Shown here: one piece after another, positions 1 through 64,000 of the stretch
Layout: every line of letters begins with the position of its first letter
How positions within the stretch are numbered: the stretch's first letter is position 1
Source of the DNA: Phycisphaerae bacterium
GTDB taxonomy: Bacteria > Planctomycetota > Phycisphaerae > UBA1845 > UTPLA1
Assembly: GCA_019636475.1 (NCBI GenBank)
Contig: JAHBXN010000004.1
Span: 186,001-250,000, forward strand
Direction: 5' to 3'
Length of the DNA stretch: 64,000 bases
Position numbers and translations under genes: made by a program
Notes under the pieces: model-generated
Database searches by the model: none
Told to the model about the DNA's origin: nothing
What the model saw: the letters and a program-made list of their open reading frames with translations, nothing else

Positions 1-1249
1 CTTGCGGGTCGACCACAACCATGCCGTTTGCGAACTCCAGTGGTATATCCCGCAACGCCGCCAGTATGGCCGTGTCTTCCGGCGGGTTGGATGGATCGGC
101 GACGGGATCCACCATGCGGTGGCATAAGTCGCAGGAGACGCCGAACTTGTCTGTCGGCAACACGGCCGAGCCGTTTGTCGGCACGGATCGTCCGTCGAGC
201 CAGGCGCTCGACGTGTGGCAGCGCACGCACAAATCACCGCTATCCGGCGCATCCTGGTTTGCAATGGTCATGCACGCTTCGAAGAGTAGATCGCGCGATG
301 CGTGCGCCATCATGCTGCCTTGCCAGTTGAAGAGCGGTTCAACGGCCGCATCATAGCCGCCGTGGCAAGCGGAGCAGTTCTCGGGATTATTGAGCGGCGC
401 TGCATTGAATGGCTGAGTTCCCGGCAGATCAAAGTCGCGAAGTGTGGTCGGCACGATGCCACCGGGTGGAGACTGAATGACGAATGCCGAGTCGCTTTGA
501 TCCTCGCCGAGATTACTTGCATTGTCGGTTGCCTCGATTCGGATCCGACCGAGCGGCGTCGGGCGGTTTGGAATGAAGACTGTGGCCTGGCCTGCCGTCC
601 CTGTTTGCGTCAGCTTCTGGGCAAGGATTCTGAATTTTCCGCCATCGTCCTCGGAAATCAGGATGTCGATACGGGCGATGCCGCTTGCGTCAACGGCTGT
701 CCATTGCACATTGATTGCACTATTCGCCATGAGTGTTTCGCCACCATTCGGATAGAGAACGGTGACAGCCGGCGGAGTGGTGTCGGCGGCGGTGGCCGGG
801 ACGAGGTGATTCTGAATATCCGAAAGTGCCACATTGGAGACACTTCCGACATTGGCGGGAGTTAATCCGGCGAAGGTCGGCGTGTTTCCGTAGGCGACGG
901 AGTCGGTGATCTCCGTCAGATTTGAGTAGCCGTCACCGTCGTTGTCCTCGTTCTGAATGAAGACCATCGCGCTGCGGCGACCGGCATCGGTGTTTGGATA
1001 GCTTCCAAGCACCTGGGCAAGGCGGTCGCCATATCCATTTCGTGTGCCTGCGCCGAGAAAGTTCAAGTGGCATTGTCCGCAGTGGGCCGGGCGACTCGGC
1101 ACCGAGTCCAGTACCGTATTCACGGCATTCGGATACTGGGCGAAGAAAGATTGTCGGATGTTTGGTCGGGCATCGGCCGTTGATACCAGGGTGACGGTAG
1201 TGGAGAAGGCAACGAAGACGGCATGCACGGAGCGGCGAGTCATACACAT
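1..1249 (-). CDS. Secreted multihaem c-type cytochrome (3' end off window)
   Basis: The reverse strand is open from an ATG at 1249 (a second in-frame ATG lies at 1243) to the left edge, so the C-terminus is missing. A GGAGG lies 8 nt before the 1249 start. The N-terminus (MTRRSVHAVFVAFSTT) looks like a signal peptide. At least four CxxCH haem c sites are visible: CGQCH near the N-terminus, then CSACH, CVRCH and CDLCH. Between the first and second sites lies a beta-rich, Fn3-like stretch and an acidic EDNDGDGYSNLTE segment that resembles a thrombospondin-3/EF-hand calcium loop. The protein is probably periplasmic or surface-exposed and transfers electrons. It lies downstream of nuoD on the same strand, separated by about 310 nt, so it is probably transcribed separately. 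Substrate unknown. Confidence 0.85.
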   Translation of the reverse strand, partial: MCMTRRSVHAVFVAFSTTVTLVSTADARPNIRQSFFAQYPNAVNTVLDSVPSRPAHCGQCHLNFLGAGTRNGYGDRLAQVLGSYPNTDAGRRSAMVFIQNEDNDGDGYSNLTEITDSVAYGNTPTFAGLTPANVGSVSNVALSDIQNHLVPATAADTTPPAVTVLYPNGGETLMANSAINVQWTAVDASGIARIDILISEDDGGKFRILAQKLTQTGTAGQATVFIPNRPTPLGRIRIEATDNASNLGEDQSDSAFVIQSPPGGIVPTTLRDFDLPGTQPFNAAPLNNPENCSACHGGYDAAVEPLFNWQGSMMAHASRDLLFEACMTIANQDAPDSGDLCVRCHTSSAWLDGRSVPTNGSAVLPTDKFGVSCDLCHRMVDPVADPSNPPEDTAILAALRDIPLEFANGMVVVDPQ

Positions 1250-1556
1250 GACGAAAACCTCCGCTCGGCATCAAGATTCGTGATTGGCGAAAATTCCGAA
1301 CGGCTACAGCAAAGCCGAGCATCAATAATTGAAATTTCCAAGCACGTTGTCCGGGTGCCCCGGAAGAACTAAGCAACTTCGATGCCGGACTGTGGAGGCG
1401 GCGCATTTGGTGATTCGAAAACAGCCGATGATGCGGGTCGCGTCACGACTTGAGGCGGGAGATGCGGTCAAGAATTCGGGAGGGCGGTCTCATTTCCCCA
1501 ACTGAAGTGGGAAATGCCGCAAGCCTGCGGAAAAAAGACGTGCGAGGTCAGGTCGA
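1250..1556. other. Intergenic region between nuoD and the cytochrome gene
   Basis: No convincing coding sequence is seen; the open frames here lack ribosome-binding sites and protein-like composition. It holds the leader and Shine-Dalgarno of the cytochrome gene at the low-coordinate end and a weak hairpin after nuoD at the high-coordinate end. Confidence 0.5.
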
Positions 1557-1574
1557 TTAACGATCGACCTCACC
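1531..1574 (-). terminator. Weak terminator-like hairpin at the end of nuoD
   Basis: On the minus strand the arms GGT-x-AGGTCGA and TCGACCT-x-ACC (1546-1556 and 1564-1574) pair over 7+3 bp with one mismatch and overlap the nuoD stop codon. A six-T run (1531-1536) follows, but only after a 9-nt gap, so intrinsic termination is uncertain. Confidence 0.3.
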
Positions 1575-2756
1575 CATTACGACATCGATGCTGCCGATGA
1601 TGGCAGCCATGTCGCCGAGCAGGACGTTTCTTCCGACTTTTTCCGTGATGCAGAGATTGCAGAAGCTGGGGCCGCGGGCCTTTACGCGAGCGGGAATCGC
1701 GCCGCCGTCGCCTTTAACAAAAAAACCAAGCTGTCCGCGAGGATTCTCGATTTCGAAGTACACTTCATCATCGGGCAGTTTCAGAGTTTTGCCCTTCTTG
1801 TGGAGCGTTTCCTGGCCTTCGGTGCCGCGAAGCTTTTCGAGGGCCTGGCGGATGATCTTCACGGATTGCTCCATCTCGCACATGCGTACGAAGTAGCGGT
1901 CCCAGCAGTCGCCGACGGTGCCTTTGCGTCCATCGCCGACGGGAATATCAAAATCGAATTCTTCGTAGCCGGAATAGGGCTTGGCCTTGCGAAGGTCGAA
2001 ATTGACTCCCGATCCACGCAGGACCGGACCTGACAGGCCGTACTCAATCGCGTCCGCTGCCGTGATGACGCCAACGTTTCCGGTTCGTTTGACGAAGATG
2101 TGATTGTATGAGAGCAGGTTGTTGTATTCGTCGATCTTCGGCTCGAAGTAATCGAGGAACTCCGTACAGACGTCGATGAAGTTTTCCGGCACGTCGTCCG
2201 TCACGCCGCCAATGGTGATGTAGCTGTAGGTCAGCCTGGCTCCGCAGGTATTCTCGAAAAGATCGAGGATGTACTCTCGCTCGCGGAAGCAGTAGAGGAA
2301 TGGCGTGAACGCGCCGAGATCGAGGCCGTATGTGCCGATTGCGACGAGATGCGAAGCGATGCGGTTCAGTTCCGCGAAGATGACCCGGATATATCGGCTT
2401 CGTGCGGTGATCTCGGCTTCAAGCCCGGAGAGCTTTTCGACAGCCAACGCGAACGCCAGGTTGTTGTTCATACCCGCGAGGTAGTCCATTCGGTCCGTGT
2501 AGGGTACGTACTGGTAAGGTTGGACGGTCTCACCAATCTTCTCGGCGCAGCGATGGAGATAGCCGATATGCGGCACGGACTCGAGCACCATCTCGCCGTC
2601 GGTGCGAAGGACGACTCGGAGCACGCCGTGGGTCGCGGGATGCTGCGGCCCCATGTTGACGAGCATTTCCTCGGTGGGTAGGTCTTCCTGCTGAATGCGA
2701 TCAACTGAAAGATCGAGGTTGATGTCCGGCTGGGCTTCGAGGGTGATGTCAGCCAT
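1557..2756 (-). CDS. nuoD: NADH-quinone oxidoreductase subunit D
   Basis: This is the 49-kDa subunit of complex I, a peripheral-arm protein that helps form the quinone site together with NuoB. The 399-residue length is normal. Diagnostic motifs are NMGPQHPATHG near the N-terminus, the Cys-bearing CNLCITEKVG segment, and the C-terminal IIGSIDVVMGEVDR. I chose the ATG at 2756, preceded by GAGGAAC about 11 nt upstream; an in-frame TTG at 2774 would add six residues. It is the last gene of the run nuoI-A-B-C-D, and NuoC and NuoD are separate proteins rather than fused as in some enterobacteria. Confidence 0.97.
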   Translation of the reverse strand: MADITLEAQPDINLDLSVDRIQQEDLPTEEMLVNMGPQHPATHGVLRVVLRTDGEMVLESVPHIGYLHRCAEKIGETVQPYQYVPYTDRMDYLAGMNNNLAFALAVEKLSGLEAEITARSRYIRVIFAELNRIASHLVAIGTYGLDLGAFTPFLYCFREREYILDLFENTCGARLTYSYITIGGVTDDVPENFIDVCTEFLDYFEPKIDEYNNLLSYNHIFVKRTGNVGVITAADAIEYGLSGPVLRGSGVNFDLRKAKPYSGYEEFDFDIPVGDGRKGTVGDCWDRYFVRMCEMEQSVKIIRQALEKLRGTEGQETLHKKGKTLKLPDDEVYFEIENPRGQLGFFVKGDGGAIPARVKARGPSFCNLCITEKVGRNVLLGDMAAIIGSIDVVMGEVDR

Positions 2757-2813
2757 GGTCTGTGCGTTCCTCAATTTGAATTTCGCTTACGAAGGGAAGC
2801 TCGGTCGAATCGG

Positions 2814-3377
2814 TCAATGAATGGGTCGCGTCTGTTCGTATTCAGTCACGGCGGGGATGCCATGATACTCCATCGGGAATTTGTAGTCCTTCTGAAGGGG
2901 GTGCCCGGCCCAGTCGTCGGGGCAGAGGATTCGGCGCGGGTGGGTGCCGTCCTCATCGGTCACGGAGTCGGGATGGCCGTCAAAGACGATTCCCATCAGG
3001 TCATAGGCCTCTCGCTCGTGCCAATCGGCCGCTCGCCATACATCGGCGACCGTGGGTATGCGCGGCGCGGATCGCGGCACTCTGATCTCGAACGCAATTT
3101 CGTTGGCCATGGTCCATGCCGCGCCGGGCCTGGCAGCGGATCGAACTGAAAGCAGGTCGTATATGGCTGCAAATTGTTCGTCCTCAAGCAAGTCAACGGC
3201 CGTAATGCAGCGAAGGAAATTGAGCTGGAGGCGCGAATCGCTCTTCAGAAATCGGGCGACTTCAGGCCAGGCATCCGGCCGAACTTCGATCCGAGGATGC
3301 GCGGTTTCGAATTTGAAACCGGCGATCTTCTCGCCGAACTGCTTTTTCAACAAATCCGCCAGTTCTTCTGGTGCCAT
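2814..3377 (-). CDS. nuoC: NADH-quinone oxidoreductase subunit C
   Basis: This is the 30-kDa subunit of complex I (187 aa), a peripheral-arm scaffold protein that contacts NuoD and NuoB. The family signature [18 protein letters not shown] is present, followed by the [18 protein letters not shown] box. A roughly 8-residue acidic insertion (SVTDEDGT) separates the two boxes, which are usually nearly contiguous. It starts with ATG 29 nt after the end of nuoB and ends 57 nt before nuoD, consistent with co-transcription. Confidence 0.96.
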
Positions 3378-3406
3378 AGTCTTGTCACATTCTGCGAAGA
3401 TAAGGG

Positions 3407-3946
3407 TTAGTTTGTTGCGGTGGTCGCCGGTGAAAATGCAGCGTCCTTGACGGCCAGCCAGCGATCCCGGGCCAGCGACTGGTGCTTGATTTTGTCCTGC
3501 AGGCGCATCAGTCCTTCGATCAGCGCCTCAGGTCGAGGGGGACACCCGGGGACGTAGATGTCCACGGGTACGACGAGGTCCACGCCTTTGACGACATGGT
3601 AGCCGTTCTTGAAGTATGGACCGCCGCCGATCGTGCAGGCGCCCATCGCCATGACGTACTTCGGTTCGGGCATCTGGTTGTAGAGTCGCTTGACACGACT
3701 GGCCATCTTGTATGTCACGGTGCCGGCGACGATCATCAGATCGGCCTGACGTGGGCTGGCGCGAAAGGCGCCCGCACCGAAACGGTCCACGTCGAATCGG
3801 CTGGCGCCAATGGCCATCATCTCGATGGCGCAGCATGCCAGGCCGAAGGTCATCGGCCAGATGCTGCACGTTCGACCCCAGTTGATCGCCCAATCGAGCG
3901 ATGTGATGATCATGCCTTCTTCAAAGCGATTCTCGATCCAGCTCAT
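3407..3946 (-). CDS. nuoB: NADH-quinone oxidoreductase subunit B
   Basis: This 179-residue complex I subunit carries the N2 iron-sulfur cluster that hands electrons to quinone. The ligands are visible: the adjacent cysteines in [10 protein letters not shown], the Cys in [11 protein letters not shown] and the Cys in [10 protein letters not shown]. The N-terminus ([20 protein letters not shown]) is typical of the family. It lies 105 nt downstream of nuoA and 29 nt upstream of nuoC. Confidence 0.97.
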
Positions 3947-4051
3947 ATCTCACCAATCCGCAAATTGCTTTCGTTCCGACAAGTCTTCGTCCGATGCGGC
4001 TCGCCCGTCTCAGCCGGCGCTTGGGTGCCGCGTGGAGCCGGGCCTCTTGTT

Positions 4052-4489
4052 TCAGGCCCACTGCCGCGCGGCTTTACCCATCCGATCGTCCGGCCGAGCT
4101 TCGACTGGCTGGCGTTGTCCTTCCGTGGCCCGGACCCAGTCAAGGTAGCCGAATCGCCACAGGTAGAGAAATCCGAGCACCAGCACCGCGAAGAAGAAGA
4201 GCATGTCCCACAGGCCGGCCACGCCCGCCGACTTATAGACGACCGCCCACGGGTAAAAGAGGGCGATTTCGATGTCGAAAATCAGAAACACCAGCGCGAC
4301 CACATAAAATCGAAGATCGAACTGAACCCAGCTCGAACCGATGGTCGGCTCGCCGCACTCGTAGGCCGAATCCTTGTCGGGATGCGGCAGGGATGTCCTC
4401 AGAAACTTTCCGGCCAACAAAGCGACGAAGGCCATCAGAAAGCCGGCGAGGGCGAAGAGAAGAACTCCGAAAACGAGATCGTGACCCAT
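4052..4489 (-). CDS. nuoA: NADH-quinone oxidoreductase subunit A
   Basis: This 145-residue membrane subunit of complex I has three predicted transmembrane helices. The conserved cytosolic loop YECGEPTIGSSW and the membrane motif FDIEIALFYPWA are both present. The C-terminal tail after the third helix (about 25 residues, charged) is longer than in E. coli. It sits between nuoI, 108 nt upstream, and nuoB. Having nuoI ahead of nuoA differs from the canonical A-to-N order. Confidence 0.95.
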   Translation of the reverse strand: MGHDLVFGVLLFALAGFLMAFVALLAGKFLRTSLPHPDKDSAYECGEPTIGSSWVQFDLRFYVVALVFLIFDIEIALFYPWAVVYKSAGVAGLWDMLFFFAVLVLGFLYLWRFGYLDWVRATEGQRQPVEARPDDRMGKAARQWA

Positions 4490-4597
4490 TTTGCTTTATC
4501 CATGGACCGGTTTGTCAGTTTTCACAGTCAGTCAACCTGCACGACTTTGCGCTGGCTCGGATCCGGCGCAGATTTTTCCGCCTCGTCTGGCGGCGGT

Positions 4598-5185
4598 TCA
4601 GCTTCCCTTGGACGGCTGGAGCGCTTTAAGCATTTCTTCGCGAACGGGCCTGGCGCGTTCCTCCCAGCGCTGTTTCATGTCACCTGCCCAGGCCGGCATA
4701 TTCGGCTTCTGCATCCAGTAGGGTTCCGGCGTTTGTTTCCCTTGCTTTGCTAATTCGGTAAATTCGACAATCATGTCTTCGCGGGTGTAGGCGCTCAGAT
4801 CGTGATTCTCACCCATGTGGATGCAGTCCGTCGGACATGGATCCGTGCAAAGTGCGCAAAACATGCATTTGGAATAGTCGATCGCATATCGTTCCAACGC
4901 ACCGCCAACGGCCACGCCGCTGGCCTTGTCGATTTTCCGAGGACCGCTTTTCTCTATGTAAATACAGTCGACAGGGCACGCTTTCGCGCATTGGTCGCAT
5001 GCGATGCACTTTTCGGCTTCGAACCAATGGAAACCGCGAAAGCGCGATTTCACGACCGGCGCAACGTCCGGATACTGGACCGTCACCGTCTTCGCAAAGC
5101 AATACTTCAGGGTGATTTTCATCCCAATTGCGATGGTCCGGACGGTGTCGAAGATGTTGCGAAAATACTCTCGGGCTGTCGCCAT
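4598..5185 (-). CDS. nuoI: NADH-quinone oxidoreductase subunit I (2 x 4Fe-4S)
   Basis: This 195-residue protein carries two 4Fe-4S clusters (N6a and N6b) that relay electrons to NuoB. Both CxxCxxCxxxC sites are clear: CIACDQCAKACP and CMFCALCTDPCP. I use the ATG at 5185 (MATAREYF), which has an upstream GAGAGG box; the frame stays open to 5659, but that extension has no NuoI-like sequence and is Pro/Arg/Ser-rich. The C-terminal tail (about 55 residues after the second cluster) contains a Trp/Met-rich stretch. It is the first gene of the nuo run, and the remaining subunits (E-H, J-N) are not in the window. Confidence 0.95.
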   Translation of the reverse strand: MATAREYFRNIFDTVRTIAIGMKITLKYCFAKTVTVQYPDVAPVVKSRFRGFHWFEAEKCIACDQCAKACPVDCIYIEKSGPRKIDKASGVAVGGALERYAIDYSKCMFCALCTDPCPTDCIHMGENHDLSAYTREDMIVEFTELAKQGKQTPEPYWMQKPNMPAWAGDMKQRWEERARPVREEMLKALQPSKGS

Positions 5186-5382
5186 AAGCAATTGCCTCTC
5201 GGGCACTTGGCAGAGCACCGACACCGCGCCCTGTGTGCACGCCAGAGGGCTTTCGTTTGCGGCGAGGTGATGCATTCCAATATATCCGGGAGTATAGCGG
5301 CCTGTGGAACATTGCACCACCCGCAGGGCCGTGAGCTTTGGAGCCGAAAGGTCGTCTAAAATGGGGGGCAGATCGATCGCAC

Positions 5383-5517
5383 ATGTCGAATCCGTTTGCG
5401 GAGGACCGACACGAAACCGTAGACTATGCGTTTGCGTTGGCGGCGGGAAGCGTCGCGGCGTTTGGCTGCGCCAAAGCGGCAATGTGTTTTGCGAGCGGGA
5501 TTGCCCGCTGTTCGTGA
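5383..5517 (+). CDS. Possible small protein, 44 aa
   Basis: This ATG-to-TGA frame lies just before the lipoprotein gene, whose start is 19 nt downstream. It encodes an acidic head (MSNPFAEDRHETVDYAF) and an Ala/Gly/Cys-rich tail with four cysteines. A G-run (GGGGGG) lies about 13 nt before the ATG, which is far for a ribosome-binding site. No family is recognised. The rest of the 351-nt stretch between nuoI and the lipoprotein gene shows nothing else; it must hold divergent promoters. It could be a chance frame. Confidence 0.25.
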   Translation: MSNPFAEDRHETVDYAFALAAGSVAAFGCAKAAMCFASGIARCS

Positions 5518-5536
5518 CGAAGTCAGGTGAAACAAT

Positions 5537-6484
5537 ATGCTGAATCGCTCGATTGTCGTTCTGATCGCGTCGGTGATTACGGCATGCGCTGCCGAGAAAT
5601 CGGCGGCCGGAACGGTTGTCGAGGGGTTGGAGGTCGGACATCCGATTATTGCGCTGCACCTGCGACCGGCCGAGGGGGGGGATCCGCTCTCGGTCGATTC
5701 ATTTCGTGAACGGAAACTCCTGATCGTTCATTTCGCGCCCTGGCACGCGCAGAGCGTAGAGACGCTGGAGACATGGATTTCCGCGACGAAGAAGCTGCGG
5801 GCGTCGAAGAAAATTGCGCTGGTGGCGATCATGCACGAACAGCGTGCGGAGCGCGCCGCGATCTTTGCTCGGTGGAAGAAGTACGGGATTCCGCTTTTGC
5901 ACGATCCGTACAATTTTTCGAGCGTGGACAGCCTTCCGACAGTCGTTGCGGTCGATGAGATGGGTTTTGTTCGGCTGATCAATCCTGTTCCTGAGACGAT
6001 TGAGCGGGAATTTGTGAAGAAGAAGTTCAAGGCTGGAAAATACGAGGCACGTGCGCCCGAATTGGAACCCCCAAACCATCGGGCGTTGAAGCGAATGGCC
6101 GCCGAAAGTCGGGATGAATCGATCGAACGACAATTGGGAGATGCGCTGGTCATCGCTGGCAGTTCGGTCGAACTGGATGAAGGGCTGCGCACCTATTCGC
6201 GAATCCTGCAAAAGAACCCGAAGGATTCGGTTGCGTTCTTCCGGCTGGGGGTCGGTCTTCTTGCGCGTTCGGAATCCGGGGAGGCTGAGGAGTCCGATCG
6301 CGATTCCGCCCTGGAAAGTCTTCGGAACGCCGCCAAACTCTCTCCGGGAAATATTGTTTTTCAGGCGCGGTTGGCTGAATACGATCGAAAATCCGCGAAG
6401 CCGATGTCCGGCGTGGATTTCGACGGCTGGCTGAAACGTGCCGGCGGCACAGAGGAAACCGGGCGGACTGATGAAACTCCCTGA
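5537..6484 (+). CDS. Thioredoxin-fold lipoprotein with TPR-like C-terminus
   Basis: The 315-residue product begins with a hydrophobic signal and a lipobox-like VITAC, so it is probably a lipoprotein cleaved before Cys17. Residues about 30-160 resemble the AhpC/TlpA thioredoxin fold: a VGHPIIAL start, then LLIVHFAPWHAQS at the usual active-site position, but with WHAQS in place of WCxxC, so no redox-active cysteine pair exists. A later DSLPTVVAVDEMG matches the cis-Pro/strand region of that fold. Residues about 190-290 form helical TPR-like repeats (LRTYSRILQKNPKDSVAFFRLG). A scaffold or binding role is more likely than disulfide exchange. Specific function unknown. Confidence 0.7.
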   Translation: MLNRSIVVLIASVITACAAEKSAAGTVVEGLEVGHPIIALHLRPAEGGDPLSVDSFRERKLLIVHFAPWHAQSVETLETWISATKKLRASKKIALVAIMHEQRAERAAIFARWKKYGIPLLHDPYNFSSVDSLPTVVAVDEMGFVRLINPVPETIEREFVKKKFKAGKYEARAPELEPPNHRALKRMAAESRDESIERQLGDALVIAGSSVELDEGLRTYSRILQKNPKDSVAFFRLGVGLLARSESGEAEESDRDSALESLRNAAKLSPGNIVFQARLAEYDRKSAKPMSGVDFDGWLKRAGGTEETGRTDETP

Positions 6485-6506
6485 AGCGCCGGGTCAGCGG
6501 CATCCA

Positions 6507-6857
6507 TCAATACTCGCGGGGCTGAACGCTCTGGATTGAGAATATCCCGCGGACGCTGCCGGCTCTGAGCGATCGTCTCAGTAGATAGGCCGCGGTCGCA
6601 AGATTTCCGAGGAGAATCAGGAGAATCAACCAAGGCAGGGCCCGAATGAGGCTTCCTTCGATCAGGTAGATGGCCATGCCGGCGAATGCCAGTCCGATTC
6701 CCAAATCAAAAAGCGTCGTGATGCCCCACGGATCTCCCAGCATCCGCTCAAGCGCCGTCAGAACATTTTCACTTCTTCCGGCCCACAGGAACATCGCGAG
6801 GAAGGCCAGGATCACGGCACCGGCGCTTATCTGAAACAGCCATTTTCCGCGAGTCAT
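6507..6857 (-). CDS. Small membrane protein (DUF1475/DUF2834-like layout)
   Basis: The protein has 116 residues when started at the ATG at 6857, which has GGAGA 6 nt upstream; an in-frame TTG 18 nt further out is less likely. It has three predicted transmembrane helices, including a DPWGITTLFDLGIGL stretch that resembles small DUF1475/DUF2834-type membrane proteins, though this is from memory and unproven. It lies on the same strand about 97 nt after the methyltransferase gene, so the two may be co-transcribed. Function unknown. Confidence 0.65.
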   Translation of the reverse strand: MTRGKWLFQISAGAVILAFLAMFLWAGRSENVLTALERMLGDPWGITTLFDLGIGLAFAGMAIYLIEGSLIRALPWLILLILLGNLATAAYLLRRSLRAGSVRGIFSIQSVQPREY

Positions 6858-6953
6858 GGGTCGTCTCCATTTCAAGTGAAGCGACCCAATGATAGCGCGA
6901 CACTGGTTAGGCTGTCGTCGAATGTTCGGGCCCGGGGGAAGTCCCGCGCCACG

Positions 6954-7724
6954 TCAGGCTGTTTCGGCACGGGGCTCGCCGACCTCCACTGGTTTCCGGA
7001 AAGGCTGCGGAATGAGCATTGGTGTCTGTGCTCGATATCGCCGATAGTCGTCGCCGATTTGCGTCAACAGATCTCTTTCTTCGATTCGGGTACCGAGGAG
7101 GATGTAGGCCGTGAAGATGGAGGCAAACATGAGATGCCCCAGAGTCATCGTCGGGATGGCCCAGAAAGCGATCAAGAATCCGAGCATCAGCGGGTGTCGG
7201 ACGTACCGGTAGAGCGACTTCTTTGAAAAAGGCACCGGTCTATATTCGACGCCACGAAAATACATGAACACCTGCCGAAGCCCGAACAAGTCAAAGTGAT
7301 TGATGAGAAACGACGAGTATAGCGCGGTGCCCCATCCGGAGAAGGAAATGCTCAGCAGGAGAACCCGGCCCCAGCCCGAATCGACGGCCCAGATGACGGT
7401 GGGCATGGTTCGCCACTGCCACATCATCATCGCGAGGATTGCGGATGCGATCAGGACGAAGGTACTTCGCTCCGCGGCTGGCGGAATGACTCGTGTCCAC
7501 CACGACTTGAATCGTGGCCTTGCCATGACCGCATGTTGTAAGCCGAAGAGCAGCGGCCATATTGCATTAAGGAGGATGAAAAGTCCCGATTCCGCAATCG
7601 GCCCGTTGTCAATTGTCTTTGGAAGGCCGATGTCGGTCACGAATCCAATCAATGCGAGGAAAGTCAATAGAAATGCCGTGTAGCAAACGATTCCGTAGGT
7701 AAGTACCGCACTTCGCTTCGCCAT
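6954..7724 (-). CDS. mddA: Methanethiol S-methyltransferase-like membrane protein
   Basis: This 256-residue integral membrane protein has about six helices and a C-terminal half of the NnrU/isoprenylcysteine-methyltransferase type. The segment RYVRHPLMLGFLIAFWA followed by GTRIEERDLLTQIGDDYRRYR is the SAM-binding signature of the family, and the overall sequence strongly resembles MddA, which methylates methanethiol to dimethyl sulfide with S-adenosylmethionine. The early GLQHAVMARPRFK motif fits too. The start has AAGGAGGATC-type spacing (rc of 7725-7742 reads GGAGGATC). Biochemical specificity cannot be proven from sequence; another NnrU-type methyltransferase is the main alternative. Confidence 0.8.
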   Translation of the reverse strand: MAKRSAVLTYGIVCYTAFLLTFLALIGFVTDIGLPKTIDNGPIAESGLFILLNAIWPLLFGLQHAVMARPRFKSWWTRVIPPAAERSTFVLIASAILAMMMWQWRTMPTVIWAVDSGWGRVLLLSISFSGWGTALYSSFLINHFDLFGLRQVFMYFRGVEYRPVPFSKKSLYRYVRHPLMLGFLIAFWAIPTMTLGHLMFASIFTAYILLGTRIEERDLLTQIGDDYRRYRAQTPMLIPQPFRKPVEVGEPRAETA

Positions 7725-8223
7725 TTTTTAAGATCCTCCTGTCGCGTCGACCCCGTCGGTTGCGACCAACCGCGGTCCCATTCAAATCCGAGGGTTATGC
7801 GACATCGCGATCGGCGAATCACGCGCGAATCAGGTGGGAATCGCGTCGTCAGCGTTATTAATAACAGGTAAAGACACTGATTTTCGCGGCTCGTGATTCC
7901 CCTTGGGATAGCCGCAGTGGGCTGTGCATGGAATCGTCGGTGCGATATAGTGCGTTAAGTACTTTTCATTTATGCGTTTACAGCGACTCAAGAGCGTCCA
8001 TTGAAGTTTCTGTGCCTGTGAATTCCTGGCGGACAGTCTGGGGCCAAGGACCGAAAAAAATGTTGCCGCAACTCCGAAAAAGATTGACACGAAGGGGCCG
8101 GGTTCGATAATTTACCTAGTAGGTGGAAGAAGCCCCGGAGTGTGCTCGGAGAGGGAGTGCATCTGCGGGGGGTCGGAAGTCATGCGGGTCCTATCGTGGC
8201 TCGCAGAGGAGAAGGAAGCTTCA
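7725..8223. other. Divergent intergenic region upstream of the PEP-CTERM genes
   Basis: No convincing gene is seen. It holds the leader of the methyltransferase gene at the low end, a perfect 12-bp palindrome GTTATTAATAAC at 7854-7865 that could be an operator, a sigma-70-type promoter at 8084-8111 and an untranslated leader of about 100 nt before the first PEP-CTERM gene. Confidence 0.5.
8084..8111 (+). promoter_or_regulatory. Sigma-70-type promoter of the PEP-CTERM gene
   Basis: A perfect TTGACA -35 box (8084-8089) and a GATAAT -10 box (8106-8111) are separated by 16 nt. Transcription would begin near 8118, leaving a leader of about 105 nt before the ATG at 8224. This is the clearest promoter match I noticed in the window. 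Confidence 0.7.
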
Positions 8224-8931
8224 ATGTTCAAGCGGAAAGCAATTCTCGCGATTGTTGCATTTGCTGCGGTCGTTGCGTCCAGTTCGTCTGTGTTCGCTTC
8301 GGCATGGCCGGTGAATGCGTCCGGGACCAACACGGCGTTCGGCTGGACCTCGGGTGAGCATCTGGATTTCGTTCCCGACTCGACTGCATTTGGATCGCCG
8401 GCGGTTGATGAACTTGGATTTTTCTTCCGCAATGACTATGGCGACATGTACTTCCGTGCTGAGCAGGGTGGCCCGAATACGGTGCACGGCTCGGTCGATT
8501 TTGAATTCGATATCGCTGGATCGAATCCGGGAGGAGCCGGTCCGATTTCGCAGATCATTTTCCGAGAGCGTGGAACATGGGGCGGGAACCTGGCGGACAT
8601 CCAGATTCAGTATGACTTCAGCATGTTTTCAGCGAGCCAGCTGCTGTTGATTGCACCCGAATCGATTTTCGCGGATTTCAATATGGACGGGACATGGGAA
8701 GCGGAATACATCCTCACTCCCGCAGGTGCGACGGCGTTGAATCAGTTCTTCGCGCCGATCTTCGGCTTTGAGAACGCCCAGATTCAGATTACGAATATCC
8801 TGCATGTTAGCGGTTCGAACCCGGACACGTTTGTTCAGAAGACGTATTCGTCGGTGATTTTCCCCGAGCCTGGTACGATTGGACTTCTGGCGGTCCTGGG
8901 CGGTGTCGCACTGATTCGCCGCCGGCGCTAA
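8224..8931 (+). CDS. PEP-CTERM sorting domain protein
   Basis: The 235-residue product has a classic signal peptide (MFKRKAILAIVAFAAVVA...SVFA) and ends in the PEP-CTERM anchor FPEPGTIGLLAVLGGVALIRRRR: a PEP motif, a hydrophobic helix and an Arg cluster. Such tails are recognised by exosortases, which process the protein during export in exopolysaccharide-producing bacteria. The middle is rich in Gly, Asn and aromatic residues with no recognised domain. I start at 8224 because of the adjacent AGAAGGAAG box and the signal peptide; the frame extends to 8140 without plausible protein. It is followed by a second PEP-CTERM gene. Confidence 0.9.
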   Translation: MFKRKAILAIVAFAAVVASSSSVFASAWPVNASGTNTAFGWTSGEHLDFVPDSTAFGSPAVDELGFFFRNDYGDMYFRAEQGGPNTVHGSVDFEFDIAGSNPGGAGPISQIIFRERGTWGGNLADIQIQYDFSMFSASQLLLIAPESIFADFNMDGTWEAEYILTPAGATALNQFFAPIFGFENAQIQITNILHVSGSNPDTFVQKTYSSVIFPEPGTIGLLAVLGGVALIRRRR

Positions 8932-8955
8932 TTTCGCTCGAATACGATAAGGAAA

Positions 8956-9010
8956 TTGACGGCCAGTGGCTGTCTCGGACTTATAAAGCAAGGCCTGAGG
9001 TTCATCAGGC
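8956..9010 (+). promoter_or_regulatory. Possible promoter and leader hairpin before the second PEP-CTERM gene
   Basis: TTGACG (8956-8961) and TATAAA (8982-8987) lie 20 nt apart, wider than ideal. A hairpin with arms GCCTGA and TCAGGC (8993-9010) follows, ending about 22 nt before the ATG. It may allow separate expression of the second gene or trim the transcript. Confidence 0.3.
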
Positions 9011-9031
9011 AAAAGTTGAGGAGAGGAAAAG

Positions 9032-9751
9032 ATGACATCGTTTGCAAAGAGGACCGTTGGGGCTGTGGCCGCGATTGTGGGCTTGGCCGTTAGCACGCCT
9101 GCTGCACTGGCAGCAGTTCCGTGGACGACTAACGCGGCTGGCGCTGCGCCTTCGGGCAAGTTCACCTGGTCGGGTGGCGAGAGCGATCTGAACATCTTCA
9201 AGAACCCGTCGGTCGTTTCCAACGCGGGCGTCGACACGTTCGTGTTCGGTGGCTTGGGCGGCTTCGGGGTGAGTGCGTCGAACGGCGGTTCGAGCTCGCT
9301 TGCGGAAGAGGCTCGGTGGAACATCACCATGATGCCGGGATTCCAGATCACTCGCATGGAGATCCGGGTTTTCGGATCGTACGGTGTCCAGGGTGATGGT
9401 TCTTACGTCTCTCTTGGCGGAGGCGTTGGACTTGAGGAGCTCGGTGGCTTGAACCGCTCATGGAACGAGCCGTTGGTCATCGCCAGTCCGAACGCTTCGC
9501 CGATTACCACCGGCCAAGGTTCCTACTCGGCGATTTCCACGCTGGATATCACCTGGGAGTTTCCTGCTCCGTTCAGCAGTCTTCGCGTTAGCTTCGGGAG
9601 CATTCTTGAAGCCGTCGCGGGAGCGTTCGGAACGGCTTCCATCAATCACCAGCTTCAGACTCACCGAATTGAAGTTGGATTCGTGCCCGAGCCGGCGACT
9701 CTTTCGCTGTTGGCGTTTGGTGCCTTGGCGCTTGTTCGGCGCCGACGCTAA
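9032..9751 (+). CDS. PEP-CTERM sorting domain protein
   Basis: This 239-residue secreted protein starts with a signal peptide (AVAAIVGLAVSTPAALA) and ends VPEPATLSLLAFGALALVRRRR, the consensus PEP-CTERM anchor. The ribosome-binding site GGAGAGG lies about 7 nt before the ATG. The central part is Gly/Ser-rich with beta-type periodicity and no known domain. It shares the opening W-x-x-NA(S/A)G-x motif of the mature N-terminus with the preceding PEP-CTERM protein (AWPVNASGTNTAFGW versus VPWTTNAAGAAPSGK), suggesting a diverged tandem duplication. Confidence 0.9.
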   Translation: MTSFAKRTVGAVAAIVGLAVSTPAALAAVPWTTNAAGAAPSGKFTWSGGESDLNIFKNPSVVSNAGVDTFVFGGLGGFGVSASNGGSSSLAEEARWNITMMPGFQITRMEIRVFGSYGVQGDGSYVSLGGGVGLEELGGLNRSWNEPLVIASPNASPITTGQGSYSAISTLDITWEFPAPFSSLRVSFGSILEAVAGAFGTASINHQLQTHRIEVGFVPEPATLSLLAFGALALVRRRR

Positions 9752-9832
9752 ATGACCTGACATTCGAATGAAGGCGTCGGGCGACTATTAGCGCCCAATT
9801 GGGTACAATTCGAATGGTTTAATGAAATTTTT

Positions 9833-9872
9833 GAGACCGGTGTCCACCGATTGTGTGAGGCACCGGTTTCTC
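9833..9872 (+). terminator. Terminator-like hairpin after the PEP-CTERM pair
   Basis: Arms ACCGGTG (within GAGACCGGTG, 9833-9842) and CACCGGT (9861-9867) form a 7-bp stem around an 18-nt loop, followed by TTCTCTTTG. The loop is long and the T tract is interrupted, so this is a plausible but unproven terminator. A CCCAATTGGG palindrome lies at 9794-9803. Confidence 0.4.
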
Positions 9873-9976
9873 TTTGTATGGACCGTCGCCCGCAAAGGGC
9901 TGAACGGGCATTCCCTACGAAACTTCAGAGGCTGGTGGCAGGCTGAGCTTCATGTGAGTTCCGCGGGCGGTTTCTG

Positions 9977-10019
9977 ACTGTTTATGCCGGTCGGCAGTTC
10001 TTGCCGAAGCATAAACAGT
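9977..10019. repeat. Long two-tier inverted repeat
   Basis: Perfect 11-bp outer arms ACTGTTTATGC (9977-9987) and GCATAAACAGT (10009-10019) enclose 6-bp inner arms TCGGCA (9991-9996) and TGCCGA (10002-10007) with a 5-nt loop. This makes a strong cruciform or hairpin lying between a PEP-CTERM gene and the next gene. There is no T tract on either side, so it does not look like an intrinsic terminator; a REP-like element or leader structure is possible. Confidence 0.6.
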
Positions 10020-10190
10020 GTACTTCGGCACAGTGTCCGAGCGGCGGTGCCCGATCTCTGCGGCGACTTGGTAACTTGCACCAAGATTGTCAGTCCGAAG
10101 ACCTATTCGGACGAGACGAGAGGGATGGCTGTCCCAGATTGCACCTCTAATCGCGGTCAATCGGACGGCGGGGTTTGGAATAGGTTCGCG

Positions 10191-11798
10191 ATGGGCGCCC
10201 GCTGGTTTGTACTAATTGTTGCTTTGTCCGCTGCGCTTTTTCCGCGCGCGGCTTTCGGCATGGGCGAAGACGTGCCAAGCGATCAGCGGACGGCATCCAT
10301 GCCTGACAGCTGGCTCGTTTTATATAACCTGAACGACGCGGAAAGTATTTCGTGGGCCGCCTGGTATCAGGAGCAGCGTCACATTCCTGATGAAAACATG
10401 ATCGGGCTTCTTGCTTCGACGGACGAGCATCTCGAGTCCATGGAAGAAGTACAGGAGCAGATTGTCGGGCCGGTGCGCGATCTGCTCGATGCGGACGCCG
10501 ATCTCCGCAGCCGGATCATGGGGATACTGCTCGGGTTTCGACTGCCGGGTTCGTACGCGACGCCGCCGCAGGGTGGCCCGGGGGGATTCTCAGTCGCCGA
10601 CGCGCTGCAAGACATGTACGACGACCTACTTTCTCCTGCCGCACAGCAGGGGTACAACCTCATGTGCCCGCAATTCGCTGGTGCCGCGCTGCCGCCCAAC
10701 GGCCGACTTACGAAGGCTCAGATGCCGCCGACAATTTTCATGGTCGCTCGAATCGATGCGCCGACGCTTGCGTTGGCCAAGGCCATGACACTTCGCGCGA
10801 AAGCGATCGAGGCTCCGGACCATTATATTCATGGAGAGTATGGCTGGTTCGATTACCGCGATTCGCAATTCGCCAGTTCTGGAGGAATCTGGCCCTGGCT
10901 GCGCGACGCGGTGATTTCGCCCCAATTGGCGTCGGTTCCGTGGCGTGAGTTTGATTCCGATGTCGAGGGGACATTCTTTGATGCCTTTCGAATCGACACG
11001 CACGACGTGGATGACTGGAACGATGGGCGGCTGATGTCGAAAATTCCTGGCTCACGCATCTTCGCCTACAACTTCAATAGCTGGGGAGCGACCACTGTTC
11101 GCAGCACCAGCGCGGACGGGGCTCGGTTCGTTCCGAATGCGATCGCCGGCGGCTATGCATCCGCACTCGGCTCCACCGGGGAGCCGCAGTTCCTGGCGCC
11201 GTTTCCGAAGATCTTTGTCGCTTGCATGCAAGAGGGTTGGACGGCCGGTGAATCGTTCTTTCTCGCGAATCCGCTGAATGACTGGATGTGGACTTTTTTC
11301 GGTGATCCCTTTTTGCATGTACCGAACTGGTTCGATGTCGTACCGCCGAATTCGCGCGGCAACGGCGACATCAATAACGACGGCATGGTGGATGGCGTCG
11401 ATCTCGCGTTGCTCTCTCCGCTGTTGCTGGGCCTCGTAAATGATCCAATGATGATTGCGGCCGCGGACATGAGCGGGGACGGAATCATAGATGACGACGA
11501 CGCCTTCCTCATGCTCGGACCGCTTGTATTTGGCACTGACTCGCCTGATCCGCTCCGTGGAACATGCGACCTCAATCAGGACCATCGAGTGGATGCCCGG
11601 GACATCGCCAAATTCATGGAGATGATCCTCGATAACGGCGCATCACAGTGGCCGCTGCGAATTTGCTGGGCTGCGGATGCCAATCGTGATGGGCATGTCA
11701 ATCTCGCCGACATTCCCAGCTTCACTGAGCAACTGTTGTCGCAATCTGGTGGGTTGATGCAGCCGCCCACGCCGGATGACGGCTCGCCAGAGCCTTGA
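10191..11798 (+). CDS. TIGR03790-like secreted protein with dockerin-like repeats
   Basis: The 535-residue protein has a signal peptide (WFVLIVALSAALFPRAAFG). Residues about 35-400 match what I know of the TIGR03790 family: an opening VLYNLND... segment, WYQEQRHIPDENMIGL, a distant GDPFLHVPNW near the domain end. The role of this family is unknown. The C-terminus carries two pairs of Asp/Asn-rich calcium loops (NGDINNDGMVDGVDL, DMSGDGIIDDDDA, then CDLNQDHRVDARDI and DANRDGHVNLADI), which resemble dockerin type I modules. I use the ATG at 10191; the frame opens at 9984, inside the large inverted repeat, and upstream residues do not look like protein. Confidence 0.75.
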   Translation: MGARWFVLIVALSAALFPRAAFGMGEDVPSDQRTASMPDSWLVLYNLNDAESISWAAWYQEQRHIPDENMIGLLASTDEHLESMEEVQEQIVGPVRDLLDADADLRSRIMGILLGFRLPGSYATPPQGGPGGFSVADALQDMYDDLLSPAAQQGYNLMCPQFAGAALPPNGRLTKAQMPPTIFMVARIDAPTLALAKAMTLRAKAIEAPDHYIHGEYGWFDYRDSQFASSGGIWPWLRDAVISPQLASVPWREFDSDVEGTFFDAFRIDTHDVDDWNDGRLMSKIPGSRIFAYNFNSWGATTVRSTSADGARFVPNAIAGGYASALGSTGEPQFLAPFPKIFVACMQEGWTAGESFFLANPLNDWMWTFFGDPFLHVPNWFDVVPPNSRGNGDINNDGMVDGVDLALLSPLLLGLVNDPMMIAAADMSGDGIIDDDDAFLMLGPLVFGTDSPDPLRGTCDLNQDHRVDARDIAKFMEMILDNGASQWPLRICWAADANRDGHVNLADIPSFTEQLLSQSGGLMQPPTPDDGSPEP

Positions 11799-11989
11799 GT
11801 GTGCAGGTACACATCGACGTCTTCTCCCTCAGTATCCTACATCGCATATCCTTATATGGAGTGGTTTTGCCGGAGAAGTTCCGTTCACTTCATCGCTAAA
11901 ATTCGCCGAAAACCGGCAGTGAATTGTATTTCGGCATGGTATTCGATAGTCTGGATTTACCGGTGGATGGAGATTGGAGTTCGCGCGAC

Positions 11990-14900
11990 ATGAACAGTCA
12001 TGCCCCAGTTTCAATTGCGCGCTCATTTCGATCTCGCCGCCGACTTTCCGACAGGGTGATTTTGATTTTTGCAATCGCGATCGGGTCGTCTGGGGGACTT
12101 GGCGCGGCGCGGTCGTCTGAAAGCGAAATCGGCGTCGCAAACTCAGAGATTGACGGGAGCGCGGTGGCAATTGTCGACGCGGTGCCGGGGCCGCCGTCGT
12201 CCGTTCAAGTGAGAGTTATTCGCTCGACACAGGCCGGTCGGGTGACCTGGGTCATCGCCGAAGGCGGTGGTGCGTCTGCGCCGAGTTTTGAAGACTCGGC
12301 TGCGATTTTCGGCGTACAGTCACTCGAAGATGACCTGCAATTCGTGGACGAGGCGATTGACGCGCAGGGCCGGTTACGACGTCGTTTTCAGCAGGTGCAC
12401 TGCGGGGTTCCGGTTTTTTCCGGCATCCTGCTCGCACATTTCCGAGAAGGCGGGGAGTTGACCGCGGTCAACGGTAGATACTATGCCGTGCCGTCAGAAT
12501 TTTCGACGGTTCCGCCCATCTCGCCGGATGCAGCCGTCGATTCGGCGCGACGTTCGATTGAGAGCATGGATGCGACGGCGCATTCCGTTGAATTGATGAT
12601 TGTGGATCCCGGATGGTATGGCGACCCGCCCGCCGGCGTGAGGTTGGCCTATCATGTGGTTCTTCTCGCCTCGAACCCGCATCGTGAAGAGGCGTTTTTT
12701 GTCGATGCGAACAAGGGCGTTATACTCGACCAGTGGTCTGTGCTTTGCGACGCGCTCGATCGGCGCGTGCATACTGCCTTCGGGCTGACGGAGCTTCCCG
12801 GGACGCTGATCCGCGCGGAAGGCGACCCGGTCTATGGTGATGGTGAAATCGATCGGACGTATGACTACCTTGGCGATGCGTACAACTACTTTCTGCTGGG
12901 TTTCGGTCGCGACAGTTACGACGATCAGGGATCGCCGCTGGTGGCCACGACATATTATGATGCTGTCAATTGCCCGATCTATCCGAACGCGTCGTGGAGC
13001 TTCGTATTTCGGTGGATGTATTACTGTCCCGGATTGACGGTCGATGACATCGTCGCCCACGAGTACATGCACGGGGTCACGCAGTACACGGCGAACCTGA
13101 TTTATCAGAACCAGTCGGGACAACTTAATGAGAGTTTCTCGGATATCTTCGGAGAACTCGTCGACTTGTTCAACAGCGGGTCGGCTTTTGCGGGACAGTC
13201 CGATGGCACTGCGTGGGTTGAACACGAGTCGGGCCCCGGCAATGACTGGCCGAACAATCTTCGCGGCACGATGTGCAGCTACCGAAACGAAGCCTGGCCG
13301 GACGGGGTGCGATGGCTGATCGGAGAGGATGCGGCCCCGTTCCCGATCGGCCTTCGGGATATGTGGCGGCCTACCTGCTACAGTCATCCGGACAAATCGA
13401 CATCGCCATTGCAAGGCTGCTCGCTGAATGACAATGGCGGGGTTCATAGCGGCAGCGGCATTCTGAATCATTGCTTCGCGATCGTTTGCGACGGCAAGAC
13501 ATTCAATGGTCAGACGGTTTCGGGCATCGGGCCGATCAAGGCCGGGGCGATCTGGTATCGAGCGTTGAGTACGTATCTCACGGTGGCGTCTGATTTCGAG
13601 GATGCCTACCACGCAATCAACCAGGCCGCATTGGACCTTGTCGGGACTTTCCCGCTCGATCCGCGCACGGGCTTGCCTTCGAATCAGGAGATTACGGCGG
13701 CCGATGCGGCCGAAGTGAACAAGGCGCTGCTCGCGGTGGAGTTGAACGTGCCGGGGGCGTGCGGCGAGACGGTTCCATTGCTCGATTCGTCGCCGGCGCC
13801 CCAGTGCGCGGAGCCAATAGTCATCTTCGCTGACGATTTTGAATCCGGGGCGACGGGATGGACGGTTTCGAATACCGGCCCCAATACCGTATATGACTGG
13901 GTTCTCCGTTCGTCGCTTCCATTCAATCGACCCGGGACGGCCTGGTTTTGTGACGACCCCAATCTGACGAACTGCGGGCCGGATGTCGCGGAGGCGGCGA
14001 TCCATTCATTGATCAGCCCGGCGACTGTCGTGCCGCAGGGTGTCGAGACACTAACACTAACGTTCGATCATTTCATGGAGTCGGAGCCTCGCTTTGACGG
14101 CGGGACGGTCGCAATTCAGGTGAATGGCGGAGACTGGGTCTATCTTCCCACCGTGGCGTATCACTACAATCGCCACAACACCAGTCTGTTTCAAGTCGTC
14201 CAGGACAATACCAATCCGCTTGCCGGCAGACCCGCATTCAGCGGCTATGGCGGATCGTGGGGTACGACGGTCGTGGACATCGGCGCATTTGCATCGGCCG
14301 GAGACACGATTCGCGTGAGGTTCGATTTTGCGAAGGATGACTGCTTCGGGCTGACGGGATGGTTTGTGGATGATGTTCGAATCTTTGCCTGCGGTAGCAG
14401 CGGCGACTGCGACGGCAACGGCCTGCCGGATGAGATGGACGCGGAACTCGCGCTGGATGCAGCGTATTTCCTGCGTCAGATTCCGAACCGGTCCACGAGC
14501 TTCATCAGCGATGCGGATCCTCATCCTTCCGCCGGCATGAACAAACGAGCTGAGGATTTTGAACTGCTTCGTCCAGCAAGGCTTGAAGGTCTGCGATTCT
14601 GGGGCGGATACACGCCGAATGCTCCCGCGCCGGATTCGTTCACGATTCGCATTTATACATGGAATGGTGGAATCCCCGGAACGTTTATCACGGAACGAAC
14701 CGCCATTGTTCCGAGCCGGGTTGCGACGGGTAGGACCTTCGGCAGCGCATCGTTTCCGACAACCGAGTATGTGTACCAGGCGACGCTTTCGACGCCGGTC
14801 GATTTGACTGCCGGGCGGTATTTTGTGGAGTTGTTCAACGACACCAGCGGGCATCCGTCGACATGGTTGTGGGAACGGGCGCTCTTTGGCTGGCTCCCCG

Positions 14901-15181
14901 GCTCGGGTCAGTTGGGACAGATCTGTCAGACTTATTGCCACGACCCGCTCTATAACTTCGCGATCGATCTGCTGGGCCGCTACGATGGCACCATCCGTGG
15001 TGATCTGAATTCGGACAGCCTGGTGAATCTCGGCGACATCGCCGAATTCGTCGCGGTCCTGCTGAATGATTCCGCATCCGGAGCCCATCACTGTGCCGCG
15101 GACATCAATCGCGACGGCCGAGCGGATGGCGAGGATGTCGTGGATTTTGTCGGCTGCATTCTCTCCGCCGGCTGCCCCTGA
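11990..15181 (+). CDS. Secreted M4 (thermolysin-like) metalloprotease with dockerin-like C-terminus
   Basis: This 1063-residue secreted protease starts at the ATG at 11990, behind GGAG about 10 nt upstream, with a signal segment (RVILIFAIAIGSSGGLGAA). A fungalysin/thermolysin-type propeptide occupies about 60-270. The catalytic zinc site is HEYMH (His357 and His361, Glu358 general base), followed after 19 residues by the third ligand Glu381 in NESFSD, exactly the thermolysin spacing. The active-site His lies in NDNGGVHSGSGILNH. Two beta-rich domains follow, then a C-terminal pair of dockerin-like loops (RGDLNSDSLVNLGDI and DINRDGRADGEDV). It probably degrades extracellular proteins as part of a surface-bound assembly. 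Confidence 0.93.
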   Translation: MNSHAPVSIARSFRSRRRLSDRVILIFAIAIGSSGGLGAARSSESEIGVANSEIDGSAVAIVDAVPGPPSSVQVRVIRSTQAGRVTWVIAEGGGASAPSFEDSAAIFGVQSLEDDLQFVDEAIDAQGRLRRRFQQVHCGVPVFSGILLAHFREGGELTAVNGRYYAVPSEFSTVPPISPDAAVDSARRSIESMDATAHSVELMIVDPGWYGDPPAGVRLAYHVVLLASNPHREEAFFVDANKGVILDQWSVLCDALDRRVHTAFGLTELPGTLIRAEGDPVYGDGEIDRTYDYLGDAYNYFLLGFGRDSYDDQGSPLVATTYYDAVNCPIYPNASWSFVFRWMYYCPGLTVDDIVAHEYMHGVTQYTANLIYQNQSGQLNESFSDIFGELVDLFNSGSAFAGQSDGTAWVEHESGPGNDWPNNLRGTMCSYRNEAWPDGVRWLIGEDAAPFPIGLRDMWRPTCYSHPDKSTSPLQGCSLNDNGGVHSGSGILNHCFAIVCDGKTFNGQTVSGIGPIKAGAIWYRALSTYLTVASDFEDAYHAINQAALDLVGTFPLDPRTGLPSNQEITAADAAEVNKALLAVELNVPGACGETVPLLDSSPAPQCAEPIVIFADDFESGATGWTVSNTGPNTVYDWVLRSSLPFNRPGTAWFCDDPNLTNCGPDVAEAAIHSLISPATVVPQGVETLTLTFDHFMESEPRFDGGTVAIQVNGGDWVYLPTVAYHYNRHNTSLFQVVQDNTNPLAGRPAFSGYGGSWGTTVVDIGAFASAGDTIRVRFDFAKDDCFGLTGWFVDDVRIFACGSSGDCDGNGLPDEMDAELALDAAYFLRQIPNRSTSFISDADPHPSAGMNKRAEDFELLRPARLEGLRFWGGYTPNAPAPDSFTIRIYTWNGGIPGTFITERTAIVPSRVATGRTFGSASFPTTEYVYQATLSTPVDLTAGRYFVELFNDTSGHPSTWLWERALFGWLPGSGQLGQICQTYCHDPLYNFAIDLLGRYDGTIRGDLNSDSLVNLGDIAEFVAVLLNDSASGAHHCAADINRDGRADGEDVVDFVGCILSAGCP

Positions 15182-15205
15182 GGATTCCATCGCGGCTGAG
15201 GCCTG

Positions 15206-15883
15206 TCATTTCGCGTGAGTTCGATTCGGGCCGAGTCGTCCTTGACGCAGATGACGCGATTCTTCCATGCCGGCTTCCAATCGTTGCATGACCACATCCA
15301 CGATGCGATCGATCGGCCAGGTCGACGACTCTTCGACAGTGAGCGGCTCGGCGTAGATGACATGGATCCGGTACGGCCTGGGAATGAACCGTCCGCGCGG
15401 AAACGCCTGGTAGGCGCCGTCGATGAGCACCGGCACGATCGGAACTTTCGCACGCTGGGCAATGAGGAGTGAGTTGGGGTTAAATCGCGAAATGGCGCCG
15501 TCACGCGAACGGGTGCCCTCGGGAAAGATCATCACGAGTTTCCCATCTCGCAAACGGCGGAGCACCTCCTTGACCGCATTGACATCGGCGGCGCCGCGTT
15601 TGACGGGAAAAGCGTTCAGTCTTCGAATCAGTCCCCCGAAAAAGCGATTCCGAAACAGGGTCTCTCGCGCCAAATAGCTGCACTCCCGCGGCAGCGACAA
15701 CGCGCCGACGATTGGATCCAGGAAGCTCTGGTGATTGGCAACGAGCAGCGCGGGGCCCGTCATCGGGACGCGATTCACATGAAATGCGCGGCCACGAAAA
15801 TAGGTCTTGAACGCGGTCCAGCAGAGGAACCGTAAAGTGCCGTAGAGCGGCTTTGTCGATTCAGTGGCGTATGTGTCGGTCAT
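15206..15883 (-). CDS. plsC: 1-acyl-sn-glycerol-3-phosphate acyltransferase family
   Basis: This 225-residue membrane-associated enzyme has the acyltransferase motifs NHQSFLDP (the NHxxxxD catalytic box, near residue 50) and FPEGTRSRDG (glycerol-phosphate binding). The family acylates lysophosphatidic acid at the sn-2 position in phospholipid synthesis. It begins 33 nt after cmk on the same strand, a pairing found widely in bacteria (cmk-plsC), which suggests co-transcription. Lysophospholipid substrate inferred from family only. Confidence 0.9.
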   Translation of the reverse strand: MTDTYATESTKPLYGTLRFLCWTAFKTYFRGRAFHVNRVPMTGPALLVANHQSFLDPIVGALSLPRECSYLARETLFRNRFFGGLIRRLNAFPVKRGAADVNAVKEVLRRLRDGKLVMIFPEGTRSRDGAISRFNPNSLLIAQRAKVPIVPVLIDGAYQAFPRGRFIPRPYRIHVIYAEPLTVEESSTWPIDRIVDVVMQRLEAGMEESRHLRQGRLGPNRTHAK

Positions 15884-15916
15884 GAGCGGCGCGCTGTTGT
15901 TGCGTCGTTCACCTTC

Positions 15917-16639
15917 TCACTTGGGCATCGGCGATGTCAATGCGGCAGGGCGATCCATCGAATCGGCTCCGGACTTCGAATCCATTTTTCGGTGGACTTC
16001 GACGAGCAGCCGTTCGACGACTTCGTGGCTCGACATGTTGGAGGTGTCGATGTGGACCGCCGAAGCCGGCTCCAGGAGCGGCGCCCATTGGCGTTGATCA
16101 TTGCCGTCGCGCTGCTGGAGATTTTCGAGGATCAGTTCGTATGACGCTTCTTCGCCATCCGCGGAAAGCTCCTGATAGCGGCGCAAGGCGCGCTTTTCGA
16201 TTGCGGCATCCAGGAAGAACTTCAGGTCCGCATTGGGAAAGACGACGCTTCCCTGATCACGACCTTCGGAAACCAGCGAACCCAGACGTCGGCCGATCTC
16301 GCGCTGCTTCTGGACGAGCAGATCGCGTATCTGCTGGATTCTCGCGACGTAGCTCGTGGCCTGGTTGACTGCCATCGTTCGGATCGCTTCGCTGACATCG
16401 ACTCCGTCGATGGTAACGCGCGTATGTGTCGGTCCGCAGTCGAGGCTGATTTCCACGTCGCGGGCGACGGCAATGAGTGCGTCCTGATCCTTCAAATGGA
16501 CGCCCCGTTCCAGCGCGGCGTGGGCAATGGCCCGGTACATCGCGCCGGTATCGAGATAAGCGACTCCAAGCTTAGCAGCGAGCTTACGCGCCGCAGTGCT
16601 TTTTCCCGAGCCGGCCGGACCGTCGATCGTGATGATCAT
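15917..16639 (-). CDS. cmk: Cytidylate kinase
   Basis: This 240-residue kinase phosphorylates CMP and dCMP with ATP. The P-loop GPAGSGKST is at the N-terminus (about residues 6-14), followed by LDTGAMYRA, the RDQGSVVFPNADLKFFLDA region and RALRRYQEL, all characteristic of bacterial Cmk. Length is normal, slightly longer at the C-terminus (about 15 extra polar residues). It is the first gene of a cmk-plsC pair. Confidence 0.96.
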   Translation of the reverse strand: MIITIDGPAGSGKSTAARKLAAKLGVAYLDTGAMYRAIAHAALERGVHLKDQDALIAVARDVEISLDCGPTHTRVTIDGVDVSEAIRTMAVNQATSYVARIQQIRDLLVQKQREIGRRLGSLVSEGRDQGSVVFPNADLKFFLDAAIEKRALRRYQELSADGEEASYELILENLQQRDGNDQRQWAPLLEPASAVHIDTSNMSSHEVVERLLVEVHRKMDSKSGADSMDRPAALTSPMPK

Positions 16640-16838
16640 GTTTCATCCGTGAAGTGCGAAAGTGTTTCTCCGGGAACGATTATAAGAATTCGCGGACGGG
16701 TGGTCAAAAAAAGCGGCAGGGCGCGGTCAGCGGCCCGTATGAGTCAGCCGGCGGCGGCACGAATCGCGGCGAGACGTGCCTCGATCGTCGATGTGAATTC
16801 CCGTAGCGAAAGATGTCCGTTGAGGTTGCGGACGAGGC

Positions 16839-18758
16839 TTAGTTGAGCAGTGCATCGACAAATGCCTGCAAGTCGGCCGAATCCACCACCATGTCCTCAT
16901 TCATGTCGGCGATCCAGAGTTCATCCGGCGCTGCCGAATCAGGATCGAGGAGAACTTCGACAAACGGATCGACGTCTTCGAGGTCGACGACGAGATTGAG
17001 ATTGAAATCGCCGCGAATGGGGCCCTGAGGCTGCGGCACGATCGCCTGTAAACTGAATACAATATCGTCAAGTTGCATAGCGCCCGCGGCCGCCGTGCTG
17101 TCATGCGTGGTAAAGGTCAGTGTGGCGGAATGGACGCCGGGCGCGGCATTGTTGTCGTCAAAGTGGACCGTGATAGCCACGGAGTCAACGATTCCCGTGA
17201 TCGGGGGCGAGAAATTGACCAGGCTGAACCGTCCGGTCGCGTCGTCGGAGATTGTGCCTGATTCGATCGAGAGATTCACCTTGTTGGGAAATTGCGGAAC
17301 GGTCGCGTTGTGGATGGTGGCAGGTTGATCGGTGAACTGGCCGATCTCCTGGGTGCCGAAGTCGACCATGCCGGTGAGAACGATATCGTTGGGGGCGGTC
17401 GATGGCACGGCGTGATCCAGAACGAGACCAGCAAGCGTAATGTTCTTGGGGTTTGGCGTCGAATTGCTGGTAATCGAGAGCGTAGTGAACTTCGGGCCGC
17501 TGGTTGCCGTGCCGGTGAGGTAGATCGTGTGAAGGCTGTTGGTCGCCGGGTCCAACTCAAACGTGCCGACCGGTGCAGCGTAGTCTTGGGGCTGGTTGAA
17601 GCTGTACTGGAGCGGAATGCCCGGCGCCGGCGCGGTATTGGCGATGGTGAGATTGGCGGAGACGCTTGCCCCGGTCAGTACCTGCGGGAAACCGAGCGTT
17701 GAGTTCGGCGTAGTGGCGATGACCGGCTGAGAAAGTGGGTCGGTCAGATCGAGATAGACCGGCAAATGGTCGGATGCCGCGAGCAGTGCATTGGCTATGG
17801 CGATCCCCTCGGGAATGACCGGTGAATCGTTGATGTCTTTGTTGTAGTGAAGGCCGTCGTTGCCGAATGAACGATAGGAGCCCGGGATGTAGTCCTGACC
17901 CACGCCGTCATGCAGCGGGCCGTTGATCAGCACAAAATCGTACCTGTCATCCAGGCCGCCCCCGACCGCGCCGCTGGGGGCTCCGGGATTATCGAGATAG
18001 GGGCTCTGGGAGTGGATCAGTGCAAAGGCCGAATTGGAGGACCATGACTGCGGTGCATAATTCGGATTGAGCGGATCCCAGGCGCGGCCGATGTTGATTA
18101 CCTGCGATTCGGTGAATCGTTGGTACGCGCCTTCCGACGTGGAACCGATATTGAAATCTCCCGAATAGATCACGGCCGAACCAACCGGCAGACTGTTGGC
18201 GTTATTGCGGACTTCGGCAGCCTGATCAGCGCGCTGGTCAGAATTGGTCGCGGCGAGGTGCATTGCATAGACGTAAAGGTCATTGTTGCCCGAGGCGTCC
18301 GTGACGGGGCGCAGCCGCCAGCGATGTGCGGGTCGTGGCGCGGTCGCAGCCGGAATCAGCACATAGCCGACCTGAGAAAACTTGCTGGTACGATAAAACA
18401 ACCCGATGTCGAGATTGCTGCTTGTGTCGCTGAAGGATCCGAGTGAATAAGGATTTGATGAGCCTGGGCCGCTGGCATGATTGAGCACATTGTCGCGAAT
18501 GTTGTTCATTGCCGAAAGGTTTGCGACCTCCTGAACGGCGACGATATCGGGATTGATCGCGGAGAGTATGAGTCGCAGATTGGGATCGCGACTCGCCGAT
18601 GCGCCGGTCGTGTATTGAAGCAGGTTGTATGTGCAGACTCGAACGTCCGCGCCGGTTTCGGCCGTCCAGGCCAGAAGCAAGAGTGTGGGAGTGACCAGCA
18701 AGCCTACGATTGATCGTGCGCCTGCGCGTGTGAACGTTGCATCAAAGCGAGACGGCAT
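16839..18758 (-). CDS. Secreted endonuclease/exonuclease/phosphatase family protein with dockerin-like C-terminus
   Basis: The 639-residue protein has an N-terminal signal peptide and a DNase I-like EEP domain (about 35-320): opening TYNLL, the metal-binding Glu in IVAVQEV, YSGDFNI (GDFN box) and the SDHLPVYLDL C-terminal motif. The domain usually hydrolyses phosphodiester bonds in DNA, RNA or phosphoinositides, here outside the cytoplasm. Two Ig-like beta domains (about 330-560) and a dockerin-like pair (RGDFNLNLVVDLEDV and DMNEDMVVDSADL) follow. GAGGGG lies 9 nt before the ATG. The substrate is unknown; an extracellular nuclease is the simplest reading. Confidence 0.88.
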   Translation of the reverse strand: MPSRFDATFTRAGARSIVGLLVTPTLLLLAWTAETGADVRVCTYNLLQYTTGASASRDPNLRLILSAINPDIVAVQEVANLSAMNNIRDNVLNHASGPGSSNPYSLGSFSDTSSNLDIGLFYRTSKFSQVGYVLIPAATAPRPAHRWRLRPVTDASGNNDLYVYAMHLAATNSDQRADQAAEVRNNANSLPVGSAVIYSGDFNIGSTSEGAYQRFTESQVINIGRAWDPLNPNYAPQSWSSNSAFALIHSQSPYLDNPGAPSGAVGGGLDDRYDFVLINGPLHDGVGQDYIPGSYRSFGNDGLHYNKDINDSPVIPEGIAIANALLAASDHLPVYLDLTDPLSQPVIATTPNSTLGFPQVLTGASVSANLTIANTAPAPGIPLQYSFNQPQDYAAPVGTFELDPATNSLHTIYLTGTATSGPKFTTLSITSNSTPNPKNITLAGLVLDHAVPSTAPNDIVLTGMVDFGTQEIGQFTDQPATIHNATVPQFPNKVNLSIESGTISDDATGRFSLVNFSPPITGIVDSVAITVHFDDNNAAPGVHSATLTFTTHDSTAAAGAMQLDDIVFSLQAIVPQPQGPIRGDFNLNLVVDLEDVDPFVEVLLDPDSAAPDELWIADMNEDMVVDSADLQAFVDALLN

Positions 18759-18982
18759 CCCTATTCACCCCTCAGTCGATGAGCCGGTTCGCGCGAATCC
18801 ACGCCTGCGGACGATACAGCCGCGCGATCCGATTCAGATCACCAGACGCCGCCGGTTTCCGCCGAGGGCGACAAATATATCCAGCGAATTGCGTTGCCGC
18901 GCGCACCCCATGAATGCGGACCGACTGCATTCTCGAAATGAGCCGGCAAGTTGCGGCAGGCTAATTATTACATTGTATCACG

Positions 18983-19016
18983 GAAAAGCCCCCGGTCGAC
19001 CGTTCGACCGGGGGCT
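18983..19016 (-). terminator. Rho-independent terminator after the GACC-module gene
   Basis: A perfect 13-bp stem AGCCCCCGGTCGA / TCGACCGGGGGCT (18987-19016) closes a 4-nt loop and on the minus strand is followed directly by a short T run (TTTTCC). It lies 64 nt after the stop of the large minus-strand gene and is the strongest terminator seen in the window. Confidence 0.85.
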
Positions 19017-19079
19017 GATCCTTACGATTGTCCGACGTCCCTAAATGAGCGACGCTGGATTGTGCCGTGCATCAGATTC

Positions 19080-22000
19080 CTACGGTGCGACTTCGTTGAA
19101 TGTTCCCTGCGGGCAGCCCGGGCCGCTCGAGAGGCATCCGCCGCTGAAGAGCACTGACCCCTCGAAATAGCAGTCACTGCCCTGACCGTCGTAGTTGTTC
19201 CAGCGGAAGATCCAACTCGCACCGTCCGGACAGCTTCCCGTGCAGGGGACACAGATTGTTCCGCCGTCGATCACCGCGCATCTCGGGCAATTGGCCGGGA
19301 TATTCGGATTCCCCTGGAACGCATCGACAATCACGTAGCAGTAGGTCTGGCCCTGGGCACATGCCGGCTCGTCCTGGCCACCGCATCGCTCAATGGCTCG
19401 GGTGCCTTCCGGGGCGGCGCAGGATTGATTGCCGGAGCATGGATCGAACACGTGTGTGCCCGGATTGGTGAAGATCTGGAGCAGCAGCTTGGAGTCGGCG
19501 TCGGTACCGCCTGTTCCGCTGTCGACCGATGTGATCGTCCAGTCTGACACATCGAACAGTCCGCCATTGCTGGAACTGGCGTTCTGATTTCGCTGGGCGA
19601 CGCGATCGGTGTATTCCCAGGGTTGACCCGTGCCATCCACGCCGAGCACGCCGTAGATGTCGATGATATTGGTTCCGGTTGCATCGTCGGTGATGCCGTA
19701 GACGTCGTCGCCGTTTCCGTTGATGACGCTGGACGAGGCATCCGGATTGAAGCCATAGGTGTCGAGGAAGGTTGCGACGCCGCCGTTGGGTGTGCCGCAG
19801 ATCACGTATGACTGGCCGGCGAGGATCGTCGTCCCCGTGAGGTTGACCACGGTCTTCGAAGTGCTGCCGTTGACGGCGATGAACACGCCGCCTGCCGTAA
19901 ACGTGTAGTCGGTTGCGCCGGTATTGGTGATTTCAATCCACTTCGGCGTGCCGTTGGTTCGGTCGCCGTCCACCACCTCGCTGATAATGAGGCAGTCACC
20001 GCCCGGGCACCCGGCGGAACAATCGGTGTCATCTCCAAGATAGATGCCGCCGGCGAGGATGCACTCCGCCTGCGTACCGATCGTGCAGACACCATTATTG
20101 CAGCACGCGCCGTTACCGGGAATGCAGTTTGGTGCGTTGGTTTCAACGTCTTCAAACTTGCGGAGCAGGAGCTGGTAGCCGCCGGTCCGCGGGTCGGTGC
20201 TGTCAAACTGACTGTGGATGCCAAGGACGTTAACGGGGCCGACCGGAATGAACTGGCCCTGAAGCGTTGTGCTGTTCGTTCCGACGCGGCAGACAATTTC
20301 CTGGCCGCCGACGGTCACTGTGTAGTTGGTGCCGAAGCTTCCACCGTCGAAGAAATTGGAGCCGTTGCCGTCGTTAAAGACGACGCAATCGACTCTCACG
20401 ATTTCGCTTTCGTAGTTTTCTGCGGTAGCGGAGCCTTCCTGGAATTCGGCCGCGGTGATTGTCACCGGAGCCGGAACGCCGACGATCGCGCCGGTCGAAA
20501 CCAGTTGCAGCGGGGTCGATCCGTTGACCAGTTCGAGCAGGCCGTTGAATGTGGACAACGTGCCAGTCAATTCGATCTGCTGGCCCTCGCTGACCTGGCT
20601 CAAAATGGTGGTGATCGGCTCGCCGACCCCGGTCAGACCGAAGACGGTAATCGCGGTTTGGCCGTCAGCGCCGCTGGTGTCCTGAATCTGGAAGCTGCCC
20701 TGCGTACCGCTCGCGACGGTGTCGATGTTGCTGCTGAGGACGCCGCAGACACGGACGCCAGTGCCGTCCGGCAGAGCGCGGGCTTCCGCAATGGTGATGC
20801 AGGCCGCACCGCACGGATTCGACGCGCACGTCGTGCCATCGCCGAGATAGAGCGCGTTCGGGATCGTGCTGCAATCCGTAGCGGTGACCACCGTGCAGTT
20901 TGTGCCATCGCAGCAGGCGCCGACGCATACGTTGACATCGCAGTTCGTGCCCGTCCCCTTGTATTCGCCACCCGCAGTGTTGCACGCAGCGCGTGAGAGG
21001 ACGCTACATTGAGTGCCGTTGATGCAGCAGGCGCCGGCGATCACGTTCGGAAGACCGGGTGTGTCGTCACCGCCGACCGGGTTGAAGGGACCGATCTGCC
21101 ACGGAGTCCCTGCGCCGTCGGTGTTGGTCATTGGATTGTTGCGATACACATGTCCCGGAGCGAAAGCGCCATCGGGGCCGACGATGGCACCCGGTGCGGG
21201 TGAGAAGTCATAGACCCATTCATCGTTGGCGGCCGGCGGGGGGTTGCCGTTTTCACGCACGGAAACCCAGTCGTTGATGCCGGACCACGGGAGAATCGCG
21301 TTGGGAATGCCGTCGCGATTGTCGTCGATATTATCACCGACTGCGCCGTTAAAACCGGTCACAAGCAGGAAAGAGAGGTTGTCACTGTTCTCAAAGGCAT
21401 CGATGCCAGTCTGCATAATGAAATCGGGGACCGCGCCGTTGAGAGTAAATGCACCAGTGGCCGCAAGGAATCGACCGTCGGCCGGGATGATCTGGCCATT
21501 GAGGTTGTAGGCTCGCTCAATGTAGCCACTTTGATCGCCGGGCACCGAACCAGCACTCGACGACTCATCGCCGATGACAATCAGCGTAAGCCCGTTGAGC
21601 AGGGTTCCCGGAGGGCCGGCCAGTTCGAAGTACTCGTCGGTGTCGGTACCGGTCATGTCAATTCGAATTTCATTGATCACAACAGCCGATGTATCGATGT
21701 TGCAATTGACATTCGCACAAGTCGTGCCGAGCCCGAAGAAGATACCGCCGGCTGTCTGGCACTCGCTGGCCAGATAGCCGTCTTCGCAGCCCGTCGGGGT
21801 GCAGCATGCGCCGTTGGCGCCTGCCGGGCACTGATTGTCGATGCAGTTCGTGCCGTCACCCAGGTAAAGGCCGCCGAGCGCCAGGCACTGCGGCTGCGTG
21901 AGAACGGTGCACTCTTCCAGCCCACCGCAGTTGCCGCCGGAGAAGACAGCAGCCACGAAGGCTTGAATATCGGCGCCGTTGTCGGCGTTGTCGCTGTTCA

Positions 22001-23969
22001 TGTCGGCGCAGGGGTCATACACATTATTCAGTAGTGCGCTGACGAAGAGCGGAACGTCGCTGAGGTCAACGGTGTTGTCGGCGTTCATATCGCCGGGGCA
22101 GCAGCCTGCGCCGCGACCAGGACCTGACTCAGGGCAGCATGCTCCGGTCGGGAGCGGGCCAGAGCAGTCGTGTATGCCGAGCGAGTGGTTTCCGTTGTCG
22201 GTCTCCGGATTCAGACCCTCGAAGATCCACTGGTCGTAATTCACGCCATTCAGGCAGTCGAGCGGCGGATTGGTGCCGCGAGGGCAACCCGGTGCGCCGC
22301 AGGCCTTCTCGCCGTCAAAATTGCAGGAGTCGAAATCGTTGTTGCCGACGGTGACAAAGCACTTGCGCTCCCATGCCGAGTCCTGATACGGCATTGTGCC
22401 GCGCGGGCCGGCGTTGCTGTCTGTCGGGACGGCGAAGATGTCAACCACAGTCGTCGCGTCGATGAAGAGAATCGCGACGGCATCGTTGCCGTTGAAATTC
22501 ATCACGCCCGGACGGGCATACACGTTGGATGCGGTTTCGTCGAAGTTGAGGATATCGTCTGTCACGTTGTTGATGAAGACGACGACGCCATTGGCAGGGA
22601 TCGTGATGCCGTTGAGGCTGGAGGTGGATGTGGGAGTGGCCGAACCATTGGCGTAGTTCGCGAGAAGATGGCCGTCGAGGCTGATCGTGGCGGCGCTTGT
22701 GTTGTAAAGTTCGATCGCCTTTCGATTGCCTGGGGCCGACTCGTAATATTCGGAAATAATGACGGGCTGAATCGAGACCGCTGTGCAATTGGTGCAACTC
22801 GATGCGCCCTCGGTCCATCGACCGTTGGTGGCGTTGCAGGCGGACTGGAGTACGTCGAGGGTGCAACTGCCGTCGAGCTCGCAGCAGGCGCCGGTCGCGC
22901 CGCAGACCGCGTTACAGAAGCTGGCTTCGTACCAGATCGCGTTTGGATCCAGAGCCGAGCACTGTTGAACCGTCAGGTTGTTCGTGCAGGAGAAATCCTG
23001 CGAGCAGCAAGCTCCGGTGGGGCCGCAAGGCGTTGGCGTGCAGCTTGTGCTCGGGCCTTTGAAACTTCCGCCCAGCGTGCTGCATTGGGCGGCGATGACC
23101 AACTGGCAATCATTCGCGACACAGCAGGCGCCGGCAGTGCAGACATCTTGGGCACATACGGAACCGTCGCCGAGGAAGATGCCGCCGCCGTTCTGACAGG
23201 CGATCTGCGTCAGCCCCGGTGTGCAGGTCCCGCCATTGCAGCACGCGCCGGTCACGGGCGGCGGTCCGCCGCAATTGATCACATCGGCGAAGGTGTCACC
23301 GGTGCAGACATCGTCAATGACCTGGCTGCACGAATTTGTGCCTTGCCGAAGCGCGAAGCCGGTGATGGCGGTGCTGGCTGTGCCCGTGGCCGAGACCAGG
23401 GTGCTTGCTTCGCTGACCGGGTTGATCCACATCTGCGTCGTGCCGTCGAACGAATAGCGCGTGACAACCTGATAAGGGGTGTCAAAGCTGAGATCCGTGG
23501 CCCACACCGAGGCGCCGGATGGCGCGGTGCCTGAGTCGCCGATTCCCAGTCGAAAGCCGGAGGTGACAGGCGGCAGCAGCCAGACTCGAGCCCTGAAGTT
23601 TGTGCTCTGAATGAAGTGCGCGAAATACTCGCCAGCGGCAGGGACGCCCGATGTGCTCGGGACGATCAGCTTGAATGATGCATATCGACTCTGCCCGGAA
23701 GCAAGCGTGGTGAACGCTCGGTTGACGTCTTCACGCGAACCTGCACCGCTTGTGAGAACTACCGTGCCAGAGGAAACGGGAACAGGACTCGAGCCGGCTC
23801 CGCTGTGTGCTGTCCAGAGGCCGCCGCTTACGGCTGTCAGATTTCCATCTGCATACGTAAATGTTTCCGAATAATACTGTGTTGCCTTTGCGGTCTGGAC
23901 CGCACAACAGGAAATGATCGCGCTACACAGCGCGGTACCGAGAATCCATCCTCTAAACTTTGCGTTCAT
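19080..23969 (-). CDS. Giant secreted protein with GACC Cys-modules, lamin-tail and dockerin-like domains
   Basis: The 1629-residue protein starts at the ATG at 23969 behind GGAGGAG, with a signal peptide (GWILGTALCSAIISCCAVQTAKA). After an N-terminal beta domain, about nine copies of a roughly 37-residue module follow: GACC, a third Cys, then two more Cys, GGxFxGxGxxC, and a final Cys. One copy lacks the GACC head. Three segments resemble lamin-tail domains (IISEYYESAPGNRKAIELYN, VVINEIRIDMTGTDTDEYFE, LIISEVVDGDRTNGTPKWIE). An OB-fold-like region (near ITIAEARALPDGTGVRV) and a dockerin-like pair (PGDMNADNTVDLSDV and DMNSDNADNGADI) are also present. It is likely a disulfide-rich surface or matrix protein. 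Function unknown. A clear terminator follows. Confidence 0.85.
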   Translation of the reverse strand: MNAKFRGWILGTALCSAIISCCAVQTAKATQYYSETFTYADGNLTAVSGGLWTAHSGAGSSPVPVSSGTVVLTSGAGSREDVNRAFTTLASGQSRYASFKLIVPSTSGVPAAGEYFAHFIQSTNFRARVWLLPPVTSGFRLGIGDSGTAPSGASVWATDLSFDTPYQVVTRYSFDGTTQMWINPVSEASTLVSATGTASTAITGFALRQGTNSCSQVIDDVCTGDTFADVINCGGPPPVTGACCNGGTCTPGLTQIACQNGGGIFLGDGSVCAQDVCTAGACCVANDCQLVIAAQCSTLGGSFKGPSTSCTPTPCGPTGACCSQDFSCTNNLTVQQCSALDPNAIWYEASFCNAVCGATGACCELDGSCTLDVLQSACNATNGRWTEGASSCTNCTAVSIQPVIISEYYESAPGNRKAIELYNTSAATISLDGHLLANYANGSATPTSTSSLNGITIPANGVVVFINNVTDDILNFDETASNVYARPGVMNFNGNDAVAILFIDATTVVDIFAVPTDSNAGPRGTMPYQDSAWERKCFVTVGNNDFDSCNFDGEKACGAPGCPRGTNPPLDCLNGVNYDQWIFEGLNPETDNGNHSLGIHDCSGPLPTGACCPESGPGRGAGCCPGDMNADNTVDLSDVPLFVSALLNNVYDPCADMNSDNADNGADIQAFVAAVFSGGNCGGLEECTVLTQPQCLALGGLYLGDGTNCIDNQCPAGANGACCTPTGCEDGYLASECQTAGGIFFGLGTTCANVNCNIDTSAVVINEIRIDMTGTDTDEYFELAGPPGTLLNGLTLIVIGDESSSAGSVPGDQSGYIERAYNLNGQIIPADGRFLAATGAFTLNGAVPDFIMQTGIDAFENSDNLSFLLVTGFNGAVGDNIDDNRDGIPNAILPWSGINDWVSVRENGNPPPAANDEWVYDFSPAPGAIVGPDGAFAPGHVYRNNPMTNTDGAGTPWQIGPFNPVGGDDTPGLPNVIAGACCINGTQCSVLSRAACNTAGGEYKGTGTNCDVNVCVGACCDGTNCTVVTATDCSTIPNALYLGDGTTCASNPCGAACITIAEARALPDGTGVRVCGVLSSNIDTVASGTQGSFQIQDTSGADGQTAITVFGLTGVGEPITTILSQVSEGQQIELTGTLSTFNGLLELVNGSTPLQLVSTGAIVGVPAPVTITAAEFQEGSATAENYESEIVRVDCVVFNDGNGSNFFDGGSFGTNYTVTVGGQEIVCRVGTNSTTLQGQFIPVGPVNVLGIHSQFDSTDPRTGGYQLLLRKFEDVETNAPNCIPGNGACCNNGVCTIGTQAECILAGGIYLGDDTDCSAGCPGGDCLIISEVVDGDRTNGTPKWIEITNTGATDYTFTAGGVFIAVNGSTSKTVVNLTGTTILAGQSYVICGTPNGGVATFLDTYGFNPDASSSVINGNGDDVYGITDDATGTNIIDIYGVLGVDGTGQPWEYTDRVAQRNQNASSSNGGLFDVSDWTITSVDSGTGGTDADSKLLLQIFTNPGTHVFDPCSGNQSCAAPEGTRAIERCGGQDEPACAQGQTYCYVIVDAFQGNPNIPANCPRCAVIDGGTICVPCTGSCPDGASWIFRWNNYDGQGSDCYFEGSVLFSGGCLSSGPGCPQGTFNEVAP

Positions 23970-24605
23970 TCTTTCGACTCCTCCAATATTTCCGAGAACT
24001 CGTTTCGATTGCGTCACGATTTTTGTTGACGAGCACGCGGGCCACGGACGTGACGCCGCATTGGTGTGTTTATCCAATTCCCACCCTTCGGGGCACACGA
24101 TAGCCGGAGAATATTGGCGTGGTATCGCACGTGTATTGAAGTTGCGCTAAGAATCGCGTGCGATCTGCCTCGCCTGCCGGCTAGGCATTCAACCCCCGTT
24201 TCGCGAATCAATCCCGGGCAATTTCGCCCTCACGCTGGCCGCGTTCGCAGCCGCCTCAATGTCCCCAAACTTCACTGGATTGTATCGAAACGAACGAGCG
24301 TTAGGAAGAGTTTTCGAGACGAACTGTCCTGTGACTTGCCGGTAGAATTGTGAATTGTCTTCATGGCGCGAGGGGTCACTGTGGATTGTCGCACAGCAAC
24401 AATTGGAAGAATCGGCCTTCGTTGTTATCGGCCCATCGCGTGGTCAAATCGGGCTATTCCGAGCAACTCCCGTCCTTCGCCGAGCTGGCGTGCGCGTAAG
24501 GCGAACGCGGGGACGCTATATGCAGGCGACGCGCCGACGCCCGTCGAGCCTTACGGATCATGTCCGCGACGCTGCTGAGTCGACTTCAAGGGCCATCTGA
24601 ATCGT
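23970..24605. other. 636-nt intergenic region
   Basis: It separates the 3' end of the response-regulator gene from the start of the giant GACC protein, both on the minus strand. No frame has protein-like content with a ribosome-binding site, and I see no convincing terminator for the regulator gene or promoter boxes for the GACC gene, though a promoter must lie in it. Confidence 0.5.
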
Positions 24606-25265
24606 TTACTCCGGCTCCGCCAATCCCTCGCGAATCGCGAATTTCGTCAACCCCACGCGATCGTGGATGTCTAATTGCTTCATAAGCCGGCCGACGTGGT
24701 GATCGATCGTTTTGATGCTTCTGCCAGTGATGGCGGCAATCTGCTTCTTTCCATAGCCCTTAGCGATATAGACGAGCATCTCGATAAGTCGGCGGCTGAG
24801 TTTCGCCAATCGAGAGGTCTTCTCCTTGGCCAGCCGGACACCGCGGGGGCCGACGATGATGCGATCGCTGATCTCCTTGGAGAAGTACGCTCCGCCGGAC
24901 GCGACCTCTCGGAGGGCAAGAATGATCTGCTCACAGCCTTCCTTCTTGACGACGTATCCTTTGGCGCGGACGTCGATCGCCATGCTGATGTATGTATCGT
25001 TAGGGAATGCGCTGAGGAAGATGACGCTGATCGCAGGCGCCACGCTTGCAATTTGTCTGACGGCTTCGAAGCTGAACAGTCCCGGCATCTGGATATCCAT
25101 CAGAATGATGTCAGGCTGGGTCTGTTCAGCCTTGATCACTGCCGAAGTGGCGTCACAGGCCATTCCGACCACGGCAATGTCCGGCTCGCGCCGTAACATC
25201 TCCCCGATCGACTCACGGAAGCACGCATGGTCGTCTGCCAATAGCACTCGGATCTGCCTGTCCAT
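24606..25265 (-). CDS. NarL/FixJ-type response regulator
   Basis: The 219-residue protein has a receiver domain (about 1-120): acidic pair DD in VLLADDHACFRES, phospho-acceptor Asp in IILMDIQMPG, and VKKEG with Lys near the end. A LuxR-type helix-turn-helix follows, with KQIAAITGRSIKTIDHHVGRLMKQLDI. I start at MDRQIRVLLA (25265), which has AGGAGA about 7 nt upstream. The gene begins 16 nt after the stop of the sensor kinase and almost certainly forms a two-gene operon with it. The kinase-regulator pairing is inferred from position. Confidence 0.92.
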   Translation of the reverse strand: MDRQIRVLLADDHACFRESIGEMLRREPDIAVVGMACDATSAVIKAEQTQPDIILMDIQMPGLFSFEAVRQIASVAPAISVIFLSAFPNDTYISMAIDVRAKGYVVKKEGCEQIILALREVASGGAYFSKEISDRIIVGPRGVRLAKEKTSRLAKLSRRLIEMLVYIAKGYGKKQIAAITGRSIKTIDHHVGRLMKQLDIHDRVGLTKFAIREGLAEPE

Positions 25266-25281
25266 TTGTGTTCTCCTTTCC

Positions 25282-28200
25282 TTAATCGTCATAATCGGAG
25301 TCGTTCGGATCCGATGTTTCGATGAGACACTCTTCAACCGTTTCCCTGAGGTCGACCGTTTCGAAAGGAGGTCGCAGGAATCGGCAATTATCCAAGCCCG
25401 ATCTTCTTAAGTTTACCGACAATGTCCGGGCAATTGCAATGATTTGCAGATTCGGCACCGCTCGTCGGAGGGTGGCGACCCGCTGCACTCCTGCGGCGGT
25501 GGTGGCGTCGAAATTGATGACCATCACCGGAATCCAGTTCGGCCGGTTCTCTGCCAATTCGATGGCCTGATCGAGCTCCGCGAACGATTTGACTTCACAG
25601 CCGATTGTGCGAAGGGTCGAGACCACGATCGAACGTTTGTGGGGATCGCGTTCCACGACGATGACCAGCCGGCCCGCGAATCGATTGGAAGCCCGAGAGT
25701 CATTCGCGGAGTGGTTGGTCTCCGACGGCGGCTCGCAGCAAGGCAGGATCATTCGGATTGTCGTTCCTGCGCCGACCTGCGAAAGCACCTGAATTGTCCC
25801 GCCAATTTCTTCGACCATTCGATGGATGATCGACAAACCGAGGCCCGTGCCTTTGCCCGGCTCCTTCGTGGTGAAGAACGGCTCGAAGATTCGTTCGAGG
25901 TGTTCCTGTGGGATTCCACAGCCCGTGTCTTCGACCGCGAGGACTGCGACTGTCAGGCCGGCATCAATTCGACCGTCTGCACCAGTGAGCCATTCGTTTC
26001 CGCAGACCTTCAGACTGATCGATAAATCTCCGCCGTCCGGCATCGCATCCTGTGCGTTGAATGCGAGGTGGAAAATCGCCTGGCCGATTTCGGTCGGTCG
26101 TCCAAGGATCCAGATGCACTGGTCGAGCGGAAGCTCGGATCTGAAGACGATTCGGCCGGAGAGTCCGTGCCCAAGTATTTTTACTGTGTCGAGTGCGACT
26201 TGGGTCAGGTCGAATTTCTGCTGGGACAGTGGTGTATTTCGACTGAAAGTCAGGAGGGAACTAAGCACGCCCTGCGCATGTTTCGCTGTGGCTTTGAGGC
26301 TATCGAGGGGTTGACGTGAAGGGTGGCTGTCGGACAGATAGCGTAACGCAGCCTCGGTGTTGATCGAAATCATCGTGAGCAGATCGGTGAATTCATGAGC
26401 AATTCCGCTGGCAAGTGTTCCGACCGCCTGCATTTTCGCGGAGCGAATCAACTGCTGCTCAATCATCCGTTTCTCGGCTTCGGCTTTCTTTCTGTCCGTG
26501 ATGTTGCGGTTGACAGAGACCGTGCCGTTTCGTCGGCCGTTCTCGTCATACATGGGGACCAGAAATGCCTCACAATATCCCTCGGAACCGTCGCGCCGAA
26601 TGAAGCGAATCTCACCAGACCAGGGATGGCCTGCAAGTAGTTCCGATTGAATTCGCTCAGTGAGTTTTCGCGCATCGTCAGGATGATTCAGCATCTCCGG
26701 TGAATTGCCGATCATCGATTCGCGCGAATACCCGAACATCTGCTCTGCTCCTGGATTGGCGTCGATGATGATTCCATCGGTGTTGGTTAAGAGCACTCCG
26801 TCGTACATGTTGTCAAAAACAAGGGCTTGCCTGCGGAGTCGCTCCTCGGCCAGCTTTCGTTGCGTGATGTCATTCAACGAGCCGGCCATCCGCCGAATCT
26901 GTCCGTCATCGGTCCATCGGGCCTGACCGCGGGCCTGGTACCAACGGTATTCCTCGGATCGAGTTCGGAGGCGGTACTCGATTTCATACGGAACCCGTCG
27001 AACGATGTGATCCTCGAGAGCCGACATCACGCGATCGACGTCTTCCGGATGCAGACGCTCAGACCATGAACCGAGCACGTCGGGAAATTCGTGTTCCTCG
27101 AATCCGAGCAGTTGTTTGAAGCGAGATGAATAATAGATCGGTGTCTGTGGAGACGACCACATGACACCGGGCATCACGATTGCATCCCAGAGCCCGTCAA
27201 TCGAACCGGCTGCAACCAATTCGAATCGATCAATGCTGTCGCGGAGCAATTGCTCGGTCGTCTTCTGTGCGGTGATGTCGGTGAGAATGCCGTTCCAGAT
27301 GATATCGCCTTCTGTATCGGCCGGTTCCGGTCTTGAGTGGCCGCGGAGCCACTTCAACTCTCCGTCGGGCGTGCGAATACGGAATTCATGGTTCCAGGGT
27401 TCGCCTCGCGCGGCTGACAGTCGAATACTCTTCTCCATCGGTGCGACGTCTTCAGGCACGATCTGCGACCATGTAAGTTGAAAGTCCTTTACGAGTTCAT
27501 GGGCCGGCACACCATATAGCTCAAACGCGCCTCGGCTCATGAAATCGAACGACTGAGAGCCGTCCCTTCGAATTCGGTACTTGTAGACCGCTCCCGGCAC
27601 GGCATCGGTGGTGCTCTGGAGCAATCGTTCGCTCTCGCGAATGCGTTGCTCCGCCAGTTTCTGCTCTGTGAAATCGGTGGCGATGCCTAGAACCTGAGGT
27701 CGGCCGTCCGCTCCCGGAAGCGGAACGCGGGCCACATGATACCAGGTTGTGCGACCGTCTCGATGGACGGTGCATTCGTCCGTCACCGAACTTGTTCCGT
27801 ACGCGATGCGCGACCATTGCTCTGCGTTGCTCTCCGCCGGAAACAAATCATCGACCAGTTTGGGTGTGGTTGAGTCTGGCGCGGACTCGGCCATTCGATT
27901 CGAAAAGACAGTTTGTCCTTTTGAATCCTTGATGAAAATCAGACTCGGCGAGTACTCCAGAACACGTTCCAGAAATTGCCGCGTCGTTTGCAAGGACTCC
28001 GTTCGTTCACGAACGCGCTGCTCGAGTTCCTCATTCGCTCGACGCAATGCATCCTCAGCCTGCTTGCGCGCAGTGATGTCGGTCGCCACACCTAGCACGC
28101 CGAATGGTACGCCGTCGTTATTCAAGAGCGGAAGCTTGATGGTCTCCAGGTGTCTGCGACTCCCTGTTCGGTCAGTGACGGTTTCTTCGACTTTCTGCTT

Positions 28201-31200
28201 CTGTCGGCTCTCGATCGCCCGTTGATCAATCTCTCGGAAGTAGGCCACTTCATCCGGTTTGGTGTTGAAATCTGAATCAAGTTTGCCCAGCAGGTCGGCT
28301 GTGGTCGTGCCGTAGAAGTCGGCGACGGCTTGGTTGGCCAGCGTGAAACGGCCCAGAAGGTCCTTGGCGAAGATGATGTGGGGATTGACGTCGATCAGTT
28401 GATGCAGGAAGCGACGATGCCGTTCGAGCTCGCGTTCGTACTGCATGTTTTCAGTGATATCCTCGGAGACCGTCAGCAGGCATTGGCGTCCTGCCTGCGC
28501 GAAACTCTCAGCGGCGATGCGGCAGATCCGATCCTGGCCGGTTTTTGTTCGCAGCGTCGTCGTGAAGCCGCTCACGGTCTCGCCGTTGTTGAGCTTTTCG
28601 ATCATTTTGGCACGCTCATCGATGTTGCGCCATTCAATCACGGACAATTCCGGCCGGCCAACCAGTTCGTCGCGTGTGTATCCAAACAGGTCGATATGGG
28701 CGTCGTTGACGTTAAGAATGACGCCGTCGGTGAGGCTGCTTACGATCATGGCGATCGGGCTTCGGTGGAAGATGGTCGAGAAACGCTGTTCCGACTCTCG
28801 CAGCGCTGCTTCGACCTCGCAGCGTACCTGAATCTCCGCTTTCAGTGATTCGTTGGCCGCAGTCAGCTTCGCGGTCCGATCTGCTACAGCCGACTCCAAC
28901 TCGGCTCGCAATGCCTTCTCGTCCGCCGCGGCGCGCTTCTCGGCCGTGATGTCGACCATCAAGCCTGAAATCAGGCCGACGTTTTCACCCCCGGCCTCAT
29001 CACCGCCGACCACCCCGGCGATGTGTCTTACCCAGCGTAATTCGCCTGAAGCGCATCGAATGCGATGGTCGGCGACGCAGTGTTCACCGCGTGCGCGGGC
29101 CTTGACCCAGAGCGAACGGATCGAGAGGGCGTCCTCAGCCGGGAAAACGGATTGCCACACAGCGTCTTGTGTCCACACCGAAGAGTCGTGGCCGAGCAGT
29201 GTCAGCGACTGGGGACCGACATATCTGAAACTGGATTCGCTCGCCGAAGCTTGATACGGAATGACGCTGAGCGATTCCACGAGCGTTCGGAAGCGCCGCT
29301 CGCTATTCTCGATCCGTTTTCGGTAGTGTGTCCGCCTCTTGACGAGATAGACGCCACCACCTAGCGTTCCGATGAATATCGTTCCCATCGCAGTCAGAAA
29401 CCCGCCGTGACGCCACAGTGGTGGCACTACCGTAAAAACGGTGCTGGCGGGCTGGCTGATCGCACCTTCAATTCCCCTGGCTTGAAATTCGGCGATATAA
29501 ACGCCGGCCGGCAGTTGCGGCAGTCTGACGCGCTGCTCAGTGCTCCAGTCCGACCAATGTTCGGAATGTCCCCTGATTCGATACTGGTATTTTGTGCCGA
29601 TCTTCTGACGCTGCCCGAGCGGAATCACTTCCGCAACGAGCCCCTGGTCGCTGGACGGAATTTCCATTCGGCCTTCTTCGCTGCGCGTTAGCGTGTCGCC
29701 GAGGCTCCACATCTGCATAGTGATGCGCGGCGGTTCGCGCTTGCAATCCATTTCGCTGTAGTTGATTCGAGCCAGTCCGTGCGTCGTTCCTGCGAACATG
29801 AGGTCGGAGCCGATGGGGACCAAGGCGCGAACGTCGTCGCTGGGAAGTCCATCTGCGCGTGTGATGCGATGGAGGTGCTGCTGCGCGAGATAGACAATTC
29901 CGAAATCGGTTCCGAACCAGACTGTGCCGTTGGGAAGGGCTGAAATGCACTGCACCAGCCTGAGGTCGTCAATCCGCTCGACCGTTTCCAGGCTATCCAA
30001 TCTGATACGTATGGCGGAACGCCTCGTGCCCGCCCAGATATCGCCGTTGACCTCGCCTCCGAGGCTCACGAAACTCGAATCAGTTTCGATCCATTGCCAA
30101 TCTTCGTCCTTCTTGACGGCGATTCCGTGCTGGGTCCCAACGATCAGGCGGCCGCTTTTGTCGATGAAAATCGCGTTGATTTTCGAATCTGCCTCCGGTT
30201 TCAGCGGAATCTGTACAATCGTATCTCCATCGATTCTGAAGAGGCCATCCGATGTCGCGACGATCGGGCGATCGGAATGATCGATCGCGATCCCCAGAAT
30301 CGTTCCCGGCACGGCGTGGGTTGCTCCGGTCTCCAGGCATACGGCTCCGGATCGGCAGGCGATCCAGGTTCTTCCTTTCGAATCGGAGGCGATCGCGCTG
30401 GCGTGCGTGAACTCGTCGCTGGGAAGCCCCCGCTCAGATTCCAAGTCGAACATGCAATATCCCCGCAGGGACCCGACCACGAGTGCGGCATCGCCGGACT
30501 TGGCCAGAGAGGCGACGAACGGGCTTGTGAGGCCATCCTCGATGCTGAAACTTCGGATCTCCGGCGAGCGCAGCAGATATGCTCCGCCGCCAAAAGTGCC
30601 GATCCAGATTTGATCATCGAAGTCTATCAACACAGCGTGGACGTCATCCTGAAGTAGACCATTGTGCCGATCGATGGCCTCGAACCGGTTATTTCGAAAC
30701 CGGAACACGCCACGCTCCGTGCCGATCCAGATTTCACCATTTGCTCGTTCGGCAATGGAATTGACTTCATCATTGAGCAGGCCGTCAGCCGCGGTGTATT
30801 TGCGGATTCCGTCCGCGTTCAGTCGGTAGAGCCCGGGCTTACCACGGTGTCCCACCCAGATCGCGCCGTTTGCGCCATGGTGCAGACGCAGTGTTCGGCC
30901 TTCGATCTCATCCCGGAGGTGGAATTGCTCACCATCCGGCCGAATCTCGATAAGCTCCTCGACGGTCCCAACCCAGATGGTTTGATCGACAAGCAGAAAG
31001 TCCTCAACTCGCATTCCCGTGGTGCGTTCGATCAAAGTCACGGAGTGGGTGTCTCCGTTCGCCGCCAATCGATGCAGTCCGTCAATTGTTCCGGCCCAGA
31101 CCGTTCCGTCCGGCATGCGCTTCAGGCGATTGATCGGCAGAGTTGCCAGTTGCGGCGGAACGGGCCTTGGTTCGAGCGATTCCATGTCGAGTGCCAGGAG

Positions 31201-31545
31201 TCCGTGGCCCGTACCTATCCAGAGCGTACCCGATGTGTCAGAAGCGATGGTGTGCGCACTGCGTCCCCAATCTGACGAGATGTTGGACGGTGAACGACCC
31301 GTCGGCGCACTGACCAATTCGAAGCCGTTGGTTCTCCATCGCCACACGCCCATCTCGCTACCGAGCCAGATTTCGCCGGATGAATCTTCGTGGATATCGT
31401 AGACAATCACTCCCTGAAGCAGGTCAAAGCTCGAAAGTGGAAAGTTGGCGGCGAAGGTCGAATGCGGCAGCCACAGGAACGCCGCCGAGGCAGTCATTCG
31501 GATGAGCAACGTTACCCGATGGGGGACGTGTGTCAGCGCGGTCAT
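25282..31545 (-). CDS. Propeller/seven-PAS sensor histidine kinase with degenerate receiver
   Basis: The protein has about 2087 residues from the ATG at 31545; the exact start is uncertain, as no clear ribosome-binding site is seen. An N-terminal signal leads into a periplasmic beta-propeller of two-component-regulator repeats (IWLGSEMGVWRW, LWIGTGHGLLAL, IWIGTERGVFRF), then a Y_Y_Y-like domain and one transmembrane helix near 715-735. Seven PAS domains (about 745-1690) follow. The kinase core has His1717 in the H-box GIAHEFTDLL, the N-box NAQDAM, and ATP lids DTGCGIP and GKGTGLGLS. The C-terminal receiver lacks its phosphorylation residues (Asn2011 in place of Asp), so it probably cannot accept phosphate. 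It forms an operon with the downstream NarL-type regulator. Confidence 0.9.
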   Translation of the reverse strand: MTALTHVPHRVTLLIRMTASAAFLWLPHSTFAANFPLSSFDLLQGVIVYDIHEDSSGEIWLGSEMGVWRWRTNGFELVSAPTGRSPSNISSDWGRSAHTIASDTSGTLWIGTGHGLLALDMESLEPRPVPPQLATLPINRLKRMPDGTVWAGTIDGLHRLAANGDTHSVTLIERTTGMRVEDFLLVDQTIWVGTVEELIEIRPDGEQFHLRDEIEGRTLRLHHGANGAIWVGHRGKPGLYRLNADGIRKYTAADGLLNDEVNSIAERANGEIWIGTERGVFRFRNNRFEAIDRHNGLLQDDVHAVLIDFDDQIWIGTFGGGAYLLRSPEIRSFSIEDGLTSPFVASLAKSGDAALVVGSLRGYCMFDLESERGLPSDEFTHASAIASDSKGRTWIACRSGAVCLETGATHAVPGTILGIAIDHSDRPIVATSDGLFRIDGDTIVQIPLKPEADSKINAIFIDKSGRLIVGTQHGIAVKKDEDWQWIETDSSFVSLGGEVNGDIWAGTRRSAIRIRLDSLETVERIDDLRLVQCISALPNGTVWFGTDFGIVYLAQQHLHRITRADGLPSDDVRALVPIGSDLMFAGTTHGLARINYSEMDCKREPPRITMQMWSLGDTLTRSEEGRMEIPSSDQGLVAEVIPLGQRQKIGTKYQYRIRGHSEHWSDWSTEQRVRLPQLPAGVYIAEFQARGIEGAISQPASTVFTVVPPLWRHGGFLTAMGTIFIGTLGGGVYLVKRRTHYRKRIENSERRFRTLVESLSVIPYQASASESSFRYVGPQSLTLLGHDSSVWTQDAVWQSVFPAEDALSIRSLWVKARARGEHCVADHRIRCASGELRWVRHIAGVVGGDEAGGENVGLISGLMVDITAEKRAAADEKALRAELESAVADRTAKLTAANESLKAEIQVRCEVEAALRESEQRFSTIFHRSPIAMIVSSLTDGVILNVNDAHIDLFGYTRDELVGRPELSVIEWRNIDERAKMIEKLNNGETVSGFTTTLRTKTGQDRICRIAAESFAQAGRQCLLTVSEDITENMQYERELERHRRFLHQLIDVNPHIIFAKDLLGRFTLANQAVADFYGTTTADLLGKLDSDFNTKPDEVAYFREIDQRAIESRQKQKVEETVTDRTGSRRHLETIKLPLLNNDGVPFGVLGVATDITARKQAEDALRRANEELEQRVRERTESLQTTRQFLERVLEYSPSLIFIKDSKGQTVFSNRMAESAPDSTTPKLVDDLFPAESNAEQWSRIAYGTSSVTDECTVHRDGRTTWYHVARVPLPGADGRPQVLGIATDFTEQKLAEQRIRESERLLQSTTDAVPGAVYKYRIRRDGSQSFDFMSRGAFELYGVPAHELVKDFQLTWSQIVPEDVAPMEKSIRLSAARGEPWNHEFRIRTPDGELKWLRGHSRPEPADTEGDIIWNGILTDITAQKTTEQLLRDSIDRFELVAAGSIDGLWDAIVMPGVMWSSPQTPIYYSSRFKQLLGFEEHEFPDVLGSWSERLHPEDVDRVMSALEDHIVRRVPYEIEYRLRTRSEEYRWYQARGQARWTDDGQIRRMAGSLNDITQRKLAEERLRRQALVFDNMYDGVLLTNTDGIIIDANPGAEQMFGYSRESMIGNSPEMLNHPDDARKLTERIQSELLAGHPWSGEIRFIRRDGSEGYCEAFLVPMYDENGRRNGTVSVNRNITDRKKAEAEKRMIEQQLIRSAKMQAVGTLASGIAHEFTDLLTMISINTEAALRYLSDSHPSRQPLDSLKATAKHAQGVLSSLLTFSRNTPLSQQKFDLTQVALDTVKILGHGLSGRIVFRSELPLDQCIWILGRPTEIGQAIFHLAFNAQDAMPDGGDLSISLKVCGNEWLTGADGRIDAGLTVAVLAVEDTGCGIPQEHLERIFEPFFTTKEPGKGTGLGLSIIHRMVEEIGGTIQVLSQVGAGTTIRMILPCCEPPSETNHSANDSRASNRFAGRLVIVVERDPHKRSIVVSTLRTIGCEVKSFAELDQAIELAENRPNWIPVMVINFDATTAAGVQRVATLRRAVPNLQIIAIARTLSVNLRRSGLDNCRFLRPPFETVDLRETVEECLIETSDPNDSDYDD

Positions 31546-31754
31546 GGTCGTGCATCCATGCGGCGAGCGCGGTCGCCGTGGCGAGGAAAAAAAACACGAC
31601 GGGCCGGTCTTCACCGTGGGAAGAACGGAGATCGAATTTCTGATTGCAATAGGTCTGCGCCCGAAGCGGATATGATATCGGAAGGAGTGTGTCTCCGCAA
31701 CTTGTCACCGGTCGGACACGATTTGGGTAGTCCGCGATAAAGTCCGGAAATGCA

Positions 31755-31781
31755 GAGGTCGGCGCATGTCGCGCCGACCTC
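31755..31781 (-). terminator. Hairpin downstream of prkA
   Basis: Perfect 11-bp arms GAGGTCGGCGC and GCGCCGACCTC around a 5-nt loop lie 40 nt past the prkA stop codon. The downstream minus-strand sequence (TGCATTTCC) is only weakly T-rich, so it may terminate or simply stabilise the transcript end. Confidence 0.5.
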
Positions 31782-31820
31782 GTGAATTTGACGGCAACCT
31801 GAGTGAGGCGGGGCCTTCGA

Positions 31821-33884
31821 CTAGTCCTCGCTCTTGGCATCGCCTCGGGCGAAGATGCTCGCCACATAGTTCAGCACGTCTGTCGCGCTTTGCTCGTTGT
31901 AGCCGAAGTACTTGATCAACCGCTGCTTCACCACGTCGATCTTGGCTTGGGTTTCGTCATCGACGACGCCGCTTACGACATTCTTCAGCTTGATCGTGTC
32001 GCGTTGATCTTCGAAGAGCTTCAACTCGAGCGCCTTATGCAGCCGGGCGTTGGTGTTGTAGTCAAACTTCTTGCCATCGAGAGACAAGGCCCCGATGTAA
32101 TTCATGATCTCCTGCCGGAAGTCGTCCTTTCGGCTGTCGGGGATGTCTATCTTCTCTTCGATTGATCGCATCAGCCGTTCATCCGGATCCTCATCGCGAC
32201 CGGTGTACTTGTTGCGAACCTTTTCTCGCTGGGTGTAGGCGCGAACGTTTTCGATGTAGTTCGACGCAAGCCTGCGGATCGCGTCTTCGTCGGCGCTGAT
32301 CGCTCGCTGCACTTCGGACTTGAGGATGTCCTCATACTCCTCGCGAACGACGTTGAGCAGTTCCTTGTATTCCTTCTTCAGGTCCTCGTCGCTGATCAGC
32401 GAGTGATGGGATAGTCCGCCTTCGAGTTCATTCATCACCATGAACGGGTTGATACCCTTCTCCTTGATGCCTTGATCACTGACGAGTGCGTTTGAGATCT
32501 TGTCCTGGATGTATCGTGGGCTGATGCCCTGCATCCCTTCGCGTGGCGCTTCCTCCATCAGTTCTCGAACGCTGTCTTCAGTAAAGCCAGGAATGCTCTT
32601 GCCGTTGTACAGCTTCAGTTTCTGCAAGCGAGTGAGGCCGGCCTTTTTCGGCTCTTCGAGTCGCGTCAGCACTGCCCACATCGCGGCGACTTCGACGGTA
32701 TGAGGAGCGATGTGCATGCCGCGGACGCGCTCCTTGTTGAAGTCCTTCTCATATATCTTGATTTCATCATCGAGGACAACATTGTAGGGGACATCGATCT
32801 TGATCGTGCGATCGCGAAAAGCCTCCATCAATTCGTTGCTCTGGAGCTTCTTGTACTCCGGCTCGTTTGTGTGCCCGATGATGACTTCGTCGATGTGGGT
32901 CTGGGCGAACTTCTTCGGCTTGATCATGTGCTCCTGCGACGCGCCAAGCAGGTCGTAGAGAAATGCGACATCCAGCTTCAGCGCTTCGATGAATTCGATC
33001 ATGCCTCGATTGGCGATGTTCAACTCGCCGTCGAAATTGAACGCGCGGGGGTCTGAATCCGAGCCATACTCCGCAATTTTTCGGAAGTTGATGTCGCCGG
33101 TCAGTTCCGTCGAGTCTTGGTTCTTTTCATCTTTGGGCTGGAAGGTGCCGATTCCGCGGCGATCCTTTTCGCTGATCAGAAATCGCTTGACGATGACATG
33201 ATCCATCACCTTGCGCCAGTTTCCGTCGTATCGCTTAAGGAGGTCTTCGAACGTCCTGCGGCAGAACGGATCGAGATCACCGTCGACGCTGATCTGCTGT
33301 TCAGGCGGTAGATTCTCGTTGAGCATGGCGAGCACTTCGCGTCGCGCCGACATGGGGATCAGCTTGAGCGGCTCCTCGTGCATGGGGCAGGGGACGATAT
33401 CGTATTCGCCATCTCCCCGCGGCAGTTTCCATGCGAAGGTGTACATCTTGCCTTCGTCGAGCCGGGAGTAGTATTCAATGCCCTTCTTGAGCAGGCGGCA
33501 GATCGTGGATTTTGCCGAGCCAACCGGGCCGTGCAGCAGCAGAATGCGCCGCTCGGTTCCATACCCTTGCGCCGCGGACTTGAAGAAGTCGACGAGGTGC
33601 ATCAAAGACCGCTCGAGGCCGAAGATGCCGTCATCGCCGTGATCGATCGGATCATTGAAGAAGTTGTACTTCACGAACTCTCGGCGGAACTTCGTCCTTC
33701 GTTCGACGCCGAAGTGATTGATCATGTCATAAATCCGCTGAAAGGCGTTGCGGGCGACCTTGGGATTCCGCATGACGATGTCGATGTACTCGTCGAATGT
33801 GCCCTCCCAGTGTTCCTCTCGAAAGCCTTGCGGATCCAGTCGCTTATCCACCAGTTCGTAAACCGAATTCTTGCCGGGCATCAT
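31821..33884 (-). CDS. prkA: Serine protein kinase PrkA (AAA-type)
   Basis: This 687-residue kinase belongs to the PrkA/YeaG family, which couples an N-terminal AAA-like ATPase to a C-terminal kinase-like domain and acts in stress and starvation responses in other bacteria. The P-loop [10 protein letters not shown] lies near residue 120. Matching family features include [39 protein letters not shown] and [13 protein letters not shown]. The ATG at 33884 has GGGAGG 6 nt upstream; an ATG at 33911 in the same frame lacks one. The usual partner genes (yeaH/DUF444 and spoVR) are not adjacent, which is unusual. Confidence 0.95.
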
Positions 33885-34090
33885 CAATTGCCTCCCATCA
33901 GGAAACGACATCGCCGACGGCCGGACGTGAGTCGACCGCCTCTTAAAATCGGACGGATAGCTCGCGGCACCGAGCCTGTTGCTCGCAAAAAATGCTTCCC
34001 AATCAAATGATATAGGACGTCATGCCGAAGTCAAGGAAATGCTCGCCGTAAATCGTTAATGCGTATGGACATACGGAGCATGGGAGGTGT

Positions 34091-35722
34091 TCAGGGTTGC
34101 TCGCGGGGAACGATTCGGAAGAGGATCCCGCTGGGAATCAGTCTGAATCGTTCCCGCATCCAGAGCGGAACGTAGTCCGGCAGGTCGGAGCAGACAAAGG
34201 CTTTGCCGGCAAGGACGAACGGTTCGACTGCTTCGGGTGTCCGGTCGATGACGGGCGGAAGCGGAATCGTGTCGTGACCTGTTGTCAGGGTCACGCCCGG
34301 GTAACGGCCGACGATGTCCCGGTAGTAAACGAGAACGTTCTTGATGGTCGTGTCGGCGTAAATCAGGCCGTCGGGTTGGGCAATCGCGAACGCGGCTTCG
34401 GCAAAACGAGTCGCGCTGGTCTCGCCGTTCTTCCAGGGTTGTATGAAATACCGAAGCGTGTCGCGGTAGGGGATGTCGCGCTTCGCACCAATGTCGATCT
34501 TGAACCGATCAAGTGCGAACGGTGCCAGCACGTAGATCGCGACCGGCATCAATGCGAACGCGGTCAACATGAAACGAATTGCGGGTTTGAATGTGACATC
34601 GGAATATGCCGTGACTTCGGCACGATCGTCCCGATTCAGTCTTTCACCTCTGGCGAGGGCAATCGACCCCGATGCAATCGCCAGTGCGGTAATGACGTAG
34701 CAGGGTGTGAAGAAAACGAACTGGTCCGGCACCAGATATCGGAACGCGAAGACAAAATCGACAACGAAGATGAGGGTGGCGAATACTCCGAACCGGCGAT
34801 TGCCCGCACGGCGCCACAGGTTCCAGAATCCAATGGGCGCGAGTGCGAGAAGCGGAGTCGGGAAATTCATTACAAAATACTGGACAGATCGCACAATCTG
34901 CCTCGCCAGGGAAAATGTCGTGGCGAGAACTCGCTGCGAACGATCGGGTGGGCCTACGAGCGATTCCTTCAGTACCAGTAGCGCGCCGCGGCCGGTCGCC
35001 AAATCGTCCATGATTAACAATGTATAAGGTAGCGAACCGATCACAAAAGCCACGACAGCCGGCACGAGCTGGCGGGGCGACAGTTCTCGCGATCGGAGGG
35101 CGGAGACGATCAGGACGACATATGCCGGGGCGTGGAGCAGCGCGAGCAGATGGTTGGAGACACTCAGGCCGTTGACGAATATCGCGGAATAGAGCCAGCA
35201 CGCGCGATTCGTGACAAGGAAGCGTTGCACGAACCATAGTTCAAGCAAGAGGCCCAGGGCGTACAGGTTGTACACTTCCGCAATGACGCTATGGGTCCAG
35301 AATGTGTGGCTGACGGCCAATGCGATCGTCCCGATCACGCCGACGGTGATTGATCGTGTGAGGTTGATCAATAGATGCATCATGACCGCCAGCGAGGCGG
35401 CGCCCACAAATGCTGAGAAAAGATTGACTCTCCACGCAAAGTCGCCAAACGGTATCAGCAGAGTGAAAGTCTTCGCGAGCCAGATATAAAGCGGGTGGGC
35501 AAGCGGCAAGCCGCTGTCGCCGAGGTGGTCGGCAAACCAGACGCGGTGTTGAAACATCGCGCTGTCCTGCCAGAGCAGTCCGGGCGCGCAGGTCAGACCG
35601 TAGAGAATCGCGCCGGCGATGAAAGCGGCCGTGGTGAGTGGAAGTGATGAATCAAAATGCGGCGCGGCGGACGCCGTGCGTGCCTTCGGGCCGGGCGCGG
35701 AGATATTTTGTGAGTCAGACAT
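34091..35722 (-). CDS. DUF2723-family multi-spanning membrane protein (putative glycosyltransferase)
   Basis: This 543-residue protein has about eleven predicted transmembrane helices. The N-terminus (LYGLTCAPGLLWQDSAMFQHRVW) matches the DUF2723 pattern, in which an Asp at the first extracytoplasmic loop resembles the catalytic Asp of protein O-mannosyltransferases/GT-C glycosyltransferases. LAHPLYIWLAK is the second typical block. A soluble C-terminal domain of about 120 residues follows. It overlaps the acyl carrier protein gene by 8 nt, suggesting translational coupling. Glycosyl donor and acceptor unknown; a polyprenyl-linked sugar donor is inferred from family. Confidence 0.75.
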   Translation of the reverse strand: MSDSQNISAPGPKARTASAAPHFDSSLPLTTAAFIAGAILYGLTCAPGLLWQDSAMFQHRVWFADHLGDSGLPLAHPLYIWLAKTFTLLIPFGDFAWRVNLFSAFVGAASLAVMMHLLINLTRSITVGVIGTIALAVSHTFWTHSVIAEVYNLYALGLLLELWFVQRFLVTNRACWLYSAIFVNGLSVSNHLLALLHAPAYVVLIVSALRSRELSPRQLVPAVVAFVIGSLPYTLLIMDDLATGRGALLVLKESLVGPPDRSQRVLATTFSLARQIVRSVQYFVMNFPTPLLALAPIGFWNLWRRAGNRRFGVFATLIFVVDFVFAFRYLVPDQFVFFTPCYVITALAIASGSIALARGERLNRDDRAEVTAYSDVTFKPAIRFMLTAFALMPVAIYVLAPFALDRFKIDIGAKRDIPYRDTLRYFIQPWKNGETSATRFAEAAFAIAQPDGLIYADTTIKNVLVYYRDIVGRYPGVTLTTGHDTIPLPPVIDRTPEAVEPFVLAGKAFVCSDLPDYVPLWMRERFRLIPSGILFRIVPREQP

Positions 35723-35954
35723 TCACGCCGTGTTGTGCGAGCAGGGCTCGGAGCACAGGTATCGATTGGGTTCGTTCGAGATTCTCGGTTGCCAAAGTGA
35801 TGCCGAATTCCTGCTCGAGCGCGCCGATCAGGTTGATGTGGTTCAATGAATCCCACGTGTCCACACGTTCGGGGGTGAGGTCGTCGGTGATGGCACTCTC
35901 GGGAACCTGAAGAATCGCGGCGACGATAGATCGAAATTTTGATGCGTGTTCCAT
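35715..35954 (-). CDS. Acyl carrier protein
   Basis: This 79-residue phosphopantetheine-binding protein has the modification site Ser36 in WDSLNHINLI, followed by EQEFGITLA, both typical of ACP folds. It lies 21 nt after the FkbH gene and overlaps the DUF2723 gene. Its place next to FkbH suggests it carries a glyceryl or other acyl group delivered by FkbH rather than serving bulk fatty-acid synthesis, whose ACP is usually elsewhere beside fabD/fabF. Confidence 0.92.
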   Translation of the reverse strand: MEHASKFRSIVAAILQVPESAITDDLTPERVDTWDSLNHINLIGALEQEFGITLATENLERTQSIPVLRALLAQHGVNV

Positions 35955-35975
35955 TGTGCGTCGTTGAAAAGTAGT

Positions 35976-37838
35976 TCAGCCTTCGTGGGCGGTTAATTGA
36001 ATCCAGTCCGGAATCGGCTCGACCTGCCGCGATTCCAGTGCGAGTTCCCATAACTCGACTTTGTCGTCTCGTTTGCCCGCAAGAGTCAGGCCGCAACTTC
36101 GAAAAAAAACGGCGAACGGTTTGTTCTTCGGTGTTGGCACAAACTCGGCGAGCAGTCTTTTAATGCCCGATTTCTTCGCACGGTCGGCAATCCACTGCAG
36201 CAGGGATTGTTCGACGGTACGGCCCAGCACACGGCAACTCATGAGAAACTGCCTGATGGTCCACTCCGCCGCGTCTCGCCGGACGAGCGCCATGCCGATG
36301 ATGCCATTGTCTCCGAATCGATCGGCGAGGGCAACGGTGACAATCTCGTGTGAACCGTCTGCCATGAACGCGCGGATGTCGTCCTCGGTGCATCGGGTGG
36401 TGTGCATGTTGAATTGATTGGTGCGGTTGGTCATCTGTGCTGCTCTCGCGACATGCGGCGGATGGTTAATATGCAGCGTCATCTTCATTTCGAGCTGCCG
36501 ATAGAACGTCGGCATGTCCATCGCAACCGATTGCAGTTGCTTTCGTTCGGATTCCGCGCGGTACAGTTCCCCGCGCTGTCGATCCTCGTCGGAGATCGTC
36601 CATTGTTCGAAGCAATCGAGCGCATCGATAACGGCCGGATAGCCTGCGGGATCTTTCGGTAGCTGGATTGTCAGGACCTCGTGGAGCGATTTTCGCATCA
36701 AGTCGCATTCGACGGGGCTGTCGTCAATAAAGACAAAGCTGTCGATGCCGAGATTCAACTCGTCGGCAATTTCGCGGAGATTCTGCGGCTTTGCGTTCCA
36801 GTTAACCCGAAGACTCGCAAAGTGCTTTCGGCGGAGCACCATGTCCGGATGCTGATCGAGAACCTGCTCGACCGCGCCCGGTTCATTCTTGCTCGCGATG
36901 ACCAGCACGACGCCGCGCTGGTGAAGATCGAGCACTTTCTTCTGAAACGCGACGTAAGCATTTCCGGGGAAGTCCTTACCCAGCGCAATGCCGTGCGTGC
37001 CCACATCGCCGACGACGCCTCCCCAGAGCGTGTGATCGGCATCCAGGGCGAGCACTTTTTTCGAGAGGCCATAAAGAGGACGCAAGTGCTGCACATAGAA
37101 GCCCGCTAATCGCCAGTAATGCTGGCTGGCGACCGGAATCCGTGCGAACAGACGGGTGCGCGCGTCACTCCACGACTCGCGCCCGATGCGTGCCACAAGG
37201 CCGTCATAATCAAGTACGTAGGCGTTTCCAATCTCCTTCGCCAGTGTTAGAAGCCGCTGGTTTGCTGCGCGAATGACCGCGGACTGCGAATGCGATGCGG
37301 CCATGTCGGCAATCCCAAGGGCGGGTGCGACGACCGATTCATAGTTCTGAATAAGAATTGGCGATTTGGAACGCTGGCGATACGAATCGAGAGCGGCTCG
37401 GAGTCGAGCAAACCATTCATTAACGAGTCGATCGCACTCTTCGGGCGGCAGGCTGTTGAATTCATCGTAGATCGCGGCGCAGGTGTCGGCGAGGCGCACC
37501 GCGAGCAGTATCGCCTGGGGGGCGAAGGCTGAAAGCTCCGATTGCGGATCGATCAATTCCTGCTCGAATCGGCCATAGGGGCTGACATAGGTCTCCAGCG
37601 CGAAGCCCGCGCGGACGCCTTGCAATTCCATCGCAGCCTTAAGCGGATCAAAAGTGAATGAAGCCAGACAGGCCAATCGGAGTGGCACGCGTCCGAGTAC
37701 CGCGCGCAGCGCATCGATCTGACGAGCGGCCTGATTCATTCTGACAATCCCCGGCTGTGCAGCCAGCGCGTCGAGAAGCTCGACTGCGTCGGAAGCCGTG
37801 AGCGGGGAGGGCCGGGATGTTTCAGTGTCTTGCATCAC
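35976..37838 (-). CDS. FkbH-like HAD-IIIC family protein
   Basis: The 620-residue protein contains a HAD-like domain with motif I ALDADHTLWGGVVGD (nucleophile Asp), motif II VIASKNEPGAV and motif III FVFIDDSPVECDLMR, and a C-terminal acyltransferase-like part (MTNRTNQFNMHTTRCTEDDI). FkbH proteins convert 1,3-bisphosphoglycerate to a glyceryl group and load it on an ACP. An N-terminal domain of about 230 residues precedes the HAD part, as in full-length FkbH proteins of surface-polysaccharide loci. The ACP gene follows 21 nt later. Chemistry in this organism is inferred from the family. Confidence 0.85.
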   Translation of the reverse strand: MMQDTETSRPSPLTASDAVELLDALAAQPGIVRMNQAARQIDALRAVLGRVPLRLACLASFTFDPLKAAMELQGVRAGFALETYVSPYGRFEQELIDPQSELSAFAPQAILLAVRLADTCAAIYDEFNSLPPEECDRLVNEWFARLRAALDSYRQRSKSPILIQNYESVVAPALGIADMAASHSQSAVIRAANQRLLTLAKEIGNAYVLDYDGLVARIGRESWSDARTRLFARIPVASQHYWRLAGFYVQHLRPLYGLSKKVLALDADHTLWGGVVGDVGTHGIALGKDFPGNAYVAFQKKVLDLHQRGVVLVIASKNEPGAVEQVLDQHPDMVLRRKHFASLRVNWNAKPQNLREIADELNLGIDSFVFIDDSPVECDLMRKSLHEVLTIQLPKDPAGYPAVIDALDCFEQWTISDEDRQRGELYRAESERKQLQSVAMDMPTFYRQLEMKMTLHINHPPHVARAAQMTNRTNQFNMHTTRCTEDDIRAFMADGSHEIVTVALADRFGDNGIIGMALVRRDAAEWTIRQFLMSCRVLGRTVEQSLLQWIADRAKKSGIKRLLAEFVPTPKNKPFAVFFRSCGLTLAGKRDDKVELWELALESRQVEPIPDWIQLTAHEG

Positions 37839-37909
37839 GGTGAATCAGCCTTCCACAGTCGCGTTCTTGCTGGAACTCCCAGGATTTCGGTTCATTCCGT
37901 GACTCTTAT

Positions 37910-38344
37910 TCATTCATATTCAGTGGCGGCAGCGGCTGACTCCAGAAGCTCAATCATCATGCCTTGATACATGGTGAACGCAACGCGCCGCCCGCCAAAG
38001 GCGATCGCGGGCTTTGGTGGAGACACAATCATGACACCACTGGATCGCAGATGGTCGAGCGCCGCTTCCATATCGGTCACTTCGTGGCATGTATGGTAAA
38101 GGGCGATTCCACGTCGAAGAAGTCCATTGAGGCTGGCTTCGGCGGTCAACGGCTGCAAGAGCTCGATTCTCAGGCCGCCGACAAGCATGAATCGAATTTT
38201 CACCTGTTGCAGTGGATCCTCGAATTCGTCGGGCTCAGCCTTCGCGCCGTATGCCGCCTCGTAGAACCGCGCAGCCTGTTCGATATCGGCAACCGCCACG
38301 CCAACGTGATGAAACGGTCCAAGATGTTCAACGATTGCGTTCAA
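37910..38344 (-). CDS. VOC-family metal-dependent enzyme (glyoxalase/epimerase type)
   Basis: The 144-residue protein has one vicinal-oxygen-chelate domain. Candidate metal ligands are His in HHVGVAV, Glu in LRIELLQP, His in LYHTCHEV and Glu near the end in MIELLE, the pattern of methylmalonyl-CoA epimerase-like proteins. Similar proteins often sit beside FkbH and ACP genes in polysaccharide loci, and this one lies 71 nt upstream of FkbH. It may act on an acyl-ACP or acyl-CoA thioester; the true substrate is unknown. Confidence 0.8.
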   Translation of the reverse strand: MNAIVEHLGPFHHVGVAVADIEQAARFYEAAYGAKAEPDEFEDPLQQVKIRFMLVGGLRIELLQPLTAEASLNGLLRRGIALYHTCHEVTDMEAALDHLRSSGVMIVSPPKPAIAFGGRRVAFTMYQGMMIELLESAAAATEYE

Positions 38345-38356
38345 TCAGGTGTTCCA

Positions 38357-39397
38357 TCAGGTCGCGGATTGCGCCTGCGATGATTGCATGTCTGATCGCG
38401 CTTGCAGTTTCGGGCTGGGGCGCAGGGGTTTACGCCAACCGATTTGTCTGCCGCGCGGGTTTCCGCCGAAGTTGGAAAAGGGAGGAACACTCCGCGTCAC
38501 TTCCGACGAAGCATGTACGATCGCTCCGCGTCCAATCGTTACGCCCGGCATCACCCGCGCCATGATACCCACGAAACTGTATTCCTCGATGATCACCGGC
38601 GCTTCATAGACATGCTGCTGGTCCTTCGGCGCCATATGCGACATGCTGACAAGCTGGCCGGGGTCGGAGGGAATCATGGCGACTCCGGTCGCACTGTAGA
38701 TATGTGCATTGGCCGAGATGCCGACGAGGTCGCCGATCCGGACGCCGCCGCGTCCGGCGATATGAACGCCCGGGCCGAGATGGACATGATTGGCGATCTC
38801 GATCGAGCCGCGCTGTCCTTGACGGCGATTGCCCGCTCCCAGCCGCACGAAGGTGTCGATATGACAGTGCGAGCCGATCGAGACGTTCTCCGGGCCCCAG
38901 ATTTCCACGTTTTGGTCGATCATCGTGTTCTGACCGAGGGACTTCAGTTTGGCCTTCCAGTACGCTCCGCGAAGGAAGAATCCAAATGAATTTCTTGTGA
39001 AGGTGCGGGCGACGGTTTCCAGCCCCCAGTTGAGCACCGGGATCGTCGCTATCAACATGACAACCGCCTGGACGACCGCCATCATACCCATCACCACGCG
39101 CGCGAGAATAATCCAACTCGGCGTGATTCGCACTTTGGTCAGATCAGCCATGCAACCTTGCAGTGCGGCAAGAACGAAACTCTCATTGTAAATGAGCCAG
39201 CCTTTGGGTGGCGGCGGGAGCGGCGCTGTGTACCACATGCGGCCGATCGCGGCGCCTTCGGCCTGACCGGGGTCGGTAATCATCGCAGTGCCTACACCGG
39301 GCATACGGGGCTTCTGCTCCTTCGAATTTGGCGGCGCCTGCCCGGGTGATCCGCTGCGTTCATCGACGTGCTCAGCTTGACGGTCGTCGTTCATCAA
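38357..39397 (-). CDS. Left-handed beta-helix (hexapeptide) acyltransferase
   Basis: The 346-residue protein starts with a Pro/Gly-rich, probably disordered head of about 70 residues, has a hydrophobic stretch around 95-125 (VVMGMMAVVQAVVMLIATIP) and then hexapeptide repeats (MIDQNVEIWGPENVSIGSHC, IEIANHVHLGPGVHI) of the LbH fold. Such enzymes transfer acetyl or other acyl groups to sugars. The likely catalytic His lies in VSMSHMAPKDQQ. It sits between the VOC gene (12 nt) and the deacetylase gene (30 nt) and probably modifies a cell-surface polysaccharide. Acyl donor and acceptor unknown. Confidence 0.8.
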   Translation of the reverse strand: MMNDDRQAEHVDERSGSPGQAPPNSKEQKPRMPGVGTAMITDPGQAEGAAIGRMWYTAPLPPPPKGWLIYNESFVLAALQGCMADLTKVRITPSWIILARVVMGMMAVVQAVVMLIATIPVLNWGLETVARTFTRNSFGFFLRGAYWKAKLKSLGQNTMIDQNVEIWGPENVSIGSHCHIDTFVRLGAGNRRQGQRGSIEIANHVHLGPGVHIAGRGGVRIGDLVGISANAHIYSATGVAMIPSDPGQLVSMSHMAPKDQQHVYEAPVIIEEYSFVGIMARVMPGVTIGRGAIVHASSEVTRSVPPFSNFGGNPRGRQIGWRKPLRPSPKLQARSDMQSSQAQSAT

Positions 39398-39427
39398 TCC
39401 GTGGTCCCTCGTCGCGGCGGTCGTGGG

Positions 39428-40291
39428 TCAGCCCGCCCGGCTATTGATTGTCTGATCGATCACATCCGCCAGCGGCGCGAATTGAAATCGGCTCAGCAGG
39501 GAGAGAATCTTCGGTTCCATGGTGGCGCGGTTTCGCAACTGAAGCGCGTGGAAACGCCGGATTCCTCGTGACTTCGATGGTTCGAGCGATGCGGTATCGA
39601 TTTCGGCTCCCTGCTCGATTTCATAAGGATGAAGATACACGATGGCCGGCCGCTCCTTTGCGACGCGGCGCATGGCCCAGTTTGTGACAAATCCGGGAAA
39701 GTGCCGAATATAGCCTCCGCCGCATGCCGGAAGTCTACGGCCCAGCACGGTCACGGTCGACATCGGCGCCTCGACGATTGAGAGCCCATTCGCGAGCGAG
39801 ACCCGGTGGATGTCCCGCGGAAAATCGGGCCAGCCGTATCGCCGGCCCTTGATCGGGAACACGCTGGAGTCGTAGTCAAAACCAGCTTCAGCAAGAACCT
39901 CAAGACCCCATCCCGTTTGCGGCATGATGGAGAACGCTGGCGCACGATGACCGCGAATCGCAACCCCCGTGATTTGCTCAATGACGCGTTTGGCGTCGAC
40001 AACCTCCTTGCGAAAGGAGTCGCGATCGAGTTTGAAGACCTGCCGATGATAGTAACCGTGGACGCCCAACTCATGTCCGCCCGCTGCGATTTCGCGAATC
40101 AGCTCAGGGTAGAATTCCGCGACCTCGCCGAGAACGAAAAACGTGGCGCGAACGGATCGATCCGCGAGCCAGCCAAGAAATCGATGGGTGTTGTCTACGA
40201 CGCATCGGGTCGGCGGACCATCCCTCTCCAGATGATCGCGCGCGATGATGTTATGATAGTCCTCGACATCGATCGTAAACGCATGGATCAT
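39428..40291 (-). CDS. Polysaccharide deacetylase, PEP-CTERM locus type (TIGR03006-like)
   Basis: The 287-residue protein is a carbohydrate esterase 4-type deacetylase. The metal-binding motif FTIDVEDYHN opens the protein, followed by HELGVHGYYHR (His pair) and GHRAPAFSI. The C-terminal half (CGGGYIRHFPGFVTNWAMRR, IVYLHPYEIE) matches the DUF3473 part of the deacetylases found in PEP-CTERM/exosortase loci. It probably removes acetyl groups from an exopolysaccharide. The finding links this cluster to the PEP-CTERM proteins at 8-10 kb, although exosortase itself is not in the window. Confidence 0.9.
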   Translation of the reverse strand: MIHAFTIDVEDYHNIIARDHLERDGPPTRCVVDNTHRFLGWLADRSVRATFFVLGEVAEFYPELIREIAAGGHELGVHGYYHRQVFKLDRDSFRKEVVDAKRVIEQITGVAIRGHRAPAFSIMPQTGWGLEVLAEAGFDYDSSVFPIKGRRYGWPDFPRDIHRVSLANGLSIVEAPMSTVTVLGRRLPACGGGYIRHFPGFVTNWAMRRVAKERPAIVYLHPYEIEQGAEIDTASLEPSKSRGIRRFHALQLRNRATMEPKILSLLSRFQFAPLADVIDQTINSRAG

Positions 40292-40603
40292 GCTGGTATA
40301 CTACGTCAGATTCCGACCCGTCGATCAAGTTGATTCAGCCCGCATCGGTCCGAAAACCGCACGTTCGGCCGGTTCACGGCGAGGTCAGGCTTCGACAACG
40401 GCGGAGTTTCCGCTGACACCCAGCCTATTTCGACCGACGGGTAATGGCAAGATCCCGGTCTGTCCTCCCGCGTTGCGGTGGTAACGCAGGTGGCGCCAGT
40501 TTCGCGACGGCTGGGTTAATGGCGGCTTCGTTTAGTCCCGACAGTCGTTGAAGTAAGGTCGTTGACTGCGCGTTGGGCAGTTCCGGCGGGAGTCCAGAGA
40601 GCA
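40292..40603. other. Divergent intergenic region between deacetylase and YdcF-like genes
   Basis: About 310 nt with no convincing coding sequence, terminator or strong promoter boxes. It should carry the promoters of both divergent genes. Confidence 0.5.
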
Positions 40604-41308
40604 ATGTCAAGTTCGGAGAATCGCACTGCATCAGACGGCTCCGGCGTCGAATCGATCGCCACGGCCGGTTCGCTGACCGAGGCAATGCTGGATCGGGACC
40701 GACCACGGACCGGTCCCTTGCGTCGCATCGTCCGCTGGATCGAGCGTGGATCGGCCATCGTGCTGCTGGCGTGCGCAGTGTTTATTCTCTCGCCAATCTC
40801 CGATGCCGTCTACCGATCGATGGATTGTGCGGACGAATTGAGACCGGCGAAGTTCATTATTTGTCTTGGGGGCAATGGTAATCGCATCATTGAATCGGTA
40901 CGGCTGCTCAAGGAGGGCTGGGCCGAAACGCTGGTTGTCACCAATGTCGGCAGATATGCGGAGGAAATGCGACAGGTTGCCGTCGATTGGGGCGCCGATC
41001 CGTCAAGAGTGGTGGTCGATCGTGAATCGCCGACGACCCGGCATCATCCTGAGGGATCGCGAAAGGCCGCACACATCGACATCGCAAACGATGTCTGCAT
41101 CATTGTGACGAGCTATACGCACCTCAAACGCTCGCGTGCCTGCTTCGAGCGGGCCGGATATCGGCATCTCATCATGCGTGAGCCACGATGGGAAAGAGGC
41201 TCGCGAGATCCGGAAGCAACAAGTTGGAAGGGGCGGTTTCTGATTTTCCCGCAGATGGTTTACGAAGGCGCGGCGTGGATTGAGTATCGGATCCGCGAGG
41301 CGATCTGA
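40604..41308 (+). CDS. YdcF/SanA-like (DUF218) membrane protein
   Basis: The 234-residue protein starts at the ATG at 40604 (GAGAG just upstream) and has one transmembrane helix (SAIVLLACAVFILSPI, about 40-60). The outer part matches DUF218: IICLGGNGNRI and a GRYAEEM... segment, then a Glu-Ser-x-x-Thr run (RESPTTRHHPEG) and CIIVTSYTHLKRSRACFERAG. DUF218 proteins are linked to envelope and exopolysaccharide functions in other bacteria. It is divergent from the deacetylase cluster, which suggests a related role in the cell envelope. Confidence 0.8.
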   Translation: MSSSENRTASDGSGVESIATAGSLTEAMLDRDRPRTGPLRRIVRWIERGSAIVLLACAVFILSPISDAVYRSMDCADELRPAKFIICLGGNGNRIIESVRLLKEGWAETLVVTNVGRYAEEMRQVAVDWGADPSRVVVDRESPTTRHHPEGSRKAAHIDIANDVCIIVTSYTHLKRSRACFERAGYRHLIMREPRWERGSRDPEATSWKGRFLIFPQMVYEGAAWIEYRIREAI

Positions 41309-41368
41309 TCGAGATCGAGTGAATCGCCAATGGTCCTTCCAAACCACAAACAACCGCCTCCGGCTAAC

Positions 41369-41899
41369 TCACGTTGCTTTGGGCGGTGGCGGAATTTCCA
41401 TCTTCGCGCCGCAGTGTTTGCAGGTTCTCAAGGCTTCGTTTTGTATGAATTCCTGAATGACCGGCTTGAGTTGTGTACCGAGATTCGTCAAATAGAAGTG
41501 CGGGTCGTGCAGAATCTCACCGCACTTTTCACAGTACCATCGCACATGGTCGTGCTCGCCTTCCGGGCGTCGCCGTTCGATGACGAGGCCCACTGTATTC
41601 GCCGGACGCTGTGGCGAATGCGGCACATGCGGAGGCAGCAGGAAGATGTCGCCCTCGTTGATGGGAATATCGCGAACTGTTCCATCTTCGCGAATTCGAA
41701 GTGTCATATTCCCTTCCAACTGGTAATAGAACTCCTCCGTCGGGTTGATATGGAAGTCTTTCCGAATGTTCGGGCCACCCACGACCATGACCATGATGTC
41801 CGTGTCCTCCCAGACGATCTTGTTGCCGACCGGAGGCTTCAGAAGGTGGCGATGTTCATCGATCCATTGGCGGAAATTGAATGCGTTGCCGATGGCCAT
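41369..41899 (-). CDS. nbaC: 3-Hydroxyanthranilate 3,4-dioxygenase
   Basis: The 176-residue cupin enzyme opens the ring of 3-hydroxyanthranilate with O2 on the route to quinolinate or in tryptophan degradation. Family marks are KIVWEDTDIMVMVVGGPN, the iron site DFHINPTEEFYYQLEGN (His, Glu) and LPPHVPHSPQRPANT (His), and two CxxC pairs (WYCEKCGE and RTCKHCGA) that form the rubredoxin-like site of bacterial enzymes. No other kynurenine-pathway gene lies in the window, so it stands alone. It converges with the YdcF-like gene. Confidence 0.93.
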   Translation of the reverse strand: MAIGNAFNFRQWIDEHRHLLKPPVGNKIVWEDTDIMVMVVGGPNIRKDFHINPTEEFYYQLEGNMTLRIREDGTVRDIPINEGDIFLLPPHVPHSPQRPANTVGLVIERRRPEGEHDHVRWYCEKCGEILHDPHFYLTNLGTQLKPVIQEFIQNEALRTCKHCGAKMEIPPPPKAT

Positions 41900-42115
41900 G
41901 GGGCACCTCTTGTCGGAAAGGACTGCGGCTTCTCAAGGGAACCGGGCGGGATTGTATCCCCGGCCGAATCGACGTGTCAAAGCCGCTGACGGTTGTCCGA
42001 TTCAACGGCCAGTGCATAGAGGCTCGTTCATGGGCAGCTCTGGTTGGGTCGTATGGGATTGCGACAAGTGTTGCGCCGGGGTCACCGGAGCGGAGCGCGC
42101 GCTGTCATGGGCGGA

Positions 42116-42646
42116 TCAGCGATCGGAGCAGGGGGCACAAGGGTAGTCGCCGCGTGCGTGGCGCAAACCCAGCTCCATGTAATTCCGGGTGACATAACGC
42201 ATGTACTCGCGTTCCTGCTCCGTCACGTCGCGGACGATTTTTGCGGGCACGCCCATCAAGACCTTGCCTTCCGGGACCACTGTATTGGGCGGAACGAGTG
42301 CGCCCGCCGCGACCAGGCAGTTTCGGCCGATGATGCTCCCGTCCAGCACAATTGACCCGATGCCGATCAGCGATCCGGACATGACTCGCGTGCAGTGTAT
42401 CACCGCGCGGTGCCCGATGCTCACGTCGTCTTCGATGTCGAGATCGACGCCGCCGTGGGTGTGAATGACCGTGCCGTCTTGCACATTGACGCGCGAACCG
42501 ATGCGAATGTGTGAGACATCGCCGCGGATGCAGACATGGTGCATGATCGTACAGTGGTCGCCAAGCGTGACTGCGCCGCCGACATACGCAGTCGGCGCGA
42601 TGTACACGTTGTTTCCGAGGATCACGCGGGCGTTTTCAACTATCAT
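42116..42646 (-). CDS. Gamma-carbonic anhydrase family protein
   Basis: The 176-residue protein has repeated hexapeptide turns of the left-handed beta-helix (NNVYIAPTAYVGG, LGDHCTIMHHVCIRGDV, RVNVQDGTVIHTHGG) and the two His-containing stretches that bind zinc in the CamH/YrdA subgroup (IHTHGG, IGHRAVIH). The C-terminus (VPEGKVLMGVPAKIVRDVTEQE) is typical. True carbonic anhydrase activity is not certain in YrdA-type proteins, which may also be acyltransferase-like. It is monocistronic, with 146 nt to the upstream globin gene on the same strand. Confidence 0.88.
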   Translation of the reverse strand: MIVENARVILGNNVYIAPTAYVGGAVTLGDHCTIMHHVCIRGDVSHIRIGSRVNVQDGTVIHTHGGVDLDIEDDVSIGHRAVIHCTRVMSGSLIGIGSIVLDGSIIGRNCLVAAGALVPPNTVVPEGKVLMGVPAKIVRDVTEQEREYMRYVTRNYMELGLRHARGDYPCAPCSDR

Positions 42647-42793
42647 CGCCCGAATCTTAGCGTCAGTTTGAAACCAGAGGAATGGGAGATGAGCCTATGC
42701 CTGACAAGCGAATGACCGGCTTGGGCCTGGCGCCCCGATCGGACCAAAGTACGCGCGAAGTAATCGCGCAAAAGCTGCCACCGATTGCATCCG

Positions 42794-43234
42794 TCAGCGG
42801 ATTCCGGTCGACGTGCGCGATTTGTTGGCCAGTTTGTGACCTTCGATCATCACGGTCGCGACGAGGTTGATCGCATCCGTCCAGTCCTGGGTCAGTTGGT
42901 CGTTCCATGCGTTGCCGGCCATATCCTTCATGACTCCGATGAGCGTGTCGCGGACGACGGGATAGTGTTCGGGCTCCGCCTGATAGGCGACATGTCGCCG
43001 TCCGAGATCGAGAAGTGGCTGTCGGAGGGCGTCTGGCTTTCGTAGATTCTGGACCACGAGAATCAAGGACGCGAGCAACTGTTGCTTCTGCGACTGCATG
43101 TCTTTGGGAAACAGCTTGCGCAGCGTCGGATTCTTTGAGAAAAGGTGGGCATAGAAGTGATCGACCAACTCCGGGCCCCTCGGCGCCAGCAGCTTAAAGC
43201 TCTTCTCCAGCCGCTGAATCATCGCTTCGTCCAT
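42794..43234 (-). CDS. Single-domain globin
   Basis: The 146-residue product, started at the ATG at 43234 with GGAGG upstream, is a haem globin of the flavohaemoglobin/SDgb type without a reductase domain. The B/C region FYAHLFSKNPTLRKLFPKD is typical, followed by the E helix and the proximal (F8) His in GRRHVAYQAEPEHY. It probably binds O2 or NO. It is divergent from the ArsC-like selenoprotein gene, sharing a 289-nt intergenic region. NO detoxification or redox sensing would be an inference. Confidence 0.9.
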   Translation of the reverse strand: MDEAMIQRLEKSFKLLAPRGPELVDHFYAHLFSKNPTLRKLFPKDMQSQKQQLLASLILVVQNLRKPDALRQPLLDLGRRHVAYQAEPEHYPVVRDTLIGVMKDMAGNAWNDQLTQDWTDAINLVATVMIEGHKLANKSRTSTGIR

Positions 43235-43523
43235 GGTTCCACCTCCTCGGGTTGAAAGTGTTGATGAGATCGACCTGATGCAGTGCCGTGTCAGATTCAA
43301 AACCGATCGCTGCGCGGATACCGTATCGGAAATGGCACGCCATCGAATAAGGAGGAAATGGTGGGAGGCGTTCAATCACAATTCGAGTGGTCGCCCAATA
43401 ACCGAGGGTTCACCGGGCGTACCGAAAATCATCACATTTGAAAATCGATTATCCCGTTGTCTCTAAATGCGAACGATCGTATCGTGGGGCAGATAATCGG
43501 ATGCAACGTATGAGGATTATTCA

Positions 43524-43898
43524 ATGCCTGTGCGAATCGATTGGTATTATCGCCGCAAGAGCTGAAACTCCTGCGAAAAGTCGCAAGGGTACCTTGCGAG
43601 GAAAAAAGCGGATTTCGTGGAAATCACCGACGCAGGCAAACGTCGATTCACGAAGGACGAAGTGCTCTCGCTTGCCCGGCGCGTCAAGCGCATTGTCGCC
43701 GCGCGCGGCCGCGGCACGATCATAATTGAGATTCAGAAAGACCATCCGTCGGATGCTGACCTGCTGAAGCTGCTGCTCGGTCCGACCGGAAATCTTCGTG
43801 CGCCGACGGTCTTGAAAGGTAGCACCCTTCTGGTCGGCTTCAATGAGGGCGCCTACGACTCGACTTTCAAGGGGCGTTCGTCCGGACGATCCCGCTGA
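43524..43898 (+). CDS. ArsC-like thioredoxin-fold selenoprotein (in-frame TGA = Sec14)
   Basis: The gene begins at ATG 43524 with GAGG 8 nt upstream. Codon 14 is TGA at 43563-43565; reading through it gives 124 residues in one frame with no other stop. Residue 14 lies in KS-U-NSC-EKS, a U-x-x-C redox motif placed where ArsC/Spx-like proteins have CxxC, just after the family start IDWYYRRK. The downstream sequence FTKDEVLSLARRVKRIV and LLLGPTGNLRAPTVLKGSTLLVGFNE is clearly ArsC-like. The product is likely a cytosolic oxidoreductase; the substrate is unknown. A hairpin after the TGA fits a SECIS. The 3' end overlaps the convergent MMPL gene by 46 nt. A conventional call would start near 43617 and lose the active site. 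Confidence 0.85.
43563..43599 (+). promoter_or_regulatory. Candidate bacterial SECIS element
   Basis: The UGA at 43563 is followed after 15 nt by an 8-bp perfect stem TCGCAAGG / CCTTGCGA (43581-43588 and 43592-43599) with a 3-nt loop GTA, or a 6-bp stem with a GGGTACC loop. A G at the loop's first position and a UGA-to-loop distance of about 21-23 nt fit the known bacterial SECIS rules for SelB binding. Confidence 0.7.
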
Positions 43899-46642
43899 AG
43901 CGTCATTAAACCGGGCAATAGCAGGAATGCCGACCCGACGCAGGCGATATCGCAGCAGATTAGAAGAATCCCCAATCGAGCGTTTGACGGAATCTGAGAC
44001 AACAGCATGACACTGAAGCCCAGGCAGATCGCCATCGCGTCGGTGACGATGGCCGGGCCTGTTGTTGAGATCGATTGGACCGCCGCTTCACGAGGCCGTG
44101 ATCCGGAAGCGCCCAGAGATCGAAAGCGGTCGATGAGATGAATCCCGTGATCGACGCCGATTCCCAGCGTCATCGCCGCGAACATCGAGGTTGCCACTCC
44201 GATCGGAATATTCAGCCAGCCCATTACGGCGAAGTTCGCGACGACCGCGAGCGAACACGGAATGATCGCGAGCAGGCCCCAGCGGATCGATCGATTGAGC
44301 AGAATCGTGACAATCAGAATCCCCGCAAGTGATCCGATAACCGAGCGTACCTGCGTACGCACAATGGATTGGATCAAAGTCTGGCTGGCGGCCACGTCGC
44401 CGGCGAATTCGATCTTCAGTTGCTGTGGAGACAGGTGCTCGCGCTCGAAGTCACGAATGTGCTCCATGAGCCGAGCCGTGCGGTGGTAATTGGCGTCATT
44501 GAGGAAGATCGTCACCAGGCAGCGTGAACCATCGCGCGTGACGATTTGCGAGAGTTTCTCCGCTCCACGCAGCCGTTCATATTGCTCCCAGAGCCAGGTC
44601 AGACGCTGCGCGTTCGGTGGGATCCGGCGTTCGTCGTCGCGACGCGCCAACGCGGAGTAGTTTAGTGCGGCGAGATACTCGTAGGGACCGAGCACTCCGC
44701 CGACAGCGTCTTCGTGCCTCGCTCGGATCGATTCGTCGAGTTGGCGGATCAGTTCAAGTGTCTCAGGACGATACATTCGGCGCGGCGAAATGGTGTACGA
44801 CATGTGAATCGGATCCGAACCTCCGGGGTGGAAATTCAGCGGGCCGCCTTCGCGCTTTGTCCTGACCAGGACTTGGCCCGCCTGCTGCTCCACGGATTCA
44901 ATTTCCACGAGGCGGACAAAGCGAGAAGGCAGATTGATCGTCGCCGATCTTGGCGAAATCAAGGATGACGACGTCGCTCGCGCGGACGACGCCTCACGAT
45001 CGATGCTGACTTCGATCCGGGCGAATGCGCCCACCCAATTGCCCGGACTGATGTCGGTCTCCGAGCAAACCGCGTCTATTGGCACGCTGAAATCAAACAT
45101 CCCGACGGCTTCCGGATCAAGATCGCCATGAATCTGCCAATCGGGCGACGCGATCTCGAGCGCGAGCACATGCGCGCCGAAGAACCCACGGTTCACCGCC
45201 TCGGTCGCGCGACGAAACTCGCTGTGGGGTGAAAATCCATCGATCCAACTGTCCTGCACCCTCAATTTTGCAATTCCCCACGGCGTGGCAACGAGTAGCG
45301 CGGCGGCGGACAGGAGGATGATCGATCGCCGACCGATGATCCATTGGGCGACCGCGGCCGGCCTGCTGCCGTTTGGAGGAGGAACGCGGTCTTCCATCGA
45401 CAGCAATCGCGGCCGCACGAGCCGTCCGCGTGGAATCAAGGCCAACATCGCGGGCGCGACGGTCAGCGACCAGGCAAGACAGAAGAGAATGCCGATCGCG
45501 CAGAAGACGCCGAATGCCTGAACCGGTTTCAGGTCGGACAGTGCGAACGAGCAGAATGCAACGGCCGTCGTCATGCTGGTTTTTACGATCGGTCTCCAGA
45601 GATCGTTGACGGTTGCGGCGATCAGCCCTCGGCCATCCGCGTTCGGCATTTCAGCGGCGAGTTGGCGATAACGGCTGAAGATGTGGATTTCGTCTGTGAT
45701 TCCGGCGGCGCAGAGGATAATCGGCAGCACGGCGATCGTCAGGTAGACCGGCACCCCGGACCAGCCCATCAGCCCGAAGGTGAAGACCAGGCACGAACCG
45801 GCCTCCATCAAGGGAATCGCGGCTGCGATCGGATTCCGAAATCGCGCGAGGAATACGAGTGCCATCGTCGCGACAGCAATCGGGACGAGGCCGATGTTTC
45901 CGGCGATCCAGCGGCGAAGGTCAAACAGGGATCGAGGCAGGCCTGTCATCGGCGGCTCCGTGGGATCCCATCCACCCATCCACGCCGACGGCACGCCGAG
46001 ATCTTCCAGAATGTGCGTGCCCAGTAGCGACTCCGCGACCGGTGCGCCGACGACATCGATCCTGTCGGGCGCGGGCGTCATTTCGGACGCCAGCTTTCGG
46101 ACTGCGTGGTACATCGCCTGCCGGTTCTGGCCGACGCGCACGCCGACGAGTACGCAGGCGGCTTTCTCGTCATGGGATATGAGCGTGCCGCGATAGATGT
46201 CGAGCTTGCGCAAATCGTCCCGAAGCCGTGCGATTGCCTCCGGACTTTGGGGGATCTCGGCCAGAAACGTCTGGAAGTTCAGAGTGCCCGGCATGACCCG
46301 GTCGTTTTTCTCCGTGGAGAGGCTGGTCACATGCGACGAATCGATGTCCGGCAGTGCGATCAGGCGGTCGGTGACGTTGCGAATCAGCGAGAGCGTTCGA
46401 GTATTGAAAATGCCGTCGGCGTCGGACGCCGTGATGAGCACGACGATTTGATCGCGCAGATGGAAGGTCGATCGCACTTGGTCGTCAATGAGGATGCCGG
46501 GATCGTGCAAGGGCAAGAGCGCGTGGCCGTCCGTTCGAAGCTGCAGCCGCGTCAACCCCGGCGCGGCCAGTGCGACAATTACCAGTGCGATCACCAGGGT
46601 CGCACGAGGGTGTGCGATTGCCCATCTGCTGAGCCGAGGCAC
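43853..46642 (-). CDS. RND-superfamily MMPL-type transporter
   Basis: The 929-residue protein has twelve predicted transmembrane helices in two halves of six, each with a large extracytoplasmic loop after the first helix, the layout of RND/MMPL exporters. Visible features include FARIEVSIDREASS in the second loop and GVATSMFAAMTLGIGVDHGIHLIDRFR, the helix with an Asp in the proton-relay position. Such proteins export lipids, hopanoids or other hydrophobic compounds by proton motive force. The substrate is unknown. Its 3' end overlaps the convergent selenoprotein gene by 46 nt. Confidence 0.9.
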   Translation of the reverse strand: MPRLSRWAIAHPRATLVIALVIVALAAPGLTRLQLRTDGHALLPLHDPGILIDDQVRSTFHLRDQIVVLITASDADGIFNTRTLSLIRNVTDRLIALPDIDSSHVTSLSTEKNDRVMPGTLNFQTFLAEIPQSPEAIARLRDDLRKLDIYRGTLISHDEKAACVLVGVRVGQNRQAMYHAVRKLASEMTPAPDRIDVVGAPVAESLLGTHILEDLGVPSAWMGGWDPTEPPMTGLPRSLFDLRRWIAGNIGLVPIAVATMALVFLARFRNPIAAAIPLMEAGSCLVFTFGLMGWSGVPVYLTIAVLPIILCAAGITDEIHIFSRYRQLAAEMPNADGRGLIAATVNDLWRPIVKTSMTTAVAFCSFALSDLKPVQAFGVFCAIGILFCLAWSLTVAPAMLALIPRGRLVRPRLLSMEDRVPPPNGSRPAAVAQWIIGRRSIILLSAAALLVATPWGIAKLRVQDSWIDGFSPHSEFRRATEAVNRGFFGAHVLALEIASPDWQIHGDLDPEAVGMFDFSVPIDAVCSETDISPGNWVGAFARIEVSIDREASSARATSSSLISPRSATINLPSRFVRLVEIESVEQQAGQVLVRTKREGGPLNFHPGGSDPIHMSYTISPRRMYRPETLELIRQLDESIRARHEDAVGGVLGPYEYLAALNYSALARRDDERRIPPNAQRLTWLWEQYERLRGAEKLSQIVTRDGSRCLVTIFLNDANYHRTARLMEHIRDFEREHLSPQQLKIEFAGDVAASQTLIQSIVRTQVRSVIGSLAGILIVTILLNRSIRWGLLAIIPCSLAVVANFAVMGWLNIPIGVATSMFAAMTLGIGVDHGIHLIDRFRSLGASGSRPREAAVQSISTTGPAIVTDAMAICLGFSVMLLSQIPSNARLGILLICCDIACVGSAFLLLPGLMTLQRDRPDERPLKVES

Positions 46643-46804
46643 GAAGTTGCCCTTTCAATTGAATGCACGACCAGGCGATTCACCGACCGGAACTTGCGAA
46701 TCATCTTAATGCGAGACGCGGGCGAATCCCATTTTGGCGGGCAGTAGCGACTTTTATGGTGAGACCGGGATGCGGATGCGTCCAGCCAGGGGCGAATAGC
46801 CGGG

Positions 46805-47770
46805 TTATTCCTTGCGGCGCTCGTCCTGCTCGAGTTCCATTCGGCGGAGTCGGTAGGAGACGTCCTCCAGCACGCCCCGGCTGGCGTTGATCAGATCGGC
46901 GACGATGCCGGTCAGCACCATTTGAAAGCCTGCCAGCAAAAGAATCGCCGACAGAATGAGCGATTGGGTATGTTCGTTGGGCAGTCTGCCCGCGGCGAGC
47001 CATAACCAGATGAACCGCAGTCCGATGATGAATCCGACGCCGAACGTGATCGCGCCGAGCGTGCTGAAGATTTTCATCGCCCGGTAGGACGAATAAACCC
47101 GAAGCATGATGCTGATCGAATGCGTGATGAAGACGCCGATATTTGAGAACAACCGTGATTCGCGGAGCTTGTCATTCGTGCGAATTGGCACCGAGACCGT
47201 GATGATGCGCTTGCGGCCTGCCTGAATGACATGATCGACGGTATGGTCGAAATCCGTGGACAGCGAAAATCGCATGGCGGCTTCACGGGAGTACGCTTTG
47301 AAACCACTGGCGACGTCGGGCACTTTGAGGTTCGCCAGGCGACTCACAACATGGCTGCCGAGCGTCTGCATCTTCTTCTTGATAAACGAGAAGTGCGGCA
47401 CCTTCTCCGGCTCGCGATCGCCGATGACGAGGTCCGCCCGTCCTTCGATGATCGGCTGTACCAGCTTGGGGATGTCGCCGCCGAAGTACTGGTTGTCCCC
47501 GTCGGTGTTGACGATGATGTCCGCGCCATGGCGCAGGCAATAGTCAAACCCGGCCGCAAATGCATGCCCCAGTCCACGATTTCCCGTAAAGCTGACGATG
47601 TGTTTGACGCCGTGCTGACGTGCAACCTCGATCGTGCGGTCGGTGCATCCGTCGTCGATTATGAGCACGTTGATCTCATCGATTCCGGGGATTTGCGTGG
47701 GAAGGTCGCGCAAGGTGGCCGGGAGAGTGGCTTCTTCGTTCAAGCAGGGGATTTGAATGAAGAGTTTCAT
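46805..47770 (-). CDS. Family 2 glycosyltransferase (polyprenol-phosphate type)
   Basis: The 321-residue protein starts MKLFIQIPCLNEEATL at 47770, the usual beginning of the family; an upstream TTG at 47833 adds 21 non-typical residues. The GT-A core contains IDDGCTDRT, NTDGDNQYFGGDIP (DxD-like sugar-nucleotide site) and FDHTVDHVIQAGRKR. Two C-terminal transmembrane helices (LGAITFGVGFIIGLRF, LILSAILLLAGFQMVLTGIV) and a coiled tail follow. Such proteins transfer mannose, glucose or GlcNAc to polyprenol phosphate. Sugar unknown. Confidence 0.88.
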   Translation of the reverse strand: MKLFIQIPCLNEEATLPATLRDLPTQIPGIDEINVLIIDDGCTDRTIEVARQHGVKHIVSFTGNRGLGHAFAAGFDYCLRHGADIIVNTDGDNQYFGGDIPKLVQPIIEGRADLVIGDREPEKVPHFSFIKKKMQTLGSHVVSRLANLKVPDVASGFKAYSREAAMRFSLSTDFDHTVDHVIQAGRKRIITVSVPIRTNDKLRESRLFSNIGVFITHSISIMLRVYSSYRAMKIFSTLGAITFGVGFIIGLRFIWLWLAAGRLPNEHTQSLILSAILLLAGFQMVLTGIVADLINASRGVLEDVSYRLRRMELEQDERRKE

Positions 47771-47928
47771 GGAAGGACGCCGGTGTTCCAGGCCAGTCGC
47801 CTCGATGCTCAGAAAGACGATGGGCTTTGGCAAGCCGGCAGGCTGTTTTCCGTTTTCTAGTCCGGACGCTTACAATGCGCCCCTGTCGTTAACATCGGCC
47901 GAAACTGCGTCTTTTCGGAGTTATACAT

Positions 47929-50760
47929 ATGCAATTCGCTGACACAATAACCACATCCTGCCGGTTCCCGTCGGAATTGACAATCGCGGAACGAAGGAGA
48001 GGGCGACCAGCCGCTTGGGCATCTCTTCGAATCTGGACCGCATCGGCAATTCTCGCGCTTCTGGCGGCCGCCGTCTCCCCGGCTTCCGCTCAGGACGTCA
48101 AGTACGAGAAATACAAGCTAGAGAACGGAATGACCGTGATTCTGCATCAGGATCACTCCTTGCCGGTCGCAACAATCAACCTTTGGTACTACGTCGGAGG
48201 CAAGGACGAGTCTCCGGGGCGATCGGGCTTTGCGCACCTTTTCGAGCATCTCATGTTCATGGGAACCCGCCGAGTGGAAGGCAACAAGTTTGATGCCCTG
48301 ATGGAGGGCGGCGGCGGTTGGAACAACGCATCCACGTCTTGGGACCGAACGAATTACTACTCCTTCGGGCCGAGCCGCCTGCTGCCGACTTTGCTCTGGC
48401 TCGATGCGGACCGGTTGGAGGACCTCGGCCGCGAGATGACTCAGGAGAAGCTCGACAAACAGCGGGAAGTCGTTCGCAATGAGCGTCGACAAACCAGTGA
48501 GATGCAGCCCTACGGCCGCGCTGATCTGAAGGTTTCCGAACTGATGTACCCCATCGGGCATCCTTATCACATCGAGGTCATCGGCACCCATGAAGACCTC
48601 CAGGCGGCCAGCGTGCAGGACGTGAAAGAGTTTTTCAATACGTTTTATGTTCCGAACAATCTGTCGCTGGTCGTCGCCGGCGATTTTGATCCTGCGGAGA
48701 TCAAGCCGCTTGTCGAGAAGCTGTTCGGCACGTTGCCCAGATCGGCTGATCCGCGGCACGCGCAGGCCGATCCGGTCAAATTAACCGAAGTGAAGCGGCT
48801 GACCCTGACGGATCAGGTGCAATTCAGTCGGCTCTCACTGGTTTACCACAGTCCCGCCGAGTTTCAGGCAGGTGACGCGGAGATGACGCTCGTCGGACGC
48901 ATCCTCGGCGAGGGCAAGAGCAGCCGCCTGTATAAGCGGCTGGTCTATGACGACAAGCTCGCCACGAGCGTCTCGGCTTATCAGATGTCGGGTATGCTGG
49001 GATCACTGTTTCAGATTCAAGTCATGGCTCGGCCCGGCGTGTCACTCGATCAGATCGAGCAGGTGACGGATGAAGTGATCGGCGAGTTTTTGGCCGAGGG
49101 GCCGACCGACGCAGAGCTGGAGCGACAGAAATCCGCAATTGAATACGAAATGCTGTCCGGTCTTGAAAGCCTTCTGAGCAAGGCAGACGCGTTGAATAAG
49201 TACAATTTCTACTTCGGCGAGCCGAACGGCTTCAAACGCGATCTGGACCGGTTTCGCCGCGAGACACCGGCGTCCATTTTGAAAGTCGCGAAAGAAACGC
49301 TGACGCCGAACGCACGGCTGATTATGCGCGTGCTCTCGGAGGCTGACGCAGGAAAACCAAGCTCCAGTTCGAATGACACGCTCGCCGGCCGGGACGAACA
49401 ACCGGGTGAAATGGCGACGCGCGACTTTATCCCGCAGGCTCCGACAATCTTCAAGCTGTCGAACGGGATTGAAGTTCGACACTGGCAGCGAAGTGAGTTG
49501 CCGTTGGTCGAGATTTCGCTCTTTCAAAAGGCCGGCGCGCTGTTTGCAGACGTGGACAAGCCCGGACTTGCCTACCTGACTGCGTCGATGCTGGATGAAG
49601 GCGCGGGAGATTTGGACGCGCTGGCATTCAGTGACGCGCTTGACATGCTGGGCGCGACATTGCAAGCGAGCGCGGACCGTGAATATGCCTCGGTCGATAT
49701 CGCCGTCCTGAAACGAAATCTGGACAAGGCAATCGGGCTGTTCGCCGATGCGATACTTCGACCTCGCTTCGATCAGAAGGAATGGGACCGCGTCAAACGG
49801 CTGCATCTCGAGGCGTTGAAGCAGGCCGAGGACCGGGCGACGGTGGTCGCGTCGCGCGTTGGTATGATGGCGTTTTTTGGCGCGGATCACCCGTTTGGCG
49901 TTCCGGTAAATGGCACCACCGATTCGATCAACTCGATCGAACTCGCTGATGTGAAACGGTGTCATGCGATGGTCTATGTGCCTGCCGGCGCGATCATTTT
50001 CGTCGCAGGCGATCTGACGGCGGACGAAGCGAAATCCACCCTTGAAAAGGCGTTCGGCGGCTGGGCCGCACCGAGCGGAGCCTCTCAGCCTGCGCCGATG
50101 GCGGTGGAGCAGCCCGCGGCAGCGCCGATGCGTGTGGTGCTCGTGGACAAGCCAGGCGCGGTCCAGACCGTGATTCGCTTCTACATGCCCGGCCCGAAGG
50201 CAAATGACCCCAACCGAGTGAAGTATGACTTGCTGAATACCATCCTCGGCGGAAGTTTCACGAGCCGGCTGAATCAGAATCTGCGAGAGGACAAGGGGTA
50301 CACCTACGGCGCGCGATCCACTTATAACATGGCTCGGAGCGTCGGCTACATGAGCGCGGGAGCAGACGTGCAGGCCGAGGTCACCGGCGCGGCACTGAAG
50401 GAGTTCTTGGCGGAGTTTGGCGCAATTCGCGGGGGGGATATTAAATCCCAGGAGGCTGGAAAGACGAGGGAAACGAATCGGATGGAAATTGTGCAGGGAT
50501 TCCAGGGACTTTCCGGCGTGATCAACACGGCCGAGTCATTGGAAGTCGCTGGTCGGCCTTTCGAATCTTTGGCGGCGGACCTTGCAACCATGTTCGGCAT
50601 CACGGAATCCGATCTGAACGCGCTGGCCAACAAGGCGATTCCACTGGAGAACGCCCTCGTGGTGTTGGTCGGTGATCGCAAGCTGATCGAGTCTCAGTTA
50701 AGTGGGCTGGGCCTGCCGAAACCGGAGCTGCTGACAGTTCGCGGAGAATCGGTCCCTTAA
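47929..50760 (+). CDS. Secreted M16 (pitrilysin-type) zinc metallopeptidase
   Basis: The 943-residue protein has a signal peptide (ASAILALLAAAVSPASAQ) and two M16 halves. The N-terminal half carries the inverted zinc motif HLFEHLMFMG (HxxEH) and the downstream Glu of NERRQTSEM. The C-terminal half (YLTASMLDEGAG) lacks the motif, as in family members where it is structural. The second half also contains NLREDKGYTYGARS, the usual substrate-binding Arg/Tyr box. It probably degrades peptides in the periplasm or outside. It is divergent from the glycosyltransferase gene. Confidence 0.93.
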   Translation: MQFADTITTSCRFPSELTIAERRRGRPAAWASLRIWTASAILALLAAAVSPASAQDVKYEKYKLENGMTVILHQDHSLPVATINLWYYVGGKDESPGRSGFAHLFEHLMFMGTRRVEGNKFDALMEGGGGWNNASTSWDRTNYYSFGPSRLLPTLLWLDADRLEDLGREMTQEKLDKQREVVRNERRQTSEMQPYGRADLKVSELMYPIGHPYHIEVIGTHEDLQAASVQDVKEFFNTFYVPNNLSLVVAGDFDPAEIKPLVEKLFGTLPRSADPRHAQADPVKLTEVKRLTLTDQVQFSRLSLVYHSPAEFQAGDAEMTLVGRILGEGKSSRLYKRLVYDDKLATSVSAYQMSGMLGSLFQIQVMARPGVSLDQIEQVTDEVIGEFLAEGPTDAELERQKSAIEYEMLSGLESLLSKADALNKYNFYFGEPNGFKRDLDRFRRETPASILKVAKETLTPNARLIMRVLSEADAGKPSSSSNDTLAGRDEQPGEMATRDFIPQAPTIFKLSNGIEVRHWQRSELPLVEISLFQKAGALFADVDKPGLAYLTASMLDEGAGDLDALAFSDALDMLGATLQASADREYASVDIAVLKRNLDKAIGLFADAILRPRFDQKEWDRVKRLHLEALKQAEDRATVVASRVGMMAFFGADHPFGVPVNGTTDSINSIELADVKRCHAMVYVPAGAIIFVAGDLTADEAKSTLEKAFGGWAAPSGASQPAPMAVEQPAAAPMRVVLVDKPGAVQTVIRFYMPGPKANDPNRVKYDLLNTILGGSFTSRLNQNLREDKGYTYGARSTYNMARSVGYMSAGADVQAEVTGAALKEFLAEFGAIRGGDIKSQEAGKTRETNRMEIVQGFQGLSGVINTAESLEVAGRPFESLAADLATMFGITESDLNALANKAIPLENALVVLVGDRKLIESQLSGLGLPKPELLTVRGESVP

Positions 50761-50789
50761 GTTTGCGGATCGATTGAACGTCGCGCAAC

Positions 50790-51740
50790 TTACGGGCGGG
50801 GGAGGTTTGCGAAGACTGAGCGTCCGAGGCTGCGGAAGGACAACTCCGGCCAGGGCGCCGGCGGACCGCCGGGGCGCAGTGCTCCGAGCATCGCCCGGAA
50901 CCAGACATACAGTGAATGGGCTTTGTCCCGCAGTGTCAGTTTCGGCGCAAGGCCGTTCACGCGGAAAAGCAGCGCGGTCACATCGTCTTCCTTTAGGTTG
51001 GTCGGGTTCATCGCCTCAAGTGCGGCCAGGACGGCCGGAACGAACTCAGCGGGATCGGAGAGGTCGATGGACTGAACCAGTTCGAGCAGTCCGCGCGTTC
51101 CGAGCATCTGGCCGTCCGCGCCGCGGCATTCGCTCAATGCATCGGTATAGCACAGAACCAGATCGCCGACGGCCAGCCGCGTGGCGAACTGTTCGTACTG
51201 CACTCGCTCAATAATGCCGAGCGGGGTGTTGCTGATTTCCGCCGGCCTGGCGGACCGCGTGCCTCCGGAGCTTGCCCCGCTCCTGGCTTCGAGCACAGTC
51301 CATCGCCCGGATGCTGCGCAGTAACGCAGAGGCGGCGGATGTCCCGCGTTGCAGACGGCCAGCTCACTTGTCGGCGCGAAATAGGTTGTTACGACCGCGG
51401 TTGCGAAAAGTCCGGCATGATCGAGATTCGTGAACTGTTCGTTCATTCTGCGCACGAACCGCGTCTGATCGATGAAATTGACGAATTGCCGCATGAGATT
51501 CCGAAGGCCTGCTGCTGTTCGCGCAACCGGATCGCCATGTCCGCTGACGTCCGCAAGTAGCAATCGGGTAATGCGGCCGGTGGCACATGACGAAACGTAA
51601 TGCACATCGCCGCCGGCGGCGGCATCGCCATAGGGCCTGCTGTAGACCCATGCATCCAGGCCGGCCATCACGACACCGCAATTGACAGGCTGGTTGCCGC
51701 CCCAGACTTCCATGCATTGCATTTTGTGTGGATCGGTCAT
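50790..51740 (-). CDS. SpoIIE-type PP2C serine/threonine phosphatase
   Basis: This 316-residue protein has a single SpoIIE/RsbU-like phosphatase domain. Motifs with metal-binding Asp residues are AAAGGDVHYVSS, LLADVSGHGDPVA, AVCNAGHPPPLRY and LVLCYTDALSECR. It has no sensor or transmembrane region, so it probably acts on an anti-anti-sigma factor in a partner-switching module. I start at MTDPHKMQ (51740); the frame stays open to 51968 but the extension is Arg-rich and lacks a ribosome-binding site. The target is unknown. No STAS or RsbW gene is adjacent. Confidence 0.85.
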   Translation of the reverse strand: MTDPHKMQCMEVWGGNQPVNCGVVMAGLDAWVYSRPYGDAAAGGDVHYVSSCATGRITRLLLADVSGHGDPVARTAAGLRNLMRQFVNFIDQTRFVRRMNEQFTNLDHAGLFATAVVTTYFAPTSELAVCNAGHPPPLRYCAASGRWTVLEARSGASSGGTRSARPAEISNTPLGIIERVQYEQFATRLAVGDLVLCYTDALSECRGADGQMLGTRGLLELVQSIDLSDPAEFVPAVLAALEAMNPTNLKEDDVTALLFRVNGLAPKLTLRDKAHSLYVWFRAMLGALRPGGPPAPWPELSFRSLGRSVFANLPRP

Positions 51741-51972
51741 GATGTCTTGAGTTCGGAATCGTTTTGCATGATGCCGTTTGCGGTGTTGCTCGCGTTGATT
51801 CCGGGCAAACAAGTTCAGGAATCTGGTCGGACAATGCCCGGCTGGGGTTCGTGTTCGGCTCGGCATTTCCGCCGTCTGCATAGGTTGTAGTCTCCGAGGG
51901 CCGCTCCGTCCAAATTCGCACTGACTCAGGGCGGCGTGCTTTCTCCGGAATTCGCTCCGGGCTACCATTGAG

Positions 51973-53019
51973 ATGCATATGAAGTACGAAAGGGTACATA
52001 TTGAATCGATCGGGTACGAACTTCCACCCTGTGTGGTGACCTCGCGTGCGTTGGAAGATCGGCTGGCGCCGCTCTATCGGGAGCTTCGGATTCAGCCGGG
52101 CCAGCTCGAGGCGTGGACCGGCGTTCGCGAGCGGCGGTATTGGAATTCGGGCATGTCCGTAGCCGAAGGGGCGACACGGGCGGGGCGCCGGGCGCTGGCC
52201 GCGTCGCGCGTGGCGGCAGAGGATATCGGCGTGGTCGTCTACGCGGGTGTCTGCCGCGATCTGCTGGAGCCTGCGATTGCGTGTTCCGTGGCGAGCGGAT
52301 TGGGTGTCAATGGCCGAACGCAGATCTACGACGTCTCCAATGCGTGCCTAGGGGTGATGAACGGCATCCTTCAAGTTGCGAACGCGATTGAGTTGGGGCA
52401 TGTCCGGGCGGGGCTGGTCGTCTCGTGCGAGTCCGCGAAGGAAATCGTTGACCTCACCATCGAGGAGATGTTGCGTGTTCGAGATATGGAGACGTTGCGA
52501 CTGAAGCTGGCAACGCTCACAGGGGGAAGCGGTGCAATCGGGGTGGTGGTTTGTGATCGTGACCTCGCGCCGGACAGCCACCGACTCGTTGGCGGCGCGA
52601 TGCTGAGCGATTCGCGCCATCATGAATTATGCCGATGGTGGCCGGCAACGAGCGGCCCGGAACCGCGGCCGATGCGTATGCTGACCGACGCGGCGAAGGT
52701 TCTGGAGCACGGAGTCGCGCTGGGTCGTAACACCTGGGAGGCGTTTCTCGCTGAAACAGGCTGGAGCGGCGACGAAGTTGATCGAACGATCTGCCATCAG
52801 GTCGGGGCGCCGCACCGCGAGACCGTGTTGAAGCTGATGGGTGTGCCGATGGAGCGAGACTTCGTCACCTATGAATTTCTCGGCAACATCGGAACGGTTA
52901 GTCTGCCGATCACCGCGGCAATCGCGGACGAACGCGGATTTCTGGAGAAGGGGCATCGCGTCGCATTCTGCGGCATCGGCAGCGGGCTGAATTGTGTGAT
53001 TCTCGGTGTCGAATGGTAG
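51973..53019 (+). CDS. 3-oxoacyl-ACP synthase III-like (FabH/OleA family)
   Basis: The 348-residue thiolase-fold condensing enzyme has the catalytic triad: Cys125 in DVSNACLGVMN, His in ICHQVGAPHRE and Asn in EFLGNIGTVSLPI. The family joins an acyl-CoA or acyl-ACP to a malonyl (or second acyl) unit. The arrangement resembles stand-alone KAS III/OleA-type enzymes in Planctomycetes that make alkenes or ketones; no oleBCD partners lie near it, so function is not fixed. It begins at 51973 (second ATG at 51979) and is divergent from the SpoIIE gene. Confidence 0.88.
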   Translation: MHMKYERVHIESIGYELPPCVVTSRALEDRLAPLYRELRIQPGQLEAWTGVRERRYWNSGMSVAEGATRAGRRALAASRVAAEDIGVVVYAGVCRDLLEPAIACSVASGLGVNGRTQIYDVSNACLGVMNGILQVANAIELGHVRAGLVVSCESAKEIVDLTIEEMLRVRDMETLRLKLATLTGGSGAIGVVVCDRDLAPDSHRLVGGAMLSDSRHHELCRWWPATSGPEPRPMRMLTDAAKVLEHGVALGRNTWEAFLAETGWSGDEVDRTICHQVGAPHRETVLKLMGVPMERDFVTYEFLGNIGTVSLPITAAIADERGFLEKGHRVAFCGIGSGLNCVILGVEW

Positions 53020-53067
53020 CTGCCGCCGTCACGCGGACCTCGGAGCGTCCGGGCGATGCCTCATGTT

Positions 53068-54210
53068 TTATTTCCGGTCCTTTAGTGCCGCGCGATCCGC
53101 ACTGATTGCGATGGCGTCATTCTCCGTGATGATTTCAACGATGTCGAAATGCCCGTTTTCACGGGCGATCTCAAGCGGGGTTCGCCCTTTGAGGTCCTTG
53201 GCTTTTGTATCCGCCCCGCGAGCGAGCAGCGCCCGAACAACACGCGACTGATTGTGCGCGGCCGCATGGTGCAGCGCCGTAAACCCGCGGCGGTCCCACT
53301 CTTTGATATTGGCGCCCTGATCGAGCAGCAGCCGCACGATGCCGCTGTGCCCGGCGATGGCCGCGATCATGAGTGGCGTGCGAAGTTCCTCGTCTTTCAC
53401 TTCGGTCTTCGCGCCGCGCGCCAGCAGCATTTGGACAATTCGGAACTGTCCATTGCTTGCCGCCCAGTAAAGCGGCGCCCTGGCAGCCGGACCGTCGCCG
53501 TCGATCAACGAGGGGGCTTTTCGCAGCGCGGCCTCCACATCCGCGACAAGCCCCAATCCCGCCGCAGAAAGCAGATCGATCGAAGCGCCGTTGGCGATGA
53601 GCGTCTGGCCGGTCTCAAGATGCCCGTTGAAAACGGCGGCCATCAATGGCGAGTAACCGCCGGACTTCGGCGTTGCATTGATATCCGCGCCATGCGAAAC
53701 GAGAAGCCGAATCATGCCGATGTGGCCCTCCCGTGCTGCAAGGAACAACGCGGTCTCACCATAGTCGTTGCCGACTCCCACGCGCGCGCCGCGCGCGAGC
53801 AGAACCTTGGCCATCTCCAGTCGGTTGGCGAAGGCCGCCATATGCAGCGCGGTCCATTGGCCTCTCGATGTTCGAAAGGCGAAGGTCCCGTCGTCGCGTT
53901 CGATCTTCATAAAAGATGGACCCGACGCGAGTTGGACATTCGCTCCGCTGGCGATTAGAAAATCGAAGGCCCGCTTTTTGTTCATCATGACCGAGAGATG
54001 CAGGGGAGTAAGTCCGTCGTTGTCGCGGGCGTTCAGCAGTGTGATGTCTCGGGAGAGCCATTGCCGCAGCGCGAGCGTATCGTCGTCGCGAACGGCACGA
54101 TGAATCGAACGCGGGGCGTCGTTGGCGAGAGCGACCGTATCAACGCGGACGCCGCATAGTGCGACGAGAAGCGCCAGCAAGTGCGTGAACTGAATGCGAC
54201 CGGGGGGCAT
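53068..54210 (-). CDS. Secreted ankyrin-repeat protein
   Basis: The 380-residue protein starts at the ATG at 54210 behind GGAGG (8-nt spacing) and has an N-terminal signal (FTHLLALLVALCG). It carries about nine ankyrin repeats, with helix-turn blocks such as DGLTPLHLSVMM, GQWTALHMAAFANRLEMAKVLLARGA and RRGFTALHHAAAHNQSRVV. Ankyrin repeats mediate protein-protein binding; no catalytic part is seen. It lies on the strand opposite KAS III with a 49-nt gap. Its partner is unknown. Confidence 0.88.
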   Translation of the reverse strand: MPPGRIQFTHLLALLVALCGVRVDTVALANDAPRSIHRAVRDDDTLALRQWLSRDITLLNARDNDGLTPLHLSVMMNKKRAFDFLIASGANVQLASGPSFMKIERDDGTFAFRTSRGQWTALHMAAFANRLEMAKVLLARGARVGVGNDYGETALFLAAREGHIGMIRLLVSHGADINATPKSGGYSPLMAAVFNGHLETGQTLIANGASIDLLSAAGLGLVADVEAALRKAPSLIDGDGPAARAPLYWAASNGQFRIVQMLLARGAKTEVKDEELRTPLMIAAIAGHSGIVRLLLDQGANIKEWDRRGFTALHHAAAHNQSRVVRALLARGADTKAKDLKGRTPLEIARENGHFDIVEIITENDAIAISADRAALKDRK

Positions 54211-54493
54211 GAGTCTCGCCTCCGTTGCGAAAAGGGCGTGCGGCCGATCCATCGACCGATTTGTCGTCATTCTATCGGCACAATCGTCCTGACTCCAACT
54301 TTTTCAGCGCGACCTCATCGAGCGTCCACGTCGGCCGATGATGTGCGCATTTCGTGCTTTTGATCACTGATTTCCTGCCATTTCATGATGCCAAATTGGC
54401 AGCGCCGCCGGATCCGTGATCCATAACTATCGGCCCATGCACGAGTTGTAATTCGACACACCGCGCGGTACTCGGAATGCTATGTCGTGACGC

Positions 54494-57133
54494 ATGAACG
54501 CCGAACGTTTCACAGTCAAGTCGGTCGAGGCGATGCAGTCGGCCGAACGCCTGGCGCAATCTTTGGGCCATGCGGAATTACTGCCGCTTCACCTCTTGTC
54601 GACGCTTGTCAATCCCTCGCGCGGTGCTGGCGGCGCGGAAGCGGGAGCCGACGAGACGATTGCCGTTCCACTTCTGCAAAAGGCTGGCGCGTCCGTTCAG
54701 CAGATTCGTTCGCTGCTGGAAGCGGAGTTGTCGCGACTGCCGAAGGTCAGCGGAACCCAGCCGACAATGTCGCGCGGCCTGCAACAGGTTTTGCACGAGG
54801 CCGAATCTATCGCGGCGAAGATGAAGGATCAGTACATATCGGTCGAGCACCTGTTGCTGGCGCTTGCAGAGGTTTCGGGTGATGCGAAGGAAATCCTCTC
54901 CGTCAGCGGCGGCCGGAAGGACGCGCTCCTCGCGGCACTGAAGCAGATTCGAGGCGGCGCGGCCGTGACGTCGCAGAATCCGGAAGACACTTATCAGGCG
55001 TTGGAGCGTTATGGCAAGGACCTCGTCGCGCTCGCGCGTCAAGGAAAGCTCGATCCCGTGATCGGGCGCGACGAGGAAGTTCGGCGCGTGATGCAGGTGC
55101 TCGCCCGGCGGACAAAGAACAACCCGGTGTTGATCGGCGAGCCTGGCGTCGGCAAGACGGCGATCGTGGAGGGCCTGGCACAGCGAATCCTCGCCGGTGA
55201 TGTGCCGGAAGCGCTCAAGAACAAGCGCGTGGTCGCGCTCGACATGGGCGCTCTGATCGCCGGGGCAAAGTATCGTGGCGAGTTTGAGGAGCGTCTCAAG
55301 GCGGTCATTCGTGAGGTGATCGAGTCAGCAGGGCAGGTGATACTCTTTATTGATGAACTGCATACCGTAGTGGGAGCCGGAAGAGCGGAAGGCGCTGTGG
55401 ATGCCGGCAATCTTCTGAAACCTGCTTTGGCACGGGGAGAGTTGCGATGCATCGGTGCGACGACCCTCGACGAATATCGAAAGCACATCGAGAAGGATAA
55501 GGCGCTCGAACGCCGGTTTCAGACGGTGTATGTCGGTGAGCCGACCGTGGAGGATACTCTCGCGATCCTTCGCGGACTGAAGCCGCGCTACGACGCCCAC
55601 CACGGCGTGCGCATACAGGACAGCGCCCTGGTCGCAGCCGCGACGCTATCCCATCGCTACATCAGCGACCGTCACCTGCCCGACAAGGCGATCGACCTGA
55701 TTGATGAGGCGGCCTCCCGGCTGCGCATCGAGAATGACTCGCTTCCTGCTGAACTGGATGTGCTTCGACGTCGCATCGCGCAGCTCGAGATCGAACGGGA
55801 GGCGCTAAAAAAAGAGCGCGACGATGCCAGCCGCAAGCAACTCGCGACCACTGAGAAGGAACTGGCTGGTCTCAAGAGCGAGGACGCCACGCTGACAGCG
55901 CGGTGGCAGAACGAGAAAAACGCGATTGCTGCAATCAAGCAAGTGAAACAGCGGATTGAAGAAAGACACCTTGCACTTGAGGAAGCCCGTCGCAAGTACG
56001 ACTGGGGCACCGCCGCGCAGATCGAGCGGGGGGAGATTCCCGAACTGAATCGGCAACTGTCCGACGCGGAGATGAAGCTTGCGGAACTGCACAAGCAGGG
56101 CGGCGGACTGCTCCGCGAAGAAGTCACCGCCGAGGAAGTCGCGGAGATTGTCAGCCGGTGGACCGGAGTTCCGGTCAGCCGCATGTTGGAAGGCGAAAAG
56201 GAGAAACTCCTGAGGATGGAGGATCGACTGCATGATCGCGTCGTCGGGCAGGACGAAGCGGTCCGCGCCGTGTCCGACGCCGTTCGGCGCAGCCGTGCGG
56301 GACTGGGGGATCCGAATCGACCGATCGGCTCGTTCCTGTTTCTTGGGCCGACGGGCGTCGGCAAGACGGAGCTTTGCAAGGCGCTGGCGCAATTTCTTTT
56401 TGACGACGAATCGGCCTTTGTGCGCATCGACATGAGCGAATTCATGGAGCAGCACAGTGTCGCTCGATTGATCGGTGCGCCGCCCGGCTACGTTGGATAC
56501 GAAGAGGGCGGCCGACTGACGGAAGCGGTACACCGCAGGCCCTATTGCGTCATCCTGCTGGATGAAATCGAGAAAGCCCATCGCGACGTGTTCAACGTGC
56601 TGCTTCAAGTTCTTGATGATGGCCGACTGACGGATGGACATGGCCGGACGGTGGATTTTCGCAACACCATCGTGGCCATGACGAGCAACATTGGCAGCGA
56701 GCACATTGCCCGCCTCAGTGGCGATTCGGGTGCGAAATCCGACGAGCCGCTCGACATCGAGATCGAGATGGCTGTTCGGGAGGAATTGAAGAGGCACTTC
56801 CGACCTGAGTTCCTTAATCGCATCGACGAGACCATCATTTTCCATCGATTGGGCCGAAAGGAACTCGTTCAAATTGTCGACATTCAAACCGAGCAGCTCC
56901 GACGACGTCTGGCAGATCGCGAGATTGCGCTGACAATTTCCGACCGATCGAAGTCAAAGCTCGCAAGCGACGGGTACGACCCCACCTACGGGGCTCGTCC
57001 GCTCAAGCGACTGATTCAGAAGGAGATCGAGAATCCGCTCGCACAGCATATTCTGTCGGGCGAATTCGGTCCCGGCGATCGGGTGACGATCGACACCGAC
57101 GGCGGAGAGGTGTTCCGGTTCAGGAAGGAATGA
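54494..57133 (+). CDS. clpB: ATP-dependent chaperone ClpB
   Basis: The 879-residue AAA+ disaggregase works with DnaK to rescue aggregated proteins. It has an N-terminal Clp_N domain (about 1-150), a first ATPase with [13 protein letters not shown] and [14 protein letters not shown], a coiled-coil middle domain (about 410-540) that marks ClpB rather than ClpA/C, and a second ATPase with [14 protein letters not shown] and [11 protein letters not shown]. The Arg finger region and C-terminal [15 protein letters not shown] are normal. Upstream (54389-54422) are two short inverted repeats, TGCCAA-A-TTGGCA and GGATC-CGT-GATCC; no CIRCE is seen. Confidence 0.97.
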
Positions 57134-57216
57134 CAGGCAGTTCGACGTCGGTCGGTCGCGATCCGGGTACCAGCCGATGTGACCGTCGCAGCGACTTCAC
57201 CGAGCGGAGCCATTCC

Positions 57217-58107
57217 TTACTGGTTCAGCAGCGCCTCAAGGAATCGCAGCGTCTCACCCTTCTTCTTGACGACGAGGACCGGGACGGGTGAATAGACGAT
57301 GATGCGTTCCGTGAAGCTGCCAAGCAGCACGGCGGATGTGGCGGAAAGACCTCGGCTTCCCAGTACAATCATATCGAGGTTCTTTGTTGATACGAGATCA
57401 TACACGGCCGCTGTCGCCTGATCAGAGCATGTGATGACCGTGCTCAAGTTCACTCCGGAGTGGTCCACATCGGCAAGAAACGCCTTGAGGGTTTCCTGGG
57501 CCTTGCGCTCTCGCTGAGCAACGGCTTCCGCGAAGCTGAGGCCGGCGTACTGGTAACCATAACCAATCTCGTAGATAGTCTGGACGACGATTTGCGGACC
57601 GGACTCGCCCGAGAGACGGGCAATTTCGATCGCGGTCTGGACGGCCATCTTCGAGTGTGGTGAACCGTCAACCGGCACGGCGATTCGACTCAGGTGGGGA
57701 TGTGTCTGGTGGGGTACCACCAGCACATTGCACGGCGCCTTGCGCGCCAGGCGAGCGAAGGCCGAGCCGACCGCCAGTTGATCGTGTGGCTGTCTGCGCC
57801 CGACAATGATGAGGTCGAGCGATTCGTCGCGAGCGCTCTTGAGGATGTCCGCTATGCCGTGGCTGGTGTGCATTTCAATGCGCGTCCGACCTGCGACCTT
57901 GGCCGGGAGTCTTTCGCGAACGTTGCGGGTCACTTCGTCCACCGATTCGGTCGGCGATGCGGATGGGTCGGATTCCACGCCGCGAACGTGAACGCAGAGA
58001 ATCGACTCGGAATCGAAGGATTCGGCCAATTTGCCGGCCATCGTCAGCGCCTCGTTGTCGCCGGGCTCCTGATTCAGAAACACGCCGATTTTTCGGAAAT
58101 TCTGCAT
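57217..58107 (-). CDS. Tandem universal stress protein
   Basis: The 296-residue protein has two Usp domains. The second ends with the ATP-binding motif GSRGLSATSAVLLGS (GxxG-x9-G[ST]), so it should bind ATP. The first (FRKIGVFLNQEPGDNEALT, IIVGRRQPHDQLAVGSA) keeps a variant of that site. Such proteins respond to stress or energy limitation; no specific partner is known. It is downstream of mnhG by 135 nt on the same strand and may share stress regulation with the adjacent antiporter, though separate transcription is possible. Confidence 0.9.
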   Translation of the reverse strand: MQNFRKIGVFLNQEPGDNEALTMAGKLAESFDSESILCVHVRGVESDPSASPTESVDEVTRNVRERLPAKVAGRTRIEMHTSHGIADILKSARDESLDLIIVGRRQPHDQLAVGSAFARLARKAPCNVLVVPHQTHPHLSRIAVPVDGSPHSKMAVQTAIEIARLSGESGPQIVVQTIYEIGYGYQYAGLSFAEAVAQRERKAQETLKAFLADVDHSGVNLSTVITCSDQATAAVYDLVSTKNLDMIVLGSRGLSATSAVLLGSFTERIIVYSPVPVLVVKKKGETLRFLEALLNQ

Positions 58108-58242
58108 TGGAAGTCCTCCGAGCGTGTCCCGCAGTCGATCGACTGAATGGCCAGGTGTCCGCGAGACGCGACGCCTTCCTGAGTTTACCGACCAATCCTC
58201 CCCGGGGCAATTACTGTGCCGCTGTTATTGCATTCGCGGAGC

Positions 58243-58671
58243 CTATTGCGGCGCCGGCGTGTCTTCCGGATGCCGGAGCGTGCTTTCAAGGCTTGATCGA
58301 CCGGATACCGGCTCGCGTGGGCTGCTGGCCAGTTCATGCGATTCGCGATCATACCGCCCCTTCAATTCGTCAATTTCCGTTCCTTTCCAAAGCGGAACCC
58401 CGATGAAGTACGCGGCGCGTCCGATCATGTGCGCCGCGACAGGCGAGGTCAGAAAATAAAAGAAAATCACGAGCACGGCCCGAATTCCCACGCCTACTTC
58501 GTTGAAGTGGATGACCGCCGCGAGCAACAGGAATGCAACGCCCAATGTCATGGACTTGGTTGTCGCCTGCATGCGAGAGAACAGGTCGGGCATTCTCAGT
58601 ATGCCGACGCCGCCGATGAGCATCACGGCGCTTCCTGCGAGTAGCAATCCGGCCATGATGTACTCGCTCAT
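58243..58671 (-). CDS. mnhG: Mrp antiporter subunit G
   Basis: The 142-residue protein has three predicted helices and the subunit motif GVGILRMPDLFSRMQATTKSMTLG. The C-terminus after the helices adds about 45 charged residues. I start at the ATG at 58671; it overlaps mnhF by 4 nt (ATGA-type). It is the last gene of the Mrp operon. The Mrp complex exchanges cytosolic Na+ (or K+) for external H+ using the proton gradient. Confidence 0.92.
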   Translation of the reverse strand: MSEYIMAGLLLAGSAVMLIGGVGILRMPDLFSRMQATTKSMTLGVAFLLLAAVIHFNEVGVGIRAVLVIFFYFLTSPVAAHMIGRAAYFIGVPLWKGTEIDELKGRYDRESHELASSPREPVSGRSSLESTLRHPEDTPAPQ

Positions 58672-58964
58672 GGACGTCCTCTCTTTTCGGCGTATCGGGC
58701 AAAAGCGATAGTCCCGAGAAAGCTGATCAATGCGAGCACGATGGCTGCCCGCAGAATCTCTGCTCGACCGGTCTGGATGGAGGACACAACGATCAGACCG
58801 ACAACGAGTGCGGCGAACTGGTCGAGCGCGACAACGCGATCCGGCAGCGTGGGCCCCAGCACGAGCCGCGTAAACGTCAGGACCAGCGCAACGCACAGGA
58901 TGCCGCCCGCGACGTTCAGCACCATCGGCAGCATGGAATCGGCAGCCGCAAGGATGACGCTCAT
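58668..58964 (-). CDS. mnhF: Mrp antiporter subunit F
   Basis: This 98-residue subunit has three helices. The segment FTRLVLGPTLPDRVVALDQFAALVV matches MnhF/MrpF. The ATG at 58964 has GGAGG 7 nt upstream. It overlaps mnhE by 4 nt and mnhG by 4 nt, consistent with translational coupling. Confidence 0.93.
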   Translation of the reverse strand: MSVILAAADSMLPMVLNVAGGILCVALVLTFTRLVLGPTLPDRVVALDQFAALVVGLIVVSSIQTGRAEILRAAIVLALISFLGTIAFARYAEKRGRP

Positions 58965-59434
58965 CGGAGCACCTCCAGGACGCGCCGCTCCATGCCATTC
59001 TTGATTTCTCGCACGATGGCGTCGCGATCCTCGACGAACATGGTGTATATGTAGAGCACCTTCCGATCGCTGGAAATATCGAGGCTCAGGGTGCCCGGCG
59101 TGAGAGTAATCAGGTTGGAAAGGGTGGTGATCTCCAGATCTGTGCTTGCATCGAGCGGTACGGCGATAATGCCGGGTCTCATGTGGTAGGTCGGCGTGAG
59201 AATGTCGTACGCGACGCGAAGATTCGAAATGACAAGGTCCTTCAGGAAGTAGAGCATCAATTTGATGAACCGCGGAAACTTCGTAATGAATCCGCCGCTC
59301 CCGACGACAGCGCTCGATGTCAGAAGTATGACATACGCCAGGACAAAGCCGATGAGCAGGTTTGATAGCGTGAATTCCTCGGTCATCGCCGCCCACATCA
59401 GTGAAAGCATGATGATCCAGATGAACGCGATCAT
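58961..59434 (-). CDS. mnhE: Mrp antiporter subunit E
   Basis: The 157-residue protein has two N-terminal helices and a cytosolic C-terminal half, the MnhE/MrpE layout. Matching family segments are [13 protein letters not shown] and [11 protein letters not shown] followed by [32 protein letters not shown], the core of the family. It overlaps mnhD and mnhF by 4 nt each. Confidence 0.93.
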
Positions 59435-61041
59435 GATCGGGCCCCCAATACCGCTTCGACATAGCCTGCGGGATTCAACAGCTCATCCGCCGCGCGAGCA
59501 GCCACCTTCAATACCAGTTCCGCGCCAATTCCGATGGACACGGTCACCAATGCAAGGACAGCTATTGGAAGGAGCATGCTCCAGTTCGCACGGCTCATCA
59601 GCGGCTTCGGTGTGACGTAATTATGGCACTCATGCGATGCGGTCTTTTCGTTCGGCGCGGAATCGTCAATTTGCGTGCCATGTGGGAGAATTCCGATGCC
59701 CTCAACCCGGGGTCGGGCGGCGTCCAGCGAAGGAACAGGGGCGGGTTTCCAGAATGCCTCCGACCAGATCTTGGTCATGGAAAAAAGCGTCAACACGCCG
59801 ACGACCAGTGCAATCGTGACGATAGCGTATTGCTCTATCTCGAGACCGGCCCGGATCAGCGCCAGCTTGGCGAAGAAGCCCGAAAGGGGCGGCATTCCGG
59901 CCAGCGACATGGCCGGGACCATGAACAGCAGGGCGAGCCAGGGATACTGACGATAGAGCCCGCCGAGACGTTTGAGTTCGTAAGAGCCTCCGAGCCGATT
60001 TGCCACACCGCTGACGAAGAAGAGGTTTGTCTTCACGATGATGTGATGAATGATATAGAAGATCGAACCGGTAATTGCCGCGTGGGTGTAGAGCCCCAGT
60101 CCCATGATCATGTAGCCGATCTGGCTGATGATGTGAAACGACAGAATGCGGCGGAAGTCATACTGGGATGCGGCGCCGAGGACGCCGGTGACCATGGTCA
60201 ATCCGGCGATAACCGTGATGATGCCGTGCGTGTGCGACACGTCGTGAGTAAACAGAAGCGTGAACACTCGAATCAGCGCGTACACTCCAACCTTTGTGAG
60301 CAATCCTGCAAAGACCGCCGAGACCGCGGCCGGCGGCGTGTGATACGATGCAGGCAGCCAGAAAAACAGCGGGAACAACCCCGCCTTGATGCCGAACGCG
60401 ATCAGGAACATCATTGCAACCGTGGTGTGAACCCCGCCAACCAGAGGCGAGTTCAGCTTTTCCGCCAGATCGGCCATGTTCAATGTGCCGGTCAGGCCGT
60501 AGACGATGCCGACGGCCGCAAGAAAAACGGCCGATGACATGAGGTTCAGCGTGACGTACTTGATGGAGCCTTCCATCTGCGCGCGTTCGCCGCCAAGCAC
60601 CAGCAGCACAAACGACGCGATCAGCATCACCTCGAACCAGACATACAGATTGAATAGATCGCCGGTCAGGAAAGCGCCGCAGATTCCCATCAGCAGCACG
60701 CTAAGCAAGGGATAGAATCCGAATGATTGCCGTCGTGAATCGACCGACGATGCGGCATAAATCGCCGTCGCAAGGCCGATGATCGACGCCAGGACGACCA
60801 TGATCGCGCTGAACATATCGGCGATGATCGTGATGCCGAAAGGCGACGGCCACTTGCCGATCTGGGTTACGAGAATTCCCTCGTGCCACACGCGATCAAT
60901 CAGCGCGATCGACGTGATCAGGAGCATGGTCATCGTCATGATGCCGATCCGGCATTGCAGCGCTCTTCGGCCGCGCAGCAGGAGTGAGACGGCCGCGCCG
61001 GCCATTGGAATCACAATCGGCATGACGAGAAGTGCATTCAT
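59431..61041 (-). CDS. mnhD: Mrp antiporter subunit D
   Basis: This 536-residue protein resembles the proton-pumping NuoM/MrpD subunits, with about fourteen helices and the conserved charged residues of that family (a Glu in [16 protein letters not shown]; a Lys in [19 protein letters not shown]). A soluble C-terminal insert of about 60 residues ([17 protein letters not shown]...) before the last helix is longer than usual. It overlaps mnhC and mnhE by 4 nt each. Confidence 0.95.
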
Positions 61042-61385
61042 ACGTCGGTCGATTTCATGAGATCCAGGTCGTCGGTTCCGACGGCTTCGTGAGTCCGGTG
61101 AATCATGACAAGGGCAAATGCCAGAACGCCGAATCCGATGACGATGGCAGTCAGAATCAGCGCCTGCGGCAACGGATCGGCGTAGGGCGGATTGAGGGTT
61201 TCCATGCCACGTTTAACGAGTGGCGGACCGTCGGTCGAAACACCGCCGGCTGTGAAGATCAACAGGTTGCTCGCATGGCCCAGCAGCGACAAGCCGATGA
61301 TGAGCTTCACGATGCTTCGCCGAGCCATCAGATACAGTCCGGTTGCATAAAGGCTGCCGACCACAATGGCCAGAATGAGACTCAT
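61038..61385 (-). CDS. mnhC: Mrp antiporter subunit C
   Basis: The 115-residue NuoK-like subunit has three helices. The segment [27 protein letters not shown] and the paired [18 protein letters not shown] are typical of MnhC. It overlaps mnhD by 4 nt and starts one base after the end of mnhB. Confidence 0.95.
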
Positions 61386-61386
61386 G

Positions 61387-61800
61387 TCAGTTCTCCGCCA
61401 TGCTAAGAATGATCAGCATGGTGATGCCGACCACGACGAGAAAGACGCCCGCATCGAACAGCAGCGGCGTTCCGACGCTCCATTCGGTCGATCCCGGCAT
61501 CCGGAGATTCGCCCATGCTCCGGTTAGAAACGGCTCGCCAACAAACAGGCTGAAAAGCCCTGCCGCCAGTGCCGCGAGCAGTCCGGCTCCGACCAGCACA
61601 TGCGGCGACACGCGAAGCGCCCGGCGTGCCGAGGCCGCACCATTCGCCATCGCGTGCAGGACGTAGGCGGATGCCGCGACCAGCCCTCCGGCAAATCCGC
61701 CCCCCGGTTCGTTGTGCCCGCGAAGCAGCAGAAACACCGCAAACATGAGCAACAACGGGTGAAGAATTCGTGATGCCGTAATCAGAATCGTTGATTTCAT
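61387..61800 (-). CDS. mnhB: Mrp antiporter subunit B
   Basis: The 137-residue membrane subunit has four helices. The motif [25 protein letters not shown] is the family signature of MnhB. It overlaps the end of mnhA by 4 nt. Confidence 0.95.
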
Positions 61801-64000
61801 CCGCCGGCTTCCTCTCGTCTTCGCCGGATGCGCAGCAGGGCGTACACGCCGACCGCCGCCACGGCAAGCACCGTGATTTCACCAAGCGTGTCAATCGCCC
61901 GGAAATCAACAAGGATGACGTTCACCACGTTCCGTCCGTGTGCGTCGGACACGCTGTGTTCGGCGAAGTAGTCCGAAATTCGCGAATGAGATTCGATCGT
62001 CGCGGCCGACAAAGTGAGCCATGACATCAGCCCGCCGAATGCAATCGCGATGGTGGCATCAAAGGAGCGCGAGGCGCGACTGGAGTAAATTGAGAACGCA
62101 GGCAGGTGATAAAGCACAAGCACGAAGAGAATGACGATCAGCGTCTCAATGAGGAACTGCGTCATGGCCAGATCCGGCGCGCCAAAATAGGCAAAGATCA
62201 GGGCAACGCCATAACCGACTGCTCCGAGCGATGCCACCGCGCCCAGCCGCGTCCTCGACCGGACGGCCGACAGCGCGCCGAGCAGAATCAAAACGCAGAC
62301 AACGACAAACTGCGGCTGAACATTGGAGAAGTCAACTGCCTGTAACATGTCAAAGCTCGAATCGAGATTCAGTCCGATCAGTGCGACTGCCGTCGTCAGG
62401 ATGATGAGCAGATAGCGCCGCAGGTGCCCGCTTTGAATCACGCGGGTCTGCATCGTGGCGATGTGGTTGATTCCGGTAAGCATCCGTTCATATGCGGCGC
62501 TCGGCCCGAATTGTTCGAACCTGCTCAATCGGGACAGCGCGTGAACGATTGCAGTCCGCCTCGAGAACAGGATCATGCCGCCGATCAGCGTAGCGGCGCT
62601 CAGTGCCAGTGCCGGCGTCAGGCCATGCCACAGCTTGAGTGCGGGCAGCGCGCGGCTCTGTTCCATGCCGATGATCGCGCCCACCGTCGGGTAAACCACC
62701 CGCTCGCCGATCACCGTCACGAAGATGCCGCCGGCAGCGCCGCCAACCGCTAGAATCAGCGGGCCCAGCCACATCCCGAGTGCCCCTTCATGCGGACGAT
62801 TCACGAAAGACCGACCATTGCCGAAAAAAGGCCGCAGCCCGACGCGCAGCGGCACGACGAACAGCACCATATGCGTCGCCAGGAATGCCGCCGTCACGAC
62901 AATCCACCAAGGCGAAGCGTCCATGCCCGCTTCGTAAAGCAACTCTTTCCCGACGAATCCGAACATCGGCGGAATGCCCGCCATGGAAAGGCCGGCAAGT
63001 GCCCCAACTGCGGCACTCATCGGCATGGCTCTTCCGAGGCCGCCGAGGCGATCCGCGTCATATTCACCGGTTGCATGCGAAATCACGCCGGCCAGCATGA
63101 AAAGCGCGCCCTTATAAAACGCGTGCGCGATGAGATAAACAACCGCGGCCATGATCGCGGCCGGCGTGCCGATTCCAATGAGCATCGTCAGAATTCCGAG
63201 CGTGCTGACCGTGGAGTACGCGAGGATTCGCTTAAGCCCCGCGCTCGACAGCGAGAATGCCGCACCGATCAGCATCGTCGCACCGCCGATCAGCGTCAGC
63301 GTTGTCTGCCACGATGCCGTGCCACCGAGAATCGGCGTCATGCGTGCCAGGAGGAAGACGCCTGCCTTCACCATTGTCGCGGAGTGCAGATAGGCGCTGA
63401 CCGGTGACGGCGCTTCCATGGCGCTGGGCAGCCAGAAATGAAATGGAAACTGGGCCGACTTGGTTGCCGCTCCGATCACCACGAGAACCAGGATCGGCAC
63501 ATACAGCCCGTGGGCCCGGACGGTTGCGGATCGTTCAACCATCGCGGAGAGCTCGTAGTTGCCGCAGACGTGCCCGAGAAAGAGCAGTCCCACCAGTAGC
63601 GCAAGACCCCCGATTCCCGTCACCAGCAGCGCCTGGAGCGCCGCGCTCCTTGCCGACGGTCGCTCGTGATCGAAACCTATTAGAAGATAGGAACTCAGGC
63701 TCGTCAGTTCCCAGCAGATGAACAGCAGGATGGCATTGTCCGCCAGCGCCACCCCAAGCATCGACGCCATGAACAGCAACAAGTACGAGTAGAAAAGCCC
63801 CAGTTCTGCGCGTCCTCGGAGGTAGTCGCCGGCGTATATAAGGATCAGTGAGCCGATGCCGGACACGAGGACGGCGAGCATCAAACCCAGCCCATCGGCG
63901 CGGAGCGAAAACGTCAGGCCCATCGATTCGACCCACGTGTATGATTCGATAATTTCGACCCCTGCGGCCGCATCGCTGAATCGCATGCCCAGGCGCGCCG
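61797..64000 (-). CDS. mnhA: Mrp antiporter subunit A (5' end off window)
   Basis: The frame is open to the right edge (about 734 codons in view), so the N-terminus with the first helices is missing; an internal ATG at 63986 should not be taken as the start. It is the NuoL-like large subunit with conserved [14 protein letters not shown] and [28 protein letters not shown] boxes. The C-terminal third matches the MnhA-specific extension ([36 protein letters not shown]). It is the first gene seen of the mnhA-B-C-D-E-F-G operon, so the complex is complete apart from this cut end. Confidence 0.95.

Follow-up and report, generated by a model that had tools for sequence, protein, structure and literature searches.

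The window, the whole stretch of 64,000 nucleotides analysed here, carries a gene that almost certainly makes a small redox protein by reading a stop codon as selenocysteine (Sec). Its reading frame, its family, the Sec machinery of the genome, the equivalence of Sec and Cys among its homologues and a hairpin with covarying pairs were established by computation, and these largely independent tests support the selenoprotein status of a gene that annotation based on stop codons would truncate. We consider it highly likely that the account as a whole is correct, namely that the product is a 124-residue protein of a single domain, belonging to the ArsC/Spx/YffB group, with Sec at position 14, which would be decoded with the help of the hairpin and SelB, and with Cys17 as the resolving residue.

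Reading frame, start and surroundings of the gene

An earlier note on this DNA had pointed to an ATG with a GAGG upstream, to a single in-frame TGA at codon 14 followed by an open ArsC-like frame, and to a U-x-x-C at the expected active site. All of this is borne out by the sequence (Table 1): the frame stays open for 110 codons past the codon-14 TGA, until the second TGA is reached, and translation across the first one gives the active-site motif U14-N-S-C17. Within the family, the start lies 12-14 codons ahead of this site in 48 of 50 genes and is an ATG in 46 of the 50, and one of the motifs GGAG, GAGG, AGGA or AAGG is present at -20 to -5 in 47 of 50 starts, a raw count with no shuffled control beside it.

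The same note had predicted that a standard annotation would drop the catalytic N-terminus. Indeed, without readthrough, ORF finding with table 11 gives in this frame only a 93-amino-acid ORF, which begins at an internal GTG (43617) and is devoid of the active site. Agreement with the table 11 ORF is what speaks for this shorter protein being the true product. However, the codons ahead of the TGA are conserved in the family alignment (WYYHRxG), the family starts lie where described above, and the choice of codons downstream maintains the hairpin discussed below; we regard a product starting at GTG 43617 as extremely improbable.

Judging from the neighbouring ORFs, the selenoprotein gene appears to stand alone, between a divergent globin gene and an MMPL-family gene (Table 1). 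A gene for a 3-hydroxyanthranilate dioxygenase (PF06052) is found nearby at 41369-41899 on the minus strand. Neighbourhoods were clustered using ORFs of at least 90 amino acids from 80 contig loci and 11.5 kb of the window. None of the 14 largest clusters contained a window ORF and, besides the selenoprotein gene and ORFs antisense to it, no cluster was present in more than 6 loci. Several neighbours are common to five Planctomycetes loci, which we read as synteny of close relatives, and no common neighbour gene pointing to a pathway was seen in the loci examined.

Table 1. Features of the selenoprotein gene and its surroundings; coordinates are window positions unless a contig is named.
Feature	Position	Strand	Basis or remark
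Complete selenoprotein gene, 124 codons + terminal TGA stop	43524..43898	+	Sequence; NF041106 match
Probable Shine-Dalgarno element GAGG	43512..43515	+	8 nt before ATG 43524
TGA codon 14, predicted Sec codon	43563..43565	+	TGA in 123/145 distinct family sequences
TGC codon 17 (Cys17), second residue of UxxC	43572..43574	+	Cys at +3 across family
5' arm of SECIS-like hairpin, TCGCAAGG	43581..43588	+	
Apical loop GUA	43589..43591	+	23 nt after TGA
3' arm of SECIS-like hairpin, CCTTGCGA	43592..43599	+	
Second TGA, taken as terminator	43896..43898	+	TGA is terminal stop in 63/120 distinct TGA-form genes
Globin gene, upstream and divergent	42794-43375	-	Pfam PF00042
MMPL-family gene	43853-46642	-	Overlaps final 46 bases of selenoprotein gene, tail to tail
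selD, candidate selenoprotein gene	G000 contig C2:328684-329607 (L048)		In-frame TGA

Homologues and the selenocysteine machinery

With Cys substituted for Sec, the translation matches the NCBIfam model NF041106, 'ArsC family (seleno)protein', from end to end (121 bits for a cut-off of 85; profile positions 1-107 of 107; E 3.2e-35). The UXX-star models matched weakly, under their cut-offs. A family match was found in 52 of 200 related genomes, the window's own genome being counted. From this set 52 loci were fetched, 51 of which are readable at the site, with TGA in 50 and TGC in one (L022); left out of the site reading were L071 and the match in G102, both of which stop short of the site, the latter not having been fetched. 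L071 (G011:C5:52366-52599) is a second, N-terminally incomplete copy in G011 that looks identical to the C-terminal portion of the other gene there, and is possibly an assembly duplicate. A phylum-wide sample gave a match in 90 of 392 genomes, 9 of them weak only (E above 1e-20), and a scan of named genomes found 507 relatives. The best 80 of these 507, which were retained, come mostly from Planctomycetota, with some from Acidobacteria, Melainabacteria-type bacteria, Zixibacteria, Methylomirabilis and others, and the nearest named relatives of the window genome among these 80 are planctomycete MAGs. Since one of the two scan patterns ends in Cys, the named-genome scan should lean, if at all, to Cys forms.

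Taken together, 145 distinct sequences, window included, have TGA at the site in 123 cases, Cys in 21 and Asp in one, so that Sec or Cys occupies position 14 in 144 of the 145 and the sole exception is an Asp paralogue. The codon was TGC or TGT in ten Cys forms of Cys-only genomes that were read singly. Among 121 distinct TGA forms the +3 position is Cys in 119, as it is in 15 of 15 Cys forms. The two other TGA forms, one of them L069 from G098, have Ser and read UxxS, as in a separate family of Sec-containing arsenate reductases. The Asp paralogue (L190, G242:C12:140611-140952) comes from a genome that has a Sec form as well, has kept the +3 Cys and contains a TGA triplet one base out of frame at the site.

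A single TGC-to-TGA change in a Cys gene, be it a nonsense mutation or a sequencing error, would give the same picture in the window, and the gene would then be dead or mis-assembled. Against this stands the presence of TGA at the same codon in all 123 sequences, and a sequencing error is unlikely because it would not hit this codon again in 122 further distinct sequences. In addition, the rest of the frame is conserved and the downstream hairpin is missing from most Cys forms, which leaves next to no probability for an error or a mutation. The best tree of the 145 sequences has 12 changes between Sec and Cys, while the strongly supported branches force 2; as the sequences are related by descent, neither the Sec/Cys counts nor the hairpin counts given below are independent events.

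The genes selA, selB, selC (tRNA-Sec) and selD, for which the earlier note had proposed a search, are all present in the genome from which the window comes (G000; 4.41 Mb, 95% complete). SelA scores 439 bits and SelB 300 bits, or 337 when its C-terminal piece is included, selA adjoining and directly following selB, and the tRNA-Sec has the anticodon TCA and a score of 66 bits (gathering score 47). The SelD sequence contains its own in-frame TGA, read by eye as C-A-G-U-A-G-K, at what is presumably the known Cys/Sec position of SelD, with a predicted 4-bp hairpin (loop CGGU) shortly after it. Thus, the window gene is not the only one in G000 that calls for Sec decoding.

SelB exceeds its cut-off in 115 of the 200 related genomes; of the 52 that have a family match it does so in 48, and the four others (G004, G099, G106 and G111) are 63-83% complete. 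A SelA match at E 0.001 occurs in 122 of the 200, and among the 52 matched relatives it is absent from G004, G070 and G106 and weak in G111. In the phylum sample, where SelA is over the cut-off in 263 of 392 genomes, 67 of the 71 genomes that have a strong TGA form possess it, versus 2 of the 10 that have Cys forms only (Fisher p 6e-7). The four genomes that have a strong TGA form without SelA are G508, G445, G480 and G362; three of them are 77-82% complete, and G445, at 91%, is in about 480 contigs. Cys-form genomes with SelA are G327 and G449, both Cys-only members of the phylum sample, and also G009.

Codes in which TGA is reassigned exist in some bacteria, which lends some colour to the idea that TGA stands for a different amino acid, such as Trp or Gly, throughout this organism. 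Yet the gene itself ends with a TGA, as do 63 of 120 distinct TGA-form genes, the aligned residue is Cys in 21 of the 22 non-TGA sequences, and the full Sec machinery is present. We attach almost no weight to an organism-wide reassignment and retain Sec as the residue at codon 14.

The hairpin downstream of the TGA

The window hairpin, TCGCAAGG-GUA-CCTTGCGA, consists of 8 base pairs, starts 15 nt past the TGA and has a predicted free energy of -10.7 kcal/mol for its 19 nt. The bacterial SECIS model, in the form in which it is set out in the text of PMC13188914, has a loop of 3-9 nt, an upper stem of 4-16 bp, a distance of 16-37 nt from the UGA, a G in the first two loop positions and an MFE of -7.5 or lower, and the window hairpin agrees with it in every one of these respects. 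A rule of only 4 pairs is unspecific: of the 2155 TGA triplets that the window contains, 1463 pass it, and 11 have 8 pairs together with a loop of 3 nt. The free energy of a 57-nt segment relative to synonymous recoding also turned out to be a poor discriminator (mean z -0.5, negative in 35 of 51; window z -1.27). A pair-by-pair test and the contrast between Sec and Cys forms were used in its place.

Counting the window, 50 TGA forms were aligned, and 90.3% of their cells pair, as against 35.5-63.3% for slid versions of the stem. None of 500 shuffles of these 50 forms reached the observed pairing, the double changes or the covariation score, and the number of further pair types was not above that of the shuffles (413 of 500 as high). 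The cleanest covariation in the hairpin is that of the top pair, with the codons GGG-TTC in 34 of the 50 forms, GAG-TTT in 10, GGG-TAC in 5 and GGG-TCC in 1; the combinations GGG-TTT and GAG-TTC are absent among them. The wider set contains 23 cases of GAG-TTC, and in 21 of these the stem is in a shifted register. CTT encodes the Leu within the stem in 48 of 51 genes, whereas it makes up 51 of the 494 Leu codons found farther downstream in these genes.

For the Sec/Cys contrast a hairpin was counted if it had at least 6 pairs, a loop of 3-9 nt, a G in the first two loop bases and a spacing of 16-37 nt. Such a hairpin was detected in 114 of 121 TGA forms versus 4 of 21 Cys forms, leaving 7 TGA forms without a 6-pair hairpin, and the position of GUU is shared by 108 of the 121 and 4 of the 21, respectively. 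A triloop register with at least 6 pairs accounts for 90 of the 121 TGA forms (GGG-TTC 54, GAG-TTT 29, GGG-TAC 6, AAG-TTT 1), and an AGUU tetraloop register, shifted by one base, for 22 (GAG-TTC 21, GAG-TTT 1). One further TGA form has a 5-pair triloop and eight do not reach 5 pairs in either register. A test in a fixed register had credited 22 TGA forms with just 4 of 7 inner pairs, and the shifted AGUU register was found on re-inspection. Five TGA forms in neither common register (L084, L090, L092, L105 and L152) were inspected by eye; some show a stem of 5-6 bp with a longer loop, and these five may use a SECIS element with a longer loop.

These observations make it reasonably likely that the SECIS hairpin of this family comes in two registers, a GUU/GUA triloop or an AGUU tetraloop, both of which would hold the GUU equally far from the UGA. 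As part of the same reading, the closing pair of the triloop register would switch between G-C and A-U in step with the encoded residue, GGG (Gly) going with TTC or TAC and GAG (Glu) with TTT. If this is true, the hairpin in the RNA limits which synonymous codons, and even which amino acids, are used in the active-site helix, and its loss accompanies the exchange of Sec for Cys. Having Sec forms, most of them with a hairpin, alongside Cys forms, few of which have one, provides a natural data set on what a bacterial SECIS element needs and on how genomes exchange Sec for Cys.

Predicted function and comparison with known selenoproteins

The claim that the TGA is decoded as selenocysteine has gained support from the machinery, the Sec/Cys equivalence and the hairpin that fits the SECIS model. 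By analogy with established bacterial Sec insertion, translation would start at 43524, the mRNA hairpin would recruit SelB with Sec-tRNA(Sec) so that codon 14 is read as Sec, and the second TGA of the gene would end translation. In the U-x-x-C configuration of the product, the Sec14 selenol would attack the substrate and Cys17 would resolve the intermediate. The conserved Arg92, in the L-R-A-P motif, presumably corresponds to the Arg found in the active site of ArsC and Spx, and probably lies close to that of the window product. Invariant in the 50 aligned proteins are, among others, W7, R11, the Sec/Cys site, G62, G86, G89, R92, A93, P94, G105 and F106.

The structure model of the product (pLDDT 87.8, pTM 0.77) has its best fold matches in Spx (3ihq, Z 8.6, 88 residues aligned, 2.8 A) and YffB (1rw1, Z 8.4, 86 aligned, 2.8 A), with ArsC-like proteins at Z 7.5 and thioredoxin- or glutaredoxin-like chains at 7.6 and lower; Foldseek TM-scores are about 0.5, and in a profile search against solved structures Spx ranks first (5e-9). 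The model would place the protein in the ArsC/Spx/YffB group of thioredoxin-like folds, aligned nearly end to end with Spx and YffB, with the reservation that the fold margin alone is thin since plain thioredoxin and glutaredoxin chains reach Z 7.6. Going by motif and fold, the product is most likely a selenol-disulfide oxidoreductase in which Sec14 is the predicted nucleophile and Cys17 the resolving residue.

A different role could be considered, in which the protein uses Sec to regulate RNA polymerase in the manner of Spx and is not an enzyme: Spx provides the closest solved structures by both sequence and fold, and its C-x-x-C, a redox switch, is the motif with which the U-x-x-C aligns. 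Such a role seems to us unlikely: the Spx models remain far under their cut-offs (TIGR01617, Spx/MgsR, 26.5 bits versus 75.05; PRK01655, 28.8 versus 123), YffB and ArsC-like proteins match the fold about equally well (Z 8.4 to 7.5), and a selenol is more typical of enzymes than of regulators. The ArsC-group fold and the family name might likewise suggest a true arsenate reductase using Sec. However, Pfam ArsC (PF03960) gives the window product 20.1 bits, under the gathering cut-off of 24, and has no match at E 0.001 or better anywhere in genome G000; nor did the loci examined have a common neighbour gene, in a comparison made by clustering of ORFs. We think it quite improbable that the oxidoreductase predicted above is an arsenate reductase. 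For the 'ArsC-like' protein of the earlier note, identity as an arsenate reductase is not supported because the Pfam ArsC score is below the cut-off.

That note had also called the gene a cryptic selenoprotein. Selenoprotein it is by the evidence above, but 'cryptic' is too strong, since NCBIfam and two reviews already carry the family as a selenoprotein. The more recent review, of May 2026, lists the family as predicted only, the NF041106 entry 'Arsenate reductase-like protein, UxxC' appearing in its Table 1 under 'Predicted with high confidence' with a citation of PMC2398784 (PMC13188914). The same protein name is found under 'Predicted' in Table 1 of PMC9312934, again with PMC2398784 as its source. 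Among the matches listed for ArsC/selenoprotein/Planctomycetes, ArsC family/NCBIfam and Spx/selenocysteine, titles and abstracts revealed no experimental paper on the family, and none was found on Planctomycetota together with SECIS. The main text of PMC5029168 has none of the family terms sought, and PMC12013277 does not mention ArsC, arsenate reductase or planctomycetes. The two-register hairpin and its agreement with the Sec/Cys split are absent from the matches listed and from the main-text passages covered.

Compared with NCBIfam NF041106 (ArsC_rel_Se_1), the window product is alike in its whole-length match and its U-x-x-C, and there is no substantial difference. With the 'Arsenate reductase 2' of the Global Ocean Sampling selenoproteome (cd03032, UxxC; table row 42, 21, 238, of which we take 42 to be the Sec sequences) it has the UxxC motif in common, a likeness drawn from the table entry (PMC2398784). 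It differs from the selenoprotein arsenate reductase listed as an ArsC-type selenoprotein in PMC13188914, which has UxxS and the model TIGR00014, in having UxxC and matching another model, Ser being present at +3 in just 2 of 121 TGA forms. Spx/MgsR (TIGR01617) and YffB have the fold and the C-x-x-C position of the window product, which in contrast lies far under their family cut-offs and has Sec in place of the first Cys. The family is a known, computationally predicted selenoprotein family of which the window gene is a well-supported further member, and the two-register hairpin with its match to the Sec/Cys split is perhaps a modest new addition.
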